NCBI GenBank assembly: GCA_023251235.1
Contig: JAHEZE010000022.1
Coordinates: 1 to 38,837, forward strand
DNA length: 38,837 nucleotides
Source of the DNA: Sphingobacteriales bacterium
Lineage (GTDB): Bacteria; Bacteroidota; Bacteroidia; Chitinophagales; Chitinophagaceae
Direction of reading: 5' to 3'
Positions 1-38,837 of the stretch are shown piece after piece. The stretch's first letter is position 1, and each line of letters opens with the position of its first letter. Both the position numbers and the translations under genes were made by a program. The notes beneath the pieces were generated by a model. It did no database searches. It was not told where the DNA came from and saw only the letters and a list, made by a program, of their open reading frames with translations.

Positions 1-2529
1 GGTATATTGAAAATCGGTGGCCAGGTAAAAACTTTTTGGCAGTTGCCAGCCAATATCCACACCATAATTTTTTGTAACATAATTATTATTCAGGGTTGAC
101 TGCAGTGAGTATTTTGCTTTATTATAAGTAATGCCTGCATTCAAGGTAAGATCAAGTTTTTCTTTAAAACTTCTTGTTAATTCTATATTGGGGTTAATGC
201 TGATATTTTTTATATCATTCTGAATGGTATTAATGAACTGAATAGTCTTACTGTAACCGAACCCGGTATTGAGGTTCATACTTGCTTTTAAAAAGCGCAG
301 TGGCCAGCCAAGACTAAAGTCATTATTGAAATTATATACGCCATCTACGTTTACAGGTTTTGTTCTTTTTCTTCCAAAAGAATCCACTACATCAAAATTT
401 ACAATCCGGTTATTAGTGAAGGAATAATTACTGAAAGCAAAAAAACTTTTACCCCGGAAAGGATTCACTCCTGAATATGTTGCAGTAATGCGGTGTGTAT
501 ATTCCTGCTTCAGATCAGGGTTACCTTCTTTTATATTCAGTGGATTACTGACATCGGGTACCGGTTGCAGTTGTGTAACTGTCGGCTGAGTGGTAGAGGC
601 CTGGTAAAATACCTGTAGATTTTTGAATCTTGTAAAATTATACTGGATACGGGCATTGGGTAATAAATTGTAAAATGATTTAGTGATAACGGAATCTTTG
701 GTGCCTGATTTAATTGTCCCTTTCAGATCAGCATTCTGCCAGCTTAATCCCACTGAGTAATTATATTTTTTTCTTTGCGTACGCAGGCGGATACCGGCAG
801 TTTTTGTTTCATAAATATTTTCATAGTTATTGGTCAGTAACGGATTTTGTTTATCATATTTCCCGCTTAGTTTATCATAATCAAGTGTCACTTTATCTGA
901 TTGTGAATTGCTTTTATTATTAGAAACGCTGAACTCCAGTAATGATTTTTTGAAAACCAGCTCTGTATAAACCACTTTTGCGTTGTAACCCTGCACATCG
1001 CTGTTTGAGTTATTGTGCTGATCAATGGAATCTGTTTTTACTAATGTACCCAGCCGGTTATAGAACTGGTTTACTGATATAAGGTCTCCATTCCCATCGC
1101 TGTTATTCAACGTAGTTCCCATACTAATAGATAAGGTTCTTCCTTTCCTGTTGAATTTTTTTCTGAATAACAAAGTACCGTTGAAATTATACCCTTTGCT
1201 TGCTGAAAAATTATCACTTACTCCCTTGTTGCTCCGGAGTAATTGCTCAGAAAGAGTCTCATAATTATTTAAAGAACGGGTTTTAGAATCCTGGTAGCTG
1301 AAGCTGGGTGTAAACTTGAGTGAATGCATGGAATCAATTACATAATCATAGGTAAGATTGAAACGATTTGAAATATTCAGGTTGTTGGACAGGGAATTCT
1401 GATTATAGAAATAAGTGGAGTCAGGTAAAATATATTGCCTGCTGAGTTGTTGATTGGTAACCGGATTATAACGGCTATAAAAATAATTTCCCTGCATTTC
1501 CATTTTCTTACCAATAATATTATTGTAGTTCAGCCCCCCGGCCCATGAAGTATTTATAGCATTGTTATTACCGCCACCCATTAATGCGGCATTGGGATCG
1601 TTTGAAGAAATATTGATGTTGATATTACCGCCGCCACCCATTTGGCTGAGTGCCCCGGTAAAACTTAATATATCCATGAAAGAAAATCCTTCTGCATTAG
1701 TATTATTGCCCATGCCAATAGCTGACATCTGGCGGGCGCCTTTAAATGAATTTACATTGAAGCGGCCCTGGTACCGGCCATCGGTACCCCCGCCTGCGTT
1801 CACTTTTCCAAAGACTCCTTTCTTTTTATCTTTTTTCATTTTAAGATTAATGGTCTTTTCACTTTGCCCATCATCAAACCCGGTAAGCTGGGCAATATCA
1901 CTCGGTTTGTCATACACCTGCACTTTGTCTACTGCATCAGCGGGTAAATTTTTTGTGGCTATTTTAGGATCATTGCCGAAAAATTCCTTACCATCTACTA
2001 ATACTTTTTTTACTTCCTGCCCCTGGGCTTTTACGGTTCCATCTTTTGCCACCTGTACACCCGGCAACTTTTTTAAAAGATCTTCCACCACTGCATTGGG
2101 TTTCGTTTTAAATGAACCCGCATTGTATTGTACTGTGTCTCCTACCAGTGTTACCGGTGGCACTTCTGCCTGCAATACTATTTCTTCAAGTACTTTTTCT
2201 TTGTCATAAACTATCACATTTCCGAGATCAACGTTTTTATTCCGGTCATCAATTGAAAAATATTTATTGGAGTTATGATAACTGATGTGGGTGATCAATA
2301 ACCGGTAATCCCCATAGCCAATATTATTAAGAGAAAAGACACCGGAACTGTTTGTCATTGTAAATGTAACCAAGGAAGAGTCGCTTCTTTGCAATACAGT
2401 TATAGTAGCGGCTGCTACGGGCTGCTTGGAAATAGTATCGAACACAACTCCCTTAACACTGCCTGTCTTTTGAGAAAAAGCAATCGTCCAGAAAAAAATA
2501 GACCCTGCAATAAGTATAATTTTCTTCAT
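1..2529 (-). CDS. Outer membrane beta-barrel / TonB-dependent receptor-like protein (3' end outside window)
   Basis: The minus-strand frame is open for 843 codons from ATG at 2529 to the window edge, so the C-terminus is missing. The protein starts with a signal peptide (MKKIILIAGSIFFWTIAFSQ). A carboxypeptidase-regulatory-like beta domain follows (about 23-105; GVVFDTISKQPVAAATITV is typical), then a plug-like region with VEDLLKKLPGVQV and KKVLVDGKEFFGNDPK. The rest looks like long beta-barrel strands rich in N, Y, S and T, with Gly/Asn-rich loops near 1560-1640. This order matches the Bacteroidota outer-membrane beta-barrel family related to TonB-dependent receptors. It should sit in the outer membrane, but the substrate cannot be told. 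No SusD partner lies upstream. The family is well supported; the cargo is unknown. Confidence 0.88.
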   Translation of the reverse strand, partial: MKKIILIAGSIFFWTIAFSQKTGSVKGVVFDTISKQPVAAATITVLQRSDSSLVTFTMTNSSGVFSLNNIGYGDYRLLITHISYHNSNKYFSIDDRNKNVDLGNVIVYDKEKVLEEIVLQAEVPPVTLVGDTVQYNAGSFKTKPNAVVEDLLKKLPGVQVAKDGTVKAQGQEVKKVLVDGKEFFGNDPKIATKNLPADAVDKVQVYDKPSDIAQLTGFDDGQSEKTINLKMKKDKKKGVFGKVNAGGGTDGRYQGRFNVNSFKGARQMSAIGMGNNTNAEGFSFMDILSFTGALSQMGGGGNININISSNDPNAALMGGGNNNAINTSWAGGLNYNNIIGKKMEMQGNYFYSRYNPVTNQQLSRQYILPDSTYFYNQNSLSNNLNISNRFNLTYDYVIDSMHSLKFTPSFSYQDSKTRSLNNYETLSEQLLRSNKGVSDNFSASKGYNFNGTLLFRKKFNRKGRTLSISMGTTLNNSDGNGDLISVNQFYNRLGTLVKTDSIDQHNNSNSDVQGYNAKVVYTELVFKKSLLEFSVSNNKSNSQSDKVTLDYDKLSGKYDKQNPLLTNNYENIYETKTAGIRLRTQRKKYNYSVGLSWQNADLKGTIKSGTKDSVITKSFYNLLPNARIQYNFTRFKNLQVFYQASTTQPTVTQLQPVPDVSNPLNIKEGNPDLKQEYTHRITATYSGVNPFRGKSFFAFSNYSFTNNRIVNFDVVDSFGRKRTKPVNVDGVYNFNNDFSLGWPLRFLKASMNLNTGFGYSKTIQFINTIQNDIKNISINPNIELTRSFKEKLDLTLNAGITYNKAKYSLQSTLNNNYVTKNYGVDIGWQLPKSFYLATDFQYT

Positions 2530-2858
2530 ATTCCCATTGATTTTGATTTGTTCCGGTAAATCCGAACCCCGCTTCCGGTTACGAAATTATTCTTACAGAA
2601 AAACAAAAGCGGTTAACAAGGGTTGAATTAATGTTAATGAAGGTTAATTGTTTTTTTTAATCGTACTGTTCAATTATCTGCCATTTGTTTTCTCAAACAG
2701 AATTTAAAATGAACAGGGTATTTGTTTATCACTTTTGCAAGATCTGTTTGAAATGCGTTTTTACCGAGAGCAATTGAGCAGATAGAAGACATATGTCCAA
2801 CAAAAGAAAGATGATAAAAGGAAGTTTTTTTCATAAAATAAAATTTTAACAATTTACT

Positions 2859-2890
2859 ATTGCAATATAAAATAGAATTTTTTAGCTTTA
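2859..2890 (+). promoter_or_regulatory. Candidate Bacteroidota promoter for the small gene at 2938
   Basis: A -33-like ATTG (2859-2862) is followed by exactly 20 nt and then TAGCTTTA (2883-2890). The second box matches TAnnTTTG at five of six fixed positions. It lies about 47 nt before the ATG at 2938. The match is imperfect but the spacing is the standard one. Confidence 0.4.
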
Positions 2891-2937
2891 TGAGATACTT
2901 TATTGAAAACTTATTCGTTAATTAAAAAAATCTCTTT

Positions 2938-3099
2938 ATGAAAAACAGAGTTGTTGTTCATGGCCACGAGGAGGCAAAAATTTATAAACAGCATTACAGA
3001 CCTTCTTTGAGTATTTTCAGGTTAATACGTTCTGTATTAGGTGTAATAATTTCCGGCCAGTCACTTGCAGCCCATAAATATCATTATCGAAGGAAATAA
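2938..3099 (+). CDS. Small hypothetical protein, 53 aa
   Basis: The frame runs from ATG 2938 to TAA 3099 and encodes a basic protein beginning MKNRVVVHGHEEAKIYKQHY. A central hydrophobic stretch (FRLIRSVLGVIISGQSLAA) is followed by a His/Arg/Lys tail (HKYHYRRK). I do not recognise a family. Support for a real gene is its context: a promoter-like element with correct 20-nt spacing upstream, and an intrinsic terminator starting 30 nt after the stop. A membrane-associated peptide is possible, since one short helix could span a bilayer. Chance cannot be ruled out for a frame this short. Confidence 0.42.
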   Translation: MKNRVVVHGHEEAKIYKQHYRPSLSIFRLIRSVLGVIISGQSLAAHKYHYRRK

Positions 3100-3128
3100 T
3101 GATTCGTTAAAAAATTTAAAAAAATCAC

Positions 3129-3156
3129 AGCATTGGCCCAGGTCGATGCTTTTTTT
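3129..3156. terminator. Bidirectional intrinsic terminator
   Basis: AGCATTG (3129-3135) pairs with CGATGCT (3144-3150), with one G-U pair, across an 8-nt loop, and runs into a T-tract. An A-rich tract before the stem gives a U-tract on the other strand. It can therefore end both the small plus-strand gene and the SNF2 gene, whose stop is at 3189. Confidence 0.6.
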
Positions 3157-3188
3157 ATCAAGGTTAATATCTGTGACCCTTTGGCGTA

Positions 3189-6100
3189 TTAGCTGAACAG
3201 ATATTCTACATCTTCTCTTGAAAGCGATTTTACAAAAGTAGAATCGTCGGCAATCAGGTCTTTGGCTAATGCTCTTTTCTTTTCCTGCAGTTGAATGATC
3301 TTGTCCTCAATAGTATCTTTACAGATCATGCGGTAAGCGAAAATATTTTTATTCTGGCCTATACGGTGAGTACGGTCAATGGCCTGTTGTTCTACGGCAG
3401 GGTTCCACCAGGGATCAACTATATAAACATAATCAGCCGCAGTAAGGTTCAGTCCCACACCACCGGCTTTTAATGAAATTAAAAATACTCTTACACTTTC
3501 ATCATTCTGAAAACTCTGGATGGCCTTTTCTCTATCAGGTGCTGAGGTGCTTCCGTCAAAGTATTCAAACTTAATTCCCAATTCAATTAGCTTTTCTTTA
3601 ATTAATGCAAGCATTCCGAGAAATTGTGAAAAAATCAACGCTTTATGATCTCCCATATCTTCACTTAACTCTCTTGTCAATTCATCCAGCTTGATAGAAT
3701 GGTTTTCAAATTTCTCCGTTTCATTTAGTATTGCTGGTGAATCACAGATCTGCCGCAGCTTCATCAGCCCTTGTAAAATGGTTAGCTGTGATTTATGAAT
3801 TCCCTGTGTTTCGATAGTTCCTAATATCTGGTTTCGGAAATCATTTCTGTAAGCATCATAAATGCTACGTTGTTCATCTTCCATCTCACAGTAGAGAATG
3901 GTTTCCGTTTTATCCGGAAGATCTTTGGCAACCTGTTCTTTTGTACGGCGTAAAATAAAGGGGTAAAGAATTTTTTTCAAATGTTCTTTTCGGTCCTGCT
4001 CTCCTAATTTATCAATCGGGATGGAAAATTCCTGGCGAAAAAATTCCATACTACCCAGCATACCGGGATTCAAAAAATTCATTTGGGCAAAAATATCGAA
4101 TGTATTATTCTGCAGTGGTGTACCACTCATACATAAGCGGTTCCTCGCATTCAATAAGGAAGCGGCTCTTGTTACTTTACTTGACGGGTTTTTTATGGCC
4201 TGGCTTTCATCAAGAACAAGGTAATCAAACTCAATTGTCATCAGCAGTTTGATATCGCTTCGCAAAGTACCGTAAGTGGTTATGATAACATCATAGTTTT
4301 TAAAATTCTCTTTATCTCTAGATCGGGTACTACCATGATGAATATGCCAGGAAAGTTTAGGAGTAAATTTTTTGATTTCATTTTCCCAGTTATAAATAAG
4401 CGTGGTGGGACATACTACCAGTGACTGTAATTTTTCCTGTCTGCCAGACAGGCGGGCATTTTCATTTTTTATATGCTGCATGAAAGAAAGAGCCTGTACA
4501 GTTTTGCCAAGGCCCATATCATCGGCAAGAATGCCTCCCCATTTTACTTCCTTAAGATAATTGAGCCATTGAAAGCCGGAAACCTGGTAAGGACGAAGTA
4601 TACTGCGGAGTCCGTTGGGCGGTTCAATTTCTTTTATTTTATTAAACTCTTTCAGATTTTCATACTTCTCTTCCAGTTGCATTACCAATTCTGTTTCATC
4701 ACGGCTTTCATACAGTTCGTCAATCACACTCATATGATAACGGCTAAGCTTAAGCTGATTGGTTTTCCCTTCGCCAATCCGGAAAAGCAATGAATATTTT
4801 TTCAGCCATTCTTCCGGAAGAATCCCCAGAGTACCATCTCCTAACTGCACAATCTGCTGTTTATTTGCCAGGGCTCTTTTTACTTCTGCCACACTCACCT
4901 GCTGATCGCCAAACACAATGTCTACTCTGGCATCAAACCAATCCGTATTATTGCTGATAAATATTTTTGTGGAGGGTCTTGCTGTATTGAAACGGAAATT
5001 TCTTAATGCTTCAAATCCAAACACAGGAGTTTTCATCTCCTTCATGGCATCAACAAACAGAAAGAACCAGTTGTTTTTAAGTACATCGGTTCCTCTTAAT
5101 GCCAGGGATTGCGTTTCTTCCTGATAAACAAAATTGCTGTGAAGGTTTTTAAGTTTTGAAATAAATTCCTGTTCAGCTCCCCGGTTTCGGCGAACTATCG
5201 TCACTTTATCACCAACGGGAATTACTACTTCATCCCTGTCTTTTGCTCTTGTATCATATCCTTTATAAGAAAAAGATGGCTGAAAAACGAGAAAGTCTCC
5301 CTTTTCAGCAAGGAAAAGATTTACTTCCGGTTTGCCCTCCTTTATTTCATTTAATAAGTTATTGCTAAACCTGACTTTATAATCTTTTGTAAGTGGTAAA
5401 ATTTCCTTCTGCAAGACAATCGCCCACTCAGATATATCGGCCTTCTTAATTCCATAAGGCAAATATTTTTCAACCACTTCAATCGTATTCAGGTTATTCC
5501 ATGAAAAAACCTGGTGATTGTATAAAAAGAAAAGCGGAGATATGGCTTCATTGTCTTTTAAATCGAGCGGAAGGCCTCCGGCTTTTACCTTTGCGGTTAT
5601 TTCAAAAGAACCATTGACCCGGCTTACTTCAAATGAAGGCCTTACTTCCTCCCCGGAAATAAGAAGAGGTTCAAGGGAAGCTGTTTTAAAAGCCTTTCCT
5701 TTTGAAAGTTTAAATACCATTCCATTTTGTGAGAGCCCGATAAAAAATTTTTTCAACTTTGGAAACAGATATTCCCGGATCAGCAATTTTGTTTCATCAG
5801 GCAAATCATCGTCTTCATCATGAATAATATTTTCCCAAATACCGGAGAAAGGTGAATTACGGTTGATATATTTATTTATTTCCTGATCCTGGAGTTTCCT
5901 GATTATATAAATAAGTTGTTTGTCCTGTTCAGAAAAATTTTCTGCTTCAATATATTTGGAAAGGTCCAGTTTTTCAACTTTCCCGGGGAATGTTGTGGAA
6001 TTTTCCTCTGCCTCACCGCTCACGGCATCAATAATAAAATAGGGATAGTTTTTTTTATTAAAATTAAAAACCACTCCCAGCCTGTGTGTTGTTACCCGGG

Positions 6101-6962
6101 TAATTGGTTCGGATTCGGTAATTACTTCTTCATTTACTGCAATCACTTTAGGAAGTAGAGCCGTTGTTGTATTTAATTTTTTAATACCAATGTCTAATAC
6201 CCGTAAAAATGGTTTGCCTTCTTTATAGGTAAACTCAAATTTACCGGCGATGTCGTCGCTTAAAGAATACCCATACATTTCAAGCAACTTGTTTTTTTCT
6301 TTGTCCCAATTCCTGATGCTATCAAAGTAGTACGGACCATATTTATTCAGCAGCTGCAAAAAGACAATTACTTTGGGAAGACAAAGCGGAAAGGCTTCAT
6401 CAGGATAGTTACAGCTGGTATCAAAATTTCTTTCTTCGTTCTTTTTAATTATAACGAAAAAAGTATTTCCTTCCAGTTTAACTGAAGCCTTTACGGTTTC
6501 ATCTTTTGCATACTCAATATTTGCTTTGTTTGATATTAAATATTTTTCGGCTTCCTGGTATGTTTCCTGGGAAGAAAGAAGCCTGATCGTTTTGAGTTCA
6601 ATAAATCTCATCTTCACAACAGTATGTTGCTGATCATAGATTTTTTCCTGAACCTTTAGCTGGTTTTTATCAAGCATTTCCTGCAACTGAAAAAGAGATG
6701 CTACTTCGTGGCGGCAGATATCACCAAGGTTGTAGGGGCATGCGCATCGAAGGGAGACGTGTTGCGGATCGTTTATTTTTTGAATATAGACTTTATAATA
6801 AGTAGCATAACTGTCATCTTTCACCCGAAAGATAGCCGATCCGAAAGGATGATCGTATTCCACCAATTCAACAAAGCCAAGAGTATGAATTTTTTTTCCC
6901 CGGCGGATTACTTCGTCAGTTCCATGGGTATAAACATATTTAATCAGGTGCGGTAAGGCCAA
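3189..6962 (-). CDS. SWIM zinc-finger SNF2-family helicase/ATPase
   Basis: This 1257-residue protein has an N-terminal SWIM zinc finger (C73-x-C75...C83-x-H85) and a long family-specific middle region. The C-terminal SNF2 motor has Walker A GLGKT (817-821), a DESQ box in place of DEAH (918-921), SGTPLQNN, the FDGSTS region, and motif VI ending in HRIGQ (1199-1203). Such proteins are DNA-dependent translocases of unclear role in bacteria. The start is probably TTG at 6962: an in-frame TGA lies just upstream, and the first internal ATG would delete the SWIM finger. A 17-bp palindrome is embedded in the gene after Walker A and encodes RLSGRQ. A TAnnTTTG box lies about 90 nt upstream, and the leader contains inverted repeats. 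Confidence 0.93.
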   Translation of the reverse strand: MALPHLIKYVYTHGTDEVIRRGKKIHTLGFVELVEYDHPFGSAIFRVKDDSYATYYKVYIQKINDPQHVSLRCACPYNLGDICRHEVASLFQLQEMLDKNQLKVQEKIYDQQHTVVKMRFIELKTIRLLSSQETYQEAEKYLISNKANIEYAKDETVKASVKLEGNTFFVIIKKNEERNFDTSCNYPDEAFPLCLPKVIVFLQLLNKYGPYYFDSIRNWDKEKNKLLEMYGYSLSDDIAGKFEFTYKEGKPFLRVLDIGIKKLNTTTALLPKVIAVNEEVITESEPITRVTTHRLGVVFNFNKKNYPYFIIDAVSGEAEENSTTFPGKVEKLDLSKYIEAENFSEQDKQLIYIIRKLQDQEINKYINRNSPFSGIWENIIHDEDDDLPDETKLLIREYLFPKLKKFFIGLSQNGMVFKLSKGKAFKTASLEPLLISGEEVRPSFEVSRVNGSFEITAKVKAGGLPLDLKDNEAISPLFFLYNHQVFSWNNLNTIEVVEKYLPYGIKKADISEWAIVLQKEILPLTKDYKVRFSNNLLNEIKEGKPEVNLFLAEKGDFLVFQPSFSYKGYDTRAKDRDEVVIPVGDKVTIVRRNRGAEQEFISKLKNLHSNFVYQEETQSLALRGTDVLKNNWFFLFVDAMKEMKTPVFGFEALRNFRFNTARPSTKIFISNNTDWFDARVDIVFGDQQVSVAEVKRALANKQQIVQLGDGTLGILPEEWLKKYSLLFRIGEGKTNQLKLSRYHMSVIDELYESRDETELVMQLEEKYENLKEFNKIKEIEPPNGLRSILRPYQVSGFQWLNYLKEVKWGGILADDMGLGKTVQALSFMQHIKNENARLSGRQEKLQSLVVCPTTLIYNWENEIKKFTPKLSWHIHHGSTRSRDKENFKNYDVIITTYGTLRSDIKLLMTIEFDYLVLDESQAIKNPSSKVTRAASLLNARNRLCMSGTPLQNNTFDIFAQMNFLNPGMLGSMEFFRQEFSIPIDKLGEQDRKEHLKKILYPFILRRTKEQVAKDLPDKTETILYCEMEDEQRSIYDAYRNDFRNQILGTIETQGIHKSQLTILQGLMKLRQICDSPAILNETEKFENHSIKLDELTRELSEDMGDHKALIFSQFLGMLALIKEKLIELGIKFEYFDGSTSAPDREKAIQSFQNDESVRVFLISLKAGGVGLNLTAADYVYIVDPWWNPAVEQQAIDRTHRIGQNKNIFAYRMICKDTIEDKIIQLQEKKRALAKDLIADDSTFVKSLSREDVEYLFS
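4436..4452. repeat. 17-bp palindrome inside the SNF2 gene
   Basis: CCTGTCTG-C-CAGACAGG is a perfect 8-bp inverted repeat with a one-base centre. On the coding strand it encodes RLSGRQ (around residues 836-842), between helicase motifs I and Ia, where an extra surface loop would be tolerated. From memory, similar palindromes are common in Chitinophagaceae genomes. Insertion of a dispersed repeat into the gene is inferred. Confidence 0.55.
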
Positions 6963-6963
6963 G

Positions 6964-7038
6964 TGATTTCAGATTTAATTCCAAAGGAAATCCTTTGGAG
7001 GATTGCTGATTTCAGATTAGTTCAGCGTCTGAAATCAG
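6964..7038. repeat. Leader repeats: three copies of TGATTTCAGA and an 18-bp dyad
   Basis: TGATTTCAGAT occurs at 6964-6974 and 7007-7017, and its inverse at 7028-7037. The last two form a stem of 11 bp (7006-7016 with 7028-7038) and an 11-nt loop. Between the copies lies a perfect dyad, CCAAAGGA-AA-TCCTTTGG (6981-6998), ending 18 nt before the SNF2 start codon. These elements would fall in the mRNA leader if transcription starts from the box at 7053-7060. They may be dispersed repeat debris or a regulatory leader. Confidence 0.5.
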
Positions 7039-7052
7039 AAAAGGGTAATCTG

Positions 7053-7060
7053 CAAAAATA
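7053..7060 (-). promoter_or_regulatory. TAnnTTTG -7 box upstream of the SNF2 gene
   Basis: The minus strand reads TATTTTTG, a full match to the Bacteroidota -7 consensus. It is about 90 nt upstream of the TTG start at 6962. I see no good -33 element. Confidence 0.4.
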
Positions 7061-7157
7061 AAGAATTGTGATTCTGATTTCCTGCTATAAATGAATAAAT
7101 AATTTATTTCAATATTGGTAAAAAGAAAGAAAGAAATGAAGTATCTTGTATGATTTT

Positions 7158-7889
7158 TTATTTTACAATTAATTTTCCATCTTCAAATTGCGGCAACACA
7201 TTGGCGCCATCAGGTGTAAGACAATAGCGGATATCTTTTTCCAGGCCAAAATTCATCAGGCGGTGATAATGTGAAGCATCATTCTTTTTCATGAATTCAA
7301 ATAAATCCTTTCTTGCTTTTTTATAAAGCGTTTCTGCAAGATGAGATGAGTCACAGTTTATTGAAAAATGTTTTTTAATTTTTGAAATAACAGCGCCTGC
7401 AAACAATATGTCTTCCATATTCACCCGGTCCTTCCACGCAGCACATCCCAGAATTACATTTTGTTTTTTTTCAGCAAGATGATTACAAACAGTTGAAAGA
7501 TTAGGAAATGACCCTGTGATAATTTCTTTGGCCCCTTTCTCCATTGCCATATGTAATAATCTTGTTCCATTCGTTGTTGTTAATACTAATGTTTTGCCTT
7601 CTATAAATTCTTTTGGATATTCAAATGGAGAGTTGCCATGCACCAACCCCTCCGCAATTTTTCCATCTCTCTCTCCTGCTGTTATTCCGTCAATCTGTTT
7701 ACCCAGTTCAATGCATCGGGTTACGCTGTCAACGGGTATTACACATCTTGCTCCATTATATAGTGCAGCAGCAATAGTGGAAGTTGCCCTCAGCACATCA
7801 ATAATCACCACGATGCTGTTATTAACATCATAAAGGTGAAGCAGGGCGGGTGAAAAAGAAGTGAAAAGTGTAGGTTTATTTTTATTCAT
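7158..7889 (-). CDS. comB: 2-phosphosulfolactate phosphatase (ComB family)
   Basis: The 243-residue protein has the usual ComB length and conserved blocks: DVLRATSTIAAAL, GERDGK, GNSPFEY, TTTNGT, GCAAWKDRVNMED and DIRYCL near the C-terminus. ComB removes phosphate from 2-phosphosulfolactate to give sulfolactate, a cytosolic Mg-dependent reaction of the coenzyme M route. No comA or comC is nearby. Bacteroidota lack methanogenic coenzyme M use, so the product may feed another sulfonate; that is inference. A TATATTTG box ends 4 nt before the ATG, so the mRNA may be nearly leaderless. Confidence 0.9.
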   Translation of the reverse strand: MNKNKPTLFTSFSPALLHLYDVNNSIVVIIDVLRATSTIAAALYNGARCVIPVDSVTRCIELGKQIDGITAGERDGKIAEGLVHGNSPFEYPKEFIEGKTLVLTTTNGTRLLHMAMEKGAKEIITGSFPNLSTVCNHLAEKKQNVILGCAAWKDRVNMEDILFAGAVISKIKKHFSINCDSSHLAETLYKKARKDLFEFMKKNDASHYHRLMNFGLEKDIRYCLTPDGANVLPQFEDGKLIVK

Positions 7890-7893
7890 CCCG

Positions 7894-7901
7894 CAAATAT
7901 A
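7894..7901 (-). promoter_or_regulatory. TAnnTTTG box directly before comB
   Basis: The minus strand reads TATATTTG, then CGGG, then the comB ATG at 7889. The -7 box is so close that the start site should fall on or beside the start codon. The 11-mer TTTGCGGGATG is identical at the selD start. Confidence 0.55.
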
Positions 7902-7917
7902 ACGATAGGTGTTTCAT

Positions 7918-8397
7918 TCAGCGATGATGCAGCAAGGCCCTCCATTTATTGCTTTGAGTATATTGTCTGATAACCTCATTGCGATGTATAACCAGTTTTT
8001 CAAGATAGGGAATCAGCCATATTTTATTAACCAACTTTCCAAGAATTCCATAAGGTGTTTCAAAATTGATAATATCAATTACGATGGTCCCGTTTTCAAC
8101 AGCCTTAAAGAAATGTTCGTGTTGAAATGAAAGAAAATCGCCCTTGATCATTTTGTCCGTGAACTTTTCAAAAGGCTGCATCTCGGTGATCTTGGAAGTA
8201 AAAAATCTCGTCTTAAATAAATGTCTTGCTTTCCATGTTACTGTTTCATCTTTATTGATGAGCCCGGAAGTTATTCCTGCAATAGCTTCTTCATTTGTAT
8301 CCTGCATGGAGATCTTATGAAGGCTTATGTTCCGGCTAAGGTCAAACACCCTGTCAACCGGAGCACCAATGAATGTTGTAAAGTGAATAATGGGCAT
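7918..8397 (-). CDS. SRPBCC (START-like) family protein
   Basis: This 159-residue protein opens with HFTTFIGAPVDRVFDLSRNI, the beta-strand plus helix of polyketide-cyclase/dehydrase-like SRPBCC proteins. The central region has VTWKARHLFKTRFFTSKI and FLSFQHEHFF, and it ends in a long helix, as this hydrophobic-cavity fold does. No signal peptide is visible, so it is probably cytosolic. The ligand is unknown. It starts at ATG 8397 and is followed 28 nt later by comB on the same strand, although comB has its own -7 box. Confidence 0.78.
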   Translation of the reverse strand: MPIIHFTTFIGAPVDRVFDLSRNISLHKISMQDTNEEAIAGITSGLINKDETVTWKARHLFKTRFFTSKITEMQPFEKFTDKMIKGDFLSFQHEHFFKAVENGTIVIDIINFETPYGILGKLVNKIWLIPYLEKLVIHRNEVIRQYTQSNKWRALLHHR

Positions 8398-8437
8398 ATA
8401 AAATGGATGGCTGATAAATGGATCATTAATAATGAAA

Positions 8438-8484
8438 AATTACTCCTGAGTAATTGCCAATTATCAATTGTAAAATTATCAATT
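8438..8484. repeat. Palindrome and direct repeats between gcvT and the SRPBCC gene
   Basis: AATTACTC-CT-GAGTAATT (8438-8455) is a perfect 8-bp inverted repeat. AATTATCAATT then occurs twice (8459-8469 and 8474-8484); the second copy overlaps the gcvT stop codon. The hairpin might act as a weak terminator or RNA 3'-end element, but it has no T-tract. It may belong to the same kind of short repeat seen elsewhere in the window. Confidence 0.45.
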
Positions 8485-9568
8485 AGCTAAATGGCAGTTT
8501 TACCACTTTTGCTTTCAGCAGCTTATCTCTTACAGCTATTAAAATTTCTGAATCCAATGCTGAATTTTCTATAGTCACATAGCCCATACCAATTGCTTTC
8601 TGCAATGATGGTGATTGTGTTCCGGAAGTAACATACCCAATTATATTTCCTGAAATATCTTTTATTTCATACCCATGGCGGGAAATTCCCTTGTCAATCA
8701 TTTCAAATCCCACCAGTTTTCTTTTTACCCCTTCTGATTTTTGCTTTTCTAAAATATCTTTTGAAGTAAACTTTTTAGTGAATTTTGTGATCCATCCTAA
8801 TCCCGCCTCCAATGGCGAAGTAGTATCATCAATATCGTTTCCATATAAGCAATATCCCATTTCAAGCCGGAGGGTATCCCTGGCGCCAAGACCAATTGGT
8901 TTTATTCCTTTTTCTTTTCCTGCTTCAAAAATTGCATCCCATATTTTATCGGCAACGCCACCTTTGTTTTCAAAATAAATTTCCACACCTCCTGCCCCGG
9001 TATAGCCCGTTGCGCTTACCAGTACATTATCTACTCCTGCAAATGTTCCTTTTGTAAACGTGTAATATTTAAGATTTAAAATGTCCATTTCAGTTAATGG
9101 CTGTAAAATCTTAGTTGCATTCGGACCTTGTATTGCCAATAAACAGGTCTTATCGGAAATATTATGCATCTCCACAGCTTTTGTAGTATGCTTATTTATC
9201 CAGTCCCAATCCTTTTCAATATTACCGGCATTTACCACCAGCATATAAACTTTATTTTCTTCAATGCAATAAACCAAAAGATCATCTACTATTCCCCCGG
9301 TTTCATTTGTAAAGCAGCTGTATTGAGCTTTGCCATTTGAAAGCTTTGAAGCATCGTTAGTTGTTATCTGCTGAATAAGTTCAAGTGCATTTTCTCCTTT
9401 CAGAATAAATTCGCCCATATGACTTACATCAAATACTCCTGCATTTTTTCTTACTGCCCCGTGTTCATCATTGATACCGGAATAAGAAATGGGCATATTG
9501 TACCCTGCAAATTCAGCCATTTTTGCGCCCAGAGCAATATGTTTATGAGAAAAAGGAGTATTCTTCAT
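8483..9568 (-). CDS. gcvT: Glycine cleavage system T protein (aminomethyltransferase)
   Basis: The 361-residue protein carries GcvT hallmarks: [42 protein letters not shown], the tetrahydrofolate-site region [30 protein letters not shown], and the C-terminal barrel with [12 protein letters not shown]. It transfers the methylene group of the lipoyl-bound glycine intermediate to tetrahydrofolate. I chose ATG 9568 ([10 protein letters not shown]) over the start seven codons upstream because conserved sequence begins there. A TATCTTTG box lies 18 nt upstream. The genes for the H and P proteins are not in this window, which is common in Bacteroidota. Confidence 0.96.
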
Positions 9569-9586
9569 GATAACTATTGTGGTGGG

Positions 9587-9594
9587 CAAAGATA
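9587..9594 (-). promoter_or_regulatory. TAnnTTTG box for gcvT
   Basis: The minus strand reads TATCTTTG, 18 nt before the gcvT ATG. It lies just past the terminator of the upstream PspC gene, so gcvT looks independently transcribed. Confidence 0.5.
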
Positions 9595-9603
9595 AGATTC
9601 GGC

Positions 9604-9634
9604 AAAATAAAAGAGCTCCATTTTATTGGAGCCC
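9604..9634 (-). terminator. Intrinsic terminator of the PspC gene
   Basis: On the minus strand GGGCTCCA, a 6-nt loop and TGGAGCTC (one G-U pair) are followed by TTTTATTTT. A second GC-rich hairpin, CCCCG/CGGGG at 9641-9655, lies between it and the PspC stop codon at 9677. Confidence 0.7.
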
Positions 9635-9676
9635 TTTGTTCCCCGACAGAGCCGGGGATTCCAACTTCAACCGGGT

Positions 9677-11872
9677 TTAATTAATAAAATCTACCATGGA
9701 AAATATCGGGGAAATGGTTAAACTGCTTTCATTGATATCATTTTTGTTCTTCGGATTGTAGTCGCTCAATTTTTTTTGCAGACTGTCATTATTTTTTTCT
9801 TCTTCAATTCTTTTTAATTCTTCTTTCAGATCTTTTTCACGTTGTTCCCTATCTATTTTTTTATTTTCATCATCATTATATCTGTAATCACCGGTATTTG
9901 ATTTGTTAGTTGAAGCTGGCTTTTGGGGGTTAATAAGGGCCCCATTCTCATTCATTGTATAATCCACATCAGTTTCCCAATCAAAAAAATTATCCCGGTT
10001 CCAGTCATATTCATAATTCCAGCGTTCCCAACTTCTCCTCCTGCTTCCTTCTCTTTGATTATACAACCTGATATTGATTGGGTGATACATTTCTTCCAGC
10101 GTTTTATCAAATCTTATCTTTTTCCCAACCGGCACTTGTATTTCTACCAATATTCTTTGTCCGCGAAATTTACTCTCCTTATCAATTGCCAGCCCGCTGC
10201 CCAGGCTGAGTACAGAATCACTGTAGGAAGAATTAAATCTTATCTTCTTTGCCCTATCTTCTGCATCAATTCTGTCTGACCCGGCACTATACCTCCAAAC
10301 GATAGCATGATAATTTGCATCTTCACTTTTTGTTACTCTAACTTTTACGTTTGCCATTCTTAAGCTATCCCTATCCAGATCAAAGCCACTGCGATCATCT
10401 ACGTCAATCCACCACCAGGTACCACTATAACGGATCTCGGGTTCATTTACTTTTACAATCAATCTTGAATTTAAGGGTTGTGAAATATTAAGTGATTGCT
10501 CTGATCTTTCATAATAACGAATGTCTTTCATAATGCTGGCAACGAGTAAACATACACTCACCCATCCCAAAGTCCAAAGTCCTCCAAAGGTCCATCCCAG
10601 GTAATTCCGTTGAGATTTTATTCTCATAATTCTCCTGATCAACCAGGTAATAAATGCTATTAATGGAATGCCAAGAAAAAATAATAGTGTCCCCCATGTA
10701 AATACATTTTGCCAAAAACCATTTAATACAAAATCTTTTAATGGCCATAAACCAACTCCTCCGAACAATAATGCCAATAACGCAACAAACAATCCAAATG
10801 CAATACTACCTGCAATTAAAAAAAAGAAAGCTTTGAATATTACGCCAAACACATGTCCTATTCCTACACCGGTCCTCTTTGCTGTTTCGCCCACTTCGCC
10901 GGCAAAAGCTTTTCCCCTTGTATTTGAAAACTCTTTTGCTTTAACTGAAATATTTTGGGCAGCTGATTTTACTTCTTCAACAAATTCCTTTGTCCTCTCC
11001 TGTACATTTTGCCGGATAGTATTCACATCTACTTTTTCTCCCCTCATTTCCATTTTCTGATATTCACTTTTCGCTTCGGGTAATACAATCCAGAGAATAA
11101 TATAAGCAAGAACAAATGTGCCGGATAAAGAACCAAAGACTATGTTAGGGAAAATTTCTCCTCTATGAAAAAGAGGCCAGCTAAATACATTCATTAAAAT
11201 ATTTAAAAGGATAGGAGCCACAAAAATTAACCTTATCACCCAGGTCTCTTTATTGAAATATGCTGCAATACCACTGCTCACACCACCAATAACTCTATCC
11301 TCGGGGTTGCGGTATAATCTTTTTCCGGAATAACCTTCAAGATCTTTTGCAGGTAAAATAATCCATAATAATATGTAGAATAAAATGCCTAACCCAAATC
11401 CACCAAAGGTTATAATTGCGAATAACAGTCTGACAATAGCAGGATCAACATTCAGTTTATTTGAAATACCGGAACAAACACCGCCCAGTATTTTGTCTGA
11501 TGAATCTCTATAAAGATGGCTTCGGGTTTTCTTGGTCTCAGTATATGTATAAGAAGAAGCGGAAGTAGCACCCTGTTGAGATGATGAAGCTGAAGTTGAT
11601 TCAATAGTTTCCTCGTCAAAATCTTCAGGACGTCCCATTGAATTAATTATTTCATCTACATCCGTATCTGTAATTGCTTCTGCACCCTTACGAACTTTTT
11701 CACTCATCAATTCAGCAATACGGCTTTCTATGTCGTTAATTATTTCATCACGACCTTCTTCTTTGGCAAAAAACCTGCGAAGGCTCTCAATATATGCCTG
11801 CAATTTTTCGTAAGCAGCATCTTCAATCGGGATTACCCTACCACTTAAGTTTATGTTAATGATCTTTTTCAT
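9677..11872 (-). CDS. PspC-domain membrane protein (two PspC domains)
   Basis: The 731-residue protein has a soluble N-terminal helical region (about 1-90) typical of Bacteroidota PspC proteins. Two PspC domains follow: about 118-176 (KILGGVCSGISNKLNVDP) and about 185-267 (RVIGGVSSGIAAYFN), each ending in a hydrophobic helix with LLWIILP or ILWIVLP. Further transmembrane helices lie at roughly 340-455. A beta-rich domain follows, then an E/K-rich coiled-coil tail. PspC proteins act in envelope-stress sensing in other phyla; this role is inferred. The PadR gene ends 49 nt upstream on the same strand, so the two form an operon whose regulator probably controls this protein. A terminator follows. 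Confidence 0.88.
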   Translation of the reverse strand: MKKIININLSGRVIPIEDAAYEKLQAYIESLRRFFAKEEGRDEIINDIESRIAELMSEKVRKGAEAITDTDVDEIINSMGRPEDFDEETIESTSASSSQQGATSASSYTYTETKKTRSHLYRDSSDKILGGVCSGISNKLNVDPAIVRLLFAIITFGGFGLGILFYILLWIILPAKDLEGYSGKRLYRNPEDRVIGGVSSGIAAYFNKETWVIRLIFVAPILLNILMNVFSWPLFHRGEIFPNIVFGSLSGTFVLAYIILWIVLPEAKSEYQKMEMRGEKVDVNTIRQNVQERTKEFVEEVKSAAQNISVKAKEFSNTRGKAFAGEVGETAKRTGVGIGHVFGVIFKAFFFLIAGSIAFGLFVALLALLFGGVGLWPLKDFVLNGFWQNVFTWGTLLFFLGIPLIAFITWLIRRIMRIKSQRNYLGWTFGGLWTLGWVSVCLLVASIMKDIRYYERSEQSLNISQPLNSRLIVKVNEPEIRYSGTWWWIDVDDRSGFDLDRDSLRMANVKVRVTKSEDANYHAIVWRYSAGSDRIDAEDRAKKIRFNSSYSDSVLSLGSGLAIDKESKFRGQRILVEIQVPVGKKIRFDKTLEEMYHPINIRLYNQREGSRRRSWERWNYEYDWNRDNFFDWETDVDYTMNENGALINPQKPASTNKSNTGDYRYNDDENKKIDREQREKDLKEELKRIEEEKNNDSLQKKLSDYNPKNKNDINESSLTISPIFSMVDFIN

Positions 11873-11921
11873 ATAAAATTTTTTTGGTTGAAGTCCGCCT
11901 TTGTTTTTAGCGGGAAAATTT

Positions 11922-12272
11922 TTATTGGTTGATCGGTTGATGATCTTTTCTTTGCGTCAGAGCATTTACTCCGTTTGATAATTCTTGCCAGGTTTGCTCC
12001 AGTTCTTTATAAAAAGCTCCGCCCTTTTCAGTCAAAGAAAAATATTTCCTGGGGGGGCCGGAATTACTTTCTACCCAACGGTAAGTAAGCATATCTGCAT
12101 TTTTTAACCGCGTAAGAAGCGGATACAAAGTTCCTTCCAGAATTTGTAAACTGGCGGCTCTCATTTCTTCTACTATATCACTAGGATATGCTTCTCCCCT
12201 CCGTATAATGGAAAGAATACAAAATTCCAGTATCCCTTTTCGCATCTGACTTTGTGTGTTTTCAATATTCAT
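11922..12272 (-). CDS. PadR-family transcriptional regulator
   Basis: The 116-residue protein has the PadR winged helix: GILEFCILSIIRRGEAYPSDIVEEM, then GTLYPLLTRLKNADMLTYRW and GPPRKYFSLTEKG. It begins at ATG 12272. This is the short class with a single C-terminal dimerisation helix. PadR proteins usually repress a neighbouring membrane-protein gene and themselves, and the PspC gene lies directly downstream. A perfect 7-bp inverted repeat overlaps the predicted promoter (12393-12413), which supports autorepression. Confidence 0.93.
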   Translation of the reverse strand: MNIENTQSQMRKGILEFCILSIIRRGEAYPSDIVEEMRAASLQILEGTLYPLLTRLKNADMLTYRWVESNSGPPRKYFSLTEKGGAFYKELEQTWQELSNGVNALTQRKDHQPINQ

Positions 12273-12372
12273 AACTATCTTCTTTAATTTTTAGAGAAAA
12301 TGAAAAGCGAATGGATAAGGTTAAATTGATACTATTTCAATTTCTCACTTAGTCATTTTCATAATTTCATAT

Positions 12373-12403
12373 CAAAGATAAGGTGATATTTGGTACTATA
12401 CAA
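12373..12403 (-). promoter_or_regulatory. Promoter of the PadR-PspC operon
   Basis: On the minus strand TTG (12403-12401) is followed by 20 nt and TATCTTTG (12380-12373), a full match to the Bacteroidota -33/-7 arrangement. This predicts a leader of roughly 95 nt before the PadR ATG at 12272. Confidence 0.6.
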
Positions 12404-12413
12404 CACATAGTAC
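12393..12413. promoter_or_regulatory. Candidate PadR operator
   Basis: GTACTAT (12393-12399), a 7-nt spacer and ATAGTAC (12407-12413) form a perfect inverted repeat. It covers the -33 element of the predicted promoter. Position and symmetry fit a dimeric winged-helix repressor blocking its own promoter. The assignment to PadR is inference from adjacency. Confidence 0.5.
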
Positions 12414-12553
12414 TCGTTTTTTTACAGTTGCTGGCAGTAAAGGATATTGCTTTTGATCATAATATACTTATTTTCAATTGTTTAACATAAAGAATAATAA
12501 AGAAAAATATTTTTTTTACTTCTTTATAAATGGGAAAATAGTTTGATGAACAA

Positions 12554-12561
12554 TAAATTTG
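12554..12561 (+). promoter_or_regulatory. TAnnTTTG box for the DUF3089 lipoprotein gene
   Basis: TAAATTTG matches the consensus and lies 31 nt before ATG 12593. I find no good -33 element at the standard spacing. Confidence 0.4.
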
Positions 12562-12592
12562 AGCACTTATAAAAAATCAATACCTGCGGTTA

Positions 12593-13633
12593 ATGAAAAG
12601 ATCAAAAACAATTTTCATATTTAGTCTGGCTCTCCTTTTATTGTTAATTAGTGCATGTTCTGATAAATATCTTGCCTTTAAGGAAAGATATCAATTTAGA
12701 AGTAAAGATGGGGCTCCTGATTATTCCGATCTTAATTATTGGGCAGCTCATCCATTGAAATGGGACCCTTCTGATAGTATACCTGCCCCACTTAGAAATG
12801 AAAAAAGAGATACATCGGTAGATGTTTTCTTTTTGCATCCTACAATGTATACTATGAAAATGAAATTGAAAAAAATGAATGCGGATATTGATGATGATTA
12901 CATAAATGCAAAAACAGATTATTCTACTATTCTTTACCAGGCCAGCGTTTTTAATCAGCATGCAAGAGTTTTTGCTCCCCGATATCGTGAAGCTCATATT
13001 AGCGCCTACATTATTAAAGACACGAACAAAGCAAAAAAAGCATTTGTACTGGCTTATGAAGATGTAAGAGCTGCTTTTATATACTATTTAAAAAACTATA
13101 ATAATGGCCGGCCTATTATCATTGCTTCACATAGTCAGGGAACTACACATGCTTTACGCCTGTTAAAAGAATTTTTTGAAAATACTCCTTTGCAAAAACA
13201 ATTAGTTGCGGCATATATTGTAGGTATGGGAATCCCGAAAGAATACTTTATTAATCTTAAACCATGTGAAGATTCTTTACAAACGGGTTGTTACTGCGGA
13301 TGGCGAACATTAAAAAGAGGACATTTGCCCGCCTATATAAAAAAAGAAAATGGAAATTCGTTTGTTACCAACCCACTTTCCTGGACAACCAGCAATTCAA
13401 ATTCACAACAAAAATATAATATGGGAAGTGTATTATATAATTTCAATAAGATTATTAAAAATACAACTGAGGCACTAATAAGTAATGGTGCATTATGGAT
13501 AAAGAAACCAAAATTCCCATTAAGCTTTTTATATTTTTCTAAAAATTATCATTCCGGTGATATTAATCTCTTTTATATTAATCTAAGGGAGAACATCGAA
13601 TCAAGAATTGATGCGTATTTTTTAAAACAATAA
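12593..13633 (+). CDS. DUF3089 family lipoprotein (alpha/beta-hydrolase-like)
   Basis: The 346-residue protein begins with a lipoprotein signal peptide (SLALLLLLISAC, Cys22 as acylation site), so it is membrane-anchored. The body matches DUF3089: DVFFLHPTMYT, NQHARVFAPRYREAHISAY, AYEDVRAAFIYYL, and the nucleophile-elbow-like SHSQG at 179-183 (Ser181). Next come TTHALRLLKEFF and CYCGWRTLKRGH. The fold is alpha/beta-hydrolase-like, so an esterase or lipase activity is plausible but no substrate is known. It is transcribed away from the PadR operon. The next gene starts 67 nt downstream on the same strand. Confidence 0.88.
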   Translation: MKRSKTIFIFSLALLLLLISACSDKYLAFKERYQFRSKDGAPDYSDLNYWAAHPLKWDPSDSIPAPLRNEKRDTSVDVFFLHPTMYTMKMKLKKMNADIDDDYINAKTDYSTILYQASVFNQHARVFAPRYREAHISAYIIKDTNKAKKAFVLAYEDVRAAFIYYLKNYNNGRPIIIASHSQGTTHALRLLKEFFENTPLQKQLVAAYIVGMGIPKEYFINLKPCEDSLQTGCYCGWRTLKRGHLPAYIKKENGNSFVTNPLSWTTSNSNSQQKYNMGSVLYNFNKIIKNTTEALISNGALWIKKPKFPLSFLYFSKNYHSGDINLFYINLRENIESRIDAYFLKQ

Positions 13634-13700
13634 TTTGCCCAACAGTATTCTGGAAAGGCAACCCTGAATAAAATGTAATTTTCACGACGAAACCATTTAT

Positions 13701-15326
13701 GTGAACAGAGCTTTTGCATTTATAAACTCAAAAACCGCTACCATCCTTTGTCTGGCTATTGCAATTACGTCAAGAGTGATAAACGTTTTCTTTGTTTCTT
13801 ATGCCGGAAAGGATAAAATGGCGCTTGTATTGCAAAGTAAAAACTTTCTCCGGGGCAATGGTTTAAGCATTCCGCAATACTTTACAGATAATGTTGATAA
13901 ATTAGTATTGAATAATACACCCATGTGGCCTCCGGGTTATCCTATTTTTCTATCGCCATTTCTTTTACTCTTTAATTATAATGTTTATTGGGCAACTTCC
14001 TGCTTTGATATTGTTGTTTCCGTTTCTCTAATTTACCTGCTACGCAAAATATCCCTGCAAATCGGATTTCCGAATGCCGCCGCTAATCTTGTTACATTGA
14101 TTGCCGGCTGCTTTGAATATTCTTTTATTAATGAATCGCTCCCTACAGATACTATTGCGCTTGATATCCTTTTATTAGGAATATTAATTGTTTTAAAAAA
14201 TATAGACTCGCCTAAATTGTCCTTCACAAAAAGTTTGTTGACTGGTTTTCTTTTGTTCCTCCCTTGTCTTTTCAGATATGCTTATCCCCCCGTTGCGATA
14301 ACAATACCTGTTATTATTATTATGACAGGATGGTTGCAAAAAAATAAACTCCTTATAAAAAGAGGGGGGCTGATATTGACAATAACTATATTGTTGATTG
14401 CCGCTTTTTTTATTTCTCTTCATAATATTACAGGCTCCTCCGGTTATATCCCACAAACTGATCGTGGTTACTTTATTGAAAATATTAAACATTGGTATCC
14501 GGTTATACCTTTTTCTTTTATCAGTCTTCCTTTTTTTACAAGTCAGATAATAAAAATAACCGGCATAAAACTTCAAACCCTGATGCTTATACTTGAATGG
14601 ATAAATGTTATTTTAGCAATTGGTTTTTCTGTCTATTTTATTTGGGCGTTATTTATTAAGCGGCTATTTTTAGAAGTTTTCTCTTTTAAAAGATTCCTTC
14701 TTATAGGATCAATCATTTCTATAATAATCTGCCTTACCCTTGGATATTTATCTTTTACTTACCAGATACAAAAAGGATATCCCAACAACTGGAATTATAT
14801 TTATGAAGCACGGTATTTTGCTTTTGTTTTTGTTTTTCTTCAATTAGTTTTTATCGGCTGGGGATTCCTTTTTTCCTTCTGGAAAAAAAACTTCTTTCTA
14901 AGATTAATTGTTGGGCTCGGCTTTTTTTCCTTATCCGTTGAAGTGGTTCATAATTTATATTTCAATACAAAAGTTGCTCTGAATTTTAAAGAATACAAGG
15001 CAAAAGTGTTCCGGGAGCAGGACTATAATTATTTTAACTCCCTTATACCACTTCTCGAAAAAGAATACGCCGGCTTTGATTTACTGGTAGCATCACGGAT
15101 AGATAGCTATTATCCTTATACGGCAGCCTACATGAATAAGAAAGGAATATTTGATTGCGAAAACCTAAACATTGCTTTACCCAGGGTAAAAAGAAAATCT
15201 CTTCTACTTGTAATCCTATATGATAATGAGTTGACTGATTTTAGCCGGTTTCTTTCTAATAAAAATGTGAAATTGCTGAATCGTGTATTATTTTCTAATT
15301 TTTATTCCCTTGAGCTTTATCCATGA
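13701..15326 (+). CDS. Polytopic membrane protein, GT-C glycosyltransferase-like
   Basis: The 541-residue protein is very hydrophobic, with about ten or more predicted membrane helices and a short soluble C-terminus. The first large loop contains a dense motif (NNTPMWPPGYPIFLSPFLLL), which resembles the PPGYP region of ArnT/PMT-type GT-C glycosyltransferases that use lipid-linked sugars. Later loops include YIPQTDRGYFIENIKHWYP and NWNYIYEARYFAF. No exact family can be named. The start is GTG 13701; no ATG is available upstream in frame. No other glycan genes are nearby. Confidence is high that this is a membrane protein and moderate for the enzyme class. Confidence 0.75.
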   Translation: MNRAFAFINSKTATILCLAIAITSRVINVFFVSYAGKDKMALVLQSKNFLRGNGLSIPQYFTDNVDKLVLNNTPMWPPGYPIFLSPFLLLFNYNVYWATSCFDIVVSVSLIYLLRKISLQIGFPNAAANLVTLIAGCFEYSFINESLPTDTIALDILLLGILIVLKNIDSPKLSFTKSLLTGFLLFLPCLFRYAYPPVAITIPVIIIMTGWLQKNKLLIKRGGLILTITILLIAAFFISLHNITGSSGYIPQTDRGYFIENIKHWYPVIPFSFISLPFFTSQIIKITGIKLQTLMLILEWINVILAIGFSVYFIWALFIKRLFLEVFSFKRFLLIGSIISIIICLTLGYLSFTYQIQKGYPNNWNYIYEARYFAFVFVFLQLVFIGWGFLFSFWKKNFFLRLIVGLGFFSLSVEVVHNLYFNTKVALNFKEYKAKVFREQDYNYFNSLIPLLEKEYAGFDLLVASRIDSYYPYTAAYMNKKGIFDCENLNIALPRVKRKSLLLVILYDNELTDFSRFLSNKNVKLLNRVLFSNFYSLELYP

Positions 15327-15540
15327 TCAGTTCGGCCTTTTTTAATGTAATCAATCTCCTGCCTGCCGGGCTCAACTATCGCATACTTTTTCACATCATT
15401 TATCAGAACTTCATCCAATGCGTCTTTCACATTCCTGTATGCTGATCCGGAAGTGGATCATATAGGCAGCAACAAATCGTTTCAATTTTCCGGAAATTCT
15501 TCCACACAATAATCATAGTAATTTCTGATGCAGGTCATGG
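15317..15540 (-). pseudogene. Possible decayed gene, coding-like fragments in different minus-strand frames
   Basis: Read on the minus strand, this 259-bp gap gives coding-like pieces in shifted frames. One starts near 15539 (MTCIRNYYDYCVEEFPEN, then stop). A second reads KRFVAAYMIHFRISIQECERRIG before a stop. The third runs from 15430 to the TAA at 15317 as VKDALDEVLINDVKKYAIVE and further to RTDHG. The composition looks protein-like, but the frame breaks and stops prevent one product. The end overlaps the preceding gene by about 10 bp. I cannot name the ancestor, and a chance resemblance is possible. Confidence 0.3.
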
Positions 15541-15585
15541 TTTAGGGGTTATTATCATTCTAATTTTATTTTACAAATAATTATC

Positions 15586-16413
15586 ATGAAAACGATAATA
15601 GTTCCAACCGATTTTTCGCCAGTGGCTAACAATGCAATGAATTTTGCTGTGGATATGGCGCTGAATATCAATGCCAGTATTTTACTACTGCATGTTTACC
15701 AGATTCCGGTATCAATGACGGATGTACCTGTCGTACTGATTTCTGCCGATGAATTGAAAAAAAGCAGCGAAGAAAAACTGGAAAGTATGAAACAATCTAT
15801 TGACCATATAACTTCCGGTAAGCTAAAAATTTATACCGAAGCAAAAATTGGCGATGTGGTAGATGAGCTGGAGGATCTTTGCAAACACATACAGCCATTT
15901 GCCGTAGTAATGGGAACAAAAGGAGCCAGTGGTATTGAAAGGATGCTGTTTGGCAGCACCACACTGACTACTATTCGTCATTTAACCTGGCCGGTAATTG
16001 TAGTACCTCCGGGAAAAGAATATGGAAAAGGAATAAAAAAAATCGGGTTTGCCTGTGATTTTAAACAAGTGGTTGAAACAACACCGATACAATTTATTAA
16101 AAAAATGGTAAAAGAGTTCAATGCAGAATTACATGTAATGAATGTGGATTATGAAAACAAACAATTCAAACCTGAAACGCCTGAGCAATCTGTATTGCTT
16201 CATACATTGCTGGAAGAAGTAAACCCAAATTATCATTTCATAAATAATATAGACATTGAAGACGGGATCAATGACTTTGCCGAAAATAATAACCTTGATC
16301 TTTTGATAACCATTCCGAAAAAGCATAAATTATTGGAGGGCTTATTCAGGCCCAGTAGTACCAAACAACTGATCACACAGTCTCATGTTCCTGTTATGTG
16401 TGTACATGAATAA
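15586..16413 (+). CDS. Universal stress protein, tandem UspA domains
   Basis: The 275-residue protein has two UspA folds. The first (about 1-142) starts MKTIIVPTDFSPVANNAMNFA and contains a full ATP-binding signature G110-x2-G113-x9-G123-S124. The second (about 150-275) begins KKIGFACDFK and lacks that motif, so it is probably structural. Tandem UspA proteins bind ATP and act in stress adaptation; the exact role here is unknown. The start is ATG 15586. A strong terminator 25 nt after the stop ends the transcript. Confidence 0.93.
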   Translation: MKTIIVPTDFSPVANNAMNFAVDMALNINASILLLHVYQIPVSMTDVPVVLISADELKKSSEEKLESMKQSIDHITSGKLKIYTEAKIGDVVDELEDLCKHIQPFAVVMGTKGASGIERMLFGSTTLTTIRHLTWPVIVVPPGKEYGKGIKKIGFACDFKQVVETTPIQFIKKMVKEFNAELHVMNVDYENKQFKPETPEQSVLLHTLLEEVNPNYHFINNIDIEDGINDFAENNNLDLLITIPKKHKLLEGLFRPSSTKQLITQSHVPVMCVHE

Positions 16414-16438
16414 ATGAAGTGATCATTAAAAAAGAAAG

Positions 16439-16466
16439 CCACCCAAAGCAGTTGGGTGGTTTTTTC
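16439..16466. terminator. Strong bidirectional terminator between the Usp gene and asnS
   Basis: CCACCCAA (16439-16446), loop AGCAG and TTGGGTGG (16452-16459) form a perfect 8-bp stem followed by TTTTTT. An A-rich tract precedes the stem, so it can also end asnS transcription from the other side. Confidence 0.85.
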
Positions 16467-16509
16467 TTTTGAGATGCTAAATCAAAAAACTAAAAAAAAT
16501 AACGTCTGC

Positions 16510-17958
16510 TTAAAACTCGGCGCTACCAGGAGTTCTTGGAAATGAAATTACATCGCGGATATTACTCATGCCGGTTACAAATTGCACCATACGTTCAAAG
16601 CCTAACCCAAATCCTGCATGTGGAATTGTTCCAAATCTTCTTGTATCGAGATACCACCATAATTCCTCAGCAGGGACATTCATTTCTTTCATTCTCCTTA
16701 CAAGATTCTCTAATCGTTCCTCCCTTTGTGAACCACCAACTATTTCTCCAATACCCGGTGCCAATATGTCCATGGCAGCTACTGTTTTTCCATCTTCATT
16801 CTGCCGCATATAAAATGCTTTTATTTCTTTGGGATAATCAGAAAGAATTACCGGCTTTTTAAAATGCTTTTCAACTAAGTATCTTTCGTGTTCACTTTGC
16901 AGATCCATGCCCCAACCTGTAATTGGAAATTGAAACTTCTTTTTCTTATTATGATTGCTTTCTTTTAATATATCAATCGCTTCTGTATAAGTAATACGTT
17001 CAAAATTATTGTTGCATACGAATTCCAGTTTTTCTATCAGCCCCATCTCACTCCGCTTATCCTGTGGTAGAGATTTTTCTTCATCGGCTAATCTTTGTTT
17101 CAGGAATTCCAGATCTTCTCCAGCGTTGTCCATCGCATATTTAATAATATACTTGATAAATTCTTCAGCCAGATTCATATTATCTTCGAGATCATAAAAC
17201 GCCATTTCGGGCTCAATCATCCAAAACTCGGCCAAATGCCTTGCCGTGTTACTGTTCTCTGCACGGAAAGTTGGGCCAAAAGTATAAATGTCACCAAGAG
17301 CTGTGGCGCCTAATTCTCCTTCTAGTTGTCCACTCACCGTTAAGTTAGTCGCTCTTCCAAAAAAATCTTCTTTAAAATTTATTGTGCCATCACTATTTTT
17401 CGGCGCTGTTCCATCCAGAGGCAACGTTGTTACTTTAAACATTTCTCCTGCCCCTTCCGCATCACTGGCGGTAATGATGGGAGTGTGCATGTATACAAAT
17501 CCTTTATCATTAAAAAATTTATGAACTGCAAATGCCAGTGAATGACGAACACGAAAAACAGAACCAAATGTATTGGTGCGAAAACGTAAATGGGCAATCT
17601 CTCTTAAAAATTCAAGTGAGTGTTTTTTGGGCTGAAGTGGATATTTTTCTCCATCACTATCGCCCAATATTTCAATGACGGCTGCTTTTAAATCTATTTT
17701 TTGCCCTTTACCTAATGAAGGAACAACAGTACCTGTAATTTTTAAAGAAGCAGAAGTGGTTATCCTTTTCAGAAGATTGTCATTAAATTTTCCCAATTCC
17801 AGCACTACTTGCAGGTTGGTATTGGTTGAGCCATCATTGAGTGCAACGAACTGGTTATTGCGAAAGGTCCGCACCCATCCCATAACCGTTACCAGTTGGT
17901 TCTTCGGTTCCTGCGACAGTAACTCTTTTATCTTGGTTCGTTTGTTGAACATAGCCAT
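16510..17958 (-). CDS. asnS: Asparaginyl-tRNA synthetase
   Basis: The N-terminal OB-fold anticodon-binding domain ([21 protein letters not shown]) is followed by a class II catalytic core. This has motif 2 ([21 protein letters not shown]), GGSQREERL and motif 3 ([21 protein letters not shown]). With the chosen ATG 17958 it is 482 residues, slightly longer than the E. coli enzyme. The frame stays open upstream to about 18081, but that extension has no conserved sequence and spans the TACCTTTG promoter box, so it is not used. The second ATG, two codons later, is an alternative. It charges tRNA-Asn with asparagine in the cytosol. Confidence 0.96.
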
Positions 17959-17984
17959 ATTTATTTCTGATAAACAGTGAGGGG

Positions 17985-17992
17985 CAAAGGTA
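17985..17992 (-). promoter_or_regulatory. TAnnTTTG box for asnS
   Basis: The minus strand reads TACCTTTG, a full consensus match, 26 nt before ATG 17958. It supports that start over the longer open frame. Confidence 0.55.
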
Positions 17993-18088
17993 AGATTCAT
18001 GAGGGAACTAGCTACTGGACTGAGCACCACAATTCTGTTAGCTATCGGGACCAGATAAAAGCTCACAAGCTGGACTGACAAATAAAAA

Positions 18089-18120
18089 TTTGCATTTTCA
18101 GCATTTTGACACTAATATTG
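18089..18120 (+). promoter_or_regulatory. Candidate rho promoter
   Basis: TTTG (18089-18092), a 20-nt spacer and TAATATTG (18113-18120) give a perfect -33 box and a -7 box with one mismatch. It predicts a leader of about 150 nt, which would suit leader-based autoregulation of rho as known in other bacteria (inference). Confidence 0.45.
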
Positions 18121-18279
18121 TAGTGGAAAGCCCGGTAAGTAAAGCCCTCTTTTTAACTCATCGTTGCTTCGGATTCCTTTCAAATAAATTTCAAATCAAT
18201 TTTTTCACGAAGGACCAATCTTCGGAACCTTCAATCAAGATTAGTGATTTAGAACAAGTGATTAACCTAAGCTATTTGT

Positions 18280-19920
18280 ATGTATGACATTTTACAACTG
18301 AACGACATGCTCGTTCCTGAGTTGCTCGATATAGCCGAGCAGCTGAAACTCCCTAACGCTAAAAAGCTGGGTAAGCAGGAGCTTATATACAAGATCCTCG
18401 ACAGCCAGGCTGTAAAGGCAAGTGAAAAGAAAAGCTCCGGGCCGGAAGACAAATCCAGGCGCAAAAGAATTATTAAAACATCTACTAGCCTTTCAACTGA
18501 AGAGGCAATTGTAGAAGAAACCAATAACGAAAGTAATATGGCAAAAGCTGTACGTCCGGTTGTTTCAAAACCCATCGTCCGGAAAGATGAAAAACCAATT
18601 TTGAAAAAGGGCCGTAAAAAAAATGATGAGGAAGCTGTTGATTTTTTACCAGAAATACCTCCAGTCCCCGAAGTAGAATTGGCAATAGCACCCGAAACTG
18701 AGGTGGCCGGAATAATTTCTGCAGAAACAGAGACTCCATCTCCAGAAACCGCTTTACAGCAAAAAATGTATCCACAGCGGAGAGATCAGGCTTTTAATAT
18801 TGAATTCGACGGTGTGATATTGGCAGAAGGTGTATTGGAAATGATGCCTGATGGTTATGGATTTCTTCGCTCTTCTGACTACAATTATCTTTCGTCTCCT
18901 GATGATATTTATGTATCCCCTTCGCAGATAAAATTATTTGGATTAAAGACCGGGGATACGGTTTATGGCGCCGTCCGACCTCCCAAAGAAGGTGAAAAAT
19001 ATTTTGCTCTGCTGAAAGTAGACACTATCAATAACAAGAAGCCCGAAGAGGTTCGGGACCGTGTTCCATTTGATTATCTTACTCCGTTGTTTCCATTTGA
19101 AAAACTCAATTTATTTGATGCATCCGATAACTATTCAACAAGAATAATGGATCTTTTTACACCAATCGGTAAAGGTCAGCGTGGATTAATTGTGGCACAA
19201 CCTAAAACTGGTAAAACCATGTTGTTGAAAGCAGTGGCAAATGCGATTGCAAAAAATCATCCCGAATGTTACCTGATGGTGGTTTTGGTAGATGAACGCC
19301 CCGAAGAAGTAACAGACATGGAGCGCAGTGTCAGGGCTGAAGTAATAGCTTCCACATTTGATGAACCTGCAGAAAAACACGTTAAGGTTTCAACAATGGC
19401 CTTACAAAAAGCAAAGCGTTTGGTAGAGTGCGGACATGATGTCGTTATTCTTCTGGATTCGATTACACGTTTAGCCCGTGCACATAATACAGTGGCTCCT
19501 TCATCGGGTAAAGTTTTATCCGGTGGTGTAGAAGCTAATGCAATGCAAAAGCCAAAGCAATTTTTTGGAGCAGCAAGAAAAATTGAACACGGAGGTTCTC
19601 TTACGATAATTGCTACAGCCCTTGTTGATACAGGAAGTAAAATGGATGAGGTAATCTTTGAAGAGTTCAAAGGAACCGGTAATATGGAACTGCAGCTTGA
19701 CAGAAGATTATCCAACAGACGTATTTATCCTGCCATTGACCTTGTTGCATCATCCACCCGGCGTGATGACCTGCTGTTGGAAAGAGATGTACTTCAACGA
19801 ATGAACCTGCTGCGTGTTTTCCTCACAGATATGAATACAGAAGAAGCCATGCGGGAACTGCAAAACCGGATGAAGGGAACTAAAGACAATGAAGAGTTCC
19901 TGGCTTCAATGAATAGATAA
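18280..19920 (+). CDS. rho: Transcription termination factor Rho
   Basis: The 546-residue protein has a Rho N-terminal helical domain (1-45; [20 protein letters not shown]), then a low-complexity charged linker (about 50-165). An RNA-binding cold-shock-like domain follows (about 175-250; [11 protein letters not shown]). The hexameric RecA-like ATPase has Walker A QPKTGKT (307-313), the [15 protein letters not shown] block and Walker [17 protein letters not shown]. It is about 130 residues longer than E. coli Rho because of the linker, as is usual in Bacteroidota. It terminates transcription in the cytosol. The leader is roughly 150 nt from the candidate promoter. Confidence 0.97.
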
Positions 19921-19936
19921 ATAATTATTAATCCGG

Positions 19937-20001
19937 CAGAATTAATTCTGTTCATCAGCCGTTGCGTCGCACTCTTGTACCATTGTGCTTGCATCGGCTG
20001 A
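19937..20001. repeat. Palindrome and stem-loop between rho and mnmH
   Basis: CAGAATTAATTCTG (19937-19950) is a perfect 14-bp palindrome. TCAGCCGTTGC (19955-19965) pairs with GCATCGGCTGA (19991-20001) with one mismatch across a 25-nt loop, and is followed by CTTATTTTTG. It may terminate rho, or be a REP-like element, since the T-run also forms the mnmH promoter box. Confidence 0.45.
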
Positions 20002-20003
20002 CT

Positions 20004-20011
20004 TATTTTTG
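20004..20011 (+). promoter_or_regulatory. TAnnTTTG box before mnmH
   Basis: TATTTTTG is a full consensus match ending 5 nt before the GTG start at 20017. Transcription should begin at or next to the start codon, predicting a leaderless mRNA. Confidence 0.5.
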
Positions 20012-20016
20012 TATCT

Positions 20017-21171
20017 GTGGCTGTAGAAAAAATAAATATTGATCAATTCCTTGGCCTGGCAAAAAATCATCTTGTAATCGATGTCCGCAGTCCGGGAGAA
20101 TATCAACATGCCCACATCCCCGGAGCTTATAGTTTACCATTATTTACTGATGAAGAAAGAGCTGCTGTAGGAACAGCTTATAAACAGGAAAGCCGTGAAA
20201 AAGCAATCAGGATAGGATTGGATTTTTTTGGGCCGAAGATGAAAAAAATGGTGGAGGAAGTGGAAGGAATTGACGAAGTAAGAAGTATTACGTACAGACC
20301 AGCCGCTTCTGAAGAATTAAAACTTCATACTTCTAAAATCGTGCTTATTTATTGCTGGCGTGGCGGAATGCGTAGCAGTGCTGTTGCCTGGCTGCTGGAC
20401 CTATATGGCCTCAAAGTATTTACTCTTATTGGTGGCTATAAAAAATTCAGAAACTATGTTCTGGAAACATTTAAACAACCTTTTAATTTCAAAATTCTTG
20501 GTGGTTATACAGGATCGGGCAAAACAGAAACCTTAAAAGAACTTGAAAGGGCAGGAGAAAAAATAGTTGACCTCGAAGGTCTCGCCAATCATAAAGGTTC
20601 AGCATTTGGAAATATCGGCTTACCTCAGCAACCTACCCAGGAAATGTTTGAAAATCTATTAAGCTGTGAGTTGCAACAAAAGTTAATGGTCAAAGGTCAG
20701 TGGCCATTTTATAATAGTGAATCCCCGCATTCACTATTCACAATTAACCATTCAGCTATCTGGCTCGAAGATGAATCACAACGCATTGGCCTTATTAATA
20801 TCCCAAATGAACTATGGAATACCATGCGGAATTCGCCTCTTTATTTTCTTGAAATTCCTTTTGAAGAAAGACTCAATCACCTGGTTGATGAATATGGAAC
20901 CCTGGAGAAAGAAAAAATGATTGATGCCATTGGAAGGATCAAAGAAAGACTGGGGGGGCTTGAGGCCAAAAATGCTATTCTGCATCTTGAAAGCAATGAG
21001 TTTAGAGCCGGTTTCCATATATTATTGAAATACTACGATAAATGGTATACAAAGGGGCTACACAATCGGAAAAGCCTTAATTCGTTATTAAGAATTATTG
21101 ACTGTGAATCCGTAACCGCGTTGAACGCAAAAAAACTGATCCAACAGCCTGTGTATCATGAAAAATCTTAA
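20017..21171 (+). CDS. mnmH: tRNA 2-selenouridine synthase
   Basis: The 384-residue protein joins an N-terminal rhodanese domain (VIDVRSPGEYQHAHIPGA; catalytic Cys113 in YCWRGGMRSSA) to a P-loop domain (GGYTGSGKT, 162-170) with DLEGLANHKGSAFG. It replaces sulfur with selenium in 2-thiouridine at the tRNA wobble base, using selenophosphate from SelD, whose gene lies 1.4 kb downstream. The start is GTG 20017, just after a TATTTTTG box. Residues about 224-247 look like an insert relative to the family, falling between QQKL and IWLEDESQRIG. They are encoded by a segment containing a 10-bp inverted repeat. The 3' end overlaps the next gene by 14 bp. Confidence 0.95.
   Translation: MAVEKINIDQFLGLAKNHLVIDVRSPGEYQHAHIPGAYSLPLFTDEERAAVGTAYKQESREKAIRIGLDFFGPKMKKMVEEVEGIDEVRSITYRPAASEELKLHTSKIVLIYCWRGGMRSSAVAWLLDLYGLKVFTLIGGYKKFRNYVLETFKQPFNFKILGGYTGSGKTETLKELERAGEKIVDLEGLANHKGSAFGNIGLPQQPTQEMFENLLSCELQQKLMVKGQWPFYNSESPHSLFTINHSAIWLEDESQRIGLINIPNELWNTMRNSPLYFLEIPFEERLNHLVDEYGTLEKEKMIDAIGRIKERLGGLEAKNAILHLESNEFRAGFHILLKYYDKWYTKGLHNRKSLNSLLRIIDCESVTALNAKKLIQQPVYHEKS
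20713..20738. repeat. Inverted repeat inside mnmH (in-frame insert)
   Basis: AATAGTGAAT (20713-20722) and ATTCACTATT (20729-20738) form a perfect 10-bp stem with loop CCCCGC. It sits in the extra segment of mnmH (about 20686-20757). Read in reverse, the segment shares GTGAATAGTG and a GAATGGT-type start with 27571-27600, suggesting a dispersed repeat. Confidence 0.6.
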
Positions 21172-22504
21172 ATCTTCATTTTTCATTTTATTATTCCCCT
21201 TTTTAGCCAATTCCCAACAATTATCCGGTCTCTGGGTTGGAGCATTAACCAATGATAGCCTGACAGTAAGAAAAGACCAAACTTTTGAAATGGCCCTGAC
21301 AGAATACAGGGGTAAGGTATATGGATATTCTTATTCAACCTTTATTGTGAGTGACACACTATATTATATAGTAAAAAGAGTAAAAGGGGTAATTGAAAAT
21401 GGACTTTGTGAAGTATCGGATGATGAAATCGTAAGTAATAATTTTTATGGAAGAAGGGACAAGGGGGTCAGGCAAACAACAATTTTCAAGCTCAATCCTG
21501 TTGACAGCACCTGGTATATTGATGGTAAATGGAAAACGGATGCTACAAAAAAATTTTATGCCCTTACGGGTGGTATAACGCTGAAAGAAGAAAAAGATCC
21601 GGGCAAATCAAAACTATTTGAACACCTCGGAGATCTGAATTTAATCAAAACCTTATCCTTGACTTCAACAACTGAAAATAAAAAAGAAGTTAAACCCAAA
21701 CAGGAGGTAAAAAAGGAAATTGCCAAAACGAAAGAAAAAAGAACTGATAAAAAGAATGAGTCAGATATAGCAAAGAATAAATTAAAAGATCCCGAAACTA
21801 ACGAGGTTGCGAATGATCTAGCAAAACAGGCTGAGAAAAAAGATATAGTTAAAATTGAAAACGATCAGATTCTTGATAAAAAAACAAATGAAGCGGCTGC
21901 AACTTTGGAAATAAAGAAACCTGAAACAAAAATTTCAGTTGCAGAGAAACCAATAAAGAAAGTGAAAAAAGATTTGGAGAAGATCAGTGAGAAGTCTGAT
22001 TCTAAAAATCGCGACTCCATGATCGTTAGAAATGAAATAAAAAATCCCGAATCACGAAATGAAAATAAAGAAATCAGGATCATTGATTCCGTATATGTTT
22101 TTAATGAACTGAAGAGAACCGAATACAAACTGAAGCCGCCGGCTGCTTTGGTAAATGAAAGAGTGTCGGCTCCATCAGAAACCATCTTTTTTAAACAAGA
22201 CAGCCTCATACTTTCTTTATACGATAATGGAGAGGTGGATGGCGATACAGTAAGTGTACTTCTTAATGGCGATGTGATCATTGCTAAACAGGGACTAAAA
22301 TCATCCGCATTCAAAAAAACTATTTATATCTCCCCGGATGAAAGTGATTCAATCTTACTTGTTCTTTATGCAGAGAATCTTGGATTATACCCACCAAATA
22401 CCGGGCTTCTGATTATTAAAGATGGAGAGGAAACTTACCAAGTTCGTTTTAAGGCCGACTATGACCGGAATGCTGCCATTATGTTGAGAAGAAAATACAA
22501 ATAA
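21158..22504 (+). CDS. Secreted Glu/Lys-rich protein of unknown function
   Basis: The 448-residue protein has an N-terminal signal peptide (NLKSSFFILLFPFLANSQQ). A beta-rich domain with W and Y follows to about residue 150 (GLWVGALTNDSLTVRKDQ). The middle is a long low-complexity linker full of K, E, D and T. A second beta-rich domain lies near the C-terminus (DNGEVDGDTVSVLLNGDVII, then ENLGLYPPNTGLLIIKDGEE). I do not recognise a family; it looks exported to the periplasm or envelope. It overlaps mnmH by 14 bp and ends 33 bp before selD, so it is probably co-transcribed with a selenium-tRNA pair. A functional link is not shown. Confidence 0.8.
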   Translation: MKNLKSSFFILLFPFLANSQQLSGLWVGALTNDSLTVRKDQTFEMALTEYRGKVYGYSYSTFIVSDTLYYIVKRVKGVIENGLCEVSDDEIVSNNFYGRRDKGVRQTTIFKLNPVDSTWYIDGKWKTDATKKFYALTGGITLKEEKDPGKSKLFEHLGDLNLIKTLSLTSTTENKKEVKPKQEVKKEIAKTKEKRTDKKNESDIAKNKLKDPETNEVANDLAKQAEKKDIVKIENDQILDKKTNEAAATLEIKKPETKISVAEKPIKKVKKDLEKISEKSDSKNRDSMIVRNEIKNPESRNENKEIRIIDSVYVFNELKRTEYKLKPPAALVNERVSAPSETIFFKQDSLILSLYDNGEVDGDTVSVLLNGDVIIAKQGLKSSAFKKTIYISPDESDSILLVLYAENLGLYPPNTGLLIIKDGEETYQVRFKADYDRNAAIMLRRKYK

Positions 22505-22537
22505 GAAAGTTTTCCGGTTAAATACGAGATTTGCGGG

Positions 22538-23614
22538 ATGATTAAATCAGACCAAAATACTCCTGCAATTATAAAACTTACACAATACTCTCACGGCGCA
22601 GGCTGTGGTTGCAAGATTGCCCCTAAAGTGCTTGATGAGATTTTAAAAAGTAATATCGTTTTACCGGATGATAATAAACTTCTTGTTGGCAATAGTAGTA
22701 AAGATGATGCCGCGGTATATGATCTTGGAAATGGAACCGCTTTGATCTCAACCACTGATTTCTTTATGCCGATTGTTGATGATGCATTCGACTTTGGAAG
22801 AATTGCCGCAGCCAATTCCATCAGTGATGTATATGCAATGGGGGGAAAACCATTGGTAGCGATTGCGATTTTGGGTTGGCCGGTGGAAAAACTTTCTGTT
22901 GAAACAGCTCAAAAAGTAATTGAAGGTGGGCGAATGATCTGTAAAGAAGCCGGTATACATTTGGCAGGCGGACATAGTATCGATTCCCCAGAACCAATTT
23001 TTGGTTTGGCAGTAACAGGAATGGTTTCATTGGAACATATAAAAAAAAATAATACTGCAAAAGAGGGAGATTGTTTGTTTATTACCAAACCACTTGGTGT
23101 CGGCATATTATCTACTGCACAGAAAAGGGGAGTCCTGAAAGAAGAACATCTGAACGCCATGATTAAGCAAATGACTTCATTAAATAAAATCGGAGAACTG
23201 TTTGGAGGAATAAGCGGAATAACAGCCATGACTGATGTGACCGGATTCGGAATATTGGGCCATTTAATAGAAATGGCAGAGGGTAGTGGATTTGGCGCTG
23301 AATTATATTATCATACACTTCCGGTTGCTGACGGCGTAAAGGAATATATTGCGCAAAAAATTTCTCCTGATGCTACTTTCAGGAACTGGAACAGTTACAG
23401 TGAAAAAGTAAGGTTTGAGAAAGGAGTAAATGTGATGGAGGCCTTTGCCCTCTTGCCAGATCCGCAAACTAATGGCGGCTTGTTGTTCAGTGTAAATGAA
23501 GATGATGTTCAAGAGGTGGAAATGTTGCTCAATAAAAACGGTCTTGCTGATTTTTCAAAACCAATTGGAAAAATAACTGCAAGAGGAGAGAAGCTGGTTG
23601 AAATAAAATTATAG
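22538..23614 (+). CDS. selD: Selenide, water dikinase (selenophosphate synthase)
   Basis: The 358-residue protein begins with the SelD active-site motif LTQYSHGAGCGCKIAP. Cys23 and Lys26 correspond to catalytic Cys17 and Lys20 of E. coli SelD, so this is the cysteine form, not selenocysteine. Further blocks are DDAAVYDLGNGTALISTTDFF, ANSISDVYAMGGKP, GGHSIDSPEPIFGLAVTG and MTDVTGFGILGHL. It makes selenophosphate from selenide and ATP in the cytosol. No selA or selB is in the window, so the visible use is tRNA selenation by MnmH. The start shares the 11-mer TTTGCGGGATG with comB. Confidence 0.97.
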   Translation: MIKSDQNTPAIIKLTQYSHGAGCGCKIAPKVLDEILKSNIVLPDDNKLLVGNSSKDDAAVYDLGNGTALISTTDFFMPIVDDAFDFGRIAAANSISDVYAMGGKPLVAIAILGWPVEKLSVETAQKVIEGGRMICKEAGIHLAGGHSIDSPEPIFGLAVTGMVSLEHIKKNNTAKEGDCLFITKPLGVGILSTAQKRGVLKEEHLNAMIKQMTSLNKIGELFGGISGITAMTDVTGFGILGHLIEMAEGSGFGAELYYHTLPVADGVKEYIAQKISPDATFRNWNSYSEKVRFEKGVNVMEAFALLPDPQTNGGLLFSVNEDDVQEVEMLLNKNGLADFSKPIGKITARGEKLVEIKL

Positions 23615-23616
23615 TT

Positions 23617-24144
23617 ATGCAAATTCAAAACAAAGAACAGATTGTAATTGCACTGGATAAAAACATTACAGCATTTAATGATTATGTTGCTTCAGTAAAT
23701 AAAGATCTCTTTGAAGCCACCCCGGATAATAAATGGAGTGTGGGCCAAAACCTGGAACATTTGATCCGCTCTGTTAAACCATTACAGCTTGCTTATAGTT
23801 TACCAAAATTTGTATTGCAAATAATGTTTGGAAAATCTAACCGCCCATCGAAATCTTATGATGAGTTGGTAAACAAGTATAAAACAAAATTAGCTGCCGG
23901 TGGAAGGGCAAGCGGGCCGTTTATTCCATCTTATGTTTCATTCAAAAATAGAGAGGGGTTAATAAAAAAGTATGCCCATCAAAAACAAAAACTAATCAAT
24001 AAAATCAAAAAGCAAAACGAAAAAGATCTTGACAAATATATTTTACCACACCCCTTGCTGGGAAAACTTACGCTGAGAGAAATGCTGTTTTTTACAGTTC
24101 ATCATAATGAACATCATCTGGAATTATTAAAGAACAGAAGATAA
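23617..24144 (+). CDS. DinB-family protein
   Basis: The 175-residue protein fits the DinB-like four-helix fold, with WSVGQNLEHLIRS near residue 42 and HHNEHHLELL near the C-terminus supplying metal-ligand histidines. Such proteins bind a divalent metal, and some are thiol-S-transferases; the role here is unknown. It starts 3 nt after the selD stop and is likely translated in the same operon. The 3' end is 3 nt from the convergent hydrolase gene, leaving no room for a separate terminator. Confidence 0.85.
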   Translation: MQIQNKEQIVIALDKNITAFNDYVASVNKDLFEATPDNKWSVGQNLEHLIRSVKPLQLAYSLPKFVLQIMFGKSNRPSKSYDELVNKYKTKLAAGGRASGPFIPSYVSFKNREGLIKKYAHQKQKLINKIKKQNEKDLDKYILPHPLLGKLTLREMLFFTVHHNEHHLELLKNRR

Positions 24145-24147
24145 TTT

Positions 24148-25065
24148 TTATTTTTTCTCCAAAAAAATTTCTGCCATCATACACCTTACACTTCCGCCTT
24201 CTGTTTTCTCAATGGCAGGAACAGCGATAGGCAAAAGCCTGCAAAATGAAGATAGATGTTCTTTTTGGTCCTCCTCTAAAGCATTAAAAGCAGTTTGACT
24301 CATTATTAAAATATTTTCGCCGCTTTTATTTTTCACCTGCAGCATATTTCCTGCAAACGAATACATCTGGTCCCTGGTAATCCGGATAATCTCATGTCCT
24401 GAGCTATCGAGAAGTTGCCGGATAGCGATCCGTTCCCATTCTTCTTCAATAGCTTCTTCGCACAACACAGCAAATTGTTCTCCCAATGTCATTACTACAT
24501 TGGTGTGGTAAACCGGATGATTATTCTTATCTGTTGCCAGGAAAACAATAGCCCTGTAATCGTTGGTGTTTGCAAACCTTTCCAATACACTTAGGTCGGT
24601 TCTTGGAGAATAACAGGCATAAATCACTTTATTATCATGATCAATAACCATACTTCCTGTTCCTTCCAGGAATTTCCCTTCTACCTCAAACTCACTCCAG
24701 TCTTTAACATTTTTAACCCTGAATTTTTCAGCAAGTATTTTTATAATATCTTCTCTTTTCTCAGCTCTTCTGTTAGGCGCATACATCGGGAAGATTGAAA
24801 TTATTCCTTCTGGTGAAGCGATCAGCCAGTTATTGGGGAAAATTGCTGATGGCTTTACCGGGTCATTGGTATCATTAATAACTAACACATCAATATCCAG
24901 ATCTCTCAGCATTTTTACCATATTATCAAATTCATCCAACGCAAGCTGCTGGATTGATTGATTGTCTGATTGCTGTTTTGATTGAAAATAATTGTTTTCC
25001 GCCGTTTCGGGATTAAAGCCGAATGCAGCCGGTCGAATCATCAGTAATGTTGAAGCCGCTGGCAT
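24148..25065 (-). CDS. Arginine deiminase/amidinotransferase superfamily hydrolase, CtlX-like
   Basis: With ATG 25065 the protein has 305 residues. It starts STLLMIRPAAFGFNPETAENNYFQ, typical of CtlX, and has FPNNWLIASPEGIISIFPMYAPNRRAEKR. Later come EGTGSMVIDHDNKVIYACYSPR, YHTNVVMTLG (His) and the C-terminal GGSVRCMMAEIF, with the probable catalytic Cys. This superfamily hydrolyses guanidino or ureido groups, and CtlX has been linked to citrulline use. The longer frame would overlap the pterin dehydratase stop, so ATG 25065 is preferred. It is the last gene of a minus-strand group. The fold is sure; the substrate is less so. Confidence 0.85.
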   Translation of the reverse strand: MPAASTLLMIRPAAFGFNPETAENNYFQSKQQSDNQSIQQLALDEFDNMVKMLRDLDIDVLVINDTNDPVKPSAIFPNNWLIASPEGIISIFPMYAPNRRAEKREDIIKILAEKFRVKNVKDWSEFEVEGKFLEGTGSMVIDHDNKVIYACYSPRTDLSVLERFANTNDYRAIVFLATDKNNHPVYHTNVVMTLGEQFAVLCEEAIEEEWERIAIRQLLDSSGHEIIRITRDQMYSFAGNMLQVKNKSGENILIMSQTAFNALEEDQKEHLSSFCRLLPIAVPAIEKTEGGSVRCMMAEIFLEKK

Positions 25066-25075
25066 ATTCTTCTTC

Positions 25076-25315
25076 TTATTGAGAAGTAAATAATGAATCA
25101 ATTTTTTTTGCCAGCTTTCTGTCTTTTTCCGTTACAATATTTCCTGCGCTGTGAGTATTCAGCCAGATTTCAACAGTATTCCATACATTGCTCCACAAAG
25201 GATGATGATCCATTTTTTCTGCTTCCAAAGCCACACGAGTCATAAAAGAAAAGGCTTCACTGAAGTTTTTGAAGATAAACTTCCGGTAAAGCTGATTGTT
25301 CTTTTCTTCCCACAT
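25076..25315 (-). CDS. Pterin-4a-carbinolamine dehydratase
   Basis: The 79-residue protein has the family core: [40 protein letters not shown], with the two active-site histidines in DHHP, and ending in [12 protein letters not shown]. It dehydrates 4a-hydroxy-tetrahydrobiopterin and recycles the cofactor of aromatic amino acid hydroxylases. It is short because it lacks the first helix of longer homologues, which is common in Bacteroidota. The start is ATG 25315. The hydrolase gene starts 10 nt downstream and the IPExxxVDY gene ends 35 nt upstream. Confidence 0.93.
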
Positions 25316-25350
25316 AATATCAGGAGTTTGTGATTTGCTATTTTAAATTT

Positions 25351-25788
25351 TTAAAAAATCAGATGTTCTTTATTTTTTATTTTTTCATTTGTTAGCTCTA
25401 CTACCAGCTGCACCCCGCTGATGCCTCTCAGGTTTTCTGTTTTTTGGTGCAGCATTTCGTTTGAAACGGTATCGCCTTTCATCAGCCATAAAAAATCAAG
25501 ATGCTTGAACTCAGGAAGCAAATATTCCCCGTCAAACTGATTATTATAAATATAATGTTCTAATGAACTGGTAGGTTCACAGAACTCATAGACTGCAAAA
25601 AAATAATTGCGGTTTTTTTTCATTAGCTGAATTTCGATTTCATTGTTAACCCGGAAATCCATGCGCAGTAAATTATTCAATTGCCAGCAAAATTGATAGT
25701 CTTTAACAGGTGACATGATGCCGAGCAGCCGGGATTCTTCAAAAAAATCATCTGTAAAATTCCTGGTATTTAAAACAAGTTTGTTCAC
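25351..25788 (-). CDS. IPExxxVDY family protein
   Basis: The 145-residue protein belongs to a Bacteroidota-restricted family named for a short motif, here seen as LPEFKHLDFLW near residue 91. Other regions are RLLGIMSPVKDYQFCWQLNN and FFAVYEF. No enzymatic residues or signal peptide are seen, and the function is unknown. The start is GTG 25788; an in-frame stop lies a few codons upstream and no earlier ATG is available. It ends 35 nt before the pterin dehydratase gene on the same strand, suggesting an operon. Confidence 0.85.
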   Translation of the reverse strand: MNKLVLNTRNFTDDFFEESRLLGIMSPVKDYQFCWQLNNLLRMDFRVNNEIEIQLMKKNRNYFFAVYEFCEPTSSLEHYIYNNQFDGEYLLPEFKHLDFLWLMKGDTVSNEMLHQKTENLRGISGVQLVVELTNEKIKNKEHLIF

Positions 25789-25816
25789 CTGTAAGTTTTC
25801 AATTTCAAATTACGAA

Positions 25817-27502
25817 TTAGAATTGAACTTCTGTTTCCTGCAAATTATTTCCTCTTTTAAATTTCAGTTTTGCCTTATCCCCTTTTTTAAATTTTCCAAG
25901 TGTCAGCATGTAGCTTTCCATTGAACTTACATTAAAATCTCCGATCTGGATAATGACATCTCCGGTCATCAATCCGGCCTTTTGTGCCGGCCTACCTTCA
26001 CTTACACCATCGCATCTTACACCAGTCCCCGGGAACGTATAATCCGGCATTATTCCCAGTGTAACACTGCCGCTACGCATAGAAGAAGATGTTTGCGTTT
26101 CTCTCGTCTTCGTAAATGCAATTTTTTGATTCTGTAATTCCGGAGAAGAAATTATTTTGCTGATATAATTTACAATCCTGAGTTCTCCATAATAATTAAT
26201 CTTATCAAAATCATCGCTGGGTTTATGATAATCTGAATGAAGCCCGGTAAAGAAAAACAACACAGGAATGTCTTTTCTATAAAAAGATGTATGATCGCTG
26301 GGGCCGGTACCGCTGGAATCAATTTTTATAACAAAAGGAAAATTTTTTTCATTTGCATTAATAATACTGCCCCAAACCGGTGAAGTTCCATATCCGCCAA
26401 CGGTTAAAACCTTTGTACTATCATTCAGCCTTCCGACCATATCCATATTAATCATGTAGCTGACATTCTTCAAATCAATTGTCGGATGTTCTGTAAAGTA
26501 TTTTGATCCGTTCAGGCCAAGCTCTTCTGCTGAAAAAGCAATAAAAAGAAAATTGTTCTGCTTATTTTTTGAGTTCTTCAGCTTTCTTGCCAGTTCAATC
26601 GTCGCCGCAGTGCCACTTGCATTATCATCGGCGCCATTATGAATAAGTTTTTCACCGGTACGGAGCATTGAATTTCCATCTTCACCATACCCGAGATGAT
26701 CAAAATGTGCCCCGAGTATAACTGTTGTGGCTGCCCCATTATCAATATATCCTATAACATTATGGCCGATTCTTTTTTTCTCGTTGATATTGATTTTAAT
26801 TTTTAAATCCAATGTAGCTTCCTGATCCAAAAAATATTTTTTTGCAATTTCTTTTGAAACATAAACAACAGGAATTTCTAATATTTCTGTCCGGTTTTTA
26901 CTATTAAACTGCAGTTGATCGTCAGTTGAAGATGTATTGTAAAGTATGATAGAAGAAGCTCCTTTTCCTTTTGCCTTTTTTGCATTCTGTATAATAAAAT
27001 CATTAAGATCAAAGTGGGGGTTATTTTTATTTTCTTCCAGCTGATCTTTCAAATCAAAAAACCAGGGCATATCAATTTCCTGAACAGCTACTGATGCCAG
27101 TGCTTCAATACTAATGTTGGGCGAAAAGGGAAATGGAAAAAATTCTTTGGGAGAGTTTAATTCCATTCCGTTAATAATAAAATAGGTGGAAGAGTTTATT
27201 TGTTTGCCATCATAAATTTCAAATGCTTGAAAAAATCCCTCACTACCTTTGGGTTGAATTCCGATTTGCTGAAATTCGTTGCTGATGTATTCCTGTGCTA
27301 ATTTTTCTCCGTTGGTGCCTGCACGTCTGCCTTCCAGGTTATCATCTGCGAGGTAATGAATATGTTTTTGCAGGTTGGCAACAACAACTTTATCTGCTTT
27401 ATTAAGTTTTGGTAGTTTGTTTTTTTGAGCAGAAGCAATTTGAAATATAAAAAATAAAACGAGTAAACATACGGTGCGAAAATTATTCATAGAATTTGCC
27501 AT
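25817..27502 (-). CDS. Exported M28 family metallopeptidase with C-terminal PDZ domain
   Basis: From ATG 27502 the protein has 561 residues. A signal peptide (FRTVCLLVLFFIFQIASAQ) precedes HIHYLADDNLEGRRAGT, typical of M28 aminopeptidase-like proteins, and a PA-like insert. The zinc site residues lie in GAHFDHLGYG, NGADDNASGTAA, AFSAEELGL, MINMDMVG and GLHSDYHKPSDD. A PDZ domain closes it (LGIMPDYTF, RPAQKAGLMTGDVIIQIGD). It should cleave peptides in the periplasm or outside the cell. The frame stays open to 27841, but that extension is repeat-like; a TAACTTTG box 9 nt before ATG 27502 supports the shorter form. ATG 27490 is the alternative. Confidence 0.92.
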   Translation of the reverse strand: MANSMNNFRTVCLLVLFFIFQIASAQKNKLPKLNKADKVVVANLQKHIHYLADDNLEGRRAGTNGEKLAQEYISNEFQQIGIQPKGSEGFFQAFEIYDGKQINSSTYFIINGMELNSPKEFFPFPFSPNISIEALASVAVQEIDMPWFFDLKDQLEENKNNPHFDLNDFIIQNAKKAKGKGASSIILYNTSSTDDQLQFNSKNRTEILEIPVVYVSKEIAKKYFLDQEATLDLKIKININEKKRIGHNVIGYIDNGAATTVILGAHFDHLGYGEDGNSMLRTGEKLIHNGADDNASGTAATIELARKLKNSKNKQNNFLFIAFSAEELGLNGSKYFTEHPTIDLKNVSYMINMDMVGRLNDSTKVLTVGGYGTSPVWGSIINANEKNFPFVIKIDSSGTGPSDHTSFYRKDIPVLFFFTGLHSDYHKPSDDFDKINYYGELRIVNYISKIISSPELQNQKIAFTKTRETQTSSSMRSGSVTLGIMPDYTFPGTGVRCDGVSEGRPAQKAGLMTGDVIIQIGDFNVSSMESYMLTLGKFKKGDKAKLKFKRGNNLQETEVQF

Positions 27503-27511
27503 TGGTTGAAG

Positions 27512-27519
27512 CAAAGTTA
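27512..27519 (-). promoter_or_regulatory. TAnnTTTG box for the M28 peptidase gene
   Basis: The minus strand reads TAACTTTG, 9 nt before ATG 27502. It argues against using the upstream part of the open frame. Confidence 0.5.
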
Positions 27520-27570
27520 TTAATTGAATTGAATGAGTGGTTAAAATTTTGATTTGTTTGGCGGGAGAAA

Positions 27571-27600
27571 TGAATGGTAAGTGGTCAATGGTGAATAGTG
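27571..27600. repeat. Short dispersed repeat similar to the mnmH insert
   Basis: This 30-bp segment begins TGAATGGTAAGTGG and ends GTGAATAGTG. The reverse strand of the mnmH insert (20755 down to 20713) reads GAATGGTTAATTGTGAATAG and continues TGAAT. Shared words and order suggest two copies of one element. Confidence 0.4.
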
Positions 27601-27738
27601 TCTTATAAAGACTCAGGTTGTTGAATAAGGGCTGTATATATTGACAATTGGCCTTTCCCCATTCCCAAAAATCCCAATAACGATCCAGAAGTTGAAGTGT
27701 CCGACCCTTCCATATCGGCAAACTCGGTGTCTGGGTAA

Positions 27739-27756
27739 TTCCGATAGTTATCGGAA
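27739..27756. repeat. 18-bp palindromic element TTCCGATA-GT-TATCGGAA
   Basis: The two 8-bp arms are perfectly complementary around GT. It has no T-tract and lies between divergent genes, so it is not a terminator. A related half (AGCTATCGGGA) occurs near 18030. Confidence 0.5.
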
Positions 27757-27956
27757 ACGACTCAATTGTACAGTAAAGAACAGAATGATGAAAGGAGCGT
27801 CGCAAGGGACGATAATAGTAGCAATATTGCGGACTACCCAACCTTCATTCTTTCTTTTATTGTTAACGCCTCTGATAATGTGTTGTGGTGGTCAAGCATG
27901 ATAAAAATCACCTTGTAAAAAATCGAAATTCGTAAGAAAAGAAGGTAGTTCCCGTA

Positions 27957-27964
27957 TACATTTG
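27957..27964 (+). promoter_or_regulatory. TAnnTTTG box that decides the feoB start
   Basis: TACATTTG matches the consensus and overlaps the TTG that would give the longest FeoB frame. Transcription should begin near 27970, so translation probably starts at GTG 27974 on an almost leaderless mRNA. Confidence 0.5.
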
Positions 27965-27973
27965 CAGGCTACA

Positions 27974-30094
27974 GTGGGCGGAAAAAATATACATATTGGT
28001 TTAGTGGGTAATCCCAATAGCGGCAAAAGTTCGTTGTTCAACTGCCTTACCGGATTGAATCAGAAAGTGGGCAATTTTCCCGGCGTGACAGTTGAAATGA
28101 AAATTGGGGAAGCAAAGATTGATGAAACCCGGTGGGCAGAGTTCCTGGATTTGCCGGGAACATACAGTCTTTATCCAAGGCGTGCTGATGAATTGGTGAC
28201 TTATGATGTGTTGATGAATGATAAGCATCCGGAACATCCGGATATTCTAGTAGTGATAGCAGATGCTGCGAACCTGAAAAGAAATTTACTATTTGCTTCA
28301 CAGATAATTGATCTGAAGATTCCGACAGTTGTTGTGCTTACTATGATGGACCTTGCCCGCAAAAAAGGAGTTGAAATTGATGTTGCCGGGTTGGAAAGAG
28401 AATTGGGAGTTCCGGTGGTTCCGGTTAATCCCAGGAAAAATAAAGGTGTACAGCAATTAAAAAAAATATTGACTCAGCTTGCTAATACTCCTGCTCAGAG
28501 CACAATAAGAAATTTTGTACCCGGCGCTTTTTGGGGTAAAGGAACCGTGCAGGCTATTAAAGAAAAACTTCCTCAATTGAGTGATTACAGGGCTCTGCAT
28601 CTGGCTATGAATTATAAAGAACTTAACATCGGCAAAGAGATAAAGCAGGTGGTAGATGATGCAATAAAAAATATTCCACTGAATAAAACTGTTTCTCAGG
28701 CAGAAGAGATTATAGACCGTTATGCAAGGATCAGAATCATCATGCAACAAACTGTGTCGGAGCCCGATCCTCTTCAAAAAACATTATTTACTGATAAGCT
28801 TGATAATATTTTACTTCACCGCCATTGGGGATACCTGATCCTGCTTACTGTTTTGTTTTTACTTTTTCAAAGTGTGTTCTGGCTGGCACAGCATCCGATG
28901 GGCTGGATTGAAACAGGATTTGCAAAAATCAGTTCGGAACTTTCTTCATCCTTGCCGGTAACATGGTGGAGTGATCTTATCATTAATGGTGTAGTAGCAG
29001 GATTAAGTGGCATTTTAGTTTTTGTCCCCCAAATCATGATTTTGTTTGGCCTTGTCACCTTAATCGAAGACACCGGGTACATGGCCCGTATAAGTTTTCT
29101 TGGTGACAGATTGATGAGAACAGTTGGACTAAACGGAAAAAGTGTAATGCCTATGATTAGTGGTTTTGCCTGTGCAGTACCTGCCATCATGAGTGCAAGA
29201 AGTATTGAAAACAAAAAAGAAAGGCTGTTGACAATTTTAATTACTCCTTTAATGAGTTGTTCGGCAAGATTGCCTGTATTTACAATTTTGATTGCATTGG
29301 TCATTCCCAATAATTACCTTCTTGGTTTTTTAAGTGTGCAGGGATTGGTGATGATGGGGCTTTATTTATCGGGGTTGGTAATGGCTTTAATTGTTTCTTC
29401 TATTGCCAGATGGTTTATTAAAATAAAAGAAAAGAGTTTTTTTATTCTTGAATTACCTACTTACCGTTCCCCCCGGTGGGGGAATATTCTGCAAACCATG
29501 ATTAACAAGGCAAAAATATTTGTCTTTAATGCAGGTAAAATCATCATGATCATCAGTCTTATACTTTGGGGGCTCAGTTCCTTTGGGCCGGGACACCGGA
29601 TGAAAGATGTTGCACAGCATTATGAACGGTTGAAACAAGAATCCAATGCCAATGTTAAGCAACTGGATAAAGAATTTCATGCAGCAAAGCTGGAAAATTC
29701 TTATGCAGGAATTTTGGGGAAAAGCATTGAACCGGTAATAATACCATTGGGTTATGATTGGAAAATAGGAATTGCGCTGATCACTTCATTTGCTGCAAGA
29801 GAAGTTTTTGTAGGAACCATGGCAACGCTTTACAGTGTAGGCGAACAGGATGATAATAGTTTAAGATTACGGGATAAAATGAAGGCTGCTATCAGATCAG
29901 ATGGAACCCCTGTTTATAATCTTGCCAGCGGATTATCACTAATGATATTTTATGTTTTTGCCATGCAATGTATGAGTACGCTGGCGGTTGTGTACCGCGA
30001 AACAAAAAGTTGGAAATGGCCAATCATTCAACTCCTATATATGACGGGGCTGGCTTATATAATGAGCTTGTTGGTATACCAATTGATAAAGTAA
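27974..30094 (+). CDS. feoB: Ferrous iron transport protein B
   Basis: From GTG 27974 the protein has 706 residues. The N-terminal G domain has GNPNSGKSS (G1), the GNFPGVTVE region (G2), DLPGTYSL (G3) and a degenerate G4, VVLTMMD. A helical spacer follows, then the polytopic Fe(II) permease with two Gate regions (including MPMISGFACAVPAIMSAR and LMSCSARLPVF). It imports Fe2+ across the inner membrane, with GTP hydrolysis controlling the channel. No FeoA is fused or adjacent; a separate feoA lies at 34276-34500 on the other strand. The stop is 3 nt from the convergent serine hydrolase gene. Confidence 0.96.
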   Translation: MGGKNIHIGLVGNPNSGKSSLFNCLTGLNQKVGNFPGVTVEMKIGEAKIDETRWAEFLDLPGTYSLYPRRADELVTYDVLMNDKHPEHPDILVVIADAANLKRNLLFASQIIDLKIPTVVVLTMMDLARKKGVEIDVAGLERELGVPVVPVNPRKNKGVQQLKKILTQLANTPAQSTIRNFVPGAFWGKGTVQAIKEKLPQLSDYRALHLAMNYKELNIGKEIKQVVDDAIKNIPLNKTVSQAEEIIDRYARIRIIMQQTVSEPDPLQKTLFTDKLDNILLHRHWGYLILLTVLFLLFQSVFWLAQHPMGWIETGFAKISSELSSSLPVTWWSDLIINGVVAGLSGILVFVPQIMILFGLVTLIEDTGYMARISFLGDRLMRTVGLNGKSVMPMISGFACAVPAIMSARSIENKKERLLTILITPLMSCSARLPVFTILIALVIPNNYLLGFLSVQGLVMMGLYLSGLVMALIVSSIARWFIKIKEKSFFILELPTYRSPRWGNILQTMINKAKIFVFNAGKIIMIISLILWGLSSFGPGHRMKDVAQHYERLKQESNANVKQLDKEFHAAKLENSYAGILGKSIEPVIIPLGYDWKIGIALITSFAAREVFVGTMATLYSVGEQDDNSLRLRDKMKAAIRSDGTPVYNLASGLSLMIFYVFAMQCMSTLAVVYRETKSWKWPIIQLLYMTGLAYIMSLLVYQLIK

Positions 30095-30097
30095 ATC

Positions 30098-30994
30098 CTA
30101 TTTTGATACCGGTTCCCATTTGTCTTTCGGTTCAAAATAATTCCAGAGAAATAATGAAATTTTTCTTGCTAAAGTCCATGCTTCGTTATCATGAGTCCAT
30201 TGCTGATCTTTATTATTTTTTGTGAAAATAGAAAAGATATAAGGATGATGGGGGCCATTAACCAATAGTACTTCACTCCGGCTTGCGTCTACACACCCAT
30301 TTTTGCTGAATACTTTTATATAGGGTGGTATTTGTGAGATGGCCTCGTCCACATCCCAATAATTACGGCCAAGGCAACGCATCATGCGGTCACAGGCTTC
30401 TGATGAAAATATTTCATTATTGTAAATTTTTTCAAAGATGGTTGCCATTTCCCTAGGAGTGGTTTGTCCCCAGCCAAATTGTGTTCTGTTGTTTTCCCTT
30501 CCGGGAGTTCTGGAATTTACTCTTGTATTTTTGAAACCAAGGCTATCAAGTATTTCATTAATTCCTGTTCCTTTACCAGCATAACTTTGCAGCCATAAAC
30601 TTGCTGTGTTATCGCTGGTGGTCAGCATCAGCATCATTACTTTTTTCAGTAATATTTTTTCGCCGCTTTTAAATGAACCAAGTATGTCTTCCCCTTCGTA
30701 TAACAAAGAGTCTTTATAAATAAGGGCCGAGTCATAATTCAATTCTCCTTTCCTGATTTTATCCATAATACCAATAAGGATTGGCACTTTTACAATACTT
30801 GCTGTGGGGAATATTGTATCCGCGTTTATTGAAACGGTTTTCCCTGTTCGAAAATCTTTTACATAAATGCCAATATCGCCATTAAATCCTTTCATAACAT
30901 CATTGAGTCGGTGCTGTAATTTATTATCTGTTTTTTGTGAATATGAAAAAACAGAAACCCCAAAAAATATTATAATTATAAAAGCCCGTATCAT
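30098..30994 (-). CDS. Exported class A beta-lactamase-like serine hydrolase
   Basis: The 298-residue protein has a signal peptide (FIIIIFFGVSVFSYSQ) and the class A fold: S66-x-x-K69 in TASIVKVP, S127-D128-N129 and a candidate general base Glu167 in PGRENNR. The third box is KNG (231-233; FSKNGCVD) instead of KTG. The divergent boxes suggest a penicillin-binding or esterase-type hydrolase as much as a true beta-lactamase; resistance cannot be claimed. It should act in the periplasm. It starts 3 nt after the amidohydrolase stop, forming a two-gene operon, and its stop is 3 nt from the convergent feoB stop. Confidence 0.88.
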   Translation of the reverse strand: MIRAFIIIIFFGVSVFSYSQKTDNKLQHRLNDVMKGFNGDIGIYVKDFRTGKTVSINADTIFPTASIVKVPILIGIMDKIRKGELNYDSALIYKDSLLYEGEDILGSFKSGEKILLKKVMMLMLTTSDNTASLWLQSYAGKGTGINEILDSLGFKNTRVNSRTPGRENNRTQFGWGQTTPREMATIFEKIYNNEIFSSEACDRMMRCLGRNYWDVDEAISQIPPYIKVFSKNGCVDASRSEVLLVNGPHHPYIFSIFTKNNKDQQWTHDNEAWTLARKISLFLWNYFEPKDKWEPVSK

Positions 30995-30997
30995 TTA

Positions 30998-32338
30998 CTA
31001 AAATGGTTTTTTGTTAGTTGTCGGCTTTACTATTTCAGTTTGTGAGTTCATATAATCAAATACCAGATTGCAAAATGCTATAATGCCGGTTTTCATTCCT
31101 GCTTCATCTATAAAAAAATCCGGGGTGTGGTGTGGAGGGGCCTTTTGTGGATCATTTCCTTTCGGCATTCCACCCAAATAAAAAAAGAAGGAAGGAGCTT
31201 TTTGTCCGTAATACGAAAAATCCTCAGCGCCGGTAACCCAGTTTCTTTCGGATACATTTTCAGCTCCAATAGCAGTCTTTAGTAATGGAACTGTCTTCTT
31301 TACCAATTCCGGATCATTGTAGGTAACCAATGTTTTTGTTTTTATTTCTATTTCGGCTGTAGCACCGCCTGCTTCAGCAATCTTACTTGCAACCTGTTTA
31401 ATTTTTTCATGTATATCAAGTTGCATTTTACTATCTAATGTCCTTACTGTTCCATACATAATACACTCTTCGGGGATAATATTACTTCTAACGCCTCCTT
31501 CAATTTTTCCAACACTTATTACAGCAGGAGCTTTTGTAAGATCAGTTTCCCGGCTTACAATATTTTGTAATCCTTGAATTATTTGTGCAGAAATTGCAAT
31601 GGGATCAACACCAAGCCAGGGTTGTGAACCATGACTTGCCTTTCCTTTTACTTTTATCACAAACCAATCTGAAGAGGCCATAAAGGCGCCTGGCTTATAT
31701 TCAATTTTCCCTATTTCAATATTTGACTCAATATGCAACCCAAACATTACATCAACTTTGGGGTTATCCATTACACCGTCTTTTATCATTAACGGGGCTC
31801 CACCATCTTCACCTTCAGGAGGCCCTTCCTCCGCCGGTTGAAAAACAAATTTTACAGTTCCTCTTAAATCATTTTTCATTCCGGCTAAAATCTCAGCAAC
31901 ACTCATTAATATGGATACATGTGTGTCGTGCCCACAAGCATGCATGACTCCAACCTGCTGTCCGTTATAAGTAGTTTTTATTTTAGATGCAAATGGAAGA
32001 TTAACCCTTTCTACAACTGGCAAAGCATCCATATCAGCCCGTAAAGCAATAACGGGTCCGGGTTTAGTGCCTCTTAATATTCCAAGTACACCGGTTTTTC
32101 CTACGCCTTCTTTAACTTCAATGCTTAAAGAACGAAGATGATCGGCAATAAGTTTCGCTGTTCTAAATTCATTGTTTCCTAATTCCGGATGTTCATGAAT
32201 ATCTCTTCTCCATGCAATACACTTGGCTTCAATTTTATCGGCCGCAGAAATAATTTTTTCATTTTGATCAGTGGCTTTTTTTTGCGCAAAAAATATTATC
32301 GGCAGATATATCAAGAATAAAAAGACAATTGCTTTCAT
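30998..32338 (-). CDS. Exported M20-family amidohydrolase
   Basis: The 446-residue protein has a signal peptide (AIVFLFLIYLPIIFFAQ) and M20D hallmarks: RRDIHEHPELGNNE, ALRADMDALPV, MHACGHDTHVS (metal ligands), FQPAEEG, GLHIESN, the dimerisation-domain KGKASHGSQPWLGVDPI, and TGAEDFSYYGQKAPSFFFYLGG. Relatives remove acyl groups from amino acids or their conjugates, as in hippurate or IAA-amino acid hydrolases. The signal peptide places it outside the cytoplasm. It is the first gene of an operon with the beta-lactamase-like protein. The exact substrate is unknown. Confidence 0.93.
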   Translation of the reverse strand: MKAIVFLFLIYLPIIFFAQKKATDQNEKIISAADKIEAKCIAWRRDIHEHPELGNNEFRTAKLIADHLRSLSIEVKEGVGKTGVLGILRGTKPGPVIALRADMDALPVVERVNLPFASKIKTTYNGQQVGVMHACGHDTHVSILMSVAEILAGMKNDLRGTVKFVFQPAEEGPPEGEDGGAPLMIKDGVMDNPKVDVMFGLHIESNIEIGKIEYKPGAFMASSDWFVIKVKGKASHGSQPWLGVDPIAISAQIIQGLQNIVSRETDLTKAPAVISVGKIEGGVRSNIIPEECIMYGTVRTLDSKMQLDIHEKIKQVASKIAEAGGATAEIEIKTKTLVTYNDPELVKKTVPLLKTAIGAENVSERNWVTGAEDFSYYGQKAPSFFFYLGGMPKGNDPQKAPPHHTPDFFIDEAGMKTGIIAFCNLVFDYMNSQTEIVKPTTNKKPF

Positions 32339-32429
32339 TGTATAAAAATTTTATATGAATTTACCGGAAATTGTTTTTTAATCAATTAATTATCTACAGC
32401 TTAATAATATTTTTTATATTTAAATAACA

Positions 32430-33686
32430 ATGCTATTCCGTCATATACCATTTTTAAAGGCTGTTTTCATACATAGCCTTACGGCCTTCGGTGGCCCTCA
32501 GGCTCACTTTGGAATGATGCTTAAAACATTTGCTCGTCGAAGACATTATGTAACAGAACAGGAATTAATCGAGTATAATGCCTTTTGTCAACTATTACCC
32601 GGTGCCTCTTCTACTCAAACTTTAACACTGATTGGTTATAAAAGAGGCGGCGTTATTCTTGCTGTTTTAACTCTCATCATATGGATTTTACCAGCGAGTA
32701 TATTAATGGGATTGCTATCTTTTTTACTTCATTATATAGATAAACGGGCATTGAACATTGATGTATTTAAATTTATTCCGCCAATGGCAGTTGGCTTTTT
32801 GGTTTATGCAACCGTTTTGGCTTTTCAAATTTCAATTAAAAATACTATCACCTGGATAATAATGATCGTTGGTGCAATATCAACATATTTATTATTTAAA
32901 CAGCCCTGGATTTTCCCTTTGTTAATTATTCTTGGGGGTCTCACAACCAACTTAAGCAGAAAACGTATTCCCCAAATAGAACAAAAACCAAAAAAGATAA
33001 AGTGGTGGAACTTCTGGTTATTTGGAATAATATTTATTGCGGCGGGGTTATTTAGTGAAATAGCAAAAAATTTCGAATGGACAACCAGAAGTCCTATTAA
33101 TCTTTTCGAAAATACTTATCGTATGGGTAGTCTGGTGTTTGGAGGGGGGCAGGTTTTAATGCCAATGATGTATGAACAATTTTCGGTTCGCCCAAACGCT
33201 ATAAGAAAAAAAGATTCGGCTGTATTAGAAATTGATAAAGATGACATGTATACTGGTATGGGTATTGTTCGTGCAATGCCGGGGCCTGTGTTTGCTATCG
33301 GTTCTTTTGCTGGAGGTATGGCATTAAAAGACTATGGAAAAAATCCAAAAGAAAGAGTCGCTATGCAAATTCTAGGATGCCTAATTGGTACTATTGCTAT
33401 TTTCTTGCCGAGTGCTCTTTTAGTTTTATTTTTTTTTCCAATTTGGCACAACTTAAAAAAATATGCTGTAATTTATCGTTCATTAGAAGGTATTAACTCT
33501 GTTGTAGTAGGAATAATGGTAGCAGCAACATTTTATCTTATGAAAGACATTTCATTATTAGATGTTAAGGTTGGAAGTCTTTTAAACGCTACTGTTATAG
33601 CGGCTACTTTTACATTGTTACAATACACAAAAATCCCTCCCCCGTTAATAGTTATTGGTTGTTTGTTATTGGGCTATTTTTTTTGA
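32430..33686 (+). CDS. chrA: Chromate transporter, two-domain CHR family
   Basis: The 418-residue polytopic protein carries both CHR halves. The N-terminal half has [17 protein letters not shown] and [22 protein letters not shown]. The C-terminal half has [21 protein letters not shown] and [21 protein letters not shown]. The family moves chromate out of the cell, though many members are annotated by homology alone and may carry other oxyanions. The start is ATG 32430. A near-consensus TATATTTA lies about 10 nt upstream. The 3' end overlaps the convergent nadD by 13 bp. No chromate reductase or ChrB regulator is nearby. Confidence 0.93.
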
Positions 33687-34261
33687 TTGATTTGACTAAA
33701 TAGCTTTCTGGATTCAATTTCTTCTCTTACATTATCCGGTACCAGATAGCGAATCGACTTTTTTTGCTTAATTAATTCGCGAATTTGAGATGAAGAAATT
33801 TGAATTATGGGGGCATCAAGAATTGTTGTTTGTGCATTCAAACTATTTACTACTTCAATACCCGCTCTTTTATAAACATAGATTTTGTAGTCATTAATTA
33901 TAATTTCAAAATTTTTCCATTTATTTAAATTTAAAAAACTATCGCTCCCCATTATGATTGAAAATGAATTCTTGGGATATTTTTCTTTTAAATAAGCAAG
34001 AGTATCAACCGTGTATGATGGCCTAGGCAGTTTAAATTCAATGTTTGTCGCTTTCATTCTTGAGTCATTCTCAATGGAAAGTCGGACTAGGTGAAATCGA
34101 TCATTTTCATTTAGAAGAAAGCTATTTATTTTAAAGGGGTTCTGTGGAGACACAACAAACCAAACTTTATTAATTTTTGTTTCATTTAATATCTGATTTG
34201 CTATTATTAAATGCCCTACATGTATGGGGTTAAAGGAGCCAAAGAAAAGCCCGATATTCAT
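33674..34261 (-). CDS. nadD: Nicotinate-nucleotide adenylyltransferase
   Basis: With ATG 34261 the protein has 195 residues, the usual NadD length. It starts [20 protein letters not shown], containing the nucleotidyltransferase GxFxPxHxGH motif. It also has VSPQNPFK and the C-terminal ISSSQIREL signature. It adenylates nicotinate mononucleotide in NAD synthesis. An upstream TTG at 34279 would add six residues and touch the feoA stop; the ATG matches the family start better. It follows feoA closely on the same strand and overlaps chrA at the 3' end. Confidence 0.96.
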
Positions 34262-34275
34262 TATGTTGTTGATAA

Positions 34276-34500
34276 TCAATTAATTAATTCAATCACAATA
34301 TGTTCGGCTTCATTTAAACGGAGGCTAAGAGAATAACCTGAAATTTTCACAGAAATAGGATCGCCTAAAGGAGCAACTTGCTCAAGAAATATTCTTTCTC
34401 CAGGAACACATCCCATTTCCATCAATTTCAACAATATCTCGTTGCTATCAAAACGTATAATAATCGCTTCCTGCCCTAGTTTTAAATCTGAAAGAGTCAT
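34276..34500 (-). CDS. feoA: Ferrous iron transport protein A
   Basis: The 74-residue protein is a FeoA SH3-like domain: MTLSDLKLGQEAIIIRF, then LKLMEMGCVPGERIFLEQ, PLGDPISVKISGYSLSLRLNEAEHI. It is a small cytosolic partner of FeoB. In most genomes feoA adjoins feoB, but here feoB ends 4.2 kb away on the other strand. It precedes nadD, with the stop just before the nadD start, so they are probably co-transcribed. A TAGCTTTG box lies 16 nt upstream. Confidence 0.94.
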   Translation of the reverse strand: MTLSDLKLGQEAIIIRFDSNEILLKLMEMGCVPGERIFLEQVAPLGDPISVKISGYSLSLRLNEAEHIVIELIN

Positions 34501-34516
34501 TTTTTAATAAGAAATA

Positions 34517-34524
34517 CAAAGCTA
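34517..34524 (-). promoter_or_regulatory. TAnnTTTG box for feoA
   Basis: The minus strand reads TAGCTTTG, 16 nt before ATG 34500. It lies back to back with the ybeY box, with 12 bp between them. Confidence 0.5.
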
Positions 34525-34536
34525 ATATCATTGAAT

Positions 34537-34544
34537 TACATTTG
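34537..34544 (+). promoter_or_regulatory. TAnnTTTG box for ybeY
   Basis: TACATTTG is a full match, 18 nt before ATG 34563. It overlaps the TTG (34542) of a longer frame, so the ATG start is preferred. Confidence 0.5.
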
Positions 34545-34562
34545 CTTACGATTTTTGAAATT

Positions 34563-35006
34563 ATGAATTACTCCCATAAGTCTAAAATTAATTTTTTTTC
34601 GACTGGTGTTATTTTCTCTTTTAAAAACAAAAAGAGGATAATAAAATTTATTGATTACCTTTTAAAAAATGAAACAAAATGCTCACAATCAATAAATTAT
34701 GTGTTTTGTAATGATAAATATTTGCTTAAAATCAATAGAGAATATTTAAACCATGGAAATTTAACTGATATTATCACATTTGATCTTTCTTCAAATAAGA
34801 AAGAGATAAATGGGGAAATTTATATAAGTATAGAAAGAGTTAAAGAAAACTCATTTCTGTTTGGAGTATCATTTACTACTGAGTTATTACGAGTTATTAT
34901 ACATGGGGCATTGCATTTATGTAGCTATAATGATAAAAAAATAAAAGAAAAAAGAATCATGAGAAAAAAAGAAGAATACTATTTAGCCCAATATTCTAAT
35001 TTCTAA
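34563..35006 (+). CDS. ybeY: Endoribonuclease YbeY (rRNA maturation factor)
   Basis: From ATG 34563 the protein has 147 residues. It contains INREYLNHGNLTDIITFDLS and the zinc-site region RVIIHGALHLCSYNDKK. The first two histidines of the H-x3-H-x5-H motif are present; the third position is Asp/Lys-rich, as I recall for Bacteroidota YbeY. YbeY is a metal-dependent RNase needed for 16S rRNA maturation and ribosome quality control. The gene is unusually AT-rich: a hand count over 34561-34800 gives about 21% G+C. It is followed by parS-like sites and mnmG. Confidence 0.9.
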   Translation: MNYSHKSKINFFSTGVIFSFKNKKRIIKFIDYLLKNETKCSQSINYVFCNDKYLLKINREYLNHGNLTDIITFDLSSNKKEINGEIYISIERVKENSFLFGVSFTTELLRVIIHGALHLCSYNDKKIKEKRIMRKKEEYYLAQYSNF

Positions 35007-35022
35007 TGTTTCACATGAAAAC
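35007..35022. promoter_or_regulatory. parS-like site 1 (partial)
   Basis: TGTTTCACATGAAAAC matches the bacterial parS consensus TGTTTCACGTGAAACA at 13 of 16 positions, with a perfect left half. It begins right after the ybeY stop codon. ParB binding is inferred. Confidence 0.45.
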
Positions 35023-35042
35023 CGTCATTTGTTTTCACTTAT

Positions 35043-35058
35043 GTTTTCACGTGAAACA
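35043..35058. promoter_or_regulatory. parS-like site 2
   Basis: GTTTTCACGTGAAACA matches the parS consensus at 14 of 16 positions and includes the perfect 12-bp palindrome TTTCACGTGAAA (35045-35056). A further half-site, TGTTTTCAC, lies between the two dyads at about 35030-35038. It sits between ybeY and mnmG (gidA), a gene often near the replication origin. Confidence 0.6.
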
Positions 35059-35096
35059 ATTGACTGGTTTTCTTAATTATTTTTTGAATAAGATAA

Positions 35097-35104
35097 TACT
35101 TTTG
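35097..35104 (+). promoter_or_regulatory. TAnnTTTG box for mnmG
   Basis: TACTTTTG is a full match, 10 nt before ATG 35115, giving a very short leader. It lies 39 bp past the second parS-like dyad. Confidence 0.5.
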
Positions 35105-35114
35105 TTCCTTTCTT

Positions 35115-36977
35115 ATGTTTATTGATTATGATATAATTATTGTTGGTGCCGGACATGCAGGTTGTGAGGCAGCAGCTTCTGCTGCAAACTTGGGTTCAAG
35201 GGTCTTACTAATAACAATGAATATGCAGACTATGGCTCAAATGAGCTGTAATCCTGCTATGGGAGGTATTGCTAAGGGTCAGATCATTAGAGAAATTGAT
35301 TCAATGGGCGGGTGTTCTGGAATTGTTACAGATCAATCAATGATTCAATTCCGAATGCTAAATCTTTCAAAAGGGCCTGCAATGTGGAGCCCAAGGGCTC
35401 AAAACGATAGAATGCTTTTTTCTTCAAAATGGAGAGAAATGCTGGAAAAAACAGACAATCTGGATTTTTATCAAGATTTGGTTACGGGATTAATTATTAA
35501 AGAGGGTAGATGCTTTGGAGTTATCACTGGCTTGGGACATAAGATAAACGCGAAGGCCGTTGTTCTCACAAACGGAACTTTTCTTAATGGAAAAATTCAT
35601 ATTGGAGAAAAAAATTTTGGCGGAGGAAGAGTTGCTGAGAAATCTGCAACCGGAATAACAGAACAGTTGGTTTCACTGGGTTTTGAAAGCGGCAGATTAA
35701 AGACAGGAACTCCCCCAAGAGTAGATGGCCGCAGCTTAGATTATACAAAAATGGAAGTGCAACCAGGCGATAAAGAGATAGCTGGCTTTTCTTATTTAAA
35801 TATTCCAAAACCCAAAGATCAAAAATGTTGCTGGATAACATATACAAGTGAAAAAGTTCATACTATTCTAAAAACAGGTTTTGACAAAAGCCCCATGTTT
35901 TCGGGAAGAATTGATGGTGTTGGTCCCAGGTATTGCCCAAGTATTGAAGACAAAGTCAATCGATTTCCAGAAAGGGAAAGGCATCAGCTTTTTATTGAGC
36001 CAGAAGGCTGGAATACAATTGAAGTTTATGTAAACGGATTTTCGACATCACTTCCTGAAGAAACTCAATACGAAGCTCTTCGTAATATAATTGGATTTGA
36101 AGCAGTGAAAATTTTCCGGCCGGGTTATGCAATTGAATATGATTATTTTCCTCCTACACAATTAAGGTATACTTTGGAAACTCGTTTGATTGACAATTTG
36201 TTTTTTGCTGGCCAAATCAATGGAACGACCGGGTATGAAGAGGCGGCCTGTCAGGGTTTAATGGCCGGAATTAATGCACATCAAAAAATCAGAAATTTTG
36301 AACCAGTAATTTTAAAAAGAAGTGAGGCTTATATTGGCGTGCTGATAGATGATTTAATCACCAAAGGAACTGAGGAGCCTTACAGAATGTTTACCTCCAG
36401 AGCTGAGTTCAGAACTTTACTTAGACAGGATAACGCTGACCTTCGGTTAACTGAATTAAGTTACCGCCTTGGATTAGCATCACAAGAAAGAATGGAATTG
36501 GTAAAAAGTAAAAGTGAAAGTGTTGAAAAAATAAAATCAATACTAAACGAAATGCCTGTCACTCCTGAAGAAATAAATCCCTTCCTTGAAACATTTTCTT
36601 TTTCAACAATTAGGGAGAAACAAAAAATTTCTAAAATATTATTACGTCCGGGTATTGAATTAAACAGGCTTGTTGCTCATTTTCCAGTTCTTAATGAAAA
36701 GTTGAAAAATTATTCTTCTGAAATAATTGAACAGGCTTCTATCCAGATCAAGTATGAAATTTATATTGAAAAAGAAAAAGAGCTTGTTGAAAGAATGGGG
36801 CAACTTGAAGATTTAAAAATTCCGGAAACATTTGACTATAAAAAAATTCAGGCACTTGGAAATGAAGCCAGGGAAAAACTTACAAAAATAAAACCCACAA
36901 CACTGGGACAAGCAAGTCGCATTTCTGGGATTAATCCAAGCGATGTTCAGATATTAATGGTCTTCATGGGTAGATGA
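35115..36977 (+). CDS. mnmG: tRNA uridine-5-carboxymethylaminomethyl modification enzyme MnmG (GidA)
   Basis: The 620-residue protein starts with an FAD dinucleotide-binding motif (DIIIVGAGHAGCEAAASAANLG). It has the family blocks CNPAMGGIAKGQIIREIDSMGG, LKTGTPPRVDGR, SGRIDGVGPRYCPSIEDKV and GTTGYEEAACQGLMAGINA, plus the C-terminal helical domain that binds MnmE. With MnmE it adds the cmnm5 group at the tRNA wobble uridine, the same base that MnmH selenates. It is full length. The last 24 bp overlap the convergent helicase gene. A TACTTTTG box lies 10 nt before ATG 35115. Confidence 0.97.
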   Translation: MFIDYDIIIVGAGHAGCEAAASAANLGSRVLLITMNMQTMAQMSCNPAMGGIAKGQIIREIDSMGGCSGIVTDQSMIQFRMLNLSKGPAMWSPRAQNDRMLFSSKWREMLEKTDNLDFYQDLVTGLIIKEGRCFGVITGLGHKINAKAVVLTNGTFLNGKIHIGEKNFGGGRVAEKSATGITEQLVSLGFESGRLKTGTPPRVDGRSLDYTKMEVQPGDKEIAGFSYLNIPKPKDQKCCWITYTSEKVHTILKTGFDKSPMFSGRIDGVGPRYCPSIEDKVNRFPERERHQLFIEPEGWNTIEVYVNGFSTSLPEETQYEALRNIIGFEAVKIFRPGYAIEYDYFPPTQLRYTLETRLIDNLFFAGQINGTTGYEEAACQGLMAGINAHQKIRNFEPVILKRSEAYIGVLIDDLITKGTEEPYRMFTSRAEFRTLLRQDNADLRLTELSYRLGLASQERMELVKSKSESVEKIKSILNEMPVTPEEINPFLETFSFSTIREKQKISKILLRPGIELNRLVAHFPVLNEKLKNYSSEIIEQASIQIKYEIYIEKEKELVERMGQLEDLKIPETFDYKKIQALGNEAREKLTKIKPTTLGQASRISGINPSDVQILMVFMGR

Positions 36978-38837
36978 GTTTTTTTGAAATTCAAGCGAGG
37001 CAAGAACGAGTTTAATTTCACCAAAGCTGATGTTCCTTCCCAATTTTTCTTTTATTAGAGCAATATTTCCTCCCTGAAAATTTTTTGCTAAGGGTTCTAT
37101 TAAAACAATTTTTTCCCGGCTTACCAATTCGCTTATTTGTATTTCTCCAATTTGTACAAAATGTGCAAGATGTCCTTCGATAGTTTGAACAGTCAGATTT
37201 CTTTCTTTTGCAATATCATTTACCGTTTTGCCTTCTTTATAAAATTTAAAAGACTCTGCCTTGGTGTCAACCTTGGGTTTCTTTTCTCCACTTGGTGTTT
37301 TCCGCTCCCGCTTTGGAATTTTTTCATTAATCAAAGAAGCCAGGTTCATTTCCTTACAATAGTCAACAATAATATCTAAAAATTGCTGGCCGTACTGTGT
37401 AATCTTTGCATCACCAAAACCGCTTATTTTTCTTAGTTCGGCTAACGTTTGTGGTAAATAACGGGCCATTTCATCAAGTGTATTTGTACTGGCAACAATG
37501 TATATCGGCAAATCTTTTTTTGAGCAAATGCTGTCCCGCATTTTCCTCAACTGCTGATGCAGCAGGGGATGAGGAGATTCGATTCTTTGTTTTGCAACAC
37601 CGGTATAAATATTTACAGTAAATGCCGGCAAAACAAAATTCTTTTTTCTCCGATGATAATTTTCCATTTCAAATTTTCCAACAAAACCATCAAGCATATA
37701 TTTATTTGCTGATAGTTGTGCGAAAATTTCTTTTAGTCCATCATTAAATTCTTTAGCGTGAATGCGGCTATCGGTAACAACGGGTGATCTTTGAATTAAC
37801 TCCAGTATTTTGTTTTGCTCATTTACAAAATACCCGCTTCCCGCTTTTATTCTTTCCTGCAAAACAATATCAGATTCCGGGTTTTCTTCAAGCAGAAATA
37901 AATTCTTTAACTGCGATTGAAATTTTTCTGCTGTTGCCTGCAATGAATTTATTTTACCGGAAACTTCATTCATCCATTCACCAGCTCCATCATTAAATGA
38001 AGATTTATGTTCAGATAAATAATTTCCGAGTTCCGTAATTTCTGCTATCGCTCCCTTATAATCAAATAACGAAAGCAAAACTTTTAACCGGTAATTCTTC
38101 CTGGACTGCTGCAGCTCTTTTTCAAGTCTATTTGCCGAAGAATTATACTGGGAAAAACGAACAATTCTTTCATCGGTAAAAAAACCGTTTGATTTTATTC
38201 TGCTTTGAAGAATAATACCATCCAGCGTAGTGCAGCGGCTCAGCGCAACATATAGCTGGCCGGGAGCAAACGCTTCTCCTGCATCTATAATTGCTTTTTC
38301 AAAAGTTAATCCCTGACTTTTATGTATGGTGATTGCCCAGGCGAGGCGCAATGGATATTGGACAAACGAACCCAGCACTTCTTCTTCCAGCAGACGAGTT
38401 GTATTATTCATTACATAACGGATGTTTTCCCATTTTTCCTTTTTTACCTCAATAGTATCAGGCTCATCGATACACTGAACAATAATTTTTTCTTTGCCCA
38501 GTTCTGTAACCACGCCGATTTTTCCATTGAAATATCGTTTGTCCTTTTCAGAATCATTTTTAATAAACATTACCTGGGCGCCGACTTTTAACTGAAGCAG
38601 TTCCTCTGCAGGATATGCTGATTCAAGAAAATCACCGTTAACTTCAGCGCTATAAGTAAATGATGTAGCGTTCAGATTGGCCAATTCATTCGCGTTTGTA
38701 TTTCTTGCTTTTTCATTATGTGTGGTAAGGATTATATATCCATCTTTTTTTGTTCTACGAAATGCTGGTTGAAAACGACCCTCTAAAAGTTCCAGACTAT
38801 CCTCTTCCAATTCATTATTCCGTACCTGGTTCAAGAG
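36954..38837 (-). CDS. PIF1/RecD-like helicase with HRDC and C-terminal HTH domains (5' end outside window)
   Basis: The frame is open through the window edge, so the N-terminus with Walker A and B motifs is missing; 627 residues are visible. The visible part has the UvrD_C_2/RecD-like C-terminal motor region (AWAITIHKSQGLTFEKAIIDAGEAFAPGQLYVALSRC), as in PIF1-type helicases. A helical middle follows. Next is an HRDC-like domain (LPIYIVASTNTLDEMARYLPQ, then ISGFGDAKITQYG), then a charged linker and an HTH segment (TVNDIAKERNLTVQTIEGHL). It probably unwinds DNA in repair or replication. It ends inside the mnmG 3' end. The family is sure; the role is inferred. Confidence 0.9.
   Translation of the reverse strand, partial: LLNQVRNNELEEDSLELLEGRFQPAFRRTKKDGYIILTTHNEKARNTNANELANLNATSFTYSAEVNGDFLESAYPAEELLQLKVGAQVMFIKNDSEKDKRYFNGKIGVVTELGKEKIIVQCIDEPDTIEVKKEKWENIRYVMNNTTRLLEEEVLGSFVQYPLRLAWAITIHKSQGLTFEKAIIDAGEAFAPGQLYVALSRCTTLDGIILQSRIKSNGFFTDERIVRFSQYNSSANRLEKELQQSRKNYRLKVLLSLFDYKGAIAEITELGNYLSEHKSSFNDGAGEWMNEVSGKINSLQATAEKFQSQLKNLFLLEENPESDIVLQERIKAGSGYFVNEQNKILELIQRSPVVTDSRIHAKEFNDGLKEIFAQLSANKYMLDGFVGKFEMENYHRRKKNFVLPAFTVNIYTGVAKQRIESPHPLLHQQLRKMRDSICSKKDLPIYIVASTNTLDEMARYLPQTLAELRKISGFGDAKITQYGQQFLDIIVDYCKEMNLASLINEKIPKRERKTPSGEKKPKVDTKAESFKFYKEGKTVNDIAKERNLTVQTIEGHLAHFVQIGEIQISELVSREKIVLIEPLAKNFQGGNIALIKEKLGRNISFGEIKLVLASLEFQKNSSTHEDH

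What the first reader, a model, noticed from the sequence alone, without database searches (positions are those of the whole stretch)
20686..20757. Palindromic repeat captured in frame inside mnmH
Residues about 224-247 of MnmH seem to interrupt a conserved block (QQKL ... IWLEDESQRIG). The DNA of this segment contains a perfect 10-bp inverted repeat with a 6-nt loop. Its reverse strand resembles an intergenic segment at 27571-27600. This looks like a small mobile or repetitive element that inserted without breaking the frame, adding about 24 residues.
Basis: partly seen in the sequence, partly recalled or inferred. Interest (0 to 1): 0.58.

Follow-up and report, generated by a model that had tools for sequence, protein, structure and literature searches.

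The report
Seven-letter DNA repeats inside housekeeping genes
The extra piece in this bacterium's MnmH enzyme is a copy of a short mirror-image DNA repeat built from seven-letter units, one of many such copies in its genome, and related bacteria have repeatedly gained similar pieces, built from different seven-letter words, in the same flexible loops of housekeeping enzymes.

Summary
Confirmed and enlarged. MnmH residues ~222-247 are an inverted pair of degenerate heptamer arrays (ATT[C/G]AC[N]; left arm G-rich strand, right arm C-rich). The genome has 145 matches to the two-unit pattern, reversed control 12. About 13 arrays lie in frame in housekeeping genes. Of six aligned to solved homologues, four show extra residues (PyrD, Fmt, RibF, TilS); HisS does not. 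In relatives, both variable MnmH loops and one TilS loop carry arrays of different words, nearly all of period 7: 21 hits in MnmH loops, 0 elsewhere in 93 genes; TilS has 15 in its loop, 10 elsewhere. Rules found: fixed polarity (38 to 1), a distinct outer unit, and arms that fail to pair at the C/G base (33 of 120 matched, null 50%). Copies share little spacer sequence and no clear target duplication, so they are not ordinary MITEs or Rickettsia palindromic elements. Four Y1 transposase loci and reverse transcriptases do not explain them. Most likely the insert is a tolerated by-product in a disordered loop. What writes the repeats is unknown; my leading guess is heptamer addition to DNA ends before joining.

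The parts
20017..21171 (+). mnmH (tRNA 2-selenouridine synthase), host gene
   Evidence: NCBIfam NF008750 E 1.4e-105 and TIGR03167 E 1e-94, both over cut-off
20681..20722 (+). left arm: six in-register heptamers AGTTAAT GGTCAAA GGTCAGT GGCCATT TTATAAT AGTGAAT (4th and 5th decayed)
   Evidence: (first three units)
20723..20728 (.). spacer/loop CCCCGC
20729..20756 (+). right arm: four heptamers ATTCACT ATTCACA ATTAACC ATTCAGC
20275..20333 (+). possible older heptamer element in the first variable loop of MnmH (GAAGTAA GAAGTAT ... AAACTTC ATACTTC), two units per arm; weak, it did not pass the lag test
   Evidence: read by eye; the same loop has period-7 arrays in 12 of 83 loops parsed
27569..27660 (.). 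second element of the same word: left arm GGTCAAT GGTGAAT, 43-nt spacer, right arm ATTGACA ATTGGCC; outer units weaker; probably upstream of a gene start

Best explanation
The insert is one copy of a dispersed quasi-palindromic repeat made of two inverted arrays of a degenerate heptamer. The left arm is on the G-rich strand ([N]GT[C/G]AAT), the right arm on the C-rich strand (ATT[C/G]AC[N]), most often four units each, with a spacer of 2-55 nt that differs from copy to copy. Such copies arise throughout the genome. In genes only those that keep the frame and lie in flexible, length-tolerant loops survive; MnmH loop 2, MnmH loop 1 and the TilS loop are such places and have captured heptamer arrays of different words repeatedly. 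Shown: the repeat family, the in-frame position, repeated capture with different words, period 7, polarity and a distinct outer unit. Inferred: that it is neutral for MnmH, and that copies are written anew (perhaps by adding G-strand heptamers to both ends of a broken DNA before joining) and not copied from a master element.
For: Own genome: 145 v 12 control, 55 v 0. Genes: NCBIfam names; extra residues against solved homologues in PyrD, Fmt, RibF, TilS. Same loop, other words (control: other periods): MnmH loop 2 has period 7 in 9 of 93 (one low-complexity), periods 5, 6, 8-11 in 0; MnmH loop 1 has 12 of 83, period 8 in 1; TilS has 11 of 28, period 8 in 1. Per gene: 21 period-7 hits in 15,750 loop bases and 0 in 88,641 other bases of 93 MnmH genes. 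Wider sample, 720,309 bases in 40 loci (31 from genomes with 20 or more matches): period 7 = 24 hits, next 21 = 11, 8 and 14 = 6 each, one shuffle of each locus 0; 20 hits remain without L205, L206 and L211, which cover ATTSAC matches already listed. Of the 24 hits 4 (3 arrays) lie inside ORFs v 438 of 600 random positions, as purifying selection predicts. Polarity 38 v 1; other words 9 v 0 of 15. Outer-unit signature p 8e-11. Loop modelled with pLDDT <50 at 225-244 between a helix and a strand.
Against: Nearest relatives G001-G003 already have a 44-46 aa loop, perhaps an older decayed copy, so the date and size of this insertion are uncertain. In HisS the array does not lengthen the protein. 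The mismatch rule is not explained. No reverse transcriptase (RVT_1) in G000 or in 11 of 12 array-rich genomes, present in 5 of 12 array-poor ones, which speaks against a telomerase-like RT. TilS has 10 period-7 hits outside the loop. Spacers share slightly more 7-nt words than one shuffle (28 v 16) and one 11-nt word, and 3 of 38 flanks have a direct repeat of 5 nt or more, so some copying is not excluded. Arrays were found by closeness to the word, so old decayed copies are under-counted.
Confidence: 0.75

Rival explanations
1. A true miniature mobile element (MITE/RPE-like) with heptameric terminal inverted repeats, moved by an unknown transposase; spacers diverged after insertion.
For: Inverted arms, distinct outer unit, patchy numbers within genera (226 v 1 in g22; 44 v 0, 0, 0 in g2), in-frame copies like Rickettsia palindromic elements (PMC10969869, passages read). 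Direct repeats >=5 nt in 3 of 38 flanks, 0.76 expected.
Against: Spacers of 38 pairs share little beyond chance, although many arms are near-perfect; arms with different words or word changes in register (L194, L238, L306, L311; read by eye); the 4 Y1 transposase loci lack heptamers.
Confidence: 0.25
2. Replication slippage and template switching: chance seeds expand by 7-nt slippage, and fold-back synthesis makes the inverted arm.
For: Excess of heptameric repeats in bacterial genomes was noted before, with slippage as a proposed cause (PMC4692102, passages read); period 7 dominates here.
Against: Fold-back copying would make the arms match, yet the C/G base matches in only 33 of 120 pairs (26 elements mostly mismatched, 2 mostly matched, 10 ties). 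Same word in 157 of 294 family genomes. Strict polarity.
Confidence: 0.15
3. The heptamer arrays are functional protein-binding or structural DNA sites, and the coding copies are selected for that site.
For: Arms keep the word while spacers differ; register-locked mismatch independent of spacer length (13/44, 11/41, 9/35 matched). TAACTGA heptamers were proposed as regulator sites in Beggiatoaceae (PMC4679880, passages read).
Against: The pattern is absent from 137 of 294 family genomes, including same-genus G004 and G005; fewer in ORFs than random positions; different words at the same protein loop.
Confidence: 0.12
4. Ordinary loop-length variation in MnmH, resemblance to repeats by chance.
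For: The loop varies from 29 to 58 aa in 91 loops (93 parsed, two of them mis-parsed at 90 and 92).
Against: Genome-wide controls and the period-7 concentration in loops.
Confidence: 0.02

Closest known systems
Rickettsia palindromic elements (RPE)
   Same: Short palindromic repeats found in frame inside unrelated housekeeping genes and between genes (review PMC10969869, passages read).
   Different: RPEs are ~150 bp families with a conserved peptide; here only heptamer arms recur, spacers differ, and words differ between genomes.
MITEs (including the minisatellite-bearing BrickBuilt MITE of Porphyromonas gingivalis, PMC4596501, two passages and abstract start seen)
   Same: Dispersed, inverted ends; BrickBuilt also holds tandem repeats and is from Bacteroidota.
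   Different: Here no shared interior, no clear target duplication, no linked transposase found. The unit length in BrickBuilt was not seen; its text has no term beginning 'heptam'.
REP sequences with RAYT transposases
   Same: Palindromic repeats; the genome has 4 Y1 transposase matches.
   Different: Those loci hold other palindromes and no heptamers.
Bacterial heptameric tandem repeats (TAACTGA; GGGAATC; cyanobacterial repeats, recalled as STRR)
   Same: Unit of 7 nt, dispersed, patchy; TAACTGA also in 5 Bacteroidetes (PMC4679880, passages read).
   Different: Here the units are degenerate at fixed positions, in inverted pairs with one polarity, and captured in frame.
Interstitial telomeric sequences inserted at double-strand breaks in mammals
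   Same: Repeats inserted at internal sites during break repair; analogy for the end-addition model (PMC2246262, abstract and outline seen; PMC8537989, abstract start in search listing).
   Different: Eukaryotic, hexamers, telomerase; no RVT_1 reverse transcriptase found in this genome.
Coding palindromes in Nematomorpha mitochondrial genes
   Same: Inverted repeats inside coding sequence.
   Different: Long perfect repeats in conserved protein regions, not heptamers in loops (PMC6649704, abstract read).

Membership tests
Rickettsia palindromic elements | in-frame insertion in unrelated genes | tested here: met
Rickettsia palindromic elements | copies share a family consensus over their whole length | tested here: not met
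   38 spacers, 703 comparisons: longest shared word >=7 nt in 36 v 25 in one shuffle, one of 11 nt
MITE | terminal inverted repeats | tested here: met
   38 inverted pairs in one polarity, 1 in the other
MITE | target-site duplication | tested here: inconclusive
   >=5 nt in 3 of 38, 0.76 expected; mean 1.63 v 1.52
MITE | conserved interior | tested here: not met
   spacers, as above
MITE | related autonomous transposon | not tested
   pairs were sought only up to 60 nt apart; only the Y1 transposase family was searched in the own genome
REP/RAYT | repeat flanks a Y1 transposase gene | tested here: not met
   0 of 4 loci, 2.1-3.3 kb each
Heptameric tandem repeats | unit of exactly 7 nt | tested here: met
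Heptameric tandem repeats | identical head-to-tail units | tested here: not met
   bases 4 (C/G) and 7 vary
Telomerase-like insertion at breaks | reverse transcriptase in the genome | tested here: not met
   no RVT_1 match in G000, G002, G003 or in 11 of 12 rich genomes; draft genomes, 91% complete or more
Telomerase-like insertion at breaks | addition at double-strand breaks | not testable with these tools
   needs break-repair experiments

The most novel reading that the evidence does not exclude
Bacteroidota possess an undescribed activity that writes genome-specific heptamers onto both ends of broken or nicked DNA, G-rich strand outward, before joining; its scars between genes and in protein loops are a standing source of new protein segments. 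The depth-locked C.C/G.G mismatch reflects how the two ends, or the folded product, are recognised.
Probability: 0.2. Interest if true: 0.92.

Novelty: new variant of a known kind. Interest (0 to 1): 0.72.

Why it matters
It shows, in one bacterial family, repeated growth of loops in housekeeping enzymes from heptamer arrays of many different words, nearly always with unit seven and one polarity. That gives a countable source of new protein sequence and a sharp test case for why seven-base repeats are over-represented in bacteria. The register-locked mismatch is a constraint that any mechanism must meet.

Tried and rejected
Y1 transposase (RAYT) flanks as the source: 4 loci read, no heptamers. 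Fold-back copying: contradicted by the mismatch rule. Selection only against perfect hairpins: base 7 shows no avoidance (0.41 v 0.39) and the rule does not weaken with spacer length, so not adopted. Pairing of the two G-strands end to end (anti-diagonal): 22 of 57 matched, against 11 of 57 depth-matched and 52 of 114 for other combinations, in the 15 pairs with 4+4 units. Reverse transcriptase as writer: negative. An A.A/T.T version of the rule in the AGATGWC word fitted L194 by eye but not L298, so it is not claimed. Spacer as pre-existing host loop: looked plausible for TilS against G005, not supported by L288-L290 (by eye). PDB and fold searches for MnmH: close matches only to the N-terminal rhodanese part, so no solved loop. 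Papers: 10 searches listed no paper whose title or abstract describes inverted heptamer arrays in Bacteroidota; only open PMC papers are held. Rows dropped or limited: MnmH loop 2 was tried on 95 of the held MnmH loci (L149-L151 left out as duplicates of G002, G003, G001; same-order loci L060-L062 and L065 left out); L239 and L279 unparsed, L284 and L051 mis-parsed; loop 1 unparsed in 12 of 95; TilS: the 30 best matches of 112 genomes were held, L297 and L312 unparsed. Catalogue: single arrays under 3 units dropped for G002/G003 but kept for the own genome, where several two-unit ones are probably chance or native coding (e.g. C14:25801 in a DnaB-like gene, C120:4149, C1:36968, C54:33643), and C38/C173 look like one sequence at two contig ends.

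Full report
1. What is there. The ORF 20017-21171 is MnmH. It is the centre of a 76-nt structure (residues ~222-247) in a single 7-nt register: AGTTAAT GGTCAAA GGTCAGT GGCCATT TTATAAT AGTGAAT | CCCCGC | ATTCACT ATTCACA ATTAACC ATTCAGC. The 27571-27600 segment is the left arm of another such structure (27583-27653), probably before the start of a gene on the minus strand; an open frame reads through it. Folded as single-stranded DNA, six copies gave z-scores -3.84 (this one), -1.51 (27,6xx), -0.61, -5.36, -5.09 and -2.26, so not every copy is a strong hairpin.

2. It is a family. In the 3.23-Mb genome the two-unit pattern ATTSAYNATTSAYNATT (<=1 mismatch) has 145 matches against 12 for the pattern read backwards; a stricter form has 94 v 2 and the three-unit form 55 v 0. 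From held loci I catalogued 46 arrays of two or more units, 16 of them inverted pairs; several of the two-unit singles are probably chance or native coding sequence. Units of the cleaner arrays: base 4 is C 92, G 70, A 11, T 3; base 7 is C 90, A 38, T 30, G 18; the other five bases are nearly fixed, in part because arrays were found by them.

3. In genes. By reading frames and NCBIfam names, about 13 arrays lie in frame in genes: mnmH, pyrD, ribF, a nitrite/sulfite reductase, uvrA, mutL, fmt, an rsmF-like gene, tilS, hisS, a fused 2-oxoacid dehydrogenase E1, an IcmF-type mutase and, doubtfully, argH. Six besides MnmH were aligned to solved structures. PyrD, Fmt, RibF and TilS show extra residues at the array. 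In the E1 protein the array lies between the alpha- and beta-type parts. In HisS the protein is not longer there than the best homologue. The others were not tested for added length. Left arms read like VNSEWSI or VNGQL, right arms like HHSPFTI. Held loci of two sister genomes, G002 and G003, gave 46 further arrays, 17 of them pairs (singles under three units dropped); G003 has an element in Fmt at the same place as here.

4. The MnmH loops and the TilS loop are hotspots. MnmH was found in 162 of 294 family genomes. Loop 2 was parsed in 93 of 95 MnmH loci tried: 29-58 aa, apart from two mis-parses. DNA periodicity test (>=12 of 14 lag matches; the control is the other periods): period 7 in 9 loops (one low-complexity), periods 5, 6, 8, 9, 10, 11 in none. 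The words differ: ATTSAC (L152, L234, part of L238; the window copy itself scores 11), AGCTAYG beside CCCCTTCAGGGG (L229, L231), ACAGGAT (L160), AGGAAGC (L156), TCATCTG (L281), AACTCCA (L238). Loop 1: period 7 in 12 of 83, period 8 in 1. In 93 MnmH genes, 21 period-7 hits fall in the two loops (15,750 bases) and none in the remaining 88,641 bases; period 8 has one hit in loop 1 and one outside, period 10 one outside. TilS: 11 of 28 parsed loops have period 7, period 8 in 1; per gene 15 hits in 2,211 loop bases and 10 in 38,403 others. On a TilS tree built without the loop, array-bearing genes fall into several separate clades with different words, though many forks are weak (14 of 27 open). 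So capture at this place probably happened several times.

5. Family-wide. Of 294 Chitinophagaceae genomes 157 match the three-unit ATTSAC pattern (<=2 mismatches), from 1 to 1030 matches; G004 and G005, same genus, have none; some genomes have high reversed controls (e.g. G033, G079), so their counts need care. Across the phylum sample 96 of 296 genomes match, mostly with few copies; 11 of the 296 are of this family. In 720,309 bases from 40 regions, 31 of them from genomes with 20 or more matches, period 7 gives 24 hits in 12 loci; period 21 gives 11 in 5, 8 gives 6 in 2, 14 gives 6, 9 and 16 give 2 each, 17 and 20 give 1 each, the rest none, and one shuffle of each locus none. Three of the regions (L205, L206, L211) cover matches already listed; without them period 7 has 20 hits. 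Some hits belong to one array (three in L194, two in L192). Four of the 24 hits (three arrays) lie inside ORFs against 438 of 600 random positions, the sign of purifying selection.

6. Anatomy rules. Adjacent arrays within 60 nt: 38 left-G/right-C, 1 opposite, 5 same-strand. Arms have four units in 21 of 38 left and 22 of 38 right arms. For other words, 9 of 15 pairs are left-G/right-C and none the reverse; the other six have zero or same-sign skew. In arms of exactly four units the outermost unit ends in G or A (35 of 43; G 20 of 43) where inner units have G in 4 of 129 (Fisher 8e-11). The C/G base is mismatched between arms at equal depth: matched 33 of 120, permutation mean 0.50, 0 of 2000 permutations as low; neighbouring registers 47 of 90 and 40 of 91. 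By element: 26 mostly mismatched, 2 mostly matched, 10 ties. It holds in own (15/48) and other genomes (18/72), inside genes (6/33, genes marked by hand) and elsewhere (27/87), and at every spacer length. Base 7 shows no such effect. Spacers share little: a word of 7 nt or more in 36 of 703 comparisons v 25 in one shuffle, one of 11 nt; direct repeats of 5 nt or more in 3 of 38 flanks, 0.76 expected.

7. Mechanism. Shown: a repeat family, in-frame capture, loop flexibility (AlphaFold2 mean pLDDT 80; <50 at 92-105, 225-244 and the C-terminal 378-384, i.e. both variable loops and the tail). Inferred: neutrality. How copies are made is open. Near-perfect arms with unrelated spacers argue against copying a master element. 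The mismatch rule argues against fold-back synthesis. Polarity, outer-unit signature, chimeric arms (L238, L306, L311) and in-register word changes (L194), the last two read by eye, fit separate addition of G-strand heptamers to two DNA ends followed by joining, as mammalian telomere repeats are inserted at breaks (PMC2246262, abstract and outline; PMC8537989, abstract start in listing). But no RVT_1 reverse transcriptase was found in this genome, and rich genomes have fewer (1 of 12) than poor ones (5 of 12), so a telomerase-like enzyme is not supported; another polymerase or a transposase remains possible.

8. Known or new. In-frame palindromic repeats are known in Rickettsia; heptameric repeats are known in Beggiatoaceae, cyanobacteria, xanthomonads and a few Bacteroidetes (passages). 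The ten searches listed under Tried and rejected showed no account of inverted heptamer arrays captured in Bacteroidota enzymes; subscription journals are not covered.

Noticed in passing
window 19961-19980, - strand: Another apparent dispersed repeat just upstream of mnmH, GTACAAGAGTGCGACGCAAC; similar stretches (<=4 mismatches of 20) at seven places in six other own-genome loci (L004, L012 twice, L026, L102, L104, L108); no chance control was run.
   Followed up: partly
L096-L099 (own genome contigs C140, C166, C6, C24): Four Y1 (IS200/RAYT-type) transposase matches (one weak), with different palindromic repeats nearby, e.g. GCGTTCCGTAGGAACGC, CCCACGGTTTAAACCGTGGGC, CTCCGGAGGAGC, ACTTTGGCAAAGT (by eye).
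   Followed up: partly
L044, L153, L229, L231 (MnmH loop 2): The same MnmH loop also captured a CCCCTGAAGGGG / CCCCTTTAGGGG / CCCCTTCAGGGG palindrome followed by a G-run, a different repeat type.
   Followed up: no
L205 ~19127 (genome G199): HemC-like ORF with an in-frame ATTSAC element (VVNSQWSIVN...FTIHHSPFTIA), gene named by eye.
   Followed up: no
L038 (own genome C165:19713-19733): The array lies in what looks like the signal peptide of a gamma-glutamyltransferase-like ORF (LLAIHHSLFTFA), read by eye.
   Followed up: no
genomes G033, G079, G102, G177: The backwards control pattern is itself frequent, so these genomes carry other heptamer words resembling the reversed pattern.
   Followed up: no
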